Assembly: GCA_905182655.1 (NCBI GenBank)
Contig: CAJJCN010000036.1
Coordinates: 1-60,070 of the forward strand
Source of the DNA: Flammeovirgaceae bacterium UBA4465
Lineage (GTDB): Bacteria; Bacteroidota; Bacteroidia; Cytophagales; Cyclobacteriaceae
Length of the DNA stretch: 60,070 nt
Direction of reading: 5' to 3'
Shown: in pieces, positions 1 through 60,070 of the stretch
How positions within the stretch are numbered: the stretch's first letter is position 1
How the letters are laid out: each line of letters opens with the position of its first letter
Notes under the pieces: generated by a model
The model's input: the letters and a program-made list of their open reading frames with translations, nothing else
Told to the model about the DNA's origin: nothing
Databases searched by the model: none
Translations under genes and position numbers: made by a program

Positions 1-1
1 T

Positions 2-838
2 CGCATCGCATTGATTTCAGCCACAGGATCAACCAGAATGGGTAAATCTGTAGCTGCTGCGGTAGGCGCTCGATTGGGTAAATCGATTCTAGAACTGGGT
101 GGTAATAATGCCATGATCATAACCGAAGATGCAGACCTGGAAATTGCCATTCCAGGTGCCGTTTTTGGTGCCGTGGGTACCGCAGGACAACGATGTACCT
201 CAACCAGAAGATTGCTCATACATGAGAGTCAATTTGAAGCCATGAAATCTAAGTTGATACATGCCTATCAACAAATTGCCATTGGGAATCCCCTTGATGA
301 ACAATACCACATGGGCCCACTCATCGATCAAGATGCGGTAAAAGCTTACGAAACGGCACGAGTGAAGATCGCTGCTGAAGGTGGGAAAGTTGTGGTCGCC
401 GGTGGCGTATTGACGGGTGCTGGCTATGCATCAGGCTGCTATGTAAAACCTTGTATTTATGAGATGGAGCCACATCATCAAATGGTCCGTGAAGAAACCT
501 TTGCCCCTATCTTGTATTTGATGAAATATAAAAATCTAGATGAGGCCATTGAAATTCAAAACAGTGTGCCTCAAGGTCTTTCTTCTGCTATCATGACCAA
601 CAACTTGCGTGAATCTGAACTTTTCTTGTCTCATGCAGGATCTGATTGCGGCATCGCCAATGTAAACATTGGCACCTCTGGTGCCGAAATAGGAGGCGCC
701 TTTGGCGGTGAAAAAGAAACGGGTGGAGGGAGAGAGTCCGGTTCGGATTCTTGGAAAGCCTACATGCGAAGGCAAACCAATACGATTAATTATTCCAAAG
801 AGCTTCCCTTGGCACAAGGAATTAAATTTGATTTTTAA
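2..838 (+). CDS. Aldehyde dehydrogenase, ALDH7 (aminoadipate-semialdehyde dehydrogenase-like) type, 5' truncated
   Basis: This is the C-terminal part of an NAD-dependent aldehyde dehydrogenase; the 5' end lies outside the window, and the TTG at position 11 is an internal Leu codon, not a start. The fragment shows the general-base Glu in LELGGNN and the catalytic Cys in AGQRCTS about 34 residues later, followed by the usual C-terminal [19 protein letters not shown] bridge. The GGNNA and GTAGQRCT signatures are those of the ALDH7 (antiquitin) family, which oxidises alpha-aminoadipic semialdehyde in lysine breakdown; the exact substrate is inference. A small GreA-like gene starts five bases after the stop, so the two are probably co-transcribed. 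Confidence 0.9.
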
Positions 839-843
839 TTGCG

Positions 844-1302
844 ATGGACTTAGCCGCATTGAAATTAAAGGTCCATCAAAAATGCTTACACCTGGCTTTA
901 ACGAAAATTGAAAGCTTAAAATCAGAATTGGTGGCCCTTCAAGAAGCTTCCAATCAAGATACCAAAAGCTCAGCAGGTGACAAGTATGAAACGGGACGTT
1001 CGATGATAATGCTCGAAAAAGAAAAATTAGGCGTTCAATTAATGGAGGCCTATAAGTTAAAAAAAGCTTTGGACTTGATTGATGTTAAAAAAAAGTTTCT
1101 CAGGGCTGAATTGGGCGCCTTAATACAAAGTGGGGGCCAATACTACTATTTAAGTACAAATTTTGGGCTGCTAACCATCGATGGCCATGACATATTTTCG
1201 CTTTCAGCGCTTTCCCCCATCGGACAAGCCATGCTAGGAAAGACGGTCGGGGAGCCCTATGATTTCAGAGGTCAAAAGTTTCCTATCGAAAAAATCGCTT
1301 AA
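844..1302 (+). CDS. GreA/GreB-like protein (often labelled 3-oxoacyl-ACP synthase)
   Basis: A 152-aa cytosolic protein. Residues about 1-80 are charged and helical, compatible with a coiled coil, and contain SSAGDKYETGRSMI, a motif typical of a Bacteroidota family related to the GreA/GreB transcript cleavage factors. The C-terminal half (YYYLSTNFGLL and then SPIGQAMLGKTVGEPYDF) resembles the FKBP-like C-terminal domain of GreA, including the 'SPIGxALLGKxVGD' type sequence. Many database entries call such proteins 3-oxoacyl-ACP synthase, but no thiolase-fold motif is present. The ATG at 844 follows the aldehyde dehydrogenase stop by five bases. It meets the creatininase gene tail to tail with three bases between stops. 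A role in transcription elongation is inference. Confidence 0.7.
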   Translation: MDLAALKLKVHQKCLHLALTKIESLKSELVALQEASNQDTKSSAGDKYETGRSMIMLEKEKLGVQLMEAYKLKKALDLIDVKKKFLRAELGALIQSGGQYYYLSTNFGLLTIDGHDIFSLSALSPIGQAMLGKTVGEPYDFRGQKFPIEKIA

Positions 1303-1305
1303 CGC

Positions 1306-2160
1306 CTACTGCTTCACGCGATCAAAATACTCATTTTGCAATTGAAGCGTTTGAGTATCTGCCTTGACCGATTTTATAGCTTTGGCTAAAGCTGTGATTT
1401 TGGCTTCTGTAATGACTTCACCTAGTTCTCTAGATGCCTTGGCGCCTTCGCCGGCATAATGATTGGGATAACTTGCATACCACCAAATAGCGGTATATAA
1501 ATCAGGATTTAAATCCAATCTTTTTTGATTTGCCCCTGATTCGCTGGTGGCGGTCTCCATCTTAACCAGATCAGGTCGCAAGTACAACAAGGAGGATGTT
1601 TCATTTTCGCCCCCATGCTGATCCCCTTTTGGGTCAGATTTACGTATCTGCCCCGCCTTTGCCATCACCTCGGCTGGCAAAGTAGGGTCGAAAAAGTATA
1701 TTGCGTAATCTCGCTTACGCTCTAGCTGCGATTGAATGAAATACCTGATGAGTTGTGGGTTTCCTCCATGCCCATTGACTATAACAATCTTATTGAATCC
1801 ATTTCTGGCAATCTCCTCGCAAGTAGCATCCAACAATTCCCATACCAGCTTACTAGGCAATGAAAAGGTGCCATATTGCTGTCTGGCCTCATTTATTTGG
1901 CCATAAAAATAATCTGGGAAAACTACCGCATATTCTTTTTTTGTAGCCCTTGCCGACCATTCACGGACGTGAATCAGGTCCGAACCAATAGGTGCATGCG
2001 GCCCATGTTTTTCTAATATACCCATCGGTAAAATACATGTTTTATTAGATTTTTCAAGTGCCCGTGGCCAATCCGTCGCCGTAAGCTCATCCCAACGGGC
2101 AGGCAATTCTTGGGCATTTAATTGAAAGCTTAAGAGCATTAACATAGACAAAATTCGCAT
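1306..2160 (-). CDS. Secreted creatininase-family amidohydrolase
   Basis: A 284-aa protein with an N-terminal signal peptide (about residues 1-16, ending LNAQ). Metal-binding residues of the creatininase/MftE-like fold are visible: Glu, His and Asp in GILEKHGPHAPIGSD, His in VNGHGGN, and Glu in HGGENETS. The family hydrolyses cyclic or linear amide bonds with a dinuclear metal centre; known members act on creatinine or on peptide and amide intermediates. Export to the periplasm is uncommon for the biosynthetic members, so a catabolic or scavenging role is more likely, but the substrate cannot be read from the sequence. It is divergent from the gamma-glutamylcyclotransferase-like gene, with a 17-bp palindrome in the shared upstream region. 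Confidence 0.85.
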   Translation of the reverse strand: MRILSMLMLLSFQLNAQELPARWDELTATDWPRALEKSNKTCILPMGILEKHGPHAPIGSDLIHVREWSARATKKEYAVVFPDYFYGQINEARQQYGTFSLPSKLVWELLDATCEEIARNGFNKIVIVNGHGGNPQLIRYFIQSQLERKRDYAIYFFDPTLPAEVMAKAGQIRKSDPKGDQHGGENETSSLLYLRPDLVKMETATSESGANQKRLDLNPDLYTAIWWYASYPNHYAGEGAKASRELGEVITEAKITALAKAIKSVKADTQTLQLQNEYFDRVKQ

Positions 2161-2262
2161 AATGATATTTTTTTAAAAACAATCTTCAACGATGATTTTC
2201 TAGTACAAAAGAAATAATTTAGAACAAAAAAATGACTTTTGCCCAGCCATTAAAAAAACAAA

Positions 2263-2279
2263 TTGATTGAATCAATCAA
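2263..2279. repeat. 17-bp palindrome in divergent promoter region
   Basis: The sequence TTGATTGA-A-TCAATCAA is a perfect inverted repeat with 8-bp arms around one central base. It lies in the 180-bp region between the divergent creatininase and gamma-glutamylcyclotransferase-like genes, about 60 bp before the latter's ATG. Such a position and symmetry fit an operator for a dimeric regulator, but no binding protein is identified. Confidence 0.4.
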
Positions 2280-2340
2280 AATAAAACCAACATGAGCCTT
2301 TTAACGAGAGGCTGATAACACAAATAAGATTAAATGTTTC

Positions 2341-2712
2341 ATGCTAAGAACTGAAAAAAAACATCTTCTGGCCGTCTATGGGACCTTAAGAAAAGGATAC
2401 GGTAATTACGCCTCCTATTTGCTAACCGCCACCTACCTCGGAACTGTTACCACCCTCGAAAAATACAGACTTGTGGTCATTGATTATCCTTGTTTGCTTC
2501 CCTTCAATGGAGAAGGACATCAAGTCATGGTCGACCTATTTGATATAGACGCCAGCACCCTGAAAAAAATAGACGCTTTGGAAGAACACCCTACGGTCTA
2601 CCAGCGCAAAAAAATTGAAATGAGCAATGGAGACCTCGCTTGGATCTATTTCAGAAACATAGATCATCAGCCCCCTTACCTCAAAGCCTATACAGACCAA
2701 ACGAAAATTTAA
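2341..2712 (+). CDS. Gamma-glutamylcyclotransferase-like (AIG2/YtfP) protein
   Basis: A 123-aa cytosolic protein of the gamma-glutamylcyclotransferase-like (cupin-unrelated GGCT) fold. It has the substrate-binding loop YGTLRKGYGNY near residues 14-24 and the catalytic-type Glu in DALEEHPTVYQR around residues 80-90. Family members release 5-oxoproline from gamma-glutamyl amines or dipeptides; YtfP-like bacterial members are mostly uncharacterised. The ATG at 2341 is well placed, about 180 bp from the divergent creatininase gene. The following gene encodes an exported protein and starts 69 bases downstream, so co-transcription is possible but not evident. Confidence 0.85.
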   Translation: MLRTEKKHLLAVYGTLRKGYGNYASYLLTATYLGTVTTLEKYRLVVIDYPCLLPFNGEGHQVMVDLFDIDASTLKKIDALEEHPTVYQRKKIEMSNGDLAWIYFRNIDHQPPYLKAYTDQTKI

Positions 2713-2781
2713 AGATTACTTTGTTTTGACATTTTAAAAAGTTAGGTTGCTTTACTTAAATAAACTAACCAAAAAATCATC

Positions 2782-3462
2782 ATGAGACTGCTTTTTACTT
2801 TTTTCGCCACACTCTGTATTTTAAGTACCCAAGCACAAGAACCGGCTTGGATGGATTATGATTGGCATGTGCCCGTCGAAAATGAAGCCCCCATCATTCA
2901 GATTCTAGACGACTATTTTTCAAAACCGGCAAACATCCCAACCGGTATCACTTACAATCTCTACAAAATGATGTTCAATGGAAGTTCGGACGTGACCCAT
3001 ACCTTTCAAGTGATAGGAACTATTGATGATATAAATGAGATCAGTCACTTTACAAGAAATGCTGATTTTTCACTCATGTTGGAGAAAATAAGAAATCATA
3101 TGGATCCTAGAGGACGCTATGCCGGAAAGGGTGATATCTCGATGGGTACACCGAATAAAGATAATATTGAATTTGTGATACTTGATCATGTAGAAAATCC
3201 AGCTAAGCGAAATGCCGCCGCGCTAGAGCTATGGGCAAACACCAAGCCAAATAATTATAGGGCCATTGGGGCCGTGATTAGCGGAAGGGAAGATGGTATT
3301 ACCCATTATACTCTTGTAGAAAGAACCAATCTAAAGGAGCTTTTGGGATCAAATTCTACCACCAAAGAAGAATCCATGGCTTGGGAGAAATACTTAAAAG
3401 ACCGTGGGGAAATGAAACAAATTAAAACCATGACACGAAAACTGGCCAAAAGCTGGAATTAA
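2782..3462 (+). CDS. Secreted hypothetical protein, cluster member 1
   Basis: A 226-aa protein with a signal peptide of about 18 residues (hydrophobic core then STQAQ). I do not recognise a named family. The mature part has alternating strand and helix stretches: NLYKMMFNGSSDVTHTFQVIG, then a helix-rich segment, then a second half with VISGREDGITHYTLVERTNLKELL. This layout, and the NLYKxxxGxxS pattern it shares with the next gene (SLYSILTGPNSG), suggest a tandem ferredoxin-like (dimeric alpha/beta-barrel) fold. It is followed after 33 bases by another exported protein of similar size. No catalytic residues are apparent. Function unknown. Confidence 0.75.
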   Translation: MRLLFTFFATLCILSTQAQEPAWMDYDWHVPVENEAPIIQILDDYFSKPANIPTGITYNLYKMMFNGSSDVTHTFQVIGTIDDINEISHFTRNADFSLMLEKIRNHMDPRGRYAGKGDISMGTPNKDNIEFVILDHVENPAKRNAAALELWANTKPNNYRAIGAVISGREDGITHYTLVERTNLKELLGSNSTTKEESMAWEKYLKDRGEMKQIKTMTRKLAKSWN

Positions 3463-3495
3463 TTTAAATTTTTATCAACTAAAAACAATAAATCT

Positions 3496-4218
3496 ATGAG
3501 ACTTTTAATTCTATTTTTAATGTTTTCTACCTCTTTGATGGCACAGGAAACCATGATTTATGAAAACATCATGTTAACTCCTAATAAAAAGTTAGAAGGT
3601 AAATTAATCTCAGGTGTAACATTACATAATGCTAAATATCACACGGGAGGCAAAAGTACGGCCAGTCTCTACAGTATCTTGACGGGACCCAACTCCGGAA
3701 AATATGTTTGGGTAGATGGACCCATGACCTATGCTGATTTAGATCAACAACCCGATGCTGGTCATATGGCAGATTGGGGTAAAAACATTCAAAGTTACCT
3801 AACCGATGAAAAAATTAAGCATGCGCAACTTGATTGGGCGGCTAGTTATACTCCTGCCGAATTTGGTAGTTCGGATTACCTTTTGATCAGAACCTTCAAA
3901 TTGAACAATAAATCCAATAGTATGGCAAAAGTTCTAGAGGCCATCACCAAAATCAAAGAGGTACTGGTCGCCACAAATGCCTCAATAGTACGTCGGGTAT
4001 ATGTCAGCCCTTTCCGTTCAGAAAATGGTGAAGATATTTCTTTGGTATATCCTTTTAAGTCATTTACCCGATTTGAGAAGAGTAACGGACTGCCTGAAAA
4101 TTTTGCTGCCAGTTATGAGGAAATCAATGGTATGGGTAGTTGGAGAAGAGACATCGCAGAAGTGCTAGAGACCTATACCGACGGCAGATATGATGAAATA
4201 AGAATATTACAAAAATAA
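3496..4218 (+). CDS. Secreted hypothetical protein, cluster member 2
   Basis: A 240-aa exported protein with a 16-17 residue signal peptide ending LMAQ. The mature part shows SLYSILTGPNSGKYVWVDGP in the first half and YLLIRTFKLNN followed by a helix and the strands VRRVYVSPF and DISLVYPFKSF in the second half. This is a beta-alpha-beta pattern like that of the neighbouring secreted proteins, and the first half resembles the preceding gene product, which suggests common descent. It is probably co-transcribed with the preceding gene (33-bp gap), and a terminator hairpin follows about 70 bp after the stop. No known domain or active site recognised. Confidence 0.75.
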   Translation: MRLLILFLMFSTSLMAQETMIYENIMLTPNKKLEGKLISGVTLHNAKYHTGGKSTASLYSILTGPNSGKYVWVDGPMTYADLDQQPDAGHMADWGKNIQSYLTDEKIKHAQLDWAASYTPAEFGSSDYLLIRTFKLNNKSNSMAKVLEAITKIKEVLVATNASIVRRVYVSPFRSENGEDISLVYPFKSFTRFEKSNGLPENFAASYEEINGMGSWRRDIAEVLETYTDGRYDEIRILQK

Positions 4219-4524
4219 TTTAGTTTACCGCCTAATTAAACTCAGGCATTCACTAGCAAACTATTTTTATTTTAAATAAAAGTTAGAAAAAGGCGATGAT
4301 CGATTCGCCCTTTTTTATATTGAGTGACACTCACGAGAATCGTTCAACTTTACTAGTTAAAGGATCCTTAATTGCCTTAAAGAGATCCTTTTTACCTCTT
4401 GTATTTAATGATTACATTTTATAGTTTTTTTTGTAAACCTTGTTTTGCGATAAATTCGATTTTCTCTAAAACCGTTTGATCGATCCCCAAATATGTTATA
4501 TATTGAAATTCAAAAATCATTCCA
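4219..4524. other. Intergenic region, 306 bp
   Basis: AT-rich spacer between two secreted-protein genes. The only clear element is the hairpin at 4287-4316. The remaining 200 bases before the next ATG contain no ORF of note and no exact TAnnTTTG element that I could find; they presumably hold the promoter of the downstream gene. Confidence 0.5.
4287..4316 (+). terminator. Rho-independent terminator
   Basis: AAAAA, then GGCGA, an 8-nt loop, TCGCC and a run of six T. The stem is short (5 bp of GC-rich pairs plus flanking A/T pairing), but the trailing T tract makes it a plausible terminator for the two-gene secreted-protein unit ending at 4218. Confidence 0.6.
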
Positions 4525-5268
4525 ATGAAATATTTAATGCTTACCTTCTCTCTCTGCCTGTGTCTAAATTTATTTGGTCAAGGAAATGATGCTTACCTTA
4601 GGCTCACTTTCATCAAAGCCAAAGAAGGTAGTAATTATCGTGAAAATCTAACGCAAAAATTCGCACGTCTCCACCAGCAAAGAATCGAAGATGGAATTAT
4701 CAATGGTTGGGATTTATGGCAAGTCGTCAACTCTCGCCAAACGCCTTTTAGCCATGTCATTGTCACCTTGATGGATATATCCAAAATGGACAGTCTTTAC
4801 TCGGGTGTCAACATGCAAAAAGTTTTTCCAGACATGACCAATAATGATATTGAGACCTTTTACGAAAATAATATTGCCAGTCGTGATATCATCGGTGATT
4901 ACATCATCACTACCGTCAAGAGTATTTCAAAGACCAATAGTATTCCTGATGAATTTATGGTGATGAATTTCATGAAAGTTAAGGAAGGCAAATTCAAAAC
5001 TTATGAAAATATGGAAATTGATTTAACCACAGCAGCCATGCCTAATGAAAAATTTAGAACGGGTTGGACTTTACAAAAAAGAATCGATAAATATGGTACC
5101 GATCTGTTTTGGAATTATCTAACCGTAGATTGGTATGCCAAATATTCGGATTACATCAAAGCATCGTCAATGCCTGTCGTCGATGCAGATAAGAATTATC
5201 AATCCATGATGGCGATCAGGGACCTTCGCGATCGTGCCGTTCTCCGAAAAGTAATATCTGTAAGGTAA
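4525..5268 (+). CDS. Secreted hypothetical protein, tandem alpha/beta-barrel type, cluster member 3
   Basis: A 247-aa exported protein; the signal peptide is about residues 1-19 (ending NLFGQ). It is internally duplicated: YLRLTFIKAKEGSNYREN...GWDLWQVV in the first half corresponds to VMNFMKVKEGKFKTYEN...GWTLQKRI in the second. Each half reads as strand, 'KxKEG' turn, long helix, and a Trp-containing strand, the pattern of ABM/EthD/NIPSNAP-like dimeric alpha/beta-barrel domains. Similar halves occur in the genes at 6987 and 7812. Such domains can be small enzymes or binding proteins, but no catalytic residues are obvious. The gene is convergent with the J-like membrane protein gene. Function unknown. 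Confidence 0.78.
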   Translation: MKYLMLTFSLCLCLNLFGQGNDAYLRLTFIKAKEGSNYRENLTQKFARLHQQRIEDGIINGWDLWQVVNSRQTPFSHVIVTLMDISKMDSLYSGVNMQKVFPDMTNNDIETFYENNIASRDIIGDYIITTVKSISKTNSIPDEFMVMNFMKVKEGKFKTYENMEIDLTTAAMPNEKFRTGWTLQKRIDKYGTDLFWNYLTVDWYAKYSDYIKASSMPVVDADKNYQSMMAIRDLRDRAVLRKVISVR

Positions 5269-5411
5269 TATGAAGAGGAATTTAATTGAGAAAATAGCAC
5301 TCAAGTTTTAAGTCAAGAACTTAACTGATTTATGACAACTAGAAGTCTTTGATTCAAGGGTTAAATAGCCCTTAGATAAAAAAATATCACAACCCTCAAC
5401 AAAAAAAGATA

Positions 5412-6452
5412 TTACTTAGTGTGCAAAAAATCAAAATCAACGACCCAATAAATGATTTCAATCTCATTCTGTTTGTACGTTAAGATTGAATCCAATAAAT
5501 GCGATGCTCCTTCTACCCGACTTCTGTGGTATTGTAGTTGCTCTGATATGTAATCAAAATTTTTAACTCTTCGGTAAACATTATATTGCATGAAATAATC
5601 TTTTTGGATGTATTCTCTGTTATCATGCCAAAAATAATTGTACTCCGCTTTCACATCTCCTAATTCCTCGACCCAACGGTCAGAAATGCGAGACACGAAA
5701 TCATCAATTATACTTTGAGGAACTTTGTAAGCATTCTCCTTTATATAAAACAAAGTACTCCCTGAATAAATTTGTGTTAATTCATGCTCTAAAGTATCAT
5801 CAAGAAATCGAAACGTACCATCCAATTGTACAGAGTTATAAGTTACCTCAGGCGGATCGTAAGGCATCGCTTGTTCATAAACGCTTAGGGGAGCAAAGGC
5901 AAAGGCTTCTTCGCCTTCCCCCATAACGTCCAAAAAGACAGAATCATCGTCGTCTGCCCATCTCTCATACTGCTTGTTAAATAGATCTCTGAACCATGCT
6001 GCACTTTCAATATATTCATCCGTATATACAAGGATTTCAGCCAATTCAACTTTCAATTTTTTCATGTTATTGATATTATCATCTCGGTGGTTACTGTCCT
6101 CTCTTTTTTGATCCACTGCTAATGATAGAAATACACCAAAAAAGATGGCGAAGAACTCAACCAACATTTTTTTTGCTCGGTCAAAGAAATCTCGAAAACT
6201 AAACTTATCGCCGATGGTGAAGAGTTTAAGAAACCAATTCAGCTCCTTTACCGGTATTTCATCCTCATCGTGATCTTTCATAGTCAATAAAGCTGAGTAA
6301 GCTGCCTTCACTTTAGCAAACTTCTCTACAAAAAAGGTCTCATTATTGTTGGCAACAGGATCCAACTCTTTACTTAACCGCTCATAAGCTTCTTGAATCT
6401 CTTCCTGAGAAGCTCCTTTCTTAAGCCCAAGGGTTTTATACTTCGCTTTCAT
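5412..6452 (-). CDS. Membrane protein with HPD-less J-like domain (DUF6090-like C-terminal part)
   Basis: A 346-aa protein from the ATG at 6452 (a TTG three codons upstream is less likely). Residues about 4-60 read like a DnaJ J-domain (KYKTLGLKKGASQEEIQEAY, then a helix III-like FAKVKAAYSAL), but the HPD tripeptide that activates Hsp70 is absent; LDP stands in its place. A single membrane segment (VEFFAIFFGVFLSLAVD, about residues 100-117) is followed by DQKRED and a long helical, acidic domain. The 'EF..I..GV.L.L..D' segment followed by a helical soluble part recalls the DUF6090 membrane proteins of Bacteroidota. It is encoded opposite to the secreted-protein cluster around it. It is not expected to stimulate DnaK by the classical mechanism. 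Function unknown. Confidence 0.7.
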   Translation of the reverse strand: MKAKYKTLGLKKGASQEEIQEAYERLSKELDPVANNNETFFVEKFAKVKAAYSALLTMKDHDEDEIPVKELNWFLKLFTIGDKFSFRDFFDRAKKMLVEFFAIFFGVFLSLAVDQKREDSNHRDDNINNMKKLKVELAEILVYTDEYIESAAWFRDLFNKQYERWADDDDSVFLDVMGEGEEAFAFAPLSVYEQAMPYDPPEVTYNSVQLDGTFRFLDDTLEHELTQIYSGSTLFYIKENAYKVPQSIIDDFVSRISDRWVEELGDVKAEYNYFWHDNREYIQKDYFMQYNVYRRVKNFDYISEQLQYHRSRVEGASHLLDSILTYKQNEIEIIYWVVDFDFLHTK

Positions 6453-6986
6453 TAGGGGCAAATTAAACTGATAATTCCTGCATAAGATGAGTTTGACAAG
6501 ATAATAAATAAAATCTGAATGTGAAATAATAGGGTCTAGCTTAAGAAAAAGGCAACTGTCAATAGAATGATTAATTACAATAGCTCAGAGACAAGTAAAA
6601 AATATTGAAAAATAAATCAGATCCCATGTCAAATTTAAAGCTAAAAATAACTGTAATTAGTCTATTAATACAGAATCACATAATAATGGCTCTCAAGTTT
6701 AGAGTTAGTATTAGCAAACAATCTGAGGGGATCACATAATGACATTAAATCGCTATTTAACTACATACATTCATCCCTGTTTTAGCTCAAAAAAAAGTGT
6801 CACTTTGATCTGAACCTCAGATACTTTTAATCTAATCCACTTAAAAAAACAAAAATGATGATTAAATCGTTAGCGCACATTTTAGCGCAACGTAGGCCTT
6901 TTTAAATATGAAGATAATTTTTGAAACCCTCATTAATCTCCCTATTTAATTTAAATTTGATTTCTTAATCTTTAAACCAACATAAA
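6453..6986. other. Intergenic region, 534 bp, divergent promoters
   Basis: A long AT-rich spacer between the minus-strand J-like gene and the plus-strand secreted-protein gene. No RNA gene structure was recognised. It holds an 8-nt direct repeat TTAGCGCA at 6870-6877 and 6882-6889, flanked by CGT and ACG, and a 16-codon open frame at 6855-6905 that covers the repeat. The size is large for this otherwise compact window, so regulatory elements are likely. Confidence 0.5.
6870..6889. repeat. Tandem 8-nt direct repeat TTAGCGCA
   Basis: Two exact copies of TTAGCGCA spaced one helical turn apart (12 bp, start to start), about 100 bp upstream of the secreted-protein gene at 6987. The GC content of the unit stands out from the AT-rich surroundings. 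It could be a binding site for a regulator of the downstream pair; this is inference. Confidence 0.4.
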
Positions 6987-7751
6987 ATGAGAAAATTATT
7001 TATTTCAATGGTACTTGCCTTGAGTACCTACATGATTCAAGCACAAGAGTATGGCGTGTATTCAATGCATTTCTTGAGAGTGGAAGGCAACACAGACGAC
7101 TTTGAAAAAGTTCAGTCTATGTACATGCAAAAAGTGGCCAAACAAGCTGTTGAACAAGGAGATATCACCTTTTGGGCATTTCTGAAACATGTAGCCATGG
7201 ACAATATTGACGATGAAGAGAGATACAACTATGTATTCGTTCAGTCAAATACCAGTATTGAGGCCCTCCTTAGTGAAAAAAATAGCTGGTGGAATAATGC
7301 AGCTGATGTACTGAGTTCAGAAGAACAAGCCCTTGTCAGTGCTCTTAGTGCTACCCATACTTGGACGGCCGATTCAAGACATATTTACTCTGATGAAGGC
7401 AGTATCGCCAAAGGACTTGGCGGTTTTATTCAGTTCAATTTTGCTCGTCCAGAAAATGTAGATGGCTTCATCCAAGAAAATTTAACCTTATGGAAACCCT
7501 ATTTCGAAAAAAACATGGATAGCATGGGTATGGTCAATTGGGGCGTTGGAAGAAAACTTGCTCCATTGGGTGCCAATTGGGCCAAAGTATCTACATGGGA
7601 TATGTTCAATACGCTAGAAGAGTTAATGAACTATCGGATTGGGTACAAGCTTCCAGCAGACCTGCTAAAAAAATCCAAAATGAAGGATCATAATCCCGAT
7701 GGTTTTATGATGATGCCTATTTTCCAGATGATCGCAAACTCTGCACAATAA
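6987..7751 (+). CDS. Secreted hypothetical protein, tandem alpha/beta-barrel type, cluster member 4
   Basis: A 254-aa exported protein with a signal peptide of about 19 residues (ending MIQAQ). It is a paralogue of the next gene product: both have YxxxFLRV/YQLNGVRI, a helix with QKVAKQAV/SKVAQDAV, a strand FWAFLKH/NWALIKL, YNYVFV/YNYIFV and an 'SWW' or 'DWW' motif in the first half, then FIQFNFARPENVDGFI...NWGVGRKL against YIIMNFGHANDLEGYL...AWGVGAKF in the second. Each half fits a ferredoxin-like domain. It is probably co-transcribed with the next gene (60-bp gap), and a strong terminator closes the pair. No known enzyme motif seen; function unknown. Confidence 0.78.
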   Translation: MRKLFISMVLALSTYMIQAQEYGVYSMHFLRVEGNTDDFEKVQSMYMQKVAKQAVEQGDITFWAFLKHVAMDNIDDEERYNYVFVQSNTSIEALLSEKNSWWNNAADVLSSEEQALVSALSATHTWTADSRHIYSDEGSIAKGLGGFIQFNFARPENVDGFIQENLTLWKPYFEKNMDSMGMVNWGVGRKLAPLGANWAKVSTWDMFNTLEELMNYRIGYKLPADLLKKSKMKDHNPDGFMMMPIFQMIANSAQ

Positions 7752-7811
7752 AATAGGTTAATAAACCATTAAACTTACAAACTTTTTTTTAAACATTAAC
7801 AAACCAAAATC

Positions 7812-8561
7812 ATGAAAAATATTTTAATATTCATAGGATTGTCATGCCTAGTTTTAATGAGCCAAGCGCAAGCCGTTTACCAATTAAATGGCGTTCGCAT
7901 ATCACCTGAAAATCAAGCGCTATTTGAGAAAATTGAAGTAGACTATGTCTCCAAAGTAGCGCAAGATGCCGTCAACAAAGGCCAACTGGTCAACTGGGCA
8001 CTCATCAAGTTGGATGGAACCATAGGTGAGGCCAACACGGGCTACAACTATATATTTGTTAATGGCTTTGCAAGTATTGATGCTATGAATGAAAGCACTG
8101 ATTGGTGGTCCAATACCAAAGCCATCATAGGAGTTGACCCAGATATATTGTATCGCGATTTGAGAGAAGCATCCGGCATCTATTACTACCAAAGGCAAAT
8201 GGAAATTGCTCCCACAGAGGCCTTCGAATATATAATTATGAATTTTGGTCACGCCAATGATCTCGAAGGATATTTGAAAGGCGAGAAGGCATGGATGACT
8301 TATCATAAAAAAAACATGAGCAAAACTGGATTGAAAGCGTGGGGTGTGGGAGCTAAATTTCTCCCCGTTAATGCCAACCAAACCACCAACGTAATGACCT
8401 GGAATGCCTTCCAATCGAAAGCTGAGGCCATGAAAGTCTTAGCTAATGATGTCAAAGGTACGAGTGCCTGGCCAGAAACTAACTTGGATGAAATCATGCC
8501 CGATGGATGGGAAACCATCGTATTAGGTCAAGTTTTATCCGCTACGGGTCCCGTACAATAA
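7812..8561 (+). CDS. Secreted hypothetical protein, tandem alpha/beta-barrel type, cluster member 5
   Basis: A 249-aa exported protein, paralogous to the preceding gene product over its full length. The signal peptide spans about residues 1-19 (MSQAQ). Two similar halves are visible, each with a first strand, a long helix and a Trp strand (NWALIKL and AWGVGAKF). Aromatic positions (the DWW motif, NWALIK, TWNAF) are conserved with the neighbour and may line a ligand cavity, but this is inference. The stop codon is followed within 7 bases by a perfect 14-bp terminator stem. An open frame of 164 codons on the opposite strand inside this gene is a shadow. Confidence 0.78.
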   Translation: MKNILIFIGLSCLVLMSQAQAVYQLNGVRISPENQALFEKIEVDYVSKVAQDAVNKGQLVNWALIKLDGTIGEANTGYNYIFVNGFASIDAMNESTDWWSNTKAIIGVDPDILYRDLREASGIYYYQRQMEIAPTEAFEYIIMNFGHANDLEGYLKGEKAWMTYHKKNMSKTGLKAWGVGAKFLPVNANQTTNVMTWNAFQSKAEAMKVLANDVKGTSAWPETNLDEIMPDGWETIVLGQVLSATGPVQ

Positions 8562-8567
8562 TTCTAT

Positions 8568-8604
8568 AAAAAGTCCCTTTAATATTATAATAAAGGGACT
8601 TTTT
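8568..8604 (+). terminator. Rho-independent terminator, 14-bp perfect stem
   Basis: AAAAAGTCCCTTTA and TAAAGGGACTTTTT form a perfect stem around a 9-nt AT loop, ending in T residues. It closes the two-gene secreted-protein unit at 6987-8561 and separates it from the small basic-tail genes. Confidence 0.85.
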
Positions 8605-8799
8605 ATGTGTTCTTGACGCTCTTCCATTTCACCCCCTATTAAAACTGGGAACTATAAAACCGCTATTTATATAGCTATTTAAGTAAAGTATAACTTCAAT
8701 TTATTTAATAAAAGCTTTCATATATTGATAAAAATTACACAATTTATGCTTACATTTAATGTACTATTTAAAAATTTAAATGAATTTAATCAGAAAATT

Positions 8800-9015
8800 A
8801 TGAAAAAAGTTATAGTCACTTTTATCGCCTTCTTTATATTCTCTCTTACTCAGGCAACACCTATTATTCCATCATTGAACCTCAGTGAAACTGCTGTTTT
8901 AACTGACCTAGAGCTAAACAAAGAAGCCTCTTTTATCGCTTCTAAAGAAATGCCAGGTAAGAAAAGAGCTAATAGAAGAAGCAGTAGAAAAAATAGAAGG
9001 AAAAAAGAAAGATAA
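8800..9015 (+). CDS. Small exported protein with KEMPGK core and basic tail (copy A)
   Basis: A 71-aa protein from the ATG at 8800; an upstream in-frame start at 8725 would add a segment that does not look like part of a signal peptide. Residues 1-19 form a typical signal peptide (two Lys, hydrophobic core, TQA). The mature peptide has a short neutral-to-acidic part, then KEMPGKKR and about 18 residues that are nearly all Arg, Lys, Ser or Asn. The gene at 9117 encodes the same architecture with an identical KEMPGK core. I know no family for it. Possible roles are a cationic antimicrobial-like peptide, a nucleic-acid or polysaccharide binder, or a structural envelope peptide; none is shown. 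Confidence 0.65.
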   Translation: MKKVIVTFIAFFIFSLTQATPIIPSLNLSETAVLTDLELNKEASFIASKEMPGKKRANRRSSRKNRRKKER

Positions 9016-9034
9016 TAAGACGATTGCTCATAAT

Positions 9035-9076
9035 TTTACTACCACGTTCATAAGTAGAAGTGAACGTAGTAGTAAA
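9035..9076. repeat. Inverted repeat, 16-bp arms, between paired small genes
   Basis: Arms 9035-9050 (TTTACTACCACGTTCA) and 9061-9076 (TGAACGTAGTAGTAAA) pair with a single C-A mismatch around a 10-nt loop. No T run follows on the plus strand, so a classical terminator is unlikely. It starts 19 bases after the stop of the first small gene and ends 40 bases before the second; an RNA-processing or stability hairpin is one option. Confidence 0.6.
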
Positions 9077-9116
9077 CCTATGAAGGAAATAATATTTCTA
9101 TTTAAAAAAGAAAAAA

Positions 9117-9347
9117 ATGAAAAAAGCAATACTCTTTATTCCTGCATTATTATTTGTCTTTCTCGTTCAAGCGAGTTCTTCAAGTAACATGTCAAATCTA
9201 GCTTATAGCCCTTTTGTAAGTGTGCCTTTTTTGGTCGAAAACGTTTTTGATATTGATCATTCTCTGAATATCAAAGAAATGCCAGGTAAAAGAAGGGGAC
9301 GAGAAAAAAGAGCTGAAAGAAAGCTCAGAAGAAAAAAAGAAAAATAA
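9117..9347 (+). CDS. Small exported protein with KEMPGK core and basic tail (copy B)
   Basis: A 76-aa paralogue of the protein at 8800-9015. It has a signal peptide (about residues 1-19, LVQA), a middle part of low complexity with Ser and hydrophobic residues, then IKEMPGKRRGREKRAE and an extremely basic end with nearly alternating Arg/Lys and Glu. The core KEMPGK is exactly shared with copy A, while the rest of the mature chain has diverged, so the core and the charge seem to be what is maintained. An A-rich stretch precedes the ATG and may aid translation. A bidirectional-looking terminator follows. Function unknown. Confidence 0.65.
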   Translation: MKKAILFIPALLFVFLVQASSSSNMSNLAYSPFVSVPFLVENVFDIDHSLNIKEMPGKRRGREKRAERKLRRKKEK

Positions 9348-9391
9348 ATTCAAATTTCAGCATACCATTTTTTTGTGATTTAATACAAAAT

Positions 9392-9426
9392 AAAAAAGGC
9401 TATATCTCAAAATATGGCCTTTTTTT
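9392..9426 (+). terminator. Rho-independent terminator
   Basis: AAAAAAGGCTATAT and ATATGGCCTTTTTT pair around a 6-nt loop and end in a T tract, 45 bases after the second small gene. The A-rich 5' side would give U-rich termination on the other strand too, but no minus-strand gene ends here. Confidence 0.75.
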
Positions 9427-9613
9427 AGTTCATACTTCTGAACGTGTTGATTATCAAGCAACCCCCGGTACAGTTCTGTCTTAAATCCCCTTTCAACGGC
9501 CTCAATGAAATGATCTTATCCTGACTTTAATGGAATTATAGATCCTTTTAAGAGCCGTCGGATTGGAATTTAGTAGTGAGCATTGTTTGATTCACTTCGA
9601 CGCTGAAAAGCCC

Positions 9614-12211
9614 CTAATTTTTTATTAGCCTTCTTAAGAAACGCCCCTTTTCAGTATATATTTCTAAATAATAGGACCCCACCCGATAACTATTTAATAT
9701 CAACTCAACGTTTTCACGGTTAAAACGATATTGACCGACACGTTTCCCCTCAATATTCCAAATATTAACCGATTTAATGCGTCCATTAGCGGTAATGTGT
9801 AACACCTCTTGAGCCGGATTAGGGAAGACAGATACTAAAGGTTGTATGATATTAAGTCCCCCCAGAATATTATCATAAACGGGTAAACTTAATTGCCCTT
9901 CCCAATTAGCTCCATCGTTATTGTCCAATGAAAAATCTTTTACTGCTAAATAAGCTCCTCCACCATCTGCCTCAGTAGGCCAGGGGGCTTCATCTGAATA
10001 AGAAACCTCATCTATTATATTTCCATAGCCATCAAGCAATAGAATTTTTTCACCTTGATTGGACAAGCTCCTAGAAAATTCATCAAAAGGGGTAAATCCA
10101 TAACGTTCTTCAAAAGATTGTGCCTCACTGGCTAAGTATAAACTGGAATTTCCCCTAATAACCACCCCTTTTGGGAATTGGTAAGTCAAGCCCAATTCAC
10201 CCAAATAAAGTCCCGTAAGATCCACAGATGCATCCCCAAAATTAGTGATTTCTATAAACTCATAATCACTTGAAACTTCATTCTCTTCAGCCAAGGGATG
10301 GTAATTGATTTTAGTAATCACAAGTTCTGGCTGCACTATTGATGAACAGGATGGGGTGGATGTCAATTGATTGGATAGCCAAGTATTTCTATCACTGATA
10401 AAGGTTTTAAGTTCACTGACTTGCTGATCAAATATGCCTGTGGTCCCCCACAAAGCTTCTTGCCGGTCTGCTGCTTCTGAAATGTGAAGTACCGTTTCAT
10501 TGATAAAGTCCATTACTTTCAGCGTATTGAGTGGCATCCCGGGATCAGTAAGTTCTTGCCATCTTTTATTTAAATAACATCTATAAACCGGATCATCAAA
10601 CAAATCTTTCCAAAATTTTGCACCCATATTTCCCCCATCATCAAACTGCCATCCGTAGGTGAAACTTCGATCATACCCCCACATAAAGAGATCATTGCCA
10701 TAGGTTAAATTGAAATCCCAAATCGGTCCTGCACGTAACTTTCCATTACGGTCTTTATGAAAGAATGTACTGAATTGATAACCGTCTACATTGGCCGCAA
10801 ACTCATTTAAAATCATGAAATCAATAAATGAAGGAACATCTATCACTGATGGATAACCGTCCTCTAATGAACTATTTTTATTGCCCGATGTATTTGCCAA
10901 ACGTTCAAACTCTCCTTTGATATATTGATGTTGCGAGGGCTTGATCTCTGTGGATTTTGGATATTCATGTACAAAGCTACTCTCCCATCCACCATAATTA
11001 GCCATATTCCAAGCTGTTAAGTCTGCACCCTCTGTCTTATCTGTCTTCGTAATATACCCTCCCGTAAGATTGGGTAATGAAAGGTCCTCTGGTTGAATTT
11101 TCTTTATATTGATCCGATTATCATCGGCCTTTAATTTCTCTTGAAAAAGATAGATCCCCTCATAATTTCCATTCAGCATCACTTCACAATATTTACCTCT
11201 CGAGGCATATTGACCTATTTGGTTAGACAATTGGTAACTTAAATAATCTCTGATCAGCGAAGAGTCGTAGGCAATCCCATTTAAAATCCAATCATTCTCT
11301 TTGGGCATTCCTAATATACTCACGTCCTCTTTCTGTCCCAGACTATCATAAGTAGTCAAAGCATATTGCTTTTTAGGCAATAAAGATGATGACGCTCCAC
11401 GTACTTCTATCTTTATGGCCCCTTTAAAATCTAAATAATCGAGGTTGGTTACATCCGAAATATCATTTCTTAGATCTACGCTCTTATCCACAATAATCAT
11501 GTTTGCTGCAATTTTGGGTTCTGATGGAATCGATTGACTGTTCACGGTTTCTAGAACTACGATAGGTAAATTAGATGATTGAAAATCGACATAAATAGGC
11601 GCTGAAAACCAACTTGGTGTACTTCGATAATTGTATTCGGTATTATTGATTCCAAATGAAAGCACGGGCAAAGCGGTCATGTCAGATGAAGTACTTGATT
11701 GATTGTGTACTTGGACAGCTATGATATTGGTTCCCTCAATCAAAAGATCCAAATCTACCTTAAAATATTCTGGTTTTTGCCCCTCCGGCAGTAAGGCATT
11801 ATGGTGCCCATCACTCAACTGATCATAAGTAGGCGTAACCCCAGAAACCAAATCTCTTGCGATTTCTTGGCCATTGAGATATGCCACAAACCCATCATCA
11901 TAGTCAATATCTAATCGTATCTCGTCTATTGCATTAAAATCAATGATCTCAAAAGTTTTTCTCAGGTAAATTGAGATAGTATTTTCAGGAACTAAAGTTG
12001 CATCATCATCATCTCCATAGCCAAATCCTGATATCCCTCGAGCCCAATTTGAATGATCAAAATCCAGCTGACTCCAATTAGTACTTGGTTGACTGCTTGG
12101 CAATGTATAATGCCATTCATCTCCCGGCAAGACCACGCTCTCCCAATGATCAACTTGAGAAAAACAAAGCATAGGTATTAAACTCACTAAAATTATTGAA
12201 AAATATCTCAT
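9614..12211 (-). CDS. CotH-kinase-family protein with lamin-tail domain and T9SS sorting domain
   Basis: An 865-aa secreted protein with a signal peptide of about 19 residues. Order of parts: an N-terminal jelly-roll-like segment with WSQLDFDHSNWARGISGFGYG (about 25-160); a CotH region (about 200-560) with NGNYEGIYLFQEK and the hallmark RAGPIWDFNLTYGN; a lamin-tail (LTD) domain (about 630-775) with YEFIEITNFG, DLTGLYLG and LSNQGEKILLLD; and a C-terminal type A sorting domain beginning VFPNPAQEVLHI, with GSYYLEI near the end. CotH proteins include atypical protein kinases; whether this one phosphorylates anything is unknown. The sorting domain predicts passage through the type IX secretion system and cell-surface attachment. 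A TATTTTTG -7-like element lies about 80 bases upstream (12290-12297). Confidence 0.88.
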   Translation of the reverse strand: MRYFSIILVSLIPMLCFSQVDHWESVVLPGDEWHYTLPSSQPSTNWSQLDFDHSNWARGISGFGYGDDDDATLVPENTISIYLRKTFEIIDFNAIDEIRLDIDYDDGFVAYLNGQEIARDLVSGVTPTYDQLSDGHHNALLPEGQKPEYFKVDLDLLIEGTNIIAVQVHNQSSTSSDMTALPVLSFGINNTEYNYRSTPSWFSAPIYVDFQSSNLPIVVLETVNSQSIPSEPKIAANMIIVDKSVDLRNDISDVTNLDYLDFKGAIKIEVRGASSSLLPKKQYALTTYDSLGQKEDVSILGMPKENDWILNGIAYDSSLIRDYLSYQLSNQIGQYASRGKYCEVMLNGNYEGIYLFQEKLKADDNRINIKKIQPEDLSLPNLTGGYITKTDKTEGADLTAWNMANYGGWESSFVHEYPKSTEIKPSQHQYIKGEFERLANTSGNKNSSLEDGYPSVIDVPSFIDFMILNEFAANVDGYQFSTFFHKDRNGKLRAGPIWDFNLTYGNDLFMWGYDRSFTYGWQFDDGGNMGAKFWKDLFDDPVYRCYLNKRWQELTDPGMPLNTLKVMDFINETVLHISEAADRQEALWGTTGIFDQQVSELKTFISDRNTWLSNQLTSTPSCSSIVQPELVITKINYHPLAEENEVSSDYEFIEITNFGDASVDLTGLYLGELGLTYQFPKGVVIRGNSSLYLASEAQSFEERYGFTPFDEFSRSLSNQGEKILLLDGYGNIIDEVSYSDEAPWPTEADGGGAYLAVKDFSLDNNDGANWEGQLSLPVYDNILGGLNIIQPLVSVFPNPAQEVLHITANGRIKSVNIWNIEGKRVGQYRFNRENVELILNSYRVGSYYLEIYTEKGRFLRRLIKN

Positions 12212-12420
12212 GTTATTTTCTTACTGATTCATCATGCCGTTAAGGAAAAAAGAGCATCGAAAAAGGGTCATTATTATTTGGTGAAAATACAAAAATAGTA
12301 AGGGGGATATGCTTAATTGGGAAGATCATGGAACTCACTTAGAGTCTATTAAGAATATTTGTTGTTCACTTTTTTCTTGACGCGCTACTCTATTTACGCT
12401 TTAATGACCTTTAAAAATAG

Positions 12421-12678
12421 TTACAAATCATGCCAATGGCCATGTGCTGCTGACCATACTTTACCTGCAGGAGCCGGTCCAGTAGGCCTGGTATTCCCAT
12501 TTTCTTCACTCTTATTGAACAACCCATAGATCGCGGATATAAAAAGGGCAATCAATACACCTATTATCCAAAAAGATTTGTTTCGCTGTGTACTGCCCAT
12601 CCCCTTTGTAGCGTGGCAACTTTTATACTTCTTGCCACTTCCACAAGGACAAAGATCATTTCTCCCAACTTTTTCCAT
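12421..12678 (-). CDS. Small membrane protein with SEC-C zinc motif
   Basis: An 85-aa protein. The N-terminus carries a SEC-C motif, [18 protein letters not shown] (residues about 5-22), which binds zinc through three Cys and a His or Cys, as at the C-terminus of SecA. A transmembrane helix follows (about residues 36-52), and the tail has [14 protein letters not shown], with three His that could bind metal. SEC-C fused to a short TM anchor and this His-rich end is a recurring small protein in Bacteroidota and others; its job is unknown. It is monocistronic as far as seen. Confidence 0.8.
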
Positions 12679-12837
12679 TTTCTTACTTTATAAGTCCAAT
12701 TTACAAAAAATGCTGATGAAACAAATTATTTTTTGTATTTAGAAAGCGCGGCCCTCTCGTCTATTTAAATCCGAAATGATACTTAAAACATTAATTAGAC
12801 TAAGACCCTATGCCTTCCCTTTTGATTCAGAAGTAGG

Positions 12838-14469
12838 CTATTCTGAATCCAAAAAAGGATAATTATAATCGGTGGCCCCCATGAATGTTTCCTTTATGGT
12901 TCGCGCACTTACCCATCTCAATAAATTCATTTGAGCTCCGGCCTTGTCATTGGTTCCAGAACCTCTAGCTCCTCCAAATGGCTGTTGCCCTACCACCGCT
13001 CCTGTCGGCTTATCATTGATATAAAAATTGCCAGCAGCATACTGCAAGACATCCGAAGCGCGCTCGATAGCATACCTGTCTTTACTAAATATTGCCCCTG
13101 TCAAAGCGTAGGGTGAACTTTGATCTACTAGCGTAAGGGTAGCTTCAAACTCATCTTGAGGATACACATAAATAGAAACCACCGGTCCAAATATTTCTTC
13201 ACACATCGTTTCATAACGTGGATTCTTGGATAAAATAACCGTTGGCTCAATGAAATAACCCGTCGAATCGTCGTAATTACCTCCCGCTATGATTTCAGCA
13301 TCGCTAGATGCTTTCACGCGGTCAATGTATTGAGTGATCTTTTCATAGGATTTCTTATCAATTACTGCGTTAATAAAATGAGTAAAGTTTTCGGGAGAAC
13401 CCATTTTAATACGCTTTAAAGTACTTATTAAGGTCTCTCGCACCTCCTCCCATAAATTATCTGGAAGATATACGCGCGAAGCTGCACTGCATTTTTGACC
13501 TTGATATTCAAAGGCCCCTCTCACTATGGCTGTGGCAACCTCTTGAACATCGGCTGAAGCATGGGCCATAATAAAATCCTTACCTCCGGTCTCGCCGACA
13601 ATACGCGGATAACTGTTATAAATATCTATATTTTGCCCAATGGTTTTCCAAAGATTCTTAAAGACTTGAGTACTTCCTGTAAAATGCAATCCTGCAAAAT
13701 CCGGATGGTTGAATACAACCTCTCCCGCAACAGGACCATCTACATAGATCATGTTAATGACCCCATCTGGTAACCCCGCGGCTTGAAAGACCTCCATGAT
13801 TACTTGAGCTGAATAAATCTGTGTATAGGCTGGCTTCCATACAATCGTATTTCCCATCATTGCGGGGGCAGTACATAAATTACCCGCAATGGATGTGAAG
13901 TTGAATGGTGTTACTGCAAATACAAATCCTTCTAAGGGTCGATACTCCATTCTGTTCCAGACACCGGCTGAAGATTTGGGCTGCTGACTATAAATTTCTT
14001 CCATATAAGTCGCATTGAACTTTAAGAAATCTATATACTCGCAAGCGGCATCTATTTCGGCTTGATAAACATTTTTGGACTGGCCGAGCATGGTTGCCGC
14101 ATTAATTTTAGCCCGGTAAGGCCCCGCTATTAAATCAGCTGCCTTGAGAAATATGGCAGCTCGATGCTCCCAACTCATCTTGGCCCAAGATTCCTTAGCT
14201 GCCAATGCCGCTTCAATAGCGTCATGAACATGACTCGCATCTCCCTCGTGGAAATACCCTAGCACAAATTGATGGTCATGAGGAGGACTCATTTTAACTT
14301 TTTTTCCTGTCCTAACTTGCTCAGATCCAATATGCATAGGAACATCTATTTCCTGAGATTTTGCCTGTTTTAAAGCTTCCTTAACTGCCTGCTTTTCAGA
14401 GGAGCCCTCGATGTAATTAAGCACAGGTTCATTTATAGGTTGGGGTATTTTGAAATTTCCGTAAGACAT
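12838..14469 (-). CDS. pruA: 1-pyrroline-5-carboxylate dehydrogenase
   Basis: A 543-aa aldehyde dehydrogenase that oxidises glutamate-gamma-semialdehyde (pyrroline-5-carboxylate) to glutamate with NAD, the second step of proline use. Visible residues are the general base Glu293 in ETGGKDF, the catalytic Cys327 in GQKCSAASR, the Rossmann GSTQVF, and the C-terminal GQQPFGGARGSGTNDKAG. The long N-terminal extension and ARGSGTNDK match the stand-alone PruA type (human ALDH4-like) found in Bacteroidota. No proline dehydrogenase gene is in the window. A CAAATATA sequence at 14496-14503 reads TATATTTG on the coding strand and is a -7 promoter candidate 27 bases upstream of the ATG. Confidence 0.95.
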   Translation of the reverse strand: MSYGNFKIPQPINEPVLNYIEGSSEKQAVKEALKQAKSQEIDVPMHIGSEQVRTGKKVKMSPPHDHQFVLGYFHEGDASHVHDAIEAALAAKESWAKMSWEHRAAIFLKAADLIAGPYRAKINAATMLGQSKNVYQAEIDAACEYIDFLKFNATYMEEIYSQQPKSSAGVWNRMEYRPLEGFVFAVTPFNFTSIAGNLCTAPAMMGNTIVWKPAYTQIYSAQVIMEVFQAAGLPDGVINMIYVDGPVAGEVVFNHPDFAGLHFTGSTQVFKNLWKTIGQNIDIYNSYPRIVGETGGKDFIMAHASADVQEVATAIVRGAFEYQGQKCSAASRVYLPDNLWEEVRETLISTLKRIKMGSPENFTHFINAVIDKKSYEKITQYIDRVKASSDAEIIAGGNYDDSTGYFIEPTVILSKNPRYETMCEEIFGPVVSIYVYPQDEFEATLTLVDQSSPYALTGAIFSKDRYAIERASDVLQYAAGNFYINDKPTGAVVGQQPFGGARGSGTNDKAGAQMNLLRWVSARTIKETFMGATDYNYPFLDSE

Positions 14470-14522
14470 TGTTTATATTTTTAATTTCTACAGTTCAAAT
14501 ATAAGCAATCACAAACAGTTTT

Positions 14523-15203
14523 TCAGAAGAGTGCAGGGAGTTCAATCAAGTCATGGACTTGTAATTGCGAGGGTGCTATGAGTTCTTTTTGAGGATTGTA
14601 CCAAACAGATTTCCATCCTGCATTCTTAGCTCCTAAAATATCTGTTTGGAGGTTATCACCAATGATGACTATGTTTTCTAGGGATCCTCCACTGTAGTCA
14701 AGTGTGAAATCAAAAATGCCTTTGGCGGGCTTTCGATAACCTGAAGACTCAGAGGTCACCACCCATTTAAAATAATGATCAATCTCACTGTATTTCAATT
14801 TGATATTCTGGGTGTCATCAAAACCATTGGTAATGATGCCTAATTCGAAATCTTGTGAAAGTTTGTCAAGTACTTTACCTGCATTGGGCATCAATGCCTT
14901 CTTCCTAGGACATTCAATGATGAATTTATTTGATAATTCTTTAGCTAAGTTAAAATCTGTGTTTTTCACGGTATTCAAAATGTAACCAAACCGATTATTT
15001 CTAATTTCATACTTATCTATATCCCCCACATTATAGCGATGCCACAGCTTTTCGTTCTGTTCTTTAAATGTTTTGAGGAAATGGGTCTCGTCCCTGAAAA
15101 ATCGGTCAAGAACGAAAATATGATACATTTCAAGCAATGTAGCTCGCGCATTGGTTTCGTAATCCCACAAAGTATGATCTAAATCAAAAAATAACTGCGT
15201 CAC
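14523..15203 (-). CDS. HAD-superfamily phosphatase, YjjG-type (pyrimidine nucleotidase)
   Basis: A 226-aa haloacid dehalogenase hydrolase. Motif I is FFDLDHTLWDYE with the nucleophile Asp7 and acid/base Asp9; motif II is around IITNGFDD; the motif III Lys is in YRKPAKGIF; and motif IV is VIIGDNLQTDI with the Mg-binding Asp. The helical cap and the 'HTLWDYE' sequence fit the YjjG family, which dephosphorylates non-canonical pyrimidine nucleotides for house-cleaning. The ATG overlaps the stop of the ArsR-type regulator gene by 4 bp, so the two are translated from one message. Confidence 0.88.
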   Translation of the reverse strand: MTQLFFDLDHTLWDYETNARATLLEMYHIFVLDRFFRDETHFLKTFKEQNEKLWHRYNVGDIDKYEIRNNRFGYILNTVKNTDFNLAKELSNKFIIECPRKKALMPNAGKVLDKLSQDFELGIITNGFDDTQNIKLKYSEIDHYFKWVVTSESSGYRKPAKGIFDFTLDYSGGSLENIVIIGDNLQTDILGAKNAGWKSVWYNPQKELIAPSQLQVHDLIELPALF

Positions 15204-15583
15204 GCTCTCAATTCTTTTGCTTTTACCTTGTGTGCGGCCAATTCTCTATTAGAATCCATAATAGCAAATAACTCAAGATCTCTCAATAATTGAGGGTCTT
15301 TTTGAAGAAACACCATCATCTTACTCACGATTTCTATCACCTCCTCTTTGAGACTGTAAACCACCCACTGATCTAATTTATGCGATTTAACCAAACCCGC
15401 ATTTTTTAAATAAGCGACATGCCTTGATGTTTTTGTTTGTGTAAAATCTAGAATTGAGACCAAATCCGAAATGGTGAGGTTTTTTGCTTCGAGCAGTAAT
15501 TGAATAATTCGGACCCTAGACTCTTCCGAAAAGGACTTAAATACCTGTGTTCCTATTAAAAGACTAAATTTTTTGAGCTTCAA
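15200..15583 (-). CDS. ArsR-family winged-helix regulator
   Basis: A 127-aa DNA-binding protein. Residues about 14-85 form the winged helix: FSEESRVRIIQLLLEAKNLTISDLVSILDFTQTKTSRHVAYLKNAGLV, then the wing KLDQWVVYSLKEE. No metal-binding Cys cluster (such as CxC in helix 3) is visible, so it is a non-metal ArsR-like repressor or has lost sensing residues. It heads a two-gene operon with the YjjG-type phosphatase (ATGA overlap) and is divergent from the regulatory-domain protein gene at 15663, with about 80 bases between the starts. It could control either unit; that is inference. Confidence 0.88.
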   Translation of the reverse strand: MKLKKFSLLIGTQVFKSFSEESRVRIIQLLLEAKNLTISDLVSILDFTQTKTSRHVAYLKNAGLVKSHKLDQWVVYSLKEEVIEIVSKMMVFLQKDPQLLRDLELFAIMDSNRELAAHKVKAKELRA

Positions 15584-15662
15584 AATTGATATTTTTTGAC
15601 TAAGTTATCATAAAAGTCAACTTTTTGCATTTAGTTCGTATGAATTTATTACTTTTTGATCC

Positions 15663-16286
15663 TTGAAAAAAATAAGCACTTTCGTTGTTCTCTCTCTTAC
15701 TATATTTTCTATGGCCTATGGTCAAAGTGAAAAAATTATGCCAAAAGTCATCCAATTCACTGGAGTCATTTTCGCAAATGATAGTGCATCTATTGTCCCA
15801 GGAGTTCACGTTTATGTCCCTCAAGGAGGTCGAGGAACCACTACCAACCCTTATGGCTTTTTTTCAATGCCGGTCTTGGAAGGGGACAGTATTATTTTCT
15901 CCGCAGTAGGTTTCGATAAAACCTACTATATCATCCCTGCTCATAAAGAACCCAATAGTTTGAAGTTAGTCGTCTATCTAACTGAAGATATATTTTACCT
16001 GGAAGATGTCGCAGTATTTCCTTACCCCTCTGAAGCTACTTTTAAAGCGGGTATTTTGGCTACAAGGTTACCCAATGAGTTTGATCAAAGTAATCTCAAT
16101 GTCTGGATGAACAGTGAAGTCATGAGAGAAATGTATCGCAATCAAGTCAACAGTGGCAACGCCAACTTCCGCAATGCCATGAATGAACAGATGAATTACA
16201 ATCGATATCAATATCAACCCGCGGCCAATAATTATTTAAACCCTTTTGCTTGGTCCTCCTTCATCCGATCACTGAAAAAAAACTAA
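15663..16286 (+). CDS. Exported protein with carboxypeptidase-like regulatory domain
   Basis: A 207-aa protein beginning at a TTG codon (no ATG gives the signal peptide); residues 1-21 are a signal peptide ending MAYGQ. Residues about 30-110 form a carboxypeptidase-D-like regulatory (transthyretin-like) beta-sandwich: FTGVIFANDSASIVPGVHVYV, then GRGTTTNPYGFFSMPV and GDSIIFSAVGF. In Bacteroidota this domain commonly sits at the N-terminus of TonB-dependent receptors, but here no plug or barrel follows; the rest is an Asn/Gln/Tyr-rich tail. It overlaps the convergent dipeptidase gene by four bases. Its role is probably in the envelope; the binding partner is unknown. Confidence 0.82.
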   Translation: MKKISTFVVLSLTIFSMAYGQSEKIMPKVIQFTGVIFANDSASIVPGVHVYVPQGGRGTTTNPYGFFSMPVLEGDSIIFSAVGFDKTYYIIPAHKEPNSLKLVVYLTEDIFYLEDVAVFPYPSEATFKAGILATRLPNEFDQSNLNVWMNSEVMREMYRNQVNSGNANFRNAMNEQMNYNRYQYQPAANNYLNPFAWSSFIRSLKKN

Positions 16287-17536
16287 AGGGCTTGTAGCTT
16301 TGAGGCAACCCTCATATTTTCTTCCCAAACACGAAATGCATTTTGGGAACAAATTTTTTCGATGTCCTGATCACTATATCCTCGCATTAATAGCTCATAA
16401 ATTAAGTGAGGATACGTTGAAACGTCTTTCAGCCCTTTGGGCAAGGAGTTCCCAACACCATCAAAATCTGAACCCAATCCCACATAATCAATCCCTGCAA
16501 TGGCTACCACATGATCAATATGATCTACAACGGTTTTAATATCCTCAAAAGGATCCATTTCGATTAAATATTGAGCCGCATAGGCTATATAAGTTGAGTC
16601 ATTTTCTGATAAGCCTTGAGCCTCTCTGTATTCAGCTAAATATGCCTTGATTATGGAAAACTGATCCTGAGATGCTTTTGATAAAAATGAAGACCCAAAA
16701 TTAATTTGGATTACGCCACCTTTTTCCGCTAAAAGTTTAATCATATCATCATTCATATTGCGCATAAATCCAGGTGTAAACTTTCTACAAGAGCTGTGGG
16801 AAGCGATAACAGGAGCTTGAGTAAGGTCCATCACATCATAAAAAGCACTATCTGAAATATGTGAAACGTCGATCATGATTCCCCATTTATTCATTTCATG
16901 GACCACCTGTTCCCCAAATGGACTCAATCCATTCCAAGTATCTTCACTCGTATCATACGAGGAATCACAAATTTCATTGTCTAGGGAATGAGTCAAGGTA
17001 ATGTACCTGATGCCTCGATCAAAGAAATATTTCACATTGGCCAAATCCGATTCAATAGGCGCTCCATTTTCCATACCTAAAGGCAGTGAAATAAGTCCTC
17101 TTTCAAAATTGTTCTTTACTTCACTTGGTGTACCTGCAGAAGCAAATAAATTCGGGAAGGCTTTGGGCAATCTACCTACCATATCTATTAAAGAGTCGGC
17201 AAATGCTTTAGACCCTCCTGATATTTGAAGTGCTGCCGGAACATATATCGACATAAAAGGCGCATCTAGTCCCCCAATCTTGGCTTTAGGGTAATCAAAA
17301 TTACCCATAGTTTCAATAGATACGTCTTCAAACGAATTAAGCGACATGAACCCTTTCTCTTCCATGCGATAGGGTAAATCAACATGTCCATCGGTAATGA
17401 TAAATTTTTGACTCAATAGCTGGGCCCGTTCGCGCAGTTCTGAGAGATTATCGTTTTGACTTTTTTTTGAACGCTCACCGGAGCAAGCAAATAAGAAGGC
17501 AGTAAAAATAATCCCTATTTTAAAAAATAATTTCAT
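16283..17536 (-). CDS. Membrane dipeptidase (peptidase M19) lipoprotein
   Basis: A 417-aa protein homologous to renal dipeptidase, a zinc enzyme that splits dipeptides, including D-amino-acid ones in some bacteria. The N-terminus is a lipoprotein signal with Cys18 (FLFACSGE). Zinc ligands are seen in TDGHVDLPYRM (HxD), the bridging Glu region GMENGAPIE, and His residues in LTHSLDNE, IDVSHISD and IASHSSCR. GIDYVGLGSDFDGVG near the C-terminus is the family's conserved Asp segment. Anchoring at the inner or outer membrane follows from the lipobox; the periplasmic location fits peptide scavenging. It is expressed toward the regulatory-domain gene, and the stops overlap. Confidence 0.92.
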   Translation of the reverse strand: MKLFFKIGIIFTAFLFACSGERSKKSQNDNLSELRERAQLLSQKFIITDGHVDLPYRMEEKGFMSLNSFEDVSIETMGNFDYPKAKIGGLDAPFMSIYVPAALQISGGSKAFADSLIDMVGRLPKAFPNLFASAGTPSEVKNNFERGLISLPLGMENGAPIESDLANVKYFFDRGIRYITLTHSLDNEICDSSYDTSEDTWNGLSPFGEQVVHEMNKWGIMIDVSHISDSAFYDVMDLTQAPVIASHSSCRKFTPGFMRNMNDDMIKLLAEKGGVIQINFGSSFLSKASQDQFSIIKAYLAEYREAQGLSENDSTYIAYAAQYLIEMDPFEDIKTVVDHIDHVVAIAGIDYVGLGSDFDGVGNSLPKGLKDVSTYPHLIYELLMRGYSDQDIEKICSQNAFRVWEENMRVASKLQAL

Positions 17537-17745
17537 AAGGATAAGTTACTCCTTTTTTAGGGTTATTCAAACCGAAAACACGTTTCTCAATCGCTTAAGG
17601 CATATCTTTCAAACAGTCAATCAAGTCGTTTTGAAAAAAAACACCAAGACAAACAACTATTTCTTGAATACTAGAATGTTTTCTTTGAAATAAGTTGATA
17701 AATTTAGACTTGAAAGAATATTAGCACTTTAATCAATTGTATGCC

Positions 17746-18486
17746 ATGATGCCCTTAATGCCTGATCACATCCTCTCTGTCTGGAACATGTATGGTAATT
17801 ACACTGCCATTTTATTGATCGCAGCTGGACTCTCAATAGTTTTGAGTCATTACATGAAACTCCTGATCACGGGTGATAAAAAGTCTCGATACGATTACAT
17901 TAACAAGAATGAGATCAAACGTCTGTGGTTTTCCTTTTTACTTTTAGCCATCGGAGCAACCCTCCTGCTCAATACCTTATTCTACCCCACAACTTGGCTT
18001 TGGTTTTTTGTAAGACTTTTCTTAAGTTCTATGATGACCATCATCATAGGGGTCATCGTTCAAAATATGCTTAAGTTTTATTTCCCTTTCTTCATTGAAA
18101 AGAGATTGAAAAAATTAAGATATTCACCAAGGGTTTCGACTGAGGGCAATTTGATGAAATTGTTAAGTGAAGAAGAAGAAGATGTTTATTTAGATGAAGG
18201 CATGCAGGCGGAAGAAAATGCTTATTCAGTAGATTATGACGTTTGGATTGATGAAAAAACTGGGTTTACAAAAGTCGAAAAATACAACGGTAGACTCCAT
18301 GCCTTAAAATGTGATAAATGTAATTATCAAACACTGAAGGTCTCCAAAGAAGAAATTATACAGCCCTCGACCCTGGATGAAGAAGGTGAATTAATAAAAT
18401 TTCTAAGTTGTGGATACTGTGGCCAAAAATCGAGGAAATCTCACAAAATATCAAAGCTTAGTCCAAAAGCACTGGCCAAAGATTAA
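17746..18486 (+). CDS. Membrane protein with C-terminal zinc ribbon
   Basis: A 246-aa protein from the ATG at 17746; a TTG three codons upstream is less likely. Three hydrophobic segments at about residues 18-38, 62-79 and 84-106 make a small membrane domain. A charged acidic stretch (EEEEDVYLDE) leads to a cytoplasmic or periplasmic domain with two CxxC pairs, Cys189/Cys192 (CDKC) and Cys222/Cys225 (CGYC), which should bind one zinc ion. The spacing of 30 residues is typical of zinc ribbons. I recognise no named family. The kynureninase gene starts 13 bases after the stop, so they are probably co-transcribed. Confidence 0.72.
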   Translation: MMPLMPDHILSVWNMYGNYTAILLIAAGLSIVLSHYMKLLITGDKKSRYDYINKNEIKRLWFSFLLLAIGATLLLNTLFYPTTWLWFFVRLFLSSMMTIIIGVIVQNMLKFYFPFFIEKRLKKLRYSPRVSTEGNLMKLLSEEEEDVYLDEGMQAEENAYSVDYDVWIDEKTGFTKVEKYNGRLHALKCDKCNYQTLKVSKEEIIQPSTLDEEGELIKFLSCGYCGQKSRKSHKISKLSPKALAKD

Positions 18487-18499
18487 TTAAAGCTAACCC

Positions 18500-19774
18500 T
18501 TGAACGCAGCAAAGCATTTTGAAAAGAACCCTGTAACTGCACAGCTTCTTGATCGACAGGACCCCTTAAAAGAATTTCGAAAAGAATTTCATATCCCCAA
18601 ACGAAATAATAAAGAGGTTATTTATTTCTGTGGTAATTCATTGGGCTTGCAGCCTAAAATCACTTCCTCCAAAATTGACCATGAACTGAAAAAATGGGCA
18701 CAAAAAGGAGTTGAAGGTCATTTTGATGAAGATCCATGGGTTTCACATCATCATAAGGGTAAAACAGCCATGGCCCATCTTGTGGGAGCCAAAACTCATG
18801 AAGTGGTCGCCATGAATAACCTGACCACAAATTTGCATCTTCTACTGGCGTCTTTTTATCAACCGGAAGGTAATAGGAAAAAGATGATCATTGAAAAAGG
18901 GGCTTTCCCGTCAGATTATTTTGCAATCACCTCTCATATGAAGCAAAAAGGCATTGCTCCAGATGACCACCTCATTGAAATTACCCCTGATAAAAATGGT
19001 TATTTCTCTACTGAAAAAATTTGCCGTACCATTCTAGATGCCGGAGACGCATTGGCCTTAGTGATGCTTCCGGGCATTCAATACTATAGTGGTCAATTTT
19101 TAGACCTAAAATCCATTACACATGCGGCGCATAAGGTTGGCGCCTATGCCGGATTCGATCTCGCACATGCTGCGGGGAATATCCCCATGACCCTCCATAA
19201 AGATCAAGTTGATTTTGCTGCTTGGTGCAGCTACAAATATTTGAATTCTGGACCAGGGAATGTTTCAGGAGTATTTATACATGAAACACACGGAAACAAT
19301 TCTAATTTTCCAAGATTAGCAGGTTGGTGGGGGCAAAATGAATCCATTCGTTTCAAAATGGAAAACAATTTTGATCCTATTCCTGGGATCGACGGGTGGA
19401 TGCTCAGTAACGCCAACATTATTTCCTCTGTAGCTCATTTGGCTTCTCTGGATATGTTTGAAAAAGCCAATATTCACGAACTTCGCAAGAAGAGTGTTTT
19501 GTTAACAGGATATTTAGAATATTTACTGGTAAATAATGCTTCAATCAAGCCGCATATCAATATATTAACTCCAAAAAAGGAATCGGAAAGAGGTTGTCAA
19601 TTGTCGTTGTATTTTTACGATCAAGGGAGATTGGCCTTCGACCACCTTACAAAAAATGGGGTGGTACTGGACTGGCGTGAACCAAATGTGATTAGAGTAG
19701 CCCCCGTACCCATGTACAATACCTTTGATGAAGTTGAAAAGTTTGTGGGCCTTTTAGCGCAGGTTTTTGATTGA
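18500..19774 (+). CDS. kynU: Kynureninase
   Basis: A 424-aa PLP enzyme that cleaves L-kynurenine (or 3-hydroxykynurenine) to anthranilate and alanine in tryptophan degradation or NAD synthesis. The start is the TTG at 18500; the following DRQDPLKEFRKEFHIP and YFCGNSLGLQP match the family N-terminus, so the TTG is accepted. The PLP Lys is in AAWCSYKYLNSGPG (about residue 245), with the Asp of GFDLAHAAGN upstream and GWWGQ downstream. No other kynurenine-pathway gene is present in the window. It follows the zinc-ribbon membrane gene by 13 bp and is convergent with dxs. Confidence 0.95.
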   Translation: MNAAKHFEKNPVTAQLLDRQDPLKEFRKEFHIPKRNNKEVIYFCGNSLGLQPKITSSKIDHELKKWAQKGVEGHFDEDPWVSHHHKGKTAMAHLVGAKTHEVVAMNNLTTNLHLLLASFYQPEGNRKKMIIEKGAFPSDYFAITSHMKQKGIAPDDHLIEITPDKNGYFSTEKICRTILDAGDALALVMLPGIQYYSGQFLDLKSITHAAHKVGAYAGFDLAHAAGNIPMTLHKDQVDFAAWCSYKYLNSGPGNVSGVFIHETHGNNSNFPRLAGWWGQNESIRFKMENNFDPIPGIDGWMLSNANIISSVAHLASLDMFEKANIHELRKKSVLLTGYLEYLLVNNASIKPHINILTPKKESERGCQLSLYFYDQGRLAFDHLTKNGVVLDWREPNVIRVAPVPMYNTFDEVEKFVGLLAQVFD

Positions 19775-19794
19775 ATGGATGCGTTAAAAGATTT

Positions 19795-21702
19795 TTAGGC
19801 GGTTTCGATCTCCAATATTTTTACAGCTGCTTGAAAAATGCCCTGTGGATCAAAACCACATTCTTTATGCAATTCTAGCTGTGTTCCATGCTCTACCATA
19901 CGATCAGGAATTCCCAACCTCTCTAGTTTTACTTGATAACCATGATCCACCATAAACTCCGCCACAGCACTTCCAAATCCACCCATAAGACAACCGTCCT
20001 CAACAGTGACTACATGCTTGTATGATTTGAATACTTCATGCAACAAAGCTTTATCTATGGGTTTGACAAAACGCATATCGTACAAAGCTGCATTCACCCC
20101 TATTTTTTCCAATTCTTTGCAGGCTATGAGCGCATAATTTCCTACCGTACCAAAAGTCAGTAAGGCGATATCTGTACCCTCTTTTACCGTACGACCCTTT
20201 CCTAGTTCAATTTTAGAAAAAGGTGTTTTCCAATCAACTAAAACACCTTTTCCCCTTGGGTACCGAATACAAAAAGGACGGCCTTCGTGCACGGCGGTGT
20301 ACATTAAATTTCTAAGCTCAGATTCATCCATGGGTGCGGAGACTACCAGGTTAGGTATGCACCTCATAAAGGCAATATCATAGGCTCCGTGATGCGTGGG
20401 GCCATCTGCTCCAGCGAAACCCGCTCGATCAAGACAAAATACCACATGTAGATTTTGGACACAAACATCATGAATCACCTGATCGTATGCCCGCTGCATG
20501 AATGTTGAATAAATATTACAAAAAGGTATCGATCCTTGTGTGGCTAAACCCGCAGAAAAAGTAACCGCATGTTGCTCGGCGATGCCCACATCAAATGACC
20601 GCTCAGGATATGCCTCCATCATAATATTCATAGAAGATCCAGAAGGCATGGCAGGGGTAATTCCCATGATTTTTGAATTCTCATCTGCCAATTCAACTAA
20701 AGTATGTCCGAAGACGTCTTGATATTTGGAGGGTTGTGGTTTCAAGGATGAAGTCTTATGTATTTCTCCCGAAATTTTATCAAAAGTACCTGGAGCATGC
20801 CATTTGGTTTGATTCTTTTCCGCCGCCTCGTACCCCTTACCTTTTTTGGTGATACAATGTAAAATTTTTGGCCCCGGAATTTGTTTGAGATCATTGAAGA
20901 CCTCTACTAAATGATTCACATCATGCCCATCTACGGGTCCAAAATATCTAAGATTGAAAGACTCAAATAAATTGCTTTGCTTGAGTAAAAAAGATTTTAT
21001 ACTATTTTCTACTCCCGCCACGAGCTCCTGCGCATTCGGGCCAAATTTGCTAATTTTACCTAAAATTTTCCATGCCTCATCACGAAACTTATTATAGATC
21101 GGTGAAGTGCTAATATCCGTCAGATAATCTTTCAAAGCCCCCACATTAGGATCAATGGACATGCAATTATCATTCAATACGATGATTAGATTGGAGTTAG
21201 AAACGCCCGCATGGTTCATGGCCTCAAAAGCCATCCCCCCAGTCATGGCTCCATCCCCGATGACCGCAATATGCTGTCGGTCCTTTCCTTCTGTCTGATT
21301 GGCTATGGACATCCCTAACGCTGCGGATATACTTGTAGAAGAATGTCCTACTCCGAAAGCATCAAATTCACTTTCATCACGCTTTGGGAATCCAGACAAC
21401 CCACCATAGACGCGATTGGAATGAAAATGGGCTTTTCTTCCTGTTAATATTTTGTGACCATACGCCTGATGCCCCACATCCCATACCAGTTGATCGGTTG
21501 GGGTATTGAAAGCATAGTGTAAGGCTACGGTCAACTCAACCACACCTAAACTGGCTCCAAAATGACCTCCATAGGTGGCGACATGATCAACAATGTAATT
21601 TCTGAGTTCCTCACTAAATTGAGCCAATTGTTGTGTCTCTAATTTCCGTAAATCTGCCGGTTGATCTACGTTGGATAAAAGGGGCCCTTGTTTAATTTGC
21701 AT
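19795..21702 (-). CDS. dxs: 1-deoxy-D-xylulose-5-phosphate synthase
   Basis: A 635-aa thiamine-diphosphate enzyme that joins pyruvate and glyceraldehyde 3-phosphate in the first step of the MEP isoprenoid pathway. The start is the ATG at 21702; the open frame extends 12 codons further but with a poor sequence. Visible motifs are DVGHQAYGHKILTGR, the ThDP/Mg motif GDGAMTGGMAFEAMNHAG to LNDN, AEQHAVTFSAGLA with the catalytic-type Glu and His, and GPTHHGAYD. It is a full-length gene with normal family length. A CAAAAATA at 21763-21770 reads TATTTTTG and may be its -7 element. It is divergent from scpA. Confidence 0.96.
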   Translation of the reverse strand: MQIKQGPLLSNVDQPADLRKLETQQLAQFSEELRNYIVDHVATYGGHFGASLGVVELTVALHYAFNTPTDQLVWDVGHQAYGHKILTGRKAHFHSNRVYGGLSGFPKRDESEFDAFGVGHSSTSISAALGMSIANQTEGKDRQHIAVIGDGAMTGGMAFEAMNHAGVSNSNLIIVLNDNCMSIDPNVGALKDYLTDISTSPIYNKFRDEAWKILGKISKFGPNAQELVAGVENSIKSFLLKQSNLFESFNLRYFGPVDGHDVNHLVEVFNDLKQIPGPKILHCITKKGKGYEAAEKNQTKWHAPGTFDKISGEIHKTSSLKPQPSKYQDVFGHTLVELADENSKIMGITPAMPSGSSMNIMMEAYPERSFDVGIAEQHAVTFSAGLATQGSIPFCNIYSTFMQRAYDQVIHDVCVQNLHVVFCLDRAGFAGADGPTHHGAYDIAFMRCIPNLVVSAPMDESELRNLMYTAVHEGRPFCIRYPRGKGVLVDWKTPFSKIELGKGRTVKEGTDIALLTFGTVGNYALIACKELEKIGVNAALYDMRFVKPIDKALLHEVFKSYKHVVTVEDGCLMGGFGSAVAEFMVDHGYQVKLERLGIPDRMVEHGTQLELHKECGFDPQGIFQAAVKILEIETA

Positions 21703-21813
21703 GGATGATGGTCTTATGACAAGAAGTAGCAGATACAAACTAACGTACTTCTTTGTTATTTACAAAAATAATCTTTTTTTGGTTCTCCGAATCATGCATC
21801 TTTGCTAAAGCTG

Positions 21814-22593
21814 ATGAATGATTCTATAATTAACGAGCCACGCAGAAAATTTGAAATTAAACTCCCTCTTTTTGAAGGGCCTTTTGACCTGCTCCTCTTT
21901 TTTATTGAACGAGATGAATTAGATATTTACGATATCCCAATTGCAACCATTACCCGTGATTTTCTGGAATATCTGCATCAAATGAAAGAAATGAATGTTG
22001 AAGTTGCCAGTGAGTTTATTTTGGTAGCCGCTACCCTGATGCGCATCAAAGCAAAAATGTTAATCCCCAGACCTGTGTTAGATGAATCAGGTAATGAAAT
22101 TGATCCTAGAGAGGAATTGGTGAAACACCTTTTGGAATATAAAAAATATAAATCTGTTATTGAGCAGCTCTCTAACTTAGAAGCCACGCGTTTCCAAAGA
22201 GAAAACCGCGGCAATCTAGCCACAGAGATTAAAAAAATTTCCGCATTGGTAAATGTTGATGCCGAAGTGCAGGATTTGGATCTTTACAAGCTCATGAAAG
22301 TATTTCACAAAGTTGTGAATCGATATGAACTACAAAGGAATAAACCTATTCATCAGGTTATCCCCTATCCCTACACTATCGAAAGTCAAAAAGAAGCCTT
22401 GATTCAAAAGCTTTATTTGAGCGAAAATCAGCGCATTTCTTTTGAAGATTTATTGGCCGAACAACCTGAGAAAATACTCGCAATTTTTAACTTCTTAGCC
22501 GTCTTAGAATTACTTCAACTCAAAAAAATAATGCTGCATCTCGGTGAAGGTTTTAATAACTTTTGGATGGAGCCCAGAATCAGTAGCCTTTAA
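21814..22593 (+). CDS. scpA: Segregation and condensation protein A
   Basis: A 259-aa kleisin subunit of the bacterial SMC condensin. The ATG at 21814 is chosen; an in-frame TTG lies four codons upstream. The N-terminal part that grips the SMC neck is plain: IKLPLFEGPFDLLLFFIERDELDIYDIPIATITRDFLEYL, followed by ASEFILVAATLMRIKAKMLIPRP. The C-terminal winged helix that binds the other SMC head is at about residues 200-255 (ISFEDLLAEQPEKILAIFNFLAVLELLQ). ScpB and smc are not in the window. It ends at a hairpin terminator shared with ndk. Confidence 0.94.
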   Translation: MNDSIINEPRRKFEIKLPLFEGPFDLLLFFIERDELDIYDIPIATITRDFLEYLHQMKEMNVEVASEFILVAATLMRIKAKMLIPRPVLDESGNEIDPREELVKHLLEYKKYKSVIEQLSNLEATRFQRENRGNLATEIKKISALVNVDAEVQDLDLYKLMKVFHKVVNRYELQRNKPIHQVIPYPYTIESQKEALIQKLYLSENQRISFEDLLAEQPEKILAIFNFLAVLELLQLKKIMLHLGEGFNNFWMEPRISSL

Positions 22594-22631
22594 AAGCCAC
22601 AGCCCTGCATCGCTCGAGGCTGTTTCTTTTT
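22592..22631. terminator. Bidirectional terminator between scpA and ndk
   Basis: AAAAG..ACAGCC, a 13-nt loop, and GGCTGT..CTTTTT form a 6-bp GC-rich stem with A/T outer pairing. It lies exactly in the 41-bp gap between the convergent stops of scpA and ndk, so it can serve both. Confidence 0.65.
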
Positions 22632-22634
22632 GAT

Positions 22635-23057
22635 TTATTTCATTTTTTCTAAATTTGAAAAAAAGAAATCTCCTTCAATCAACGCATTTTCATTTGAATC
22701 AGATCCATGAATGGCATTTGCCGAGATAGAAGTAGCAAATAGTTTACGTATGGTTCCTTCAGCTGCTTCGACTGGATTGGTCGCCCCTATGAGTGCTCGA
22801 AAATCTTCTACCGCATTTTCTTTCTCCAATATCATGGGAATAATGGCCCCTCCAGACATGTAATCCACCAAGTCATTATAGAAAGGTCGCTCTCTATGGA
22901 TTTCGTAAAACTGCCCCGCTTGAGCGGCTGTAAGTTGCGTCAATTTCATTGCGCTAACTACGAATCCGTGCGCTTCAATCATCTTGATAATTGCCCCAGA
23001 GTTACCGGAGGCTACCGCGTCCGGCTTGATCATTGTAAAGGTCTTTTTCGTTCCCAT
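22635..23057 (-). CDS. ndk: Nucleoside diphosphate kinase
   Basis: A 140-aa enzyme that transfers the gamma-phosphate from ATP to other NDPs by a phosphohistidine intermediate. The family signature is complete: TMIKPDAV at the N-terminus, HRERPFYNDLVDYM in the head region, and the active His in NAIHGSDSNENA. The length is normal. TATTTTTG (minus strand, 23094-23101) lies about 37 bases upstream of the ATG and resembles the Bacteroidota -7 element. It is a single gene, divergent from the nrnA-like gene. Confidence 0.96.
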   Translation of the reverse strand: MGTKKTFTMIKPDAVASGNSGAIIKMIEAHGFVVSAMKLTQLTAAQAGQFYEIHRERPFYNDLVDYMSGGAIIPMILEKENAVEDFRALIGATNPVEAAEGTIRKLFATSISANAIHGSDSNENALIEGDFFFSNLEKMK

Positions 23058-23093
23058 TTTGGCTTAATAAAAGGTATAAATTTTTTAGAGTGA

Positions 23094-23101
23094 CAAAAAT
23101 A
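23094..23101 (-). promoter_or_regulatory. Candidate -7 promoter element of ndk
   Basis: Read on the minus strand the bases are TATTTTTG, a fit to the Bacteroidota consensus TAnnTTTG, 37 bases before the ndk ATG. No clear -33 TTTG at the usual spacing was found, and the region is AT-rich, so chance is possible. Confidence 0.35.
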
Positions 23102-23200
23102 GGTATTTTAAATAATTAGTCACCTCAAATTAAAAGTTTTGTGTTTAACCTTAATTATTATGACTTTTGCTTCCTTGTTATATTTCTTAAATCAAGATCA

Positions 23201-24208
23201 ATGAAGCCCATTACTGACTTAGTCCCCATTTTAGGAGATTTCAAAAAAATCATCATCACGACACATGCAAGTCCTGATGCTGATGCCCTCGGATCTTCTC
23301 TTGGACTTTTTCATTTTCTAAAGGCAAGAGGTCATGAGGTTCAGGTAATCACACCCACAGATTATCCTAATTTCATTTCTTGGCTCCCCGGAAACGATCA
23401 AGTACTTAAGTTCGACTCGAAAGATGATGGTTTAATTCTTGAAATGATTCAATCCTATGAGTTGATATTTTGTCTGGATTTTTCAGGTCTCAAAAGAATC
23501 AAAGGAATCGCAGATGCGGTGGCTTCCTCTCCCGCATTAAAAGTTATGATCGATCATCATCTAGATCCTGAAGATTTTGATGACTACCGCCTTTGGGACA
23601 CTTCTGCTGCCGCCACTGCTGAATTAATTTATGATTTTATCCTAACAATTGAAGGTAAAAAAGCCATAACTGCGAATATAGCAAACTGCCTTTATGCGGG
23701 TATTATGACAGATACTGGCTCATTTCGACACGCCAACACCACCTCCAAAGTACACCGAACGGTAGCAGAACTAATTGATTTAGGGGCGAATATTAATCAA
23801 GTAAGCCGTTCCATATACGACAACAATACCATCAATCGACTGAGATTTATTGGCTTTTCACTGCTTGAAAAGCTCATCGTTGACCAGAAAAGAAACATTG
23901 CCTATTTCTCAATTTCTGAAAAAGATATTCAGCAGTTCAATTTAGAAAAAGGAGATACCGAAGGTTTGGTGAACTATGCCTTATCTATAAAAGGAATAGT
24001 CATGGCTACCATTATTAAGGAAGGTGAAGGAGAGGTTAAATTATCTTTTCGATCTACAGGGAATTTTGCAGTAAATAAATTTGCCAACGATCATTTCGAG
24101 GGGGGAGGTCATAAAAATGCTTCAGGAGGTATTTCATACCTTTCTTTAGCAGAGACAATTAAGAAATTTGAATTATTGACCCTTGATTTTAAAGAAAATT
24201 ATGGATAG
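23201..24208 (+). CDS. nrnA: DHH-family phosphoesterase, NrnA-like
   Basis: A 335-aa protein related to the oligoribonuclease/pAp phosphatase NrnA, which degrades short RNA, cyclic-dinucleotide products or 3'-phosphoadenosine phosphate. The ATG at 23201 is chosen; an open frame of 20 codons upstream does not look coding. Residues 21-34 (THASPDADALGSSL) and MIDHHLDP carry the DHH-domain Mn ligands; MTDTGSFRHANT follows, and the C-terminal DHHA1 domain has FEGGGHKNASGG. Bacteroidota usually lack Orn, so NrnA-like proteins cover this job; that is general knowledge, not shown here. Confidence 0.92.
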   Translation: MKPITDLVPILGDFKKIIITTHASPDADALGSSLGLFHFLKARGHEVQVITPTDYPNFISWLPGNDQVLKFDSKDDGLILEMIQSYELIFCLDFSGLKRIKGIADAVASSPALKVMIDHHLDPEDFDDYRLWDTSAAATAELIYDFILTIEGKKAITANIANCLYAGIMTDTGSFRHANTTSKVHRTVAELIDLGANINQVSRSIYDNNTINRLRFIGFSLLEKLIVDQKRNIAYFSISEKDIQQFNLEKGDTEGLVNYALSIKGIVMATIIKEGEGEVKLSFRSTGNFAVNKFANDHFEGGGHKNASGGISYLSLAETIKKFELLTLDFKENYG

Positions 24209-24428
24209 GCTCAGACTTTATTAAATAGGTCTCCTTTTTTAAAAATACACTTGATTCCGTCCGCTGACAGCACGCAACCCGTTGCCCCTTTTTTTAAATA
24301 AAAATGAAACAAATGATAATCTAATCAGAGACGTTGCGTTAATTTGTAGATTAATAGTAAAAAATGAAAAATATTCATTGCATTAAAATAACTTTTCGCT
24401 AAAAAAGCCAATAACTTTTAACTCATTC

Positions 24429-25049
24429 ATGTCTAAATTTGAACGTATGAAATCTTCTAAATCTTATCGATTTGTTGATCATCTTCTAACACTAGCCTTC
24501 ATTTTTTTAATCTCCGCCTTCATGTCTTGTCAGGAAAATGGAGTTATTGAAACCGTTGATTTTCAAGAAATATGGGAGAAGGATAGTATTACCATAGAAA
24601 ACTACATCACCGATAACAATCTTGATCCCGTTTTTACCACGGCCTCTGGCGCGCGGTATGCGATCCAAAGTGTTGGAGATGGTGATAGCGTACGTTATAA
24701 TGATCTCATTACCATAAATTACACCGCATACGACGGCAACGGTGTCGTGTTTAAATCAACCGTCACTCCAGCTGATTCTCAGTATTACATTTATCCGATT
24801 TATGATCCTTTAACTTTTACCTATACCTCTTCAGGTTGGACCCTAGAGTATACCTCTTTGTTTGCCACCCTTCAAGGAGATGGTTTGTCTGAAGCCATCT
24901 CATCGGCACTCGTCAGCATGAAAACGGGGGGTCAAGTTGTGATATTATTGCCGTCTGCCTTGGGCTTCGGTTCTGCAAGTGATCCGGCTAATATCATCTC
25001 TCCCTATTCTGTCCTCAGGTATGAGGTCTCCCCTCTTTATGTCCGTTGA
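24429..25049 (+). CDS. FKBP-type peptidyl-prolyl isomerase lipoprotein
   Basis: A 206-aa exported protein with a long charged N-terminus, a hydrophobic stretch and Cys34 (AFMSCQEN), consistent with a lipoprotein. An alternative ATG at 24447 gives a more compact signal. Residues about 95-206 form an FKBP domain: DLITINYTAYDGNGVVFKST, then LQGDGLSEAISSALVSMKTGGQVVILLPSALGFGS and a final VLRYEVSPLYV. Aromatic catalytic residues of active FKBPs are only partly kept, so it may be a chaperone-like form. Bacteroidota have several such lipoproteins, some linked to gliding or T9SS, but no such link is visible. It is the first gene of an operon with rdgB and udk; the rdgB ATG overlaps its stop. Confidence 0.82.
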   Translation: MSKFERMKSSKSYRFVDHLLTLAFIFLISAFMSCQENGVIETVDFQEIWEKDSITIENYITDNNLDPVFTTASGARYAIQSVGDGDSVRYNDLITINYTAYDGNGVVFKSTVTPADSQYYIYPIYDPLTFTYTSSGWTLEYTSLFATLQGDGLSEAISSALVSMKTGGQVVILLPSALGFGSASDPANIISPYSVLRYEVSPLYVR

Positions 25050-25621
25050 TGGAGCTTATTTTTGCCACATACAATGCGCACAAATTAAATGAAATACGTA
25101 ATGCATTGGAGCCTAGATATACGGTCCAAGGCTTAGGTGACCTAAATGAAAAAGAAATCCCTGAAACCGGTAGCACCTTAGAGGAAAATTCATTCATCAA
25201 GGCTGAATATATTTTTAAAAAATATCAAAAAGCTTGTTTTGCCGACGATACGGGTCTAGAAGTATCGGTGCTCGACAATGAACCCGGTGTGTTTTCTGCA
25301 CGCTATGCTGGAACAGGAAATAGTATAGATAACGTCGATTTATTATTGGCCAATCTCATCGATAAAAAGGACAGAAAAGCTCAATTTAAAACCATCATGA
25401 CTTATTTTGATGAAAATGGAAAGCACTTTGTTTTTGAAGGAATCGTTCATGGAAAAATAACCTCGGAAAAACAGGGTATTGAAGGGTTTGGTTATGATCC
25501 CATCTTTCAACCGAACGGCTTTAAGGAAACTTTTGCTCAAATGCCCTTATCTCAAAAAAATGAAATCTCTCATAGAGGCATCGCCCTTAAAAAATTACTT
25601 GCCTATTTAAAATTAACATGA
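25049..25621 (+). CDS. rdgB: dITP/XTP pyrophosphatase (non-canonical purine NTPase)
   Basis: A 190-aa Ham1/RdgB enzyme that hydrolyses dITP, ITP and XTP to monophosphates, protecting DNA from deaminated purines. The N-terminal nucleotide-binding motif FATYNAHKLNEI is clear, followed by ETGSTLEENSFIKAEY, the active-site acid in FADDTGLEV, GVFSARYAG, and the C-terminal GFGYDPIF and SHRGIALKKL. The ATG at 25049 shares one base with the preceding TGA stop (TGATG), and the 3' end overlaps udk by 4 bp, so the three genes are translationally coupled. Confidence 0.95.
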   Translation: MELIFATYNAHKLNEIRNALEPRYTVQGLGDLNEKEIPETGSTLEENSFIKAEYIFKKYQKACFADDTGLEVSVLDNEPGVFSARYAGTGNSIDNVDLLLANLIDKKDRKAQFKTIMTYFDENGKHFVFEGIVHGKITSEKQGIEGFGYDPIFQPNGFKETFAQMPLSQKNEISHRGIALKKLLAYLKLT

Positions 25622-26250
25622 TACCTCAACTGATCATAGGCATTGCGGGGGGGAGTGGCTCGGGGAAGACCTTCTTTGCCAACCAGTTAACTCAGCATTT
25701 TTCGAAACATCAAATAGCTCAGGTTTCTTTAGATAATTATTATTTGCCTTTGGCCGCTCAGATGAAAGATGAAAAGGGTGTTGAAAACTTTGACCTCCCT
25801 GAGGCCATTGATCATCAACGGCTTTATTCTGACCTCATCAAACTAACATCAGGGAGGCCCATTGAACTGAAGGAATATCACTTCAATCAAAAAGGAGTTA
25901 CGCCCAAAATATTGATCATTCAACCCTGTCCTGTGATTATAGTTGAAGGTTTATTTACCTTTTATTATCCCCAATTATCAAAATTATTAGATCTCAAAAT
26001 TTTTTTAGAGGCTCCAGAGGATGTGATGCTCAAAAGAAGAATAGCCCGGGATTCACATCATAGAGGTTATGCCTTAAATGAGGTCATGTATCAATTTGAA
26101 AAACATGCCCTGCCCGCTTATAAAAAGTATATTTTACCCTTGAAAAATCAGGCAAACTTGCTCATTTCAAATCAACATGGATTTGATAAATCCCTCCCTT
26201 TAATTTGTGATGAGATCGAGCAACATTTAAAAATAGTATCTAGACAATAA
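25618..26250 (+). CDS. udk: Uridine kinase
   Basis: A 210-aa P-loop kinase that phosphorylates uridine and cytidine in pyrimidine salvage. The Walker A motif is GGSGSGKT (residues 11-18); the nucleoside-binding region DNYYLP and FDLPEAIDHQRLYSDL, the strand IIVEGLFTFYYP and the lid Arg cluster KRRIARDSHHRGY fit the family. The ATG lies within the end of rdgB (ATGA). A near-perfect promoter element (TACCTTTG) for the next gene starts seven bases after the stop, so the operon appears to end here. Confidence 0.92.
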   Translation: MIPQLIIGIAGGSGSGKTFFANQLTQHFSKHQIAQVSLDNYYLPLAAQMKDEKGVENFDLPEAIDHQRLYSDLIKLTSGRPIELKEYHFNQKGVTPKILIIQPCPVIIVEGLFTFYYPQLSKLLDLKIFLEAPEDVMLKRRIARDSHHRGYALNEVMYQFEKHALPAYKKYILPLKNQANLLISNQHGFDKSLPLICDEIEQHLKIVSRQ

Positions 26251-26256
26251 ATTTCT

Positions 26257-26264
26257 TACCTTTG
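26257..26264 (+). promoter_or_regulatory. Bacteroidota-type -7 promoter element
   Basis: TACCTTTG matches the TAnnTTTG consensus exactly, including the common CC spacer bases. It lies 10-17 bases before the GTG chosen as the start of the small exported protein, so the message would start almost at that codon. No convincing -33 box was found. Confidence 0.5.
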
Positions 26265-26273
26265 TCCGCGATT

Positions 26274-26627
26274 GTGAAAACAGCATATAACATATGGATC
26301 TATAAGTCCGTCATTGTTGCGGTGATGGTTCTGTCATTGACCTCTTCTATGGCTTTTGTCCCGCAGATGGAACAAAGGGTCATGGCCCCTTGTGCGTCTT
26401 CAGACAATCAAGACAATGATATAAGTACGCTGGCCATTTCAGTATATACAGCAAATCAATCCCCTACAGCGGCCCTCAATTTTAAATTTTCTAATGAATT
26501 TATTCATCTTTTTTTAGGCCTTGAAGAACGCAAATGTGTAAGTCTATTATTAAATCAATTTGACCTTTTTCTTTCTAAACATTTTCTGGTCCTGGTCCAG
26601 CGTATTATTTCCCCTAATGCCCCTTAG
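26274..26627 (+). CDS. Small exported or membrane protein upstream of secDF
   Basis: A 117-aa protein starting at GTG 26274; a TTG at 26262 would lie inside the promoter element and is rejected. The N-terminus MKTAYNIWIYKSVIVAVMVLSLTSSMAFV reads as a signal peptide or signal anchor. The rest has a polar stretch with CASSDNQDND, then a C-terminal amphipathic or hydrophobic half (HLFLGLEERKCVSLLLNQFDLFLSKHFLVLVQ). It has two Cys that could pair. No family recognised. It is followed after 68 bases by secDF and may be transcribed with it. The composition is like its neighbours, so it is probably a real gene. Confidence 0.55.
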   Translation: MKTAYNIWIYKSVIVAVMVLSLTSSMAFVPQMEQRVMAPCASSDNQDNDISTLAISVYTANQSPTAALNFKFSNEFIHLFLGLEERKCVSLLLNQFDLFLSKHFLVLVQRIISPNAP

Positions 26628-26695
26628 GGTATCCTAAAGAACGCTCACCTATTCAAATTTAAATTCTTCAATTACTTTTTTAATACTTAACAATT

Positions 26696-29600
26696 ATGAA
26701 AAATAAAGGTTTTATAGTCTTTTTGACAGTTATTATCTCTCTTTTGTGTATTTACTACCTCTCCTTTACATTCGTAGCTCAAGGCGTCCAACAAGAAGCC
26801 ACTGACCAAGCTACAGATCCTTCGGGGACTGTGAATTTCACAGAAAAACAACGGTATTTAGATTCGGTTTGGAATACCCCCATTTACTCGCTTTTGGGTC
26901 AAGATTATACCTATCAAGACATCAAGGAAACAGAACTAAATCTTGGACTTGATTTGCAAGGAGGTATGCACGTAACACTCGAAGTTTCTCCAGTTGATAT
27001 CCTCAAGGGATTGAGTGATAACAACCAAGATCCAAATTATTTAGAAGCCATCAATACAGCTGAAAAAAATATTCGAGGTACACAGCTCAACTTTTTAGAT
27101 GAATTTTATGCCCGCTACAAGCAATTAGAATCTGAAAAAACATTGGCTTACATTTTTTCTAATGCCTCCAATAGAGGCCGAATTAATTTGAATTCTACAG
27201 ATGAAGAAGTTTTGGAAATCATCGGTACGGAAATTGATGGTGCCATTGATCGGTCATTCAATATACTAAGAACTCGAATTGATAGATTTGGAACTTCTCA
27301 ACCCAACATTCAAAAATTACAAGGTTCCGGAAGAATCCAAATAGAATTACCTGGTGTGGATAATCCAGAGCGTGTGAGAAAGCTACTCCAAGGCGTTGCA
27401 AAATTAGAGTTTTGGGAGGTTTATGAAATCAATGAGTTAACGCCTATCCTACAAAGCATAAACGATATTGCAGTAAAAGAAATTGGTTTTACTTCGACAC
27501 CTGATGACGACGCTCAAGCGGTTGACGCTTCCGCTTTAGAGGATCTTTCAACCTTATTATCGGATAATGATGACACTACGGCAAGCAGTACCACTGATCC
27601 TGACACCGCTTTAAGTCAAGAGACTGACACGGCCCTTGCTTCGTTAGATTCTATCAAGGACAATCAGGTGTCTCCTATTTTTAGCTTACTCCAAGCGCAA
27701 TATGGATTGGTTTACAAAATAAAAGATACTTCTAGAATCAATAGGATTCTTCAGCATCCTAGCGTTAAGTCCGCCATTCCCTCCACGGTTAAGTTTCTGT
27801 GGCTTGTCAAAAAAATTGATACACAAGATCCCCTCAATGCCGTTGAACTTCTTGAATTGTATGCCATCAAGAAATCAAGAAATGGTAAAGCTCCTCTGAC
27901 AGGTGAGTCTATTATAGATGCACGACAAGACCTCGATGAAAGATCAAGGCCTGCCGTTTCTATGCAAATGGATGCTATGGGCGCGAAAGCTTGGAAACGT
28001 CTCACAGGTAATAATATAGGGAAAAGAATCGCTATTGTCTTAGACGATTTTGTGTATTCGGCTCCCACAGTTCAAGGAGAAATTCCGAATGGGAATTCCT
28101 CAATCTCAGGTAATTTTACCATTGATGAGGCACAAGATTTGGCAAATATTCTCAAGGCAGGTGCCCTCCCTGCACCCACTACGATTGTCGAAGACGTGGT
28201 CATCGGACCTACACTTGGTAAATCCGCTCGTGCGCAGGGCATCAATTCAATGCTAGCTGGTTTGGCTATTGTAATTGTATTCATGGTTTTCTATTATTCT
28301 AAAGGCGGATTAATTGCCAATCTTGCTTTGTTTTTGAACGTCTTTTTCATTTTGGGTATTTTGGCTCAATTAAATGCCTCATTGACCTTACCTGGAGTTG
28401 CGGGAATTGTGTTGACCATCGGTATGTCAATCGATGCTAACGTATTGATTTTTGAAAGAATCAAGGAAGAATTACGATCAGGGTCCGGCTTAAAACAGGC
28501 CATTAGTTCGGGTTATAAGAAAGCCTATTCTTCCATCATAGATGCCAACGTGACCACCATGATTGTGGGATTCATTCTTTATACGCTCGGACAAGGACCT
28601 GTCAAAGGTTTTGCCATTACACTGATCATTGGTATTATTTGCTCTTTCTTTTCTGCCGTATTCATTACGCGAGTAGTCATTGAATGGTTTTCTAAAAAAG
28701 GAGATCAATCAAACATCAGCTTTGCAAATAAAATATCAATGAACAGTTTGACTAATTTTTATTTTGATTTTCTAAGCAAAAGAAAAATGGCTTATATTTT
28801 TAGTGGCACCTTCATTAGTGTTGGGGTACTTGCCATGATCTTTAATGGCCTTTCTATGGGGGTGGATTTTAAAGGAGGTAGGTCTTATGTTGTCTCCTTT
28901 GATCAAGCGATGGAAACGTCCATGCTCAAAACTAAGCTAACCGAAAGCTTTGATGGACAAGGAACTGAAGTAAAGACCTTTGGATCAGATAAGATTATCA
29001 AAATCACGACCAGCTATTTAACGGATGACGATACAGACCTTGCCGATGAACGTGTTAAAGCAACCTTGATCGCAGGACTGGAAGCTACTACAGGTCAAAC
29101 CTACATTGCCAATGATGCAGCCGTCGATGCCACCCATTTTTCAATAGGTAGCTCTTCTAAAGTAGGTGCCACTATCGCAGATGATATCAAAAACTCATCC
29201 TATAAATCCGCTATTATTGCATTGATTTGTATTTTTCTCTACATTTTGCTGAGATTTAGGAAATGGCAGTTTGGTATCGGTGCTATTGTAGCCCTTTTAC
29301 ATGATGCTTTATTTGTTATCTCATCCTTTGCCATCGCAAACCTCTTGGGCATTTCATTTGAAGTTGATCAAGTTTTTGTTGCTGCTATACTTACTATTAT
29401 TGGATATTCAATCAATGATACCGTAGTAGTCTTTGATAGAATCCGGGAAAATTTGGGAATCAAGTCAGGTTCTGAGATCTATCATGTGTTTAATGAATCT
29501 TTAAGCAATACCATCAGTAGAACTTTCATCACTTCATTGACTACGTTGATCGTTGTGATCATTCTTTTCTTATTTGGCGGAGAAGTGCTTAAAGGCTTCT

Positions 29601-29698
29601 CATTTGCGCTTTTAGTAGGTATAATTATTGGTACGTATTCATCACTATTTATTGCTACTCCAGTTGCCTTAGATTTAACATTAAAGAGTAAATCATAA
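26696..29698 (+). CDS. secDF: Fused protein translocase subunit SecDF
   Basis: A 1000-aa inner-membrane protein in which SecD and SecF are joined, a usual arrangement in Bacteroidota. It uses the proton-motive force to pull exported proteins out of SecYEG. After a first TM segment (about residues 5-25), the SecD periplasmic domain starts with DLQGGMHVTLEV; IDRFGTSQPNIQ and IQIELPGV belong to it. A 60-residue insert rich in Asp, Thr and Ser lies about 265-325. The SecD TM bundle (about 515-670) contains GMSIDANVLIFERIKEE; SecF begins about 690 and shows MGVDFKGGRSYVVSF and SINDTVVVFDRIREN. A perfect terminator follows the stop. Confidence 0.97.
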   Translation: MKNKGFIVFLTVIISLLCIYYLSFTFVAQGVQQEATDQATDPSGTVNFTEKQRYLDSVWNTPIYSLLGQDYTYQDIKETELNLGLDLQGGMHVTLEVSPVDILKGLSDNNQDPNYLEAINTAEKNIRGTQLNFLDEFYARYKQLESEKTLAYIFSNASNRGRINLNSTDEEVLEIIGTEIDGAIDRSFNILRTRIDRFGTSQPNIQKLQGSGRIQIELPGVDNPERVRKLLQGVAKLEFWEVYEINELTPILQSINDIAVKEIGFTSTPDDDAQAVDASALEDLSTLLSDNDDTTASSTTDPDTALSQETDTALASLDSIKDNQVSPIFSLLQAQYGLVYKIKDTSRINRILQHPSVKSAIPSTVKFLWLVKKIDTQDPLNAVELLELYAIKKSRNGKAPLTGESIIDARQDLDERSRPAVSMQMDAMGAKAWKRLTGNNIGKRIAIVLDDFVYSAPTVQGEIPNGNSSISGNFTIDEAQDLANILKAGALPAPTTIVEDVVIGPTLGKSARAQGINSMLAGLAIVIVFMVFYYSKGGLIANLALFLNVFFILGILAQLNASLTLPGVAGIVLTIGMSIDANVLIFERIKEELRSGSGLKQAISSGYKKAYSSIIDANVTTMIVGFILYTLGQGPVKGFAITLIIGIICSFFSAVFITRVVIEWFSKKGDQSNISFANKISMNSLTNFYFDFLSKRKMAYIFSGTFISVGVLAMIFNGLSMGVDFKGGRSYVVSFDQAMETSMLKTKLTESFDGQGTEVKTFGSDKIIKITTSYLTDDDTDLADERVKATLIAGLEATTGQTYIANDAAVDATHFSIGSSSKVGATIADDIKNSSYKSAIIALICIFLYILLRFRKWQFGIGAIVALLHDALFVISSFAIANLLGISFEVDQVFVAAILTIIGYSINDTVVVFDRIRENLGIKSGSEIYHVFNESLSNTISRTFITSLTTLIVVIILFLFGGEVLKGFSFALLVGIIIGTYSSLFIATPVALDLTLKSKS

Positions 29699-29713
29699 TT
29701 TAAACTGATACTC

Positions 29714-29749
29714 AAAAGAGTCAAGGCACAGGAAGCCTTGACTCTTTTT
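29714..29749 (+). terminator. Rho-independent terminator after secDF, 14-bp perfect stem
   Basis: AAAAGAGTCAAGGC and GCCTTGACTCTTTT pair perfectly around a 7-nt loop, ending in five T. It lies 15 bases after the secDF stop. Confidence 0.92.
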
Positions 29750-29795
29750 CTATTAATTATATAATGTGTAATTTTATCTTATAGAAAACAGTTTA

Positions 29796-30545
29796 ATGGA
29801 TCCAAAATTTCCTAATCGGTCACTTCTTTATTTATTAATCGTCTTTATAGGCTTTTTAATCCTATTTGGTATCGATTTGATAGATGATCCGCCTCATGCC
29901 GAAGAATCGTTGGTGGCCTTCAATGAAGCTACTTATTTGCCGACTTCCACCTTTTATGACACGGTCGTCATTAAAGAAAAAAAAGAGGTAACAGAGGAAA
30001 CCGAGGTACCCGAGGTAACAGATACGCTCAAAATGGGGATTGAGGAAACCGCCTTGTCCGTGGCTCCTATAGAGCGCATTAGATCAGAGAACCCTGCTCG
30101 AAAAAAGATTATAATGACGCCTGCTGATTCGATATTTTTTGATTATTTAATGGATAGTTATAAAAATAGTGTAGTCAATAAACTTCGACCCAGTCAATTG
30201 CGATCTGATGTTCTTATTCAATATTATAATCGTAAGGATGACGCTAAACAGGCCATGAGATTAACTCAACTGGGCTTTGAAATACATAACAAATACACCA
30301 ATAATTCAAAGGAGGTAGCCAATGTCCTTCGGTTTGGAGAAGATGTTGTGCTTGAAGACATTCAGATTGTCGCTTATATCTTATTGAGTCAAGGTATACC
30401 TATAAAACAAATCGTCCCATCTAGTTATCACAGCGATTGGAAACCCTATGCCATAGAAATTGGAGTAGATGCTTTAATTGAGGAACGTCCTGTTTTAACC
30501 TTTAAAAAAATTCGAAATTTTGAACGTCCTGGATCTCCACTCTAA
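29796..30545 (+). CDS. Single-pass membrane protein of unknown function
   Basis: A 249-aa protein with one N-terminal hydrophobic segment (about residues 9-27, LYLLIVFIGFLILFGIDLI) followed by a low-complexity linker rich in Glu, Val and Thr (KKEVTEETEVPEVTDTL). The C-terminal part (about 100-249) is mixed helix and strand, containing SQLRSDVLIQYYNRKDDAKQAMRLTQLGFEI and IQIVAYILLSQGIPIKQIVPSSYHSDW. The latter half reads like a small alpha/beta domain that may act on or in the periplasm, perhaps a peptidoglycan-associated or SPOR-like fold, but no signature is secure. It stands alone behind the secDF terminator. Function unknown. Confidence 0.68.
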   Translation: MDPKFPNRSLLYLLIVFIGFLILFGIDLIDDPPHAEESLVAFNEATYLPTSTFYDTVVIKEKKEVTEETEVPEVTDTLKMGIEETALSVAPIERIRSENPARKKIIMTPADSIFFDYLMDSYKNSVVNKLRPSQLRSDVLIQYYNRKDDAKQAMRLTQLGFEIHNKYTNNSKEVANVLRFGEDVVLEDIQIVAYILLSQGIPIKQIVPSSYHSDWKPYAIEIGVDALIEERPVLTFKKIRNFERPGSPL

Positions 30546-30744
30546 TCAATCTTTTGTTTGAATAAAGAAAGGCACCCAAAATTTAATGTTTACTATAAAA
30601 TATGCCTATCATTTTTCTTTTAGATGACCTAATCGTCTATTTTACATCTCACCCTTAAATATGATTATTTTCAGACCTCTTGGTTACTTATAAGGGGCTA
30701 TCTAAAATATTATTTACTCGAATCTATTAGAATCAAATAACAAA

Positions 30745-31425
30745 ATGACTAAATCAAGCTCCTCCTTTTTTAATCTGATCTGTAACCTCATCATCCCCAC
30801 GATTATACTGACTAAGTTCAGTTCAGAGAATACACTGGGCTCATTTTACGGCTTATTGATTGCCTTAAGTTTTCCCATATTTTATGGACTGTCAGAATTG
30901 TATTTTAATAAGAAAATTAACTTTTTTTCTGTCTTGGGACTCATTAGCGTATTGCTTACAGGTGGCATAGGTATTTTTCATTTTTCTGCCCGTTGGCTGG
31001 CCGTAAAAGAAGCCTTTATACCTGGCACTATTGGCGTTGCTGTGATTATTTCTACTTACACAAAGTATCCATTACTTAAGTTATTTTTTGAAGAAACATT
31101 AAATATTGAGGGACTAAGAGAAAAACTCACACCTTCTGAAAATGAATGGTTTAATGCAAGATTCCAATTTAGTTCACTCCTTTTAGGAGGCACTTTTTTT
31201 ATTTCCTCCTTTCTTAATTTTTGCTTAGCCACCTGGATTGTTGTGAGTGATCCGGGTACAGAAGCCTTTAATCAGGAGCTCGGACTGATGAACTTATTAA
31301 GTTTACCCATTATTGCACTCCCTATGATGATCATTCTTATGGTTATCATGTGGTATTTACTGAATGAGACTTTAAAAAAAGTAGAATTAACCTGGGAAGA
31401 ATTTTTAACTCCCAAGGACAGCTGA
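30745..31425 (+). CDS. VC0807-family integral membrane protein
   Basis: A 226-aa polytopic protein with about six hydrophobic segments. The sequence pattern NLICNLIIPTIILTKFS, LGSFYGLLIALSFPIFYGL, FFSVLGLISVLLTGGIGIF and WLAVKEAFIPGTIGVAV matches the VC0807 family, widespread and uncharacterised. The last third carries a soluble loop (SENEWFNARFQFSSLLLGGTFF) and ends after a final TM helix with a short acidic tail. Nothing in the neighbourhood explains its role, and no transporter motif can be read. The region before it (199 bases) is AT-rich with no clear promoter. Confidence 0.8.
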   Translation: MTKSSSSFFNLICNLIIPTIILTKFSSENTLGSFYGLLIALSFPIFYGLSELYFNKKINFFSVLGLISVLLTGGIGIFHFSARWLAVKEAFIPGTIGVAVIISTYTKYPLLKLFFEETLNIEGLREKLTPSENEWFNARFQFSSLLLGGTFFISSFLNFCLATWIVVSDPGTEAFNQELGLMNLLSLPIIALPMMIILMVIMWYLLNETLKKVELTWEEFLTPKDS

Positions 31426-31539
31426 AGTACTTGTTCTATGAAATGTCCCCATCAAGCCTTAGACTTAGATCCTAAATCTTCCTTTTTTTGATTTAAGAAA
31501 AAAATGATCCCCTTTTACTTGAGTTGTTGCGACCATCGG

Positions 31540-31560
31540 AAGGGTTCCTATCCCTTTTTT
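31540..31560 (+). terminator. Weak terminator-like hairpin
   Basis: AAGGG, a 7-nt loop, CCCTT and further T residues. The stem is only 5 bp, but the T run makes a terminator possible for the VC0807-family gene, 115 bases after its stop. Confidence 0.35.
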
Positions 31561-31673
31561 GTGGCCTCTAATACTGAGGCGATGAATTAAATTTAATTCC
31601 TTAAAGCTGCTTGTTATGATGGCTTATTTAATCAATATAAATTATTTGATGGTAACTCTTTCATCAAAAAATC

Positions 31674-32081
31674 ATGAACTTTAAGGTTATGAACCAATCC
31701 TTTGCCCACGTTACGCTCCTCGTAAAAGACTATGATGAAGCGATTGCCTTTTATATAAAAAAACTCAATTTTATATTAATTGAAGATACCCAATTATCCA
31801 CTTCAAAGAGATGGGTCAGGGTGCGCCCACCGGGCCATTCAGATTGTTCCTTACTTTTTGCCAAGGCAAAAAGTGACGCTCAAAAAGCTCGGATAGGTGA
31901 CCAGACTGGTGGTCGAGTAATGTTATTTTTACACACTGATGATTTTGACCGTGATTATGATTACCTCATGAAACAGAACATCGATATTATCAAAGCTGCA
32001 AAAATAACGCCTCATGGTAAAGTCGCCGTATTTGCTGATTTATATGGCAATCTTATCGATCTTGTTGAACCTATCTCTTAA
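31674..32081 (+). CDS. VOC-family (glyoxalase/bleomycin-resistance-like) protein
   Basis: A 135-aa cytosolic protein of the vicinal oxygen chelate fold, made of two paired beta-alpha-beta-beta-beta modules. The first metal-ligand His is in FAHVTLLVKDYDEAIAFYIKKL, and the C-terminal Glu lies in DLYGNLIDLVEP; the central KRWVRVRPPG and GGRVMLFLHTDDF strands complete the fold. Such proteins act as lactoylglutathione lyases, dioxygenases, epimerases or drug-binding proteins; the substrate is unknown. The ATG at 31674 is used, with a second ATG five codons on. The decarboxylase gene begins eight bases after the stop, suggesting co-transcription. Confidence 0.85.
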   Translation: MNFKVMNQSFAHVTLLVKDYDEAIAFYIKKLNFILIEDTQLSTSKRWVRVRPPGHSDCSLLFAKAKSDAQKARIGDQTGGRVMLFLHTDDFDRDYDYLMKQNIDIIKAAKITPHGKVAVFADLYGNLIDLVEPIS

Positions 32082-32089
32082 TTTCACTA

Positions 32090-33532
32090 ATGATGAAATC
32101 CCTTGACGCTTTAGAAAATATAGCCAAACAGCTAGATCCCAATAAGGAGGAACGACAGCGCATCAGGACGCTTATCGTCCAGCATACTGAAAAGTTTCTT
32201 GAGGAATTACCTAATGGAAAGGCCTACTCAAATCCAGATAAAAGCAATACTTCATGGGATGAAGTCTTTCTCGAGGAAGGATCTGATCCTTCTGAAGTCG
32301 TTCGGCATACCTCGCATCAAATAGATCATGATGGAATTAACGCCGCTTCAGGCTTTGATATGGGATATGTTCCTGGTGGTGGTGTTTATACCTCCGCCTT
32401 GGCAGATTATTGGTCTGACATAACCAATTTATATTCAGGTGTTTTTTTTGCAAATCCTGGCGCCGTACGTTTAGAAAACAAAGTCATTTCATGGCTCTCC
32501 TCTTTAGTTGGATATCCGAAAACGGCTTTTGGGAACCTTACTTCTGGGGGAAGCATTGCCAACTTAACAGCCATAATCACCGCGCGTGAAGTCACTAAAC
32601 TAACAGCCAAAGATCATGCCCATTGTGTGATTTATTTGGGTAAGCAAATCCATCACTGCGTGACTAAAGCATTAAAAATGGCAGGTTTAGGGGAGGTAAT
32701 CCTCCGCTATATCGAACTTGACAGTGAGTTCAGGATGATTCCTGATCAACTAGAGAGGCAAATTAAGCAAGACCAACTCAATGGATGCGTCCCTTGGATG
32801 ATCGTAGCGTCAGCAGGAACCACGGATACAGGTGCCATTGACCCTCTTGAAGCTATTGGATACATTGCGTTAAAAAATAAAATTTGGTACCATATTGATG
32901 CGGCTTATGGTGGGTTTTTTTTACTCACTTCGACAGGAAAAAAACTATTAAAGGGTATTGAAACTGCAGATTCAATAGTCTTAGATCCTCACAAGAGTCT
33001 CTTCCTCCCTTACGGGTCTGGGGTTATCTTGATCAAAAATGGAACGGATATGAAAAAGACTTTCAGTGATACCGCCGCTTATTTTCAAGACTTCGAGACC
33101 AATGATATAAACGTATCTCCTGCCGATTTATCCATCGAATTGACTAGACCCTTTAGAGGGTTAAGAATATGGTTACCCCTAAAGATTCATGGCCTCGCTC
33201 CTTTTAGAGCTGCTTTAAATGAAAAATTAATCCTTTCAAAGTATTTTTATGAACAAATATTGGCTTGTGGATTTCAATCGAGTGGCCCTCCTCAGCTGAC
33301 CATTAATACCTTTTGGTACCCGTTGGATGGGGGGGAGAATAATGACTTTAACAAAGAGTTAATTCAAAGTATTCAGCAAGAAGGTCGGATTTTTCTGTCG
33401 AGTACGATGATCGAAAACCGATTTGTAATTCGGTTATGTGTCTTGGTTTTCAGAACACATAAAAGGGAAATTGACATTGCCATAAAAAATATCGTCCAGC
33501 ACAAAGATCAATTGCTAAAAACTTGGGAGTAA
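32090..33532 (+). CDS. Group II PLP-dependent amino-acid decarboxylase
   Basis: A 480-aa fold-type I PLP enzyme of the aromatic-L-amino-acid/glutamate decarboxylase group. Visible are GNLTSGGSIANLTAI (PLP phosphate binding), the His of ASAGTTDTGAIDPLE to the Asp of HIDAAYGGFF, and the Schiff-base Lys in LDPHKSLFLPYGSG (about residue 302). The substrate (Trp, Tyr, Dopa, Glu, Asp or diaminobutyrate) cannot be fixed. It follows the VOC gene by eight bases. Similar genes in Bacteroidota are usually annotated simply as aromatic amino-acid decarboxylase. The start codon is the first of two ATG in a row. Confidence 0.9.
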   Translation: MMKSLDALENIAKQLDPNKEERQRIRTLIVQHTEKFLEELPNGKAYSNPDKSNTSWDEVFLEEGSDPSEVVRHTSHQIDHDGINAASGFDMGYVPGGGVYTSALADYWSDITNLYSGVFFANPGAVRLENKVISWLSSLVGYPKTAFGNLTSGGSIANLTAIITAREVTKLTAKDHAHCVIYLGKQIHHCVTKALKMAGLGEVILRYIELDSEFRMIPDQLERQIKQDQLNGCVPWMIVASAGTTDTGAIDPLEAIGYIALKNKIWYHIDAAYGGFFLLTSTGKKLLKGIETADSIVLDPHKSLFLPYGSGVILIKNGTDMKKTFSDTAAYFQDFETNDINVSPADLSIELTRPFRGLRIWLPLKIHGLAPFRAALNEKLILSKYFYEQILACGFQSSGPPQLTINTFWYPLDGGENNDFNKELIQSIQQEGRIFLSSTMIENRFVIRLCVLVFRTHKREIDIAIKNIVQHKDQLLKTWE

Positions 33533-33705
33533 TCAAAAAAAAATTAACATACCCACATCAGACAAAACTCAAATTTTAATTATATTTCCCTATCTTAAGC
33601 TTGGATTTATGATGAGAAATGGAAAGTTACTATGCCTTCAATGCTTTCCGGAAGCAGGCCTTATTCTCTTTACATTAAATTTATAAAGTCCAAAACTTGT
33701 AATTT

Positions 33706-34470
33706 ATGAACCTAAGTACTGACCAATTAAATCAATTATCTATAAATATAGATCATTGGGTCCCTGGCCACTCCGTAGATTGCGTGATTTTCGGTTTTGA
33801 AGATCAAAAAATGAAAGTATTAATACTCAAATTAAAAGGGATAAACCTGTGGACCCTCCCGGGAGGCTTTGTTCGGAAAAATCAAAATTTAGATGAGGCT
33901 GCCATATCTATATTAAAAGAACGCGTGAGCTTTCAAGATGTCTTTTTAAATCAATTTCATACCTTTGGGGGGCTAGATAGAAAAGATTTAGATTCCCTTC
34001 ATGAGCTCCTCGGTGATCAGAATAAAAAACTGCTGGCTTGGTTGGGTCAAAGATTCATCACTACCTGTTATTTTGCATTGCTCAATATAAAATCTGTCGT
34101 ACCTCAACCTGATCCAATGAGCAATCAATGTAAATGGGTAGACCTAAACAATCTACCAATCCTTTATGCCGATCATAAAGAAATCATTCATAAAGCATTC
34201 AGCCACATTCGTATCCAATTGAATTACCTGCCTTTTGGCTTGTCTTTACTACCTGAATTTTTTACCATGACCGATTTGCAATCTCTTTATGAGTCTCTTT
34301 TAATTAAAAAATTAGATCGTGGAAATTTTCAAAAAAAAATGTTGAAATTAGGTATTTTTGAGCGTCATAAAAAAAAAATAACCGGAGGGGCGCACCGTGC
34401 ACCCTTCTTATATAGTTTTAATTTGACTGCCTACAACAAACTACTGAAAGATGGCATTGGTTTTATGTAA
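33706..34470 (+). CDS. NrtR-like transcriptional regulator (degenerate Nudix domain plus winged helix)
   Basis: A 254-aa protein with an N-terminal Nudix fold (about residues 20-150; VDCVIFGFEDQKMKVLILKLKG, WTLPGGFVRKNQNLDEAA) and a C-terminal winged helix (about 180-245; LPEFFTMTDLQSLYESLL, NFQKKMLKLGIFERHKKKITGGAHRAPFLYSFN). The Nudix box keeps the GGF and first Glu region but has KERVSFQD in place of REUxEExG, so hydrolase activity should be lost, as in NrtR-type regulators where the domain only senses a ligand such as ADP-ribose or a sugar. In Bacteroidota such proteins often control sugar-use genes. The target is unknown; no sugar operon is adjacent. Confidence 0.85.
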   Translation: MNLSTDQLNQLSINIDHWVPGHSVDCVIFGFEDQKMKVLILKLKGINLWTLPGGFVRKNQNLDEAAISILKERVSFQDVFLNQFHTFGGLDRKDLDSLHELLGDQNKKLLAWLGQRFITTCYFALLNIKSVVPQPDPMSNQCKWVDLNNLPILYADHKEIIHKAFSHIRIQLNYLPFGLSLLPEFFTMTDLQSLYESLLIKKLDRGNFQKKMLKLGIFERHKKKITGGAHRAPFLYSFNLTAYNKLLKDGIGFM

Positions 34471-34505
34471 GACCTAATACTTTAATTTAAAAAATCGAAA
34501 ATAAT

Positions 34506-34868
34506 ATGAAAATCTTACCCATAGTTTTAACAATAATCTTAAATGGGACATTGATCCAATGCAGTTCAGCACCGGCAAATACCACCGCCAACGAAAAGAT
34601 CATTGCTCAAGTTATACAAAAATCCATAGTGGTTTATGGCAGTCATCAATGTCATCATTGCGTTAATTTTAAGGCGAAATTAGACTCTATTGGGTTGGAG
34701 TATACTTTTCATGATGTTGATGTAAGTGATCAATATGCCCTTGAAATGGTTGCAAGAGTAAAAGCCTCGGGCCATACTGAGGGATTCAGCATTCCCGTCG
34801 TGATTGTGAATGACCAAGAATTATTTATTGCACCTCACATCAGTAAAGTACTGGCTGCCTTGGATTGA
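34506..34868 (+). CDS. Lipoprotein glutaredoxin-like protein
   Basis: A 120-aa protein with a short lipoprotein signal (Cys19 in TLIQCSSA) and a thioredoxin-fold domain with CHHC (SHQCHHCVNF, about residues 48-57) and the cis-Pro loop FSIPVVIVND. The compact size, the VVYG strand before CxxC and LDSIGLEYTFHDVDVSD fit glutaredoxins. A CxxC in the periplasm suggests disulfide reduction or exchange, but typical periplasmic partners (DsbD, CcmG) are not nearby. Export of a glutaredoxin-like domain is uncommon. The last 29 bp overlap the 3' end of the convergent hypothetical gene on the other strand. Confidence 0.78.
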   Translation: MKILPIVLTIILNGTLIQCSSAPANTTANEKIIAQVIQKSIVVYGSHQCHHCVNFKAKLDSIGLEYTFHDVDVSDQYALEMVARVKASGHTEGFSIPVVIVNDQELFIAPHISKVLAALD

Positions 34869-35556
34869 TTTTTTTTAGAAATCTATACCTTAAAGCAAAA
34901 CCAAAAATAAAAGATTGCTTCACTGCAGGTATAAAAGAAATCCCAGCGTCAGGGACAATCAAGGCTTTCAGCTCATAATCTAGCTGATCGAAGCCTAAAG
35001 AGCGTTTATAGATCAAAGCAAAAGCCATAAACTGTAAATCCATATAGTCATCCTGAAAAACATTCCCATCTTCATAGACTTCTATAAGCGTACCAGAAAA
35101 GCCTTTACCAGTATTTAGAATAGATAACCCTAATCCAAGCTGATTTTGTGCATTCAATCTATTAAATACCGCCCAATGGTGATCGTGATAAAATGTCCTA
35201 ATTTTTTGGTCAAAAGAAATTTCTCTTAAATATCCATATCGAAAGGTGGGCGTATAGGTTAGACTAAAAAAATTTGACAGCTCAAGCGCAATTTCAGGAC
35301 TCAGGCCTATGGCAGAATAGGTCTGATTCATGTGTATTTCAGAATGATAATAATCGACCACGCGATCATCCTTGGCGTGAAATAATAAAAATTGTCCTGC
35401 GATCCCTATCCCAAAATTAATTTTGATCTGCTGATTAATATTTTTCTTCAAAGATGTCTTTTGCTGGCTGTAAAGTAGCTGTGGACTACAAAAAATAGCA
35501 AGGATGAATAGGGTTTTAATCCAACGATATTGGTATCCCATTAAATATGCTCTCAT
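34840..35556 (-). CDS. Predicted outer-membrane beta-barrel protein, unknown function
   Basis: A 238-aa exported protein; the signal peptide ends at about LLYSQ, with either ATG (35556 or 35541) usable. The mature part is made of alternating polar and hydrophobic residues in strand-like runs: KINFGIGIAGQFLLF, YSAIGLSPEIALELS, FSLTYTPTFRYGYL, NQLGLGLSILNTG and QSFIFGFALRYRFLKKI. Aromatic residues at strand ends suggest an eight- to ten-stranded outer-membrane barrel. I recognise no family. The 3' end overlaps the convergent glutaredoxin-like gene by 29 bp, so the last residues and that gene's last codons share DNA. Confidence 0.68.
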   Translation of the reverse strand: MRAYLMGYQYRWIKTLFILAIFCSPQLLYSQQKTSLKKNINQQIKINFGIGIAGQFLLFHAKDDRVVDYYHSEIHMNQTYSAIGLSPEIALELSNFFSLTYTPTFRYGYLREISFDQKIRTFYHDHHWAVFNRLNAQNQLGLGLSILNTGKGFSGTLIEVYEDGNVFQDDYMDLQFMAFALIYKRSLGFDQLDYELKALIVPDAGISFIPAVKQSFIFGFALRYRFLKKINPRQPVLY

Positions 35557-35655
35557 TCTCTTTTAACGCTAATTTCTACGAATAGATTTCACAAAATAAA
35601 TTAAAACTAAAAAATTTGCCCTTTACGCCCCAAAAACACATAATGTAAGCCTAAA

Positions 35656-38271
35656 TCAATTTACAGATACATCATCTAAATTGATAAACTCAATGTTTTG
35701 GTCCTCATTTAGAGTCACTCCAATGATGGCCTCTTTATTTAAGTTCCCTTGTAGGATCTCTTTAGACAATGGATTTAACAAGGCATTTTGTAATATTCGT
35801 TTCAATGGACGCGCACCCAGTTGGGGGTCAAAGCCTATTTCAGCCAAGTACAGCAATACTTTTTCATCGGCCTCAATCTTAATCCCATTCTCCACCAATC
35901 TCTTTTGTATCAATTTAAATTGAATACCCACAATTTGTCTCAGATTTTCTTTGGTCAAGGGCCTAAACATGATGGTTTCATCTACTCGATTGAGAAATTC
36001 GGGGCGAAAGGACGCTTTGGCTAAATCTAATACCTGTTGCTTTGTATCCGCTATAATTTCTTCAAAATTCCATGCCTCTAATCGCTCGAAGTTTTCTTGA
36101 ATTAAATGAGCCCCTAGGTTGGTCGTCATGATGATGATGGTATTTTTGAAATTGGCAGTTCGTCCTTTATTATCTGTCAAAATACCATCATCTAACACCT
36201 GTAATAATACGTTGAATACATCAGGATGGGCTTTTTCAATTTCATCCAACAGGATGACACTATAGGGCTTTCTTCTTACCGCTTCAGTAAGTTGTCCCCC
36301 TTCGTCATAACCTACATAGCCCGGAGGTGCCCCAATAAGTCTACTGACGGCATGACTTTCTTGATATTCAGACAGGTCAATTCTGATCATACAACTTTCA
36401 TCATTGAATAAATAATCTGCCAATGCTTTGGCAAGCTCTGTTTTGCCTACGCCTGTGGTTCCTAAAAATATAAAAGACCCAATGGGACGTTTAGGGTCTT
36501 GCAGGCCCGCTCTGCTTCTTCTTACCGCATCAGCAACGGCAGCAATTCCTTCGGATTGACCCGCTATTTTTTTACCTAGTTCCTCTTCAAGATGCAATAA
36601 TTTAACCCTTTCACTTTGAAGCATCTTTGCCAATGGAATCCCTGTCCATTTGGCCACTACTTCTGAAATATCTGCTGCATCTACTTCTTCTTTTAATAAA
36701 TAATCTCCTTTTTGCATCTCCAAAAGCTGAGCTTGATAACCCTTCAACTTTTTTTCAGCCTCAATGATCTTACCGTATCGAATCTCAGCCACACGACCCA
36801 ATTCACCGCTGCGCTCCATTTGATCTGCTTGAATTTTAAGGTTTTCAATCGCCTCTTTTTGCTTTCTTATACCATGAATAATTCCTTTCTCATTTTCCCA
36901 TTTGGCCTTTAACTGGTTACGAGTCCCTTCCAAATCTGCAATGGCACGACTCAAGTCCAATGCTTTGGCTTGATCATTTTCTCTTCTAATGGCTTCTCGC
37001 TCAATTTCAAGCTGCCTAATTCTTCTGTTCTGCTCGTCTAATTCCTCAGGAAGGGAATCTATTTCTATTCGCAGTTTAGAAGCGGCCTCATCGATTAAAT
37101 CAATGGCCTTATCGGGCAAAAATCGATCAGTTATGTACCTACTTGATAGCTCAACTGCTAAAATAATGGCCTCATCTTTGATTTGTACCCCATGGTGCAA
37201 TTCGTATTTATCCTTAATTCCTCGGAGTATGGATATGGCATCTTGAAGGTTAGGTTCAGCTACTTGGACCGATTGAAATCGCCTTTCCAAAGCTTTGTCC
37301 CGCTCAATGTATTTTTGATATTCATTCAAGGTGGTAGCCCCTATCGCATGTAATTCGCCTCGCGCAAGCGCTGGTTTCAATAAATTAGCCGCATCCATGG
37401 CGCCGTCATTCCCCCCCCCTGCTCCGATAAGTACATGAATTTCATCAATAAATAGAATGATCTCGCCTTCGCTATCGGTTACTTCTTTAATCACCGCTTT
37501 CAGTCGCTCTTCAAATTCTCCTTTAAATTTTGCTCCGGCAATCAATAAGCCCATATCAAGAGATACAATAACTTTAGACTTAAGATTCTCAGGTACATCT
37601 CCTGAGATAATTCTTTGAGCCAACCCCTCCACTATGGCCGTTTTACCAACCCCTGGTTCGCCCAAAAGAATGGGATTGTTTTTAGTCCTTCTGGCCAAGA
37701 TTTGTAGTAGCCTCCTGATTTCTTCATCTCGTCCTATCACCGGATCAATTTTACCCTTTAAGGCCAATGCATTGAGGTTAATCGAATACCGATCCAATAC
37801 GCGGTATTTAGATTCCGCATGCACATCATTGACCTTTTGACCCCCTCTGAGCTCAACAATAGCTGCTAAAATGCTTTTTTGGGCAAAGCCTGAATTTTTG
37901 AGCAATTGAGCCGTCTGGTCTTTCCCTTTAAGTATCCCGAGTATAATGTGCTCTATGGCTACATATTCATCCTCCAAATCCTTTAAAAAGCCCTCTGCAT
38001 TTTGTAATGCTTGTACCGCTTGATTTGATAAATAAGCTTGACCTCCACTCACTGAAGGATATTTATGGATGATTTCGTCTAGTTTTAATTCAATTATAGA
38101 TCTATTAGCTCCTATTTTTTTAAATAAAAATGAAACCAAATGTTCATCAGACTGTAAAATAGCTTGTAATAAATGACCGGTCTCAATCACTTGCTGACCA
38201 TGGGTCGTAACGATCTCCGTAGCTTTGTTTAAAGCTTCCTGAGATTTTATGGTATAATTATTAAAATTCAT
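35656..38271 (-). CDS. clpB: ATP-dependent disaggregase ClpB
   Basis: An 871-aa Hsp100 chaperone that pulls polypeptides out of aggregates with DnaK. The ATG at 38271 is chosen because [14 protein letters not shown] is the normal family beginning. Domains: Clp N-terminal double repeat (1-145); first AAA+ with GEPGVGKT (about 206) and the Walker B IDEIH; a long middle coiled coil (about 410-530) that marks ClpB rather than ClpA or ClpC; second AAA+ with GTTGVGKT (about 605); and the C-terminal D2-small domain with [12 protein letters not shown] 15-bp palindrome lies about 105 bases upstream, in the region shared with the TRAP binding-protein gene. No CIRCE element is present. Confidence 0.96.
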
Positions 38272-38374
38272 ATTGAGCAAGTTCTAAGCGCTTGTTCTAT
38301 TGAATTCACAAATTCAATACCATTTATGCTTTTGGGTCAATTTGACTGATGTAACCCTTAATAAAATGGGGAAA

Positions 38375-38389
38375 AGGACAAAATGTCCT
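38375..38389. repeat. Palindrome between clpB and TRAP binding-protein genes
   Basis: AGGACA-AAA-TGTCCT is a perfect inverted repeat with 6-bp arms and a 3-nt centre. It lies in the 250-bp divergent promoter region of clpB and the TRAP binding-protein gene. It could be an operator for either gene. Confidence 0.4.
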
Positions 38390-38529
38390 AATTTGGTTAG
38401 TCAGTTGAGCAAATGATTGAATTAACCAGTAACCCATTTAATCTGTTTGTATTCATGATTAACTAAGAAAAGATAAATAATTTGTGTTTTAATCATTACC
38501 CTCGTTTTATCTCGTTAAATTAAGATACC

Positions 38530-39660
38530 TTGAAAAAAATAAATAAAAAACGGAGAATTTTTCTCAAAAAATCTATTCAATCTGTAGCCGCAGCCAGTAC
38601 TTTCGGTCTGGCCAGTTGTCAAACGGACGCTGCTCAAAATGTTCAAAAAGGCCCCTACATCAACTTCAATAATACCTATCGATGGAAGATGACCACTACT
38701 TGGTCTCCTAATTTTCCTATATTGGGTGAGGGGTGTAATGAACTTGCACAATGGGTTAAAAAAATGTCTGGAGGACGATTGGAAATTACCGTCTATGGTG
38801 GTGGTGAATTAATTCCAGCGCTCGAAGGCTTCGATGCGGTAAGCAATGGGGCCGTAGAAATGAATCATGGATCAGCCTATTATTGGGCGGGTAAGCTTCC
38901 TGCGGGTCAATTCCTTTCAACCATCCCTTTTGGTGTAAATGCCCAACTAATGGATACCTGGATTCTTTGCAATGGAGGTCAAAAATTATGGGAAGAGCTC
39001 TATGCACCTTTCGACTTACTCCCCATCAGTGCAGGAAATACAGGTTGCCAAATGGGTGGGTGGTTCAATAGAGAAATCAACAGTATCGATGATTTAAAAG
39101 GCCTTAAAATGCGCATGCCTGGCTTGGGGGGGAAGGTATTGGCGAAAGCTGGAGGTACGCCTATGCTCATGGCTGGTGGAGAAATATATACCAATTTGGA
39201 AAGAGGCGTAATCGATGCTACTGAATGGATTGGTCCGTATCATGATTACCTGATGGGATTCCATAATGTGGCTAAATATTATTATTACCCAGGTTGGCAT
39301 GAATTAGGTACCGTATTGGAAATGCTGGTCAATAAGTCAAAATTTGAAGCCCTTCCTACAGATTTACAAGAAATCATTCGAACAGCATGTCTTCGTTTGA
39401 ATCGAATCGTTCCCATTAAATTTGATACGATGAACGCCACCTATTTACCAAAGATTCAAGCAGAACCCACGGTGAGTATGAGACCTTATCCTGATGCAGT
39501 GATGGACAATCTAAGAGAGAAAACCATTGAAACCATTACCGAATTAACGGAACAAGATCCACAAAGTAAAAAAATCTATTCGGCCTTTTTGGAATTTCAA
39601 AAAAAAATTATCCCTTGGACCCAAATCACAGAAAAACCTTTTTATTCAAAAATGATATGA
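38530..39660 (+). CDS. TRAP transporter substrate-binding lipoprotein (DctP/TakP family), Tat-type signal
   Basis: A 376-aa extracytoplasmic binding protein. It starts at TTG 38530; the N-terminus has a twin-arginine motif, KRRIFLKKS, a hydrophobic stretch and Cys29 (GLASCQTD), so it appears to be a Tat-exported lipoprotein. WKMTTTWSPNFPILGEGC, VSNGAVEMNHGSAYYW, LKMRMPGLGGKVLAKAGGTPMLMAGGEIYTNLERGVIDATEWIGPY and GWHELGTVLEM mark the TakP-like branch, which binds alpha-keto or hydroxy acids with the conserved Arg in MRMPG. Normally DctQ and DctM membrane subunits are adjacent; none is in this window. The next gene, a secreted amidase, overlaps its stop by four bases, suggesting a joint task. 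Confidence 0.88.
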   Translation: MKKINKKRRIFLKKSIQSVAAASTFGLASCQTDAAQNVQKGPYINFNNTYRWKMTTTWSPNFPILGEGCNELAQWVKKMSGGRLEITVYGGGELIPALEGFDAVSNGAVEMNHGSAYYWAGKLPAGQFLSTIPFGVNAQLMDTWILCNGGQKLWEELYAPFDLLPISAGNTGCQMGGWFNREINSIDDLKGLKMRMPGLGGKVLAKAGGTPMLMAGGEIYTNLERGVIDATEWIGPYHDYLMGFHNVAKYYYYPGWHELGTVLEMLVNKSKFEALPTDLQEIIRTACLRLNRIVPIKFDTMNATYLPKIQAEPTVSMRPYPDAVMDNLREKTIETITELTEQDPQSKKIYSAFLEFQKKIIPWTQITEKPFYSKMI

Positions 39661-41309
39661 GGTATAAAGAATATTTTAAGCTTTGGAATGTTTTGCTTTT
39701 CCTCTTATTATGCGGTTTTTTCCATTCACCCGTCAAGGGTCAAGACAGTCTCAGAATTACTTCGGCCTTCATCGGTTTAGACTTTGATTCGGCAGAACTT
39801 TCACAAATGAAACCTACGATAGCCGCACATCTTTTACAATTTAATGCCTTACGAAGACAGGATATTTCAAATAATATGCCCTTAGGCTTAATTTGGATCC
39901 CACCGGTAAATCATTCTCGTATCCCAACCAAGCAAGCCCCCATTGATTGGCATCTTCCCACCACTGTCTCTCTGCCAAAAGATAAAAGTGAATTGGCTTT
40001 TTATCCCGTAAATAAATTGGCTTACCTGATTAAAAATAGGCAAATCACTTCTGTAGAATTAACCCAATTGTTTCTCAATCGACTGAAAAAATATGGTGAT
40101 ACCTTGCAATGTGTCATCACCATAACGGATTCGTTGGCCCTCAGTCAAGCCCAGCGAGCAGATCTTGAAATCAGTCAAGGCATCTATCGGGGACCGCTAC
40201 ACGGCATTCCCTATGGTGCCAAGGATTTATTAAATGTGGCTGGATATAAGACGACTTGGGGTGCGGCTCCTTTTAAATCACAAATGTTTGCTGAAAATGC
40301 TGAAATAATTAACCGATTAGAAGTTGCAGGCGCGGTATTGGTTGCCAAATTAACTTTGGGTGCCCTGGCCTGGGGTGACGTTTGGTATGGTGGTAAAACC
40401 AGAAATCCGTGGGATCTTGAGCAAGGCAGCAGTGGATCTTCAGCAGGATCAACATCCGCAACAGTAGCCGGATTGGTCCCTTTTGCGATTGGAAGCGAAA
40501 CCCGGGGTTCTATTGTTTCTCCATCTACTCGATGTGGCGCTACGGGACTGCGTCCCACTTTTGGACGCGTAAGCAAAGATGGAGCCATGGCGCTCAGTTG
40601 GACCATGGATAAATTAGGACCGATTTGCAGAAATGCCTTAGACTGTGCATTGGTACTCGAAGCCATCAGAGGAACCGATGGCAAAGACCTCTCGGTAAGA
40701 GACGCTCCCTTTAACTATCATTATGATTCAACGATAAAAAACCTTCGTATTGGGGTGCTTACTCATGATCAAAATCCTGATTTTTATTCAGAAAATGACC
40801 AAAATACTTTGTCATTATTGAAATCTCAAGGATACGATCTGGTCGAAAAAAAATTACCAGAAAATGTGCCCACGGAAGCCTTGGGTTTTATCCTGCAAGC
40901 AGAAGCCGCTGCTGCCTTTGATTTTCTTACCCAATCAAATCAAGATAGCCTGATGGTCAGACAAATAGATAATGCGTGGCCCAATGTGTTTAGAGCGGCT
41001 CAATTGATTCCAGCCGTAGCTTATATTCAGGCCAATAGATTGAGATATGAACTTACCTTGCAATTCAACGAATTAATGTCTGATATCGATGTATTAGTGG
41101 CCCCCTCATTCAGTCAGCAATTATTAATGACCAATCTCACGGGTCATCCATGTGTGGTGATTCCCAATGGCTCCTATGCCGATGAAAATCCAGGATCCAT
41201 CACACTCTTGGGAAATCATTTCGATGAGGCAAGTATTTTGTCCTTGGCGCGCTTTCTACAAGAAATTACCCCTTATGATAAAGAACATCCCGATTTGTTC
41301 AGGCCCTAG
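39657..41309 (+). CDS. Secreted amidase (amidase signature family)
   Basis: A 550-aa enzyme with a signal peptide of about 29 residues (LLLCGFFHSPVKGQ). The ATG at 39657 overlaps the TRAP gene stop (ATGA), which decides the start. The Ser-cisSer-Lys triad is seen: Lys in PYGAKDLLNV (about 189), cis-Ser in GSSGSSAGSTSAT (about 258-270) and the nucleophile Ser in ETRGSIVSPS (about 283). Such enzymes cleave amides to acid and ammonia or act on other C-N bonds; the substrate is unknown. Being exported and co-transcribed with a TRAP binder, it may release an acid from an external amide for uptake. This is inference. A 157-codon antisense frame inside it is a shadow. Confidence 0.9.
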   Translation: MRYKEYFKLWNVLLFLLLCGFFHSPVKGQDSLRITSAFIGLDFDSAELSQMKPTIAAHLLQFNALRRQDISNNMPLGLIWIPPVNHSRIPTKQAPIDWHLPTTVSLPKDKSELAFYPVNKLAYLIKNRQITSVELTQLFLNRLKKYGDTLQCVITITDSLALSQAQRADLEISQGIYRGPLHGIPYGAKDLLNVAGYKTTWGAAPFKSQMFAENAEIINRLEVAGAVLVAKLTLGALAWGDVWYGGKTRNPWDLEQGSSGSSAGSTSATVAGLVPFAIGSETRGSIVSPSTRCGATGLRPTFGRVSKDGAMALSWTMDKLGPICRNALDCALVLEAIRGTDGKDLSVRDAPFNYHYDSTIKNLRIGVLTHDQNPDFYSENDQNTLSLLKSQGYDLVEKKLPENVPTEALGFILQAEAAAAFDFLTQSNQDSLMVRQIDNAWPNVFRAAQLIPAVAYIQANRLRYELTLQFNELMSDIDVLVAPSFSQQLLMTNLTGHPCVVIPNGSYADENPGSITLLGNHFDEASILSLARFLQEITPYDKEHPDLFRP

Positions 41310-41350
41310 TCATTTTCTCCTTAAAGCATCTGATCTTTCTTAAAAGTATC

Positions 41351-41402
41351 TATTACTTACCTATTAATATTACATTAATGTAATATTAATAGGTAAGTAA
41401 TA
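41351..41402. repeat. 52-bp perfect palindrome
   Basis: Two 26-nt arms meet with no spacer: 41351-41376 and 41377-41402 are exact reverse complements, centred between 41376 and 41377 (ACATT|AATGT). It lies 42 bases after the amidase stop and 100 bases before the polymerase start. No long T run follows. It could act as a hairpin terminator or an RNase III target in RNA, a cruciform in DNA, or a large operator. Confidence 0.95.
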
Positions 41403-41479
41403 TTTATTTGACTTTACTGATTCTTTTTAATAAAAAAACTGAAAATTAGGCTCTAAATATTTCAAACTATTTAAATTAG

Positions 41480-41504
41480 CATTTACTAAAAATATTAGTA
41501 AATG
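41480..41504. repeat. Inverted repeat covering the polymerase start codon
   Basis: CATTTACTAA (41480-41489) and TTAGTAAATG (41495-41504) are exact 10-nt reverse complements around a 5-nt AT centre. The second arm contains the ATG at 41502. In RNA this would hide the start codon; in DNA it resembles an operator for a dimeric repressor at the transcription or translation start. Confidence 0.75.
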
Positions 41505-44474
41505 TTTATCAACAACCACAGCTATTTTAGCCTTCGATACGGAACCGTCGCTCCTGAATCTATCCTCAAGATGGCTCAAAAAAAGGGTATTAAAACATTG
41601 GCACTTACCGATATTAACAATACCTCTGCTTCTCTGGATTTCGTCCGTCTGGCCCCTAAATACAATGTAAAGCCCGTATTGGGTATAGATTTTAGAAATA
41701 ACGGCATACAACAATTTATCATTTTGGCTCAAAATAATAATGGATTTCAACAGATCAATACGTACCTGTCCAGCTTTGCGGACGTATCCGATATCCCTGA
41801 GCAGGCAAAGACCTTAGAGGATACGGTTGTGATTTACCCCTACACTAAATGCCGCCATTTTATATTAAAAAAAAATGAATTCTTGGGTGTCAATAGAGAG
41901 CATATCCCTGAACTTGAATACAGCAGAGTATCCCTCAATATCGATAAAATCCTTATTCTTCATACCTCCTCTTTTAGAGATAAAAAAGATTTCAATACAC
42001 ATCGGTTACTCCGAGCCATCGATCAAAATACCTTACTAAGTAAACTCTCTTTAAATACACAAGGTCAAGTCACTGACTTATATATCGATGAAAAGCTACT
42101 TCAATACCAATTTGCCGCATGGCCCAAACTCATTGAAAACACGTATCAGCTACTCGATCAATGCACGATCTCCTTTGATTTCGAACACATACATTCCCAA
42201 AATCAAGAAACTTTTTCGGGTGACGGAAAAAAAGATTTTGAATTACTCAAAACACTATGTGAACAAGGGCTCCCTTATCGATATCCCAATCCCAATGAAA
42301 TCATTCTCAATCGAATAGAGAAGGAATTAAATATCATTCATCAAAAAAACTTTGTCTCCTATTTTCTCATAAATTGGGAAATCATCAACTACGCAAGAAG
42401 CAAAGGCTATTTTTATGTCGGAAGAGGCAGTGGCGCCAATAGTATCGTTGCTTATCTACTCAGAATTACAGATGTTGATCCGGTAGAACTTGATCTGTAT
42501 TTTGAACGATTCATTAATTTTTATCGAAAAACTCCTCCAGACTTTGACCTTGACTTTTCTTGGCGTGATCGAAATGATGTCATCGATTTTATTTTTAAAC
42601 GATTCACCCATACGGCACTCATTGCCGTCTACAATACTTTTCAATATCGTGCCTCAATACGTGAACTCGGTAAAGTATTTGGCCTTCCCAAACATGAAAT
42701 AGATCTCCTTTCAAAAGGGGCATCAACACAAGAACATACTTTTGATCAGCTCTCGAAATTGGTCATTACTTACGCCAAAAGAATTGAAGGATTTCCTAAT
42801 TACCTGGGCATTCATGCGGGAGGTATTGTGATTTCTGAAAGGCCTATTAACTATTATACGGCTACCTTCATACCGCCAAAAGGCTACGCTACTACTCATT
42901 TTGATATGGTCACAGCGGAAGACATCGGACTCTATAAGTTTGATATTCTAAGTCAAAGAGGATTAGGAAAAATCAAAGATACCCTAAGTGTTATCGCAAA
43001 AAACCATCCTAACACTTCCCCGGTGGATATTCATGATATCAAGCGCTTTAAAACTGATGGAAAAATAAAAAAACTACTCCGACTCGGCAAGGTCATAGGT
43101 TGCTTTTATGTAGAATCTCCTGCCATGCGCATGCTCCTCAAAAAACTACAAGTTGACAGCTATTTGGGATTGGTCGCAGCCAGCTCTATCATCAGGCCAG
43201 GCGTAGCCCGATCAGGTATGATGCAAGAATATATTTTAAGATGCCGCTTCCCCGATCGTATCAAAGAAGCGCACCCCATCATGTTAAAAATTATGCCAGA
43301 AACTTTTGGCATCATGGTCTATCAAGAAGATGTCATTAAAGTGGCTCATTATTATGGGAAACTTGATCTTGGAGAAGCCGATGTCCTACGTAGGGGGATG
43401 TCAGGGAAATACAGAGGACGATCAGAATTTACAGCGGTCAAAGAGAAGTTTTTCATGAACTGTGCAAAGGAAAAATATCCTATCGAAGAAGTGAATGAAG
43501 TTTGGAGGCAAATTGAAAGTTTCGCAGGTTATGCCTTTGCAAAAGGGCATTCGGCCTCCTATGCAGTAGAAAGCTATCAAAGCTTATTTCTCAAAGCCTA
43601 CTACCCCTTAGAATATTTAGTAGCCACCCTCAATAATTTTGGGGGATTTTATCAAACCGAACTCTATGTGCATGAAGCACGTATGCATGGTGCTATTGTT
43701 TCTCCTCCCTGTGTGAATACTGGCGAATTAGCTACCTCTATTTCAGGTAAACACATCATTCTTGGCTTTATTTTGGTTAAATCTATTGAGACCAGTACCA
43801 TACAAAAAATCGCTGCGCATCGAGAAAAGGAAGGCGTCTTTAAAGACTTAGATGATTTTATCGAACGCATGCCTCTCTCTATGGAACAACTCTCTCTTCT
43901 CATTAAAATTGAAGCTTTTCGATTTACGAAAAAAAATCCTTACGAATTGCTATGGGAAAGTCATATGAAGGTAAATAAAATAAATATGGAAGTACAGACT
44001 TTCAATCTGTTCAAAGTAGCACGAACAACCTACAAAATGCCCACGTTCAAGCAAATCCCCTTAGCTCATGCATTCAATGAAATGGAATATTTTGGATTCC
44101 CTCTTTGCAATCCTTTTGAATTACTGGTCACAAAAGTTACGCCTTCATTATCTGCAAAGGATTTAACGCATTACATCAATCAAGAGGTCATTGTATACGG
44201 GTATTTAGTTACCTACAAGAAAACACACACGCACACCGGAGCCCTCATGCAGTTTGGTAATTTTTTAGATCATACCGGTCATTTCATCGATACGGTTCAT
44301 TTCCCTCAAATCACCATTCTATATCCTTTTAGAGGCAGGGGTATTTACCTACTGAAAGGGATAGTTATGGAAGAATTCGATTGTATCCATATCAACATAA
44401 GCCAAATGGAATTTTTACCTATTGTAGAGGATCCTAGATATACTGATTTAAAAAAAGGAGAAAAAACCACATAA
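41502..44474 (+). CDS. dnaE: DNA polymerase III alpha-type polymerase (DnaE2/ImuC-like, probably translesion)
   Basis: A 990-aa C-family DNA polymerase, shorter than the replicative DnaE of Bacteroidota. The N-terminal PHP domain begins NNHSYFSLRYGT where the canonical form is HxHS, so the first metal His is Asn here. The polymerase palm shows GRGSGANSIVAYLLRITDVDP (about 306) and PDFDLDFSWRDR (about 346-357) with the catalytic Asp residues; HAGGIVIS, the third-Asp region TTHFDMVTAEDIGLYKFDILSQRGL, and a helix-hairpin-helix and OB-fold end follow. A DinB gene starts one base after its stop. The pairing with a Y-family polymerase indicates an error-prone, damage-tolerance role (inference); no lexA or imuA gene is in the window. 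Confidence 0.9.
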   Translation: MFINNHSYFSLRYGTVAPESILKMAQKKGIKTLALTDINNTSASLDFVRLAPKYNVKPVLGIDFRNNGIQQFIILAQNNNGFQQINTYLSSFADVSDIPEQAKTLEDTVVIYPYTKCRHFILKKNEFLGVNREHIPELEYSRVSLNIDKILILHTSSFRDKKDFNTHRLLRAIDQNTLLSKLSLNTQGQVTDLYIDEKLLQYQFAAWPKLIENTYQLLDQCTISFDFEHIHSQNQETFSGDGKKDFELLKTLCEQGLPYRYPNPNEIILNRIEKELNIIHQKNFVSYFLINWEIINYARSKGYFYVGRGSGANSIVAYLLRITDVDPVELDLYFERFINFYRKTPPDFDLDFSWRDRNDVIDFIFKRFTHTALIAVYNTFQYRASIRELGKVFGLPKHEIDLLSKGASTQEHTFDQLSKLVITYAKRIEGFPNYLGIHAGGIVISERPINYYTATFIPPKGYATTHFDMVTAEDIGLYKFDILSQRGLGKIKDTLSVIAKNHPNTSPVDIHDIKRFKTDGKIKKLLRLGKVIGCFYVESPAMRMLLKKLQVDSYLGLVAASSIIRPGVARSGMMQEYILRCRFPDRIKEAHPIMLKIMPETFGIMVYQEDVIKVAHYYGKLDLGEADVLRRGMSGKYRGRSEFTAVKEKFFMNCAKEKYPIEEVNEVWRQIESFAGYAFAKGHSASYAVESYQSLFLKAYYPLEYLVATLNNFGGFYQTELYVHEARMHGAIVSPPCVNTGELATSISGKHIILGFILVKSIETSTIQKIAAHREKEGVFKDLDDFIERMPLSMEQLSLLIKIEAFRFTKKNPYELLWESHMKVNKINMEVQTFNLFKVARTTYKMPTFKQIPLAHAFNEMEYFGFPLCNPFELLVTKVTPSLSAKDLTHYINQEVIVYGYLVTYKKTHTHTGALMQFGNFLDHTGHFIDTVHFPQITILYPFRGRGIYLLKGIVMEEFDCIHINISQMEFLPIVEDPRYTDLKKGEKTT

Positions 44475-44475
44475 T

Positions 44476-45702
44476 ATGATACAAGAAATAGCCGCTCGAA
44501 ACATTATGCACATTGATTTAGATACTTTTTTTGTCTCTTGTGAGCGCTTAATCAATAGCCGACTTATAGGTAAACCCATCTTAATTGGAGGTATTTCTGA
44601 TCGAGGTGTCGTCGCTTCTTGTAGTTATGAGGCTCGCCATTTTGGTATCCACTCGGCTATGCCTATGAAAATGGCTAAAAGACTCTGTCCTGAGGCCATC
44701 GTATTAAGAGGAAATTCAGAAACTTATTCCAAACATTCCCAAAACGTCACAGATATCATCCGAGAGGCGGTACCTCTTTACGAGAAAAGTTCGATTGACG
44801 AGTTCTATATTGATCTAACAGGGGTAGATAAATTTTATAGTTGCCAAAATTTTTCTTCTGAATTACGCCAAAAGATTATTAAAGAAACGGGTCTTCCTAT
44901 CTCTTTTGGATTGTCTTCCAACAAAACGGTCTCCAAAATAGCTACCAGCGAAGCAAAGCCTAATAACCAACTCAGTATTTTCAAAGGACATGAAAAACCC
45001 TTTTTAGCCCCCTTGTCTATTAGGAAAATTCCTATGGTGGGAGAAAAAACCTATCGTATATTATGTGACTTAGGTATTCGAAAAATTCAAACCCTTCAAG
45101 AAATGCCAGTCCATATGATCAGCAAAGTACTTGGTAAAAATGGCGCTGGACTTTGGAAAAAAGCAAATGGTATAGATCTTAGCCCGGTCATCTCTTATCA
45201 AGAGCGCAAATCCATATCTACAGAACGTACCTTCAATGTAGATACCATAGACATAGGTAAACTAAAGTCCCTACTGACGGCCATGGCAGAAAATCTTATT
45301 TTTCAATTGCGCAGGGGTAATAAACTGACAGCTTGTATCACCATAAAACTTCGATATTCAGACTTTCAAACCTATACAATACAAAAAAGAATTCCCTACA
45401 GCGCTTCAGATCAAGTCATTTTACCCATGGTAATGGCATTGTACGAAAAACTCTATCAAAAAAGGCTTCTGGTGCGATTGATAGGCGTCAAGTTCAGTCA
45501 TCTGGTAGGTGGAGGTCATCAAATTCATCTATTTGAAGATTCTGAAAATATGTTCAATCTATATCAAGCCATGGATAAGATTCGAGATAAATACGGAGAC
45601 CGCCTAGTTATGCGTGCTTCTGGCTTTGGCGCTAGAACCATTAGTAGGTGGAATCCATTCACGGGAGGCCCTCCTCCACTGCTTGCCAATCGTCGTGCCT
45701 AA
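44476..45702 (+). CDS. dinB: DNA polymerase IV, Y-family
   Basis: A 408-aa lesion-bypass polymerase. The palm metal ligands are in MHIDLDTFFVSCE (Asp14 region) and KSSIDEFYIDLTG (Asp and Glu, about 106-112); SYEARHFGIHSAMPM is the finger region; and the helix-hairpin-helix and little-finger domains follow. QIHLF near residue 353 resembles the beta-clamp-binding QLxLF motif. The gene follows the dnaE-type gene with a single base between stop and start, so both are made from one message. The conserved end, RWNPFTGGPPPLLANRR, is usual for this Bacteroidota type. Confidence 0.93.
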   Translation: MIQEIAARNIMHIDLDTFFVSCERLINSRLIGKPILIGGISDRGVVASCSYEARHFGIHSAMPMKMAKRLCPEAIVLRGNSETYSKHSQNVTDIIREAVPLYEKSSIDEFYIDLTGVDKFYSCQNFSSELRQKIIKETGLPISFGLSSNKTVSKIATSEAKPNNQLSIFKGHEKPFLAPLSIRKIPMVGEKTYRILCDLGIRKIQTLQEMPVHMISKVLGKNGAGLWKKANGIDLSPVISYQERKSISTERTFNVDTIDIGKLKSLLTAMAENLIFQLRRGNKLTACITIKLRYSDFQTYTIQKRIPYSASDQVILPMVMALYEKLYQKRLLVRLIGVKFSHLVGGGHQIHLFEDSENMFNLYQAMDKIRDKYGDRLVMRASGFGARTISRWNPFTGGPPPLLANRRA

Positions 45703-45790
45703 CAATAAATTGGAAGTCTTGCTAAACTACCAAAGGTTTTTATGAGGTTCTTCGAAGGACTTGACTCAAATATGTAATTTTATACCTGAA

Positions 45791-48397
45791 ATGAATTTTG
45801 TTAAAATTATTTGCTTTTTATTCCTCCTGATCTCTCATCTGATGGTCAATGCTCAGGACCTCAAGCGTGTATTCAGAGCGATTGAAAAAGAGGATGTCGC
45901 AAAAGCTAAGGAACTCCTAGAAAGTCAAATTTCTAAAGATTCCATCAACCCAGGGAGTAGGTGGATGTATGCCCGACTCTTGTCTTGCGATAGTCTTTCT
46001 GAATACTATGACCTAAGTCAAGCACGCATTTATGCCCAACAGGCAGTTGCTGATTTTCAACAGGCCAATGAAAAAATAAAATTAGCTTTTATCACGGCTT
46101 CATTTAGCCTACTTGACATCGAAAAAACCAATACTGACATCGAAAATCAAACCTATGAAAAAGCCTTATACCTATATACAATGGATGCTTTTCATTCTTT
46201 CCTTTCTTTATATCCCAAAAGTGCTTATGGCGAAGGCATCTTCTATAACATGGATAGCTTAGCTTTTGATTCGGTAATACAGATTCATAACTGGAAATCC
46301 TATGAAAACTATGTCAAGGTATATTCCACATCAAGATTTTCAGACCGTGCACAAGCCCATTACGAAAAACTCCTTTATGAAGAAAAAACAGCAAATGATG
46401 ACCTTAATGAATTTAAAAAATTTATCAATGAGTACCCCGACTCACGATATGTAACCGCAGCTATTGATGTTATTTTCGAGCGAACCTTAGACCTTAATAC
46501 ACCCCATTGCTTTTTGGATCATCTACAAAATTATCCTCAAAGCCCATACAACGAGGAGTTGTTGTCGATTTTATACCATATGAACCCAGACGTGTTTTTT
46601 GAGCTTTCTACTTTCCCTGAATTCGAAGAAAAAATAGACTCGCTACAGGTCATTTCTCAATTAAATACGCTGCCCTTATTACCTTTCTTAAAGCAAGGAA
46701 AGATTGGCTTCATGAATTTAGAAGGGACCCCAATCTTAAAACCTAAGTACCACTCTCTTTTAAAGCAGGAGCTCCTTTGTCAAACATTACAAGCCGACAT
46801 CATCGGCGTGAGCAGTGCCTCCGGAATCAAACAACTGATCAACAGGGCGGGTACTTCCATCTATTCAGGTCCCATGATCACTTATGAGGACCTGAGCTTT
46901 GGTTTTTTAAAAATCAAAGAGCCCACACAAATCAAAATCATCCATAAATCAGGCAAATTGCTATTTGATGAACTCATAGATGCCGAAATTGTCGGTGGAC
47001 GATGGCTCAAAATCAGAAGAGAAGAAGGCTGGGCATTGGCCACATATACGGGTAAAATACTCACTCCCTTTACTTATGATGAAATCAACACGAGAGGCGA
47101 TTTTTGGGAGTTTCGTGTGGGTAAACAAATGGCCTTTCACAATTTGTCTTTTGTTCAAGAAGGAATTGAACAACAACACCTAACTCCCGCTTTTTTAGCC
47201 GACGACTACGAGTTAATCAATGATTCCTTGATTCTTCTTTATCATGAAACCAAACAAGCCTTACTTGGAAGCAATATGAAATTCCTCATACCTTGGGAAG
47301 CAGACCGTGATATTTATACTAGCCACACCTATCATTACACGAAAGGAGTCTCTGATTATAAGATATATAATGAGCAAATCATTGAAGATTTAGGTACAAA
47401 TATTTTTGAAGATCTCATTGCCCGCCCGCCATGGTTTGGTCTCAAAAAAAATCATTGGAACTTGATGAATCCAAAAGGTAAATTCATCAAGGTGGATTCC
47501 ATTCAATCCCTCCATGATCTGGCATTAGTTATTCGTGACACTGATTCCTCCTATGTGCTCTTTCCCAACGAGCAATCACTTCTTATAAACAAAGAAGTTA
47601 CCTTAAACAGTATGCTGTCTCGCGATCGTCAAGGAAAAATAATGGCCCGTTATTTACTCAAAACCCATAAAAATGCACGGGAAATCTACAACAAAGAGGG
47701 CAAGTTAATGTTCAAGGGTAATTTTGATCGCATAGCCCCACTAACAGATTCCCTCTTTAAAATCACCCTCAACGACCAACAAGGAGTATTAGATCAAAAA
47801 GGAAATGTCATCATTCCCATTGGCTATGATTTTATTGAGCAAAAAAACCACCTCGCACAATTACTAAAAAATGGAGAAATAACGGGATTTGATTTAGATC
47901 ATAACATTAAACTCTCTGATCAATACGATGGCATATTTGAGCGATTAGGTCCTTATTATTTAACGAAAAAAGGATCATTTAAAGGGTTGATAAATCGTGA
48001 GGGTGCTGTGATCATTGACTTTAAATATCAAAATATCATAGGCCTCAATGATTCCTTATTTTGGGTACAAACAGATAGCAGCTGGTCCCTTATTACTGAT
48101 CATCAAAAAAATATCCTAAAAGGAATGAGCGCTTACACACAAATTACTGAAAATGTATTTCGTTATTTAAAAAATAATAAATATGGTCTCATTTATGGGG
48201 ACCAATCCATTCATTATCCTGCTGAGTACGATGCCATTCGATCTGTTTCACATCAGAAAACCCCCCTCTTTCAATTCGAAATATTTATTGCATCCGCTCC
48301 TTTCCACATCGTAATTACCAAGGATTTTAGTGGTAATCACATACATTCTCAGGCATATAGACCCCATGAATATGAGCAAATAGTTTGTGACTTCTAA
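45791..48397 (+). CDS. Exported WG-repeat protein
   Basis: An 868-aa secreted or periplasmic protein from ATG 45791; the signal peptide is about residues 1-21 (SHLMVNAQ). The first 270 residues are helical with tetratricopeptide-like pairs (VAKAKELLES, YPKSAYGEG, YPDSRYVTAA), and the remainder contains WG repeats of the form 'G..GxxNxxGxxxxxxxYD': KIGFMNLEGTPILKPKYHSL, GWALATYTGKILTPFTYDEI, QGVLDQKGNVIIPIGYDFI and FKGLINREGAVIIDFKYQNI. WG repeats are thought to bind proteins or surfaces. No enzymatic motif. It is convergent with coaE and near the polymerase operon but 88 bp behind it, so probably independent. Confidence 0.85.
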   Translation: MNFVKIICFLFLLISHLMVNAQDLKRVFRAIEKEDVAKAKELLESQISKDSINPGSRWMYARLLSCDSLSEYYDLSQARIYAQQAVADFQQANEKIKLAFITASFSLLDIEKTNTDIENQTYEKALYLYTMDAFHSFLSLYPKSAYGEGIFYNMDSLAFDSVIQIHNWKSYENYVKVYSTSRFSDRAQAHYEKLLYEEKTANDDLNEFKKFINEYPDSRYVTAAIDVIFERTLDLNTPHCFLDHLQNYPQSPYNEELLSILYHMNPDVFFELSTFPEFEEKIDSLQVISQLNTLPLLPFLKQGKIGFMNLEGTPILKPKYHSLLKQELLCQTLQADIIGVSSASGIKQLINRAGTSIYSGPMITYEDLSFGFLKIKEPTQIKIIHKSGKLLFDELIDAEIVGGRWLKIRREEGWALATYTGKILTPFTYDEINTRGDFWEFRVGKQMAFHNLSFVQEGIEQQHLTPAFLADDYELINDSLILLYHETKQALLGSNMKFLIPWEADRDIYTSHTYHYTKGVSDYKIYNEQIIEDLGTNIFEDLIARPPWFGLKKNHWNLMNPKGKFIKVDSIQSLHDLALVIRDTDSSYVLFPNEQSLLINKEVTLNSMLSRDRQGKIMARYLLKTHKNAREIYNKEGKLMFKGNFDRIAPLTDSLFKITLNDQQGVLDQKGNVIIPIGYDFIEQKNHLAQLLKNGEITGFDLDHNIKLSDQYDGIFERLGPYYLTKKGSFKGLINREGAVIIDFKYQNIIGLNDSLFWVQTDSSWSLITDHQKNILKGMSAYTQITENVFRYLKNNKYGLIYGDQSIHYPAEYDAIRSVSHQKTPLFQFEIFIASAPFHIVITKDFSGNHIHSQAYRPHEYEQIVCDF

Positions 48398-48414
48398 AAA
48401 TTAGCCCTTTGTAA

Positions 48415-49020
48415 TCAACTCGCCTGAGCTATCAAAGCTTTGTGAATACTCAGGACCTGGGGAAGTAATAAGTTTTTTTCATCATTCTTTATAATGAAAT
48501 GTGCCAATAAACTAGTTTCTGCAGCTGGAAACTGACGCGAAATGATCGCTTCAATATCTTTCTTATCTCGATGTAAATCACGGGCCAACACTCTTTTAAT
48601 TCTAAGTGCACTTGGTGACAAAACCAAAATAATTTGGTCTAATTCAGTATGTGAAGAGGTTTCAAAAATTAAGGCTGATTCTTTTAACAAAACTGGACTG
48701 GAATCATGCAATGCTACCCATCTGGTAAAGTCGGCGCCTACTTCGGGATGAACCATCCCATTTAATCGAGTCAAAATCTTCTCATTATTGAAAGATTTAC
48801 GTGCGATGAAGGGCCTATTTAATCCCTCCTCAGTATAACTTTCTGAGCCCAATAATTCAATGAGTTGAGACTTAATATTTGGATCATGGGCCATCAGCCA
48901 CTTGGCTCGCGTATCGGCATCATACACAGGTAACCCCAGTTTGCTAAAAATACTACTTATCAGGCTTTTACCACTTCCGATACCCCCAGTAATACCAATC
49001 AATAGCGGACTATTCCTCAT
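48415..49020 (-). CDS. coaE: Dephospho-CoA kinase
   Basis: A 201-aa P-loop kinase catalysing the last step of coenzyme A synthesis. Walker A is GGIGSGKS (residues 12-19), followed by VYDADTRAKWLM and VHPEVGADFTRW, and the lid R-rich ALRIKRVLARDLHRDKKDIEAIISRQ. Its ATG overlaps the last 11 bases of the ybbR-like gene, and it is the last gene of the nusB-to-coaE operon, an order found in other Bacteroidota. Confidence 0.93.
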   Translation of the reverse strand: MRNSPLLIGITGGIGSGKSLISSIFSKLGLPVYDADTRAKWLMAHDPNIKSQLIELLGSESYTEEGLNRPFIARKSFNNEKILTRLNGMVHPEVGADFTRWVALHDSSPVLLKESALIFETSSHTELDQIILVLSPSALRIKRVLARDLHRDKKDIEAIISRQFPAAETSLLAHFIIKNDEKNLLLPQVLSIHKALIAQAS

Positions 49021-49954
49021 TTTCGTAACGAAATCTAACTTTTTGAGGGTCTATACTGACCTTTCGCAAGGTATCTGGATACTTGATCAGTACCGGTACA
49101 CCCAAAGAATCTATTTTCAAAAAATCATAATCTAAGACCACATGAAAATCCTCTGGCAAAAATTCCTCTTTGAAAGATTCACTAACCCTATAGGTCACAC
49201 TAACCATAGAATCTAGCAGAGTAGTCACACGTTTGGAAGAAAAATTCTGCAGGATAATTGGAACCCTTATCTTAACATTTTTAAACTTGTCCACCTCAAA
49301 CTTCACATTCACTTCACGAGGATCAGATTGAATAAGGTCTTCAAATACTATGGGGATTTCTACCGCACCATCAAAATTCTCATCGATACTATTCTCGTCT
49401 GGGGTGATGTAGAAATCTTTCTCAAAAGAGTTAATAATGGATTCAGGCCCGATCAACACAACATGATCCGGCTGAATGTTTATACTAGAAATAAGTTGAT
49501 GATCTTCTTCAAGGGGCAAGCTCAAGCTATCCACCTTTAACCTCATCCGCTTCGTTATTTTTCGTTCGATACTAAGGAACAAAGTATCTGTCACAATATA
49601 GTTTATGGTGAGTCCTTTCAACTGATCTTCAACAATTGGACTCAAAAATGATTGGGTGAGAAAATTAACTTCGGAAGGATTATCCAGTTCTACTCTTAGG
49701 GGGTCAACACTAAATATCAACGTCCTTCTGAATAAATTCCAGCCTCCACTGCTTACATCTATTTTAATGGTCTTAGGCAGCGGATTCATCACTACGGTGC
49801 TGTCTCTATTAAAAACGAATTCAATCGGATAACTGATCAGCGCACTATGTGGCTTATTCAGTGCCCTAAAAAGCCAAAAGGTAGCAGCCCCCATGATGGA
49901 GAACAATACTACCTTCCAGTTATTTGTGAAATTATCGAAATTGAATTTGATCAT
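49010..49954 (-). CDS. YbbR-like domain membrane protein
   Basis: A 314-aa protein from ATG 49954 with one N-terminal TM segment (about residues 12-30, WKVVLFSIMGAATFWLF) and a periplasmic part of three YbbR-like beta repeats, with lines such as VVMNPLPKTIKIDVSSGG, IQPDHVVLIGPESIINSF and FKNVKIRVPIIL. In Firmicutes the relative CdaR regulates a diadenylate cyclase; here no cyclase gene is next to it, so that role is not implied. It lies between yajC (15 bp) and coaE (11-bp overlap) in the conserved operon. Confidence 0.88.
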   Translation of the reverse strand: MIKFNFDNFTNNWKVVLFSIMGAATFWLFRALNKPHSALISYPIEFVFNRDSTVVMNPLPKTIKIDVSSGGWNLFRRTLIFSVDPLRVELDNPSEVNFLTQSFLSPIVEDQLKGLTINYIVTDTLFLSIERKITKRMRLKVDSLSLPLEEDHQLISSINIQPDHVVLIGPESIINSFEKDFYITPDENSIDENFDGAVEIPIVFEDLIQSDPREVNVKFEVDKFKNVKIRVPIILQNFSSKRVTTLLDSMVSVTYRVSESFKEEFLPEDFHVVLDYDFLKIDSLGVPVLIKYPDTLRKVSIDPQKVRFRYENEE

Positions 49955-49969
49955 CAAATCATACCTAAG

Positions 49970-50278
49970 CTATTTCTTGGATACGTATTGAGCACTGGTA
50001 TCTAATGAGATAGATGATTTTTCAACCACCAACTTATTTCCCCGATCTACATCAAGGGTAATCGTAGCCTCATCAACCGAAAATACTTTTCCATGTATTC
50101 CCCCCAACGTAACTACCATATCTCCTTTTTTCACTGCTTCAATAAACTTTTTAGTGTCTTTTTGCTTTTTTTGTTGTGGACGAATAAAAAAGAAATAGAA
50201 TATAGCGACCATGCCTCCCAGCATGATGAATTGAGAATAGTTATTTCCTGATGCTTGTAAAAATATTATTTCTAACAT
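49970..50278 (-). CDS. yajC: Preprotein translocase subunit YajC
   Basis: A 102-aa protein with a single TM helix (about residues 19-32, MLGGMVAIFYFFFIRPQQKKQK) and the cytoplasmic GDMVVTLGGIHGKVFSVDEATITLDVDRG strand pair of the family. YajC joins SecDF at SecYEG. The gene lies six bases after the DUF1573 gene and 15 before ybbR, inside the operon; secDF is 20 kb away in this window rather than adjacent. Confidence 0.95.
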   Translation of the reverse strand: MLEIIFLQASGNNYSQFIMLGGMVAIFYFFFIRPQQKKQKDTKKFIEAVKKGDMVVTLGGIHGKVFSVDEATITLDVDRGNKLVVEKSSISLDTSAQYVSKK

Positions 50279-50284
50279 GATGGC

Positions 50285-50803
50285 TTATGAAGGATTAGCC
50301 TTGTTCACATTTGCTTTAATTTTCAAGCGGGTCACTTTAGGATAAGTGTTGGCCGTAACGGTCACCGTCTTATTCTGAACGCCTGGCTTGCTTCTACTGT
50401 TAAACTGCACCTTAATTTCTGCTTTTTCTCCTGGTGAAATGGGTGCTTTAGGCCATACAGGAACTGTACATCCGCAAGAAGCGGTAGCACTGCTGATGAT
50501 TAAGGGGGCATCTCCTTCATTAACAAATGAAAAAACATGATCCACTACATCTCCTTCGGTGATGGTACCAAAGTCAAAACTTTCTTCTGAAAAGTTGAAC
50601 GATGGAAGTGGGCCGTCTGGCTTAACATTTGGCGTTTTGGCAGAAGTTGGTGCGGCAGGAGTCGTTCTTACTCCATTTTTAGTTTCTAATTGGGCCATCT
50701 TCCCTTCTAGTTTAGCTAGGCGTGATTCCAATTCTTTGTTCGAACAACTGAAGCCTATCACTGCTAGGCTCAATATCAATGTAATTTTAGTTATATGTTT
50801 CAT
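50285..50803 (-). CDS. DUF1573-domain lipoprotein
   Basis: A 172-aa protein with a lipoprotein signal (Cys20 in IGFSCSNK), a coiled-coil stretch (ELESRLAKLEGKMAQLETK, about 24-42), a Pro/Thr/Ala linker and a C-terminal DUF1573 immunoglobulin-like domain: FDFGTITEGDVVDHVFSFVNEGDAPLIISSATASCGCTVP and PGEKAEIKVQFNS. The conserved SCGCT is a family mark. The fold resembles MSP/ASPM-type strands. The function is unknown; the gene is a standing member of the nusB-yajC-coaE operon in Bacteroidota. Confidence 0.93.
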   Translation of the reverse strand: MKHITKITLILSLAVIGFSCSNKELESRLAKLEGKMAQLETKNGVRTTPAAPTSAKTPNVKPDGPLPSFNFSEESFDFGTITEGDVVDHVFSFVNEGDAPLIISSATASCGCTVPVWPKAPISPGEKAEIKVQFNSRSKPGVQNKTVTVTANTYPKVTRLKIKANVNKANPS

Positions 50804-50866
50804 TTTTTAATCAATTTTATTTCTCAAATTTATAAAAATAGTGACTTAAAATAGCTCTTTTATTAT

Positions 50867-50900
50867 TTAATCAATCTGATTTTTTAATCTGATTGATTAA
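50867..50900. repeat. Inverted repeat spanning the ytxH stop codon
   Basis: TTAATCAATC (50867-50876) and GATTGATTAA (50891-50900) are perfect 10-nt reverse complements around 14 nt. The hairpin would form in the operon message exactly at the ytxH stop. It is followed by no T run on the minus strand, so it may attenuate or process rather than terminate. Confidence 0.5.
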
Positions 50901-51173
50901 ACCATTCACATCGTCAAGGAGCTCTTCCGCCTTTTGTTTCGTATCAACGATGATTTTTTCTCCTTCTGATCTGGCCTTATTATCTTTTAAATCTTTACCG
51001 TCTATCAATTCTACCATAAGCTCCTCCAACCTTTTTTTGTACTTATCAAGTAAGAAAGATAGCCGATCACGCGTATGAGAACCCTTTTCTGGAGCAAATA
51101 AAAGTCCCAAAACACTCCCAGCAAAAACACCGAATAGAAAGGTGAAAAATGAATTTCCTGAATTTTTACTCAT
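50871..51173 (-). CDS. YtxH-domain small protein
   Basis: A 100-aa protein with an N-terminal hydrophobic segment (FFTFLFGVFAGSVLGLLFAPEKGSHTRDRL), the YtxH pattern where a Gly-rich TM helix is followed by 'LFAPxxGxxTR', and a charged helical part with KIIVDTKQKAEELLDDVNGL. Related proteins are general-stress or envelope proteins of unknown action. It sits seven bases downstream of nusB and 67 before the DUF1573 gene. A hairpin covers its stop codon. Confidence 0.85.
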   Translation of the reverse strand: MSKNSGNSFFTFLFGVFAGSVLGLLFAPEKGSHTRDRLSFLLDKYKKRLEELMVELIDGKDLKDNKARSEGEKIIVDTKQKAEELLDDVNGLINQIKKSD

Positions 51174-51180
51174 GATTTTT

Positions 51181-52344
51181 TTATTTATTATCTATTAAAC
51201 CTCTGCCGCTTTTTTTAATAATACCCTCCGAAGATAACTCGTTTGCCAAAACATCCAAAATTCCGTTCACAAATTGTTTGCTTCGTGGCGTACTGTAATT
51301 TTTGGAAATCTCAATATATTCATTGATGGTCACCTTGATCGGAATACTCGGAAAGGTCATCATTTCTGCTAAAGCCATTTTCAAAATCACCAAATCGGTC
51401 ATCGCCATTCGAGAAGCATCCCAATTACTCGCTCTTTTGGAAATGATAGTTTCCAACTCATGCTCGCGACTCATCGTTTCGGAAAATAAGATTTCAAAAT
51501 ACTCAAAATCTTCGTCTTCGTTGTAGCTCAATGGCTGTAATTCCAGCGTGTTTTCAAAATCTAAATTCTTTAATGTTTTGAGAACCATACTTCTGATGAT
51601 GGGCTTGTTTTCATTCCATCTCAAATCATTTTGATCAAAATATGCCCCAATGACCTCACTTTTAAAAATAACTTTTTTATAGAGGTAATTCACACATTCT
51701 ATTTGCTGTTCTTGGGAGGTCTCCTTGAGTTCCTGATAGGCCATCATGTATTCATCCCCTTTCAAAACATCTTTATACCACTGGACCACAACATCCATTT
51801 CCGCTTTCCAGTCAACCTCTCCTTTTTTGGCTAATGCGCGCAAAGTTGGATCTTCTTTAATCTTATCAATGAATCCGTTTCGAGATAAATTTCCACTTGG
51901 GGCTGATTTCACAGGACTGCTTTTTACTTTATCCTGTTCTTGCTTGTCCACAAAGGCAAATGAAATAGGTAACAGTAGTATTTTCAGATATAATTTTTGT
52001 AACCGAGGACGCTCGGCCATCATATTCCTTTTAATACTTTTTATCTCTGCCCCTATCAGTTGTTCATATTTTAGATAGCTATTTTGAACTTCTCGAAGAT
52101 CTTCTTCATCCAGTACGACCAACGTCTGCAAGGATTCCTCAACAAACTTATTTCTGAAACAGGTCTTAATTAAATTTTGTTTGGTTTCAAATAGCTCACG
52201 ATCCGCGAAATCATGCAGTGCAGGATCTAACGCATATTTAGCAACCAGCTCTTCTTCGATCAGATCACATACAGATGCTTTCATTAAGAAATAGCTATAC
52301 AAAGACTGCATGGCCTTTACTCTTAAAACCCTCCTATTTAACAT
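51181..52344 (-). CDS. nusB: Transcription antitermination factor NusB, long Bacteroidota form
   Basis: A 387-aa protein. The first part (MLNRRVLRVKAMQSLYSYF) is the beginning of a NusB fold, and the C-terminal domain (about residues 240-370) has the rest: NWDASRMAMTDLVILKMALAEMMTFPSIPIKVTINEYIEISKNYSTPRSKQFVNGILDVLA. The 200-residue middle part is helical and special to Bacteroidota; usual NusB is only about 140 aa. It takes part in rRNA antitermination with NusE. It is the second gene after the leucine dehydrogenase (20-bp gap) and starts the conserved operon. Confidence 0.94.
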   Translation of the reverse strand: MLNRRVLRVKAMQSLYSYFLMKASVCDLIEEELVAKYALDPALHDFADRELFETKQNLIKTCFRNKFVEESLQTLVVLDEEDLREVQNSYLKYEQLIGAEIKSIKRNMMAERPRLQKLYLKILLLPISFAFVDKQEQDKVKSSPVKSAPSGNLSRNGFIDKIKEDPTLRALAKKGEVDWKAEMDVVVQWYKDVLKGDEYMMAYQELKETSQEQQIECVNYLYKKVIFKSEVIGAYFDQNDLRWNENKPIIRSMVLKTLKNLDFENTLELQPLSYNEDEDFEYFEILFSETMSREHELETIISKRASNWDASRMAMTDLVILKMALAEMMTFPSIPIKVTINEYIEISKNYSTPRSKQFVNGILDVLANELSSEGIIKKSGRGLIDNK

Positions 52345-52364
52345 TTTAAAGAACTTTAATCCAT

Positions 52365-53465
52365 TTAAAGAGTAGGTGATTTGAGCCTACTAAAATCTTC
52401 GATACGCTTCGTTGCTATATTCAAGGCGGCTTGATGCGTCGTAATATTATTCACTGCTGCAAGATTAATCACATCAGTGGTCATTTTATAAATATCTTCC
52501 GTCTTTTCTAAAACTTTAGCCCGATGGTATTTTCCTTGTTGCTCAAAATAAACATTAATAATTCCCCCAGAATTGATGAGAAAATCTGGACCATAAAGTA
52601 TGCCTTGATCCTGAAGCATTTTGGCATGTAAAGCCTCATCCTCCAATTGATTATTAGCACCTCCTGCAATAATTTTACAGTTCATCTTAGGTATGGTCTG
52701 ACTATTAATCGTGGCCCCCAAAGCACAGGGTGCATAAATATCTACGTCTGCCCTATAAACTTCATCCGCCGCTACCACAGTGACCTTAAACCGTTCTGTT
52801 ATCGCTTTAATCTTATCGTCAAAAATGTCTGAGACCAGAATATGTGCTTGTTCCTTAACCAGTAGTTCAATTAAATAGGAACCTACATTTCCCAAACCTT
52901 GTACCAATATTTTTTTGCCTACTAAGGCGTCTGTCCCATAAACTACTTTAGCACAAGCCTTCATCCCACAAAAAACACCATATGCCGTTACTGGACTAGG
53001 GTCCCCGGATCCCCCACTTTTTTCTGAAAGACCCGCTACATAAGGCGTCTCCATTCGGATGTATTCCATGTCCTGCGTGGTCATATTGACATCTTCAGCC
53101 GTCCAATATTGCCCCCCCAAACCGTTGACAAACTTCCCAAATCGGCGCATGAGTTTTTCACCTTTAATTTTTTTAGCATCTCCGATGATTACCGCTTTAC
53201 CTCCGCCAATATTTAATCCAGCAATCGAATTTTTAAACGTCATCCCTCGGGACAATCTTAAGGCATCTTGTATGGCAGCTTCCTCTGAGGCATAATCCCA
53301 CATACGCGTCCCGCCCATGGCAGGGCCAAGCACCGTGTTGTGAATAGAAATAATTGCTTTCAATCCAAGCACATGATCACTGCAAAAAACGAGTTGTTCA
53401 TGTGACATGTCCCACATTTTATCTAAAATTGTTGGACTTTTCAGTTGAATGGAGTCTTTTCCCAT
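52365..53465 (-). CDS. Leucine dehydrogenase-like Glu/Leu/Phe/Val dehydrogenase
   Basis: A 366-aa NAD-dependent oxidative deaminase of branched-chain or related amino acids. GPAMGGTRMWDY, the catalytic Lys78 (MTFKNSIAGL) and Lys90 (NIGGGKAVIIGD), the Asp of TAEDVNMT and the Rossmann GLGNVGSYLIELL are visible. The size and GGTRM pattern match leucine/phenylalanine dehydrogenases rather than hexameric glutamate dehydrogenase. It probably makes 2-oxo acids for fatty-acid primers or use as carbon source. It precedes nusB by 20 bases and may share its message. A CAAAAATA at 53527-53534 is a -7 candidate. Confidence 0.92.
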   Translation of the reverse strand: MGKDSIQLKSPTILDKMWDMSHEQLVFCSDHVLGLKAIISIHNTVLGPAMGGTRMWDYASEEAAIQDALRLSRGMTFKNSIAGLNIGGGKAVIIGDAKKIKGEKLMRRFGKFVNGLGGQYWTAEDVNMTTQDMEYIRMETPYVAGLSEKSGGSGDPSPVTAYGVFCGMKACAKVVYGTDALVGKKILVQGLGNVGSYLIELLVKEQAHILVSDIFDDKIKAITERFKVTVVAADEVYRADVDIYAPCALGATINSQTIPKMNCKIIAGGANNQLEDEALHAKMLQDQGILYGPDFLINSGGIINVYFEQQGKYHRAKVLEKTEDIYKMTTDVINLAAVNNITTHQAALNIATKRIEDFSRLKSPTL

Positions 53466-53583
53466 TTTTAAAAGAAATTCTAATCTAACTTTGTTATCGT
53501 TTTAACTCAGAATAATAAATAAAAGTCAAAAATACCTTGTTTGTATCAAATTATCACTCAGAAATTCAATCCTTTTATAGCCT

Positions 53584-55368
53584 GTGAATGATTTAGCCTA
53601 TCTGAACAAATACCTATTTAAATATAAGTATCACCTTATATTAGGTACGCTATTTATCATCATCGCCAATTATTTTTCCATCATGCCTGCGGTTTTGGTA
53701 AGGTATTCATTTGACCTATTACAAGGGAATTATGAACTTTTCAAACTTTTTAATGGCTTTGATCTTCAGACCGATGCTTATGCATTGTTTGCAAAATCCA
53801 TTTGGATCTTAGGTATATTAATATTGATATCTGCGCTTTTAAGAGGCGTTTTTATGTTTTTTATGAGGCAAACCATCATTGTGATGTCTCGAATCATTGA
53901 ATATGACTTAAAGAATGAAATTTTTGAGCATTATCAAAGTTTACCCTTAAGTTTTTACAGAAAAAACAATACAGGGGATTTAATGAACCGAATATCCGAA
54001 GATGTCAGTAAGGTTCGCATGTATTTCGGACCCGCCATCATGTATGGGATTACCTTATTCACCTTGTTCCTGATGGTCATCCCTTTTATGTTTTCTATAA
54101 ATTTTAAACTGACTATTTATTCCTTAATTCCCCTTCCTATACTCTCTCTTAGTATTTACCTTGTGAATAATGTTATTCATAAGCGTTCAGAAAAAATCCA
54201 AGAAAGCTTATCCAATTTATCAACGTTCGTTCAAGAAGCCTTTTCTGGCATTCGAGTCATAAAAGCTTTCGATCGAGAGGAAGACATCAACCTTCAATTT
54301 GAAAAAGAAAGTACAGACTATAAAAATAAATCCTTAAAACTCGCTTTTGTTCAAGCGGTTTTCTTTCCCCTTATCATGTCCCTTATTGGACTGAGTGTAA
54401 TTCTCACTATTTACATTGGAGGCGTTGAGGTTTTTAATGGAAGTATCAGTACGGGTGTGATTGCCGAATTTATTATTTATGTGAACTTATTGACCTGGCC
54501 CGTTGCGGCCTTGGGTTGGATCACCAGTATCATCCAACAAGCAGCAGCCTCTCAAAAGAGAATTAATGAATTTCTCAAAACAAAGACAGATATAATTTCT
54601 ACTGAAAATTTAGAAAAAAATTTAGCCGGAACCATTGAATTTGAAAATGTGGATTTTATCTATCCTGATTCAGGTATTCATGCGTTGAAAAATATTTCAT
54701 TCAAGGTCAATCAAGGAGAATCTGTGGCCATCATCGGCAATACGGGCGCTGGGAAAAGTACCCTCGCCAACTTAATTTGTCGAATGTATGATATTTCTTC
54801 TGGGTCCTTAAAAATAGATGGACGATCCATTGAGAAATATAATCTTTCTTGCTTAAGGTCACAAATCGGCTTTGTGCCGCAAGATGTGTTTTTGTTTTCA
54901 GATAGTATTCGCAATAATATCGCTTTTGGTAATCCGGGGATGAATGAAGAAAAAATCATTCAAGCGGCTAAAGACGCAGATTTACTCAATAATATTGCCG
55001 ATTTACCTAACGGATTTGATACACGGGTAGGAGAAAGAGGCATCACCTTGTCAGGGGGCCAAAAACAGCGGGTATCTATTGCTCGTGCGGTCGCAAGAGA
55101 ACCCAAAATACTTATTTTAGATGATGCCCTATCCGCTGTGGATACTAAGACCGAAAATACAATTCTTGAAGCGATGGCAAAAATCATGAAGGGACGGACT
55201 TCATTAATTATTTCTCATCGGGTATCCTCGGCAAAGCTGGCGAGTAAGATCATTGTACTCCTAGATGGTTCCATTATTGAACAAGGTTCCCACGAAGATC
55301 TATTGGAAAAAAACGGAGCCTACAAAGCTATTTATGACAAGCAATTGGCCCAGGATAAAGAAAATTGA
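53584..55368 (+). CDS. Half ABC exporter with degenerate Walker B (BmrC/TM287-288-like subunit)
   Basis: A 594-aa type IV ABC exporter: six TM segments (about residues 1-320) then a nucleotide-binding domain. It starts at GTG 53584. The Walker A is GNTGAGKST (about 385), the Q-loop region GFVPQDVFLFSD, and the signature a canonical LSGGQKQR (about 488). The Walker B reads LILDDALSAVD (about 510), with Asp where the catalytic Glu should be, as in BmrC or the TM287/288 degenerate subunit. Together with the second half transporter (LSVGQ signature, canonical DE) it should form a heterodimer. The two genes are on opposite strands, tail to tail, with one small gene between. Confidence 0.92.
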   Translation: MNDLAYLNKYLFKYKYHLILGTLFIIIANYFSIMPAVLVRYSFDLLQGNYELFKLFNGFDLQTDAYALFAKSIWILGILILISALLRGVFMFFMRQTIIVMSRIIEYDLKNEIFEHYQSLPLSFYRKNNTGDLMNRISEDVSKVRMYFGPAIMYGITLFTLFLMVIPFMFSINFKLTIYSLIPLPILSLSIYLVNNVIHKRSEKIQESLSNLSTFVQEAFSGIRVIKAFDREEDINLQFEKESTDYKNKSLKLAFVQAVFFPLIMSLIGLSVILTIYIGGVEVFNGSISTGVIAEFIIYVNLLTWPVAALGWITSIIQQAAASQKRINEFLKTKTDIISTENLEKNLAGTIEFENVDFIYPDSGIHALKNISFKVNQGESVAIIGNTGAGKSTLANLICRMYDISSGSLKIDGRSIEKYNLSCLRSQIGFVPQDVFLFSDSIRNNIAFGNPGMNEEKIIQAAKDADLLNNIADLPNGFDTRVGERGITLSGGQKQRVSIARAVAREPKILILDDALSAVDTKTENTILEAMAKIMKGRTSLIISHRVSSAKLASKIIVLLDGSIIEQGSHEDLLEKNGAYKAIYDKQLAQDKEN

Positions 55369-55370
55369 GA

Positions 55371-55919
55371 CTAATTTTTTGACCAAGCTTCGATGATCTT
55401 CGAATTATCCGGATAATGCATTTCAAAAATAAAATTGCTTAATTCAATATTAAGACTATCTGCTTTTTGTTTTAATTTTAGTTCTACCTCTGTCGCATTA
55501 GGCATTACTATGGGATGCATACTTAAAAAAGCGACCACCTTTTGATGGCAATCAAACTCTTTGAACTCGTAATCCATCGGTACTTTTGCACTCTCTTCTG
55601 TCAGGATAACCCCTATGAAAAGGCTCACTTCACCTTCGGTCAATTGGGGATCCTCATAACTGATCACTGTCAACGTCCCCTTCAATGTACTATCCAAAAC
55701 CATAGCGCGACTTTCTGTATAATATTGCTCAATGGTCTTTGAGGTCTGACGTCCTGAAAAAGATCGCCCTACTACCAAACGATGGTCCGCTCCTAAATGG
55801 TAAACCACAACCTCCTGGTATCCACCCAAATGAGTATAAACGTAATGAACGCAAAAGGTCATGATCAGTATTGAAAAAAAGACGATAATCGCATAGGTGT
55901 TTTTTGAAGTCCACTTCAT
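55371..55919 (-). CDS. Single-pass membrane protein, possibly GyrI/SOUL-like
   Basis: A 182-aa protein with one N-terminal membrane anchor (about residues 9-27, YAIIVFFSILIMTFCVHYV). The outer part has strands YQEVVVYHLGADHRLVVGRSF, GTLTVISYEDP, VSLFIGVILTEES and PMDYEFKEFDCHQKVVAFLSMHP and could adopt a GyrI-like or SOUL-type ligand-binding fold, by pattern only. It lies after the second ABC half-transporter gene with a 4-bp overlap, so it is translated with it, and its stop is two bases from the first half transporter's stop. A role as accessory of the exporter, perhaps sensing its substrate, is inference. Confidence 0.6.
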   Translation of the reverse strand: MKWTSKNTYAIIVFFSILIMTFCVHYVYTHLGGYQEVVVYHLGADHRLVVGRSFSGRQTSKTIEQYYTESRAMVLDSTLKGTLTVISYEDPQLTEGEVSLFIGVILTEESAKVPMDYEFKEFDCHQKVVAFLSMHPIVMPNATEVELKLKQKADSLNIELSNFIFEMHYPDNSKIIEAWSKN

Positions 55920-57682
55920 AGGATCACTTCTTTAAATTGCATCTCATGCAGTTTGGCATAATAGCCTTCCCTACTTAATAAGTCATCATGGGTGCCTTGC
56001 TCTTTGATCTCTCCTCTATCAAGCACCATGATGTTGTCTGCATTTTGAATAGTAGACAACCTGTGGGCCACGACAATCGCGGTCCTACCCTTCATTAATT
56101 TACTTATGGCCCCTTGAATTAAAAATTCTGTGTCCGAATCAACCGAAGACGTCGCTTCATCTAAAATGATGATTTTTGGATCATACACCAAAGCTCTCAC
56201 AAAAGAAATCAACTGCCTTTGACCCACGGACAAAGTAGCTCCGCGTTCCATTACATCATAATCATAACCCCCAGGTAACCGCTCAATAAACGTACTCGCA
56301 CCTACTAACTCAGCGGCTTGATATACTTGCTCGCGGGAGATATTTGGATTCTTGAGGGTAATGTTATTGAAAATAGAATCTGAAAATAAAAATACATCTT
56401 GCAAAACAACGGCAATATTCTTTCGTAAAAAAGAAAGCTCATAGTTCTTGATTTCCTGTCCATCTAAGTAAATGTGGCCTTTATTAATCTCGTAAAATCT
56501 GTTGAGTAGATTTACAATGGAGCTTTTCCCTGCCCCAGTGGCACCCACTAAAGCCAAAGTTTTACCAGATTTTACCTCAAATGAAATGTTTTTAAGGACC
56601 CAGTCTTCTCCATTGTAGGCAAACCAAACCTGATCAAAATTCACCGTCCCCTTGAGTACCTCTGATGCCAAAATGCCTGCATTGGAAGTGGTTTCTTTAT
56701 TGTCAAGTAAATCCATTATTCTTGTCGCACAAACAATGCCCATTTGTAAGGTGTTAAATCGATCAGCAATCATTCTGATCGGTCTAAAAAACATTTGAAT
56801 GTACATGATAAAGGCTATTAAAACACCCACCTCAATCCGCTCTTGAATTACGCCTCCCGCTCCGAACCAAACAACCAATCCAATACCAGAGGCCTGAACA
56901 ATCTCTGCGACAGGGAAATAGACCGAATAATACATCACTGATTTGACGTTAGCCGTGCGATGCTCTTTATTTATTTCTTTAAATTTTTTGAGTTCTGTTG
57001 ACTCACTGTTGAATATTTGCACAATGCTCATGCCTGTAATATGCTCCTGTACGAACGTATTGAGATTGCTCACCGCAGTGCGGACGGTATTGAATGAAAC
57101 TTTGACCCGCTCTTTAAATATATAAGTGGCTAAAATTAAAATGGGCAATGTAGAAAGACTGATCAAAGCCAATTCCCAATCAATGTAAAGCATGAAACCA
57201 AAGATGACCAAAAGCTGTAATAAATCTCCAATGATGGCCGCTACGCCTTGACTAAAAACTTCCGCAAGTGTCTCAATATCTGAAACATTTCTCGTCACTA
57301 ATCTCCCTATGGGAGTTTGATCAAAAAATTTCAACCTCAGTGACTGAACATGTCTGAAAAGTTTAATTCGAATATCCTTAATTACAAATTGACCCAATAC
57401 ACCGGAAAGAAAAGTATGTGAGTATTGGACTATAGATTGAAGTAACAACAAGCCCAAAAGCAATCCTATCATATTAATTAAACCCTGATAATCCCCTGAT
57501 GCGATTTGATTATCAATCATGATTCTAATGATATAGGGCCTTAATGGCACAATGGCTGCCATAAAAATGGTCAAAAAGACCAGTATCCAAAACTGGTACA
57601 TATAAGGCTTAGCGAAAGCAAAAAGTTTTTTAAGGACTTTTGAATCTACTATTTTTTTCGCTTGAATTGACTCTTGATTCAC
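55916..57682 (-). CDS. Half ABC exporter with degenerate signature (BmrD-like subunit)
   Basis: A 588-aa ABC exporter: six TM segments in residues about 30-330, then the nucleotide-binding domain with Walker A GATGAGKSS (about 378), ENRFYEI-type Q-loop region with VLQDVFLFSD, signature LSVGQRQLISF (about 482; the second Gly of LSGGQ is Val) and Walker B IIILDEATSSVD (about 502) with the catalytic Glu. These deviations mirror those in the plus-strand half transporter. In a heterodimer they produce one consensus and one degenerate ATP site. The gene overlaps truA (ATGA) upstream and the small membrane gene downstream. Substrate unknown; drugs, lipids or peptides are all possible. Confidence 0.93.
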   Translation of the reverse strand: MNQESIQAKKIVDSKVLKKLFAFAKPYMYQFWILVFLTIFMAAIVPLRPYIIRIMIDNQIASGDYQGLINMIGLLLGLLLLQSIVQYSHTFLSGVLGQFVIKDIRIKLFRHVQSLRLKFFDQTPIGRLVTRNVSDIETLAEVFSQGVAAIIGDLLQLLVIFGFMLYIDWELALISLSTLPILILATYIFKERVKVSFNTVRTAVSNLNTFVQEHITGMSIVQIFNSESTELKKFKEINKEHRTANVKSVMYYSVYFPVAEIVQASGIGLVVWFGAGGVIQERIEVGVLIAFIMYIQMFFRPIRMIADRFNTLQMGIVCATRIMDLLDNKETTSNAGILASEVLKGTVNFDQVWFAYNGEDWVLKNISFEVKSGKTLALVGATGAGKSSIVNLLNRFYEINKGHIYLDGQEIKNYELSFLRKNIAVVLQDVFLFSDSIFNNITLKNPNISREQVYQAAELVGASTFIERLPGGYDYDVMERGATLSVGQRQLISFVRALVYDPKIIILDEATSSVDSDTEFLIQGAISKLMKGRTAIVVAHRLSTIQNADNIMVLDRGEIKEQGTHDDLLSREGYYAKLHEMQFKEVIL

Positions 57683-58431
57683 ATATCTAAATTTAAATAA
57701 ATATCTTTTGGATATTCAACTTCTGATAAAAATAGGCCTACAGCGGGAACAGAAACTCCTGCGTGAGCCCTTTTCTTTGTTGCTAAGATCTCACTAAAAC
57801 GATCAATCGTTATTTTTTTAGTCCCCACCTCGAGCAACGTCCCCACCAAAGCACGTACCATGCCTCTTAAAAACCGATTCGATTGAACTAAAAATACATA
57901 ACCGTCCTCAACTTCCTTCCACTCCGCTTTGAGTATGCGACAATTAAAATGGTTGACCTCCGTATTTACCTTACTCATCGCTTCAAAATCGGTCCAATTT
58001 AAAAGAACAGCACAAGCCTCCGCGAGGCTACTTAAGGCTACGGGGGCATGCAAATAATGAGATCTCCCTACTTTAAAGGGATTTTTACTTAAATGCATGT
58101 GGTATGCATAGCTCCTCGATAGGGCATCAAACCTAGCGTGGGCCTCTTGGGTAACTGAGCGAATGCCACAAATGGCTATTTCTCGAGGTAAATAGGAATT
58201 CAGTTTAAACTTAAGTCGTTCATTGTCAATATTTTCAGCATCAAAATGTGCTATTTGACAAGAGGCATGAACGCCCGCATCGGTGCGTCCACTCCCTACT
58301 ATAGGGGTTTTTACTCCTAACAAATCACCTAGGGCCTTTTCAATGGTTTCTTGAATCGAAATCGCATTGGGTTGATATTGCCAACCATGGTACTTTGAAC
58401 CATCATAGCTAATCTTTAGAAAAAAGCGCAT
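57679..58431 (-). CDS. truA: tRNA pseudouridine38-40 synthase
   Basis: A 250-aa enzyme that converts uridines 38-40 of the tRNA anticodon arm to pseudouridine. The catalytic Asp51 is in GSGRTDAGVHA; YDGSKYHGWQYQPN, SRSYAYHMHLSKNP, RFLRGMVRALVGTLLEVG and VPAVGLFL are further family motifs. The gene is first of a three-gene minus-strand unit with the BmrD-like half exporter, with a 4-bp overlap. It is divergent from the DUF4293 gene. Confidence 0.95.
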   Translation of the reverse strand: MRFFLKISYDGSKYHGWQYQPNAISIQETIEKALGDLLGVKTPIVGSGRTDAGVHASCQIAHFDAENIDNERLKFKLNSYLPREIAICGIRSVTQEAHARFDALSRSYAYHMHLSKNPFKVGRSHYLHAPVALSSLAEACAVLLNWTDFEAMSKVNTEVNHFNCRILKAEWKEVEDGYVFLVQSNRFLRGMVRALVGTLLEVGTKKITIDRFSEILATKKRAHAGVSVPAVGLFLSEVEYPKDIYLNLDM

Positions 58432-58502
58432 GTCGCAAAATAAAGCTAATCTATTTGTCTTTGTACAATCGGATGTATTCTTTTGCCTAAAATAATATTG
58501 AT

Positions 58503-58991
58503 ATGATTCAACGCGTTCAATCTATTTTCCTCTCAATGGCTGCTATTACCATGGGACTCATGCTGTTTTTTCCCTTGTGGCAAAAAGTAAGTATTGAAAC
58601 CTCGGAGGTGGCTACCCTCGATGCTTTTCATTTAACCTATGAAGCCCTAGACCCCATTACAGGATCTGCGCAAAATATTCTAAAAAACACATTTTATATT
58701 GCCTTATTGGGTAGCCTATCTGCAGCCCTCTCTCTTTACTCTATTTTTCAATACAAAAACCGTTTGCGCCAAATCCAAGTGGGCGCATTGAACAGTTTGG
58801 TAATAGGGATAACCCTCGGGGTATTGATGTACTTTATTTTCAAGGCAGAAACCCTTCTTGAACGTACCCAGCAAGGAAATTATCTATTTGGGTTTTACCT
58901 CCCACTGGCTGCCCTCTTTTGTAATTTTGCGGCCAATCGATTCATCCGAAAAGATGAAAAACTGGTCAAAAGCATGAATCGTATTCGCTAA
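58503..58991 (+). CDS. DUF4293-family membrane protein
   Basis: A 162-aa protein with four hydrophobic segments: about residues 8-25 (IFLSMAAITMGLMLFFPLW), 60-80, 97-115 and 128-148. The beginning MIQRVQSIFLSMAAI is the mark of DUF4293, a family nearly restricted to Bacteroidota, often encoded near truA and with unknown function. The C-terminus is short and basic (RFIRKDEKLVKSMNRI). Confidence 0.88.
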   Translation: MIQRVQSIFLSMAAITMGLMLFFPLWQKVSIETSEVATLDAFHLTYEALDPITGSAQNILKNTFYIALLGSLSAALSLYSIFQYKNRLRQIQVGALNSLVIGITLGVLMYFIFKAETLLERTQQGNYLFGFYLPLAALFCNFAANRFIRKDEKLVKSMNRIR

Positions 58992-59119
58992 GGTTTAAAA
59001 TGATCCGCTGCCTTTACTGACACAAATACTGCCAAGTTGGCACATTAAAACGCTATCCGATTAAATGGAATAGTATTTGATAACCCTTTGTTATTATAGA
59101 ACCAATTTAGTTGACGAAC

Positions 59120-60070
59120 ATGCAAGAAAAAGGTAACATTTCCATACATACAGAGAACATCTTTCCCATCATCAAGAAGTTCTTATATTCCGATCATGAA
59201 ATATTCTTGAGAGAGCTGGTTTCAAATGCTGTCGATGCCTCTCAAAAAATTAAGCGCTTGGCTGCCCTTGGTGAGTACAAAGAAGAAGTAGGTAAATTGA
59301 GGGTTGAGATTGAAGTAAATAAAAAGAAAAAAACCATCTCCATTAAAGACAATGGGATCGGTATGACTGCTGACGAAATTAAAAAGTACATCAATCAAAT
59401 TGCTTTTTCAGGTGCTACAGAATTTGTTGAAAAATATAAGGATAAAGGTGAGGATCAGCAAATTATAGGTCATTTTGGACTAGGTTTTTATTCCGCCTTT
59501 ATGGTCTCAAAACAGGTAGAAATAGAAACCCTCTCCTTCAAAAAAGGTTCTGCACCTGCCAAGTGGACTTGTGATGGTGAAACGGAATTTGAAATCAAAA
59601 CTTCGAAGAAAAAGACGCGAGGTACGGTGGTCACGCTGCATATTGCCGAGGATTCCGAAGAGTTCTTAGAAGACGCGAGAATACAAGGTGTTTTAGATAA
59701 ATATGGTAAATTTCTACCCATCCCCATAAAATTTGGTACCAAAGAGGAGAGTGTTCCGGATGGTAAGGACAAAGATGATAAACCCAAATACAAATCGGTC
59801 AAGAAAGACAATATCATCAACGACTCAGAGCCTATTTGGACCAAAAGCCCTAATGACCTCAAGGATGAAGACTATTTAAAGTTTTACAAAGAATTATACC
59901 CCATGAGCGAGGATCCTTTGTTTTGGATTCACTTAAACGTAGACTATCCCTTCAATCTAACAGGTATTTTATACTTCCCTAAACTCAAAAAAGATTTTGA
60001 GATTCAACGTAATAAAATTCAATTATACTCGAGACAAGTATTCATCACCGATGAAGTTAAAAACGTAGTT
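59120..60070 (+). CDS. htpG: Chaperone HtpG (Hsp90), 3' end outside window
   Basis: The first 317 codons of the Hsp90 chaperone, reading open to the end of the window. The N-terminal ATPase (GHKL) domain is complete: FLRELVSNAVDASQKIK (with Asn and Glu/Asp for Mg), IKDNGIGMTADEIKKYI (the ATP-binding DxGxG), IAFSGATEFV, and GHFGLGFYSAFMVS; the middle domain begins around residue 220 with SEPIWTKSP-like DSEPIWTKS. The 'NAVDAS' variant replaces the common 'NASDAx'. The ATG at 59120 is preceded by 128 bases with no other gene. HtpG helps fold client proteins in the cytosol, probably with DnaK. Confidence 0.95.
   Translation, partial: MQEKGNISIHTENIFPIIKKFLYSDHEIFLRELVSNAVDASQKIKRLAALGEYKEEVGKLRVEIEVNKKKKTISIKDNGIGMTADEIKKYINQIAFSGATEFVEKYKDKGEDQQIIGHFGLGFYSAFMVSKQVEIETLSFKKGSAPAKWTCDGETEFEIKTSKKKTRGTVVTLHIAEDSEEFLEDARIQGVLDKYGKFLPIPIKFGTKEESVPDGKDKDDKPKYKSVKKDNIINDSEPIWTKSPNDLKDEDYLKFYKELYPMSEDPLFWIHLNVDYPFNLTGILYFPKLKKDFEIQRNKIQLYSRQVFITDEVKNVV

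Follow-up and report, generated by a model that had tools for sequence, protein, structure and literature searches.

What is a perfect 52-bp palindrome doing just ahead of a polymerase operon? The window, a stretch of 60,070 nucleotides from Flammeovirgaceae bacterium UBA4465, carries one in the gap between an amidase gene and a dnaE-dinB pair. An earlier reading of this DNA, made from the letters without database searches (the sequence-only reading), had offered several roles for it: an operator, a cruciform, an RNase III target or the relic of an inverted repeat element. The features on which an answer depends are the following:

39615 to 41309, + strand: amidase-family protein, upstream of the palindrome
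41351 to 41402, no strand assigned: perfect spacerless palindrome of 52 bp with 26-nt arms
41480 to 41504, no strand assigned: second inverted repeat, CATTTACTAA-AAATA-TTAGTAAATG, overlapping the dnaE start codon
41502 to 44474, + strand: DnaE-type polymerase III alpha subunit of 990 aa, with PHP, alpha NTPase, finger and HHH domains; DnaE2/ImuC-like by context
44476 to 45702, + strand: Y-family polymerase, DinB/ImuB-like, with IMS and IMS_C domains

The palindrome is as exact as had been claimed: its left half is TATTACTTACCTATTAATATTACATT, the exact reverse complement follows directly, and 41351-41402 equals its own reverse complement. Its placement was also described correctly, between the amidase ORF end at 41309 and the dnaE start at 41502; it lies 41 nt past the amidase stop, and the second inverted repeat, which starts at 41480, is 78 nt downstream of it. 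When the arms are extended to 33 nt they are 91% complementary, and the 52-bp stem has a G+C content of 15%, with 4 G-C pairs. From base composition, approximately 1.5e-10 such palindromes are expected by chance per 192-bp gap and approximately 1.5e-9 per 1.77-Mb genome, so the description "far beyond chance" was justified. In a hairpin census of 818 kb of the same genome, taken as stretches, this is the longest palindrome; all other perfect hairpins have arms of at most 22 nt, and the runner-up, with 22-nt arms, is a classical A-tract/T-tract terminator. An Rfam search of 41200-41600 returned only sub-threshold microRNA matches, which any long hairpin would be expected to give. The palindrome is present in a single copy in its own genome, and no second copy was found there or in nine genus relatives; a dispersed (REP/MITE-like) repeat would have several, and the relic of an inverted repeat element is not supported.

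The genus is represented by metagenome-assembled genomes of marine type that bear the label Cyclobacteriaceae or Flammeovirgaceae, and eight of them having dnaE with the gap were aligned: the genome under study (G000), G002, G003, G004, G006, G007, G008 and G009. A 48-bp perfect version stands at the same place in G007 and G008. The outer left edge reads CCC in G007, CTC in G008 and CTA in G000, and through these differences the last copy has two extra pairs. Spacerless palindromes can be generated by chimeric reads, but the recurrence of this one at the same place, with different outer bases, in the separately deposited assemblies G007 and G008 leaves an assembly or library artefact with a negligible probability; since three separate assemblies carry the palindrome, an artefact of one assembly is ruled out. 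G003 and G002 have no palindrome; in them the operon, the flanks and the greater part of the left arm are retained, while exactly 33 nt are missing:

41372 to 41404, + strand: the 33 nt missing in G003 and G002, drawn at the last of eight equivalent starts (41365 to 41372)

This eightfold ambiguity places the junction within a 7-bp direct repeat, TAATATT. In the more distant G004 and G009 the sequence is approximately 11 nt shorter than in G000 and non-palindromic, the bulk of the right arm being missing; positions 41353-41380, which cover the left arm and the centre, align to each of the two without gaps (20 of 28 bases). G004 retains a 5-bp CTTGC/GCAAG pair. The gap of G006 has diverged too far for a palindrome to be called.

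The suggestion that the palindrome is the operator of the polymerase operon is contradicted by this distribution, since close relatives without the palindrome still have the operon together with the upstream region and the CTAA-N5-TTAG repeat considered below. Nor is an essential role for the downstream operon supported, as G003 and G002 do without the palindrome. In large part the palindrome is what the sequence-only reading had set against its own proposal, a poorly conserved feature with no link to the downstream operon. A cruciform or an RNase III target is possible.

Identity varies along this locus. Between G000 and G007 or G008 it is mostly 98-100% near the palindrome (41100-42500) and approximately 91-95% in the amidase gene (39600-40800), the latter being similar to the identity with G003 and G002, a pattern that may point to recombination between species. 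In a tree of the flanks G000 has no firm placement, and this, taken with the varying local identity, suggests that alleles may have moved by recombination.

If the palindrome is not the operator, the second inverted repeat is a better candidate. Positions 41485-41499 read ACTAA..TTAGT, an exact fit to CTAA-N5-TTAG, which is the operator motif of a non-canonical LexA in Bacteroidetes, found upstream of SOS genes that include dinB, umuDC and imuA-imuB-dnaE2 (PMC8565304). All eight genus genomes that have the operon retain the repeat, even G006, in which the remainder of the gap has diverged; outside the genus, the motif occurs at most 60 nt upstream of the dnaE start in 5 of 21 loci. We regard 41485-41499, a copy of the motif upstream of an SOS gene, as most likely the operator of the operon and a candidate SOS (non-canonical LexA) site, and the dnaE-dinB operon as probably LexA-controlled. 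Of 10 genus genomes, 7 have matches to the S24 family, and most of these matches carry an HTH-like region at the N terminus; the genome under study, which is 81.5% complete, gave none. That genome has two further exact ACTAA-N5-TTAGT sites, one (C57:17521) at the 3′ end of a ketobutyrate-CoA-ligase-like gene and near a dapA-like gene, the other (C91:22268) inside a long ORF. Both were checked for neighboring SOS genes, and neither lends support to a regulon.

A separate observation concerns sites of the TTTACTAATATTTTTACTA type, which resemble CTAA-N5-TTAG half-sites. At L048 and L084-L089 they lie upstream of a phytoene-desaturase-like (carotenoid-type) gene that is divergent from an HTH-S24 gene cluster and next to the S24 repressor gene; autoregulation or shared control is possible.

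How, then, did the palindrome arise? We think it fairly probable that it is a lineage-restricted product of a replication template switch, one that is not the operon's operator and perhaps serves as a weak terminator for the amidase. The two arms would have had different origins:

41351 to 41376, + strand: left arm, the putative template, mostly common to the palindrome-free G003 and G002 and aligning to G004 and G009
41377 to 41402, + strand: right arm, the putative inverted copy of the left arm, with the direction of copying presumed

The bases that G000 has in excess of G004 and G009 sit in the right arm, which is the exact reverse complement of the left. One arm thus looks ancestral and the other inserted, as a template switch should leave them, with a polarity that comes from few outgroups. 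Template switching has been described as a source of perfect hairpins in RNA genes and, in E. coli, of quasipalindrome mutations (PMC8794818, PMC7202029). From the sequences compared we infer both the switch and its direction, as follows: (i) the nascent strand would pause at the short self-complementary CATTAATG; (ii) the paused strand would fold back and pair with itself, or else anneal to its counterpart; (iii) the adjacent left arm would be copied, giving the right arm; and (iv) the nascent strand would rejoin its original template near AAGT/AATATT. In the G003/G002 lineage, slippage between the TAATATT repeats could then have deleted either the insert or an older short segment; two events are needed either way, and the orders are equal in cost. 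As the product of a template switch, the palindrome would be nothing unusual, for this way of mutating is already known.

Several points weigh against this account. A palindrome-free intermediate from before the switch was not seen among the genomes compared, and the single-base differences at the left edge (CCC/CTC/CTA) are also explicable by selection for a longer stem. We rejected the idea that the two outer pairs arose as one hairpin-templated double change, G008 being a single-step intermediate. The direction of gain may also be reversed: an older palindrome deleted in G003 and G002 and decayed in G004 and G009 fits too, and the CTTGC/GCAAG pair left in G004 could be its remnant. In its full form, this alternative holds that a functional palindrome (an operator, cruciform or RNase III site) was ancestral to the genus. 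The presence of the deletion repeats agrees with it, as does a further AT-rich palindrome found in the genus ahead of an hsp20-like gene, which paired changes have kept perfect in three species. It requires, however, that species which have retained the operon lost the palindrome separately, and the outgroups have no conserved half-site; we consider it improbable. More speculative still, and in our estimation very improbable, is the notion that the genus repeatedly builds and re-perfects long palindromes rich in AT ahead of stress genes (dnaE-dinB, hsp20) as stress-sensitive DNA or RNA switches.

Two other palindromes of the genus deserve description. One (L143:13509-13559, G003:C9:353509-353559) is AT-rich, with 24-nt arms, a 3-nt gap and no T tract, and lies approximately 90 bp upstream of the Hsp20-like gene; it is perfect in G003, G007 and G005 (24-25-nt arms), with outer bases that differ and change in pairs, and imperfect in G002 and G008. 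The other (L138:11430-11475, G003:C9:251430-251475) is terminator-like, is built around GCCTCGATATCGAGGC and has 23-nt arms in G003; variants with shorter or imperfect arms occur in G008, G007, G002 and G000, as though the stem lengthened and shortened from one species to the next.

A palindrome born of a template switch could still act on the amidase transcript. The RNA of the region folds at -33.4 kcal/mol, against -10.1 for shuffles (z -10.5), and since it would fold into so strong a hairpin, weak termination or stabilization of that transcript is possible; we suggest that the palindrome may be a weak terminator or 3′-end stabilizer. The sequence-only reading had seen no T tract after the palindrome. 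This was partly right: a T-rich TTTATTTGACTT does follow the stem, but its d'Aubenton-type T-score of 4.5 is below the approximately 5-6.4 of the clear A-tract/T-tract terminators in the census. The stem is AT-rich and the tail weaker than theirs. The earlier doubt about a simple terminator was reasonable. A stronger version, in which the palindrome ends the amidase transcript as an intrinsic terminator and was selected because it shields the SOS operon from read-through, draws on its position 41 nt past the amidase stop, on the hairpin (-33.4 kcal/mol), on a scan that calls it terminator-like and on that tail score. The low G+C of the stem and a T-tail scoring below its own genome's clear terminators tell against selection for such a role, as does the absence of the palindrome from G003 and G002, in whose gap no other perfect hairpin of at least 8 pairs was found besides the LexA-type repeat. 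We hold selected insulation to be unlikely, although deserving of consideration, and any role that the palindrome might have in terminating the amidase transcript is dispensable.

The locus shows clearly, in a natural case, that closely related bacterial species can gain and lose a long perfect palindrome, and it warns that a conspicuous palindrome beside an operon is not necessarily that operon's operator. The regulatory link sought for the palindrome is carried instead by its neighbor, a likely SOS operator, and the CTAA-N5-TTAG site at dnaE would add an uncultured marine genus to those in which a Bacteroidetes LexA regulon is predicted.

Three known systems provide comparisons. Like intrinsic (Rho-independent) terminators, the palindrome would form a hairpin past a stop codon, and its tail is rich in T; unlike them, it has a long AT-rich stem and a weaker tail and is missing in sister species. 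The stem contains 4 G-C pairs, and the tail, TTTATTT, has the T-score of 4.5 given above. It shares with template-switch (quasipalindrome-type) mutations an inverted copy around a short self-complementary centre and perfect arms (PMC8794818, PMC7202029), whereas those mutations were observed and this one is deduced from few metagenome-assembled genomes, with the ancestor unseen. Finally, the 52-bp palindrome differs from the non-canonical Bacteroidetes LexA operator in having no CTAA-N5-TTAG motif; it is the segment at 41485-41499 that matches this operator exactly, and it sits at dnaE (PMC8565304).
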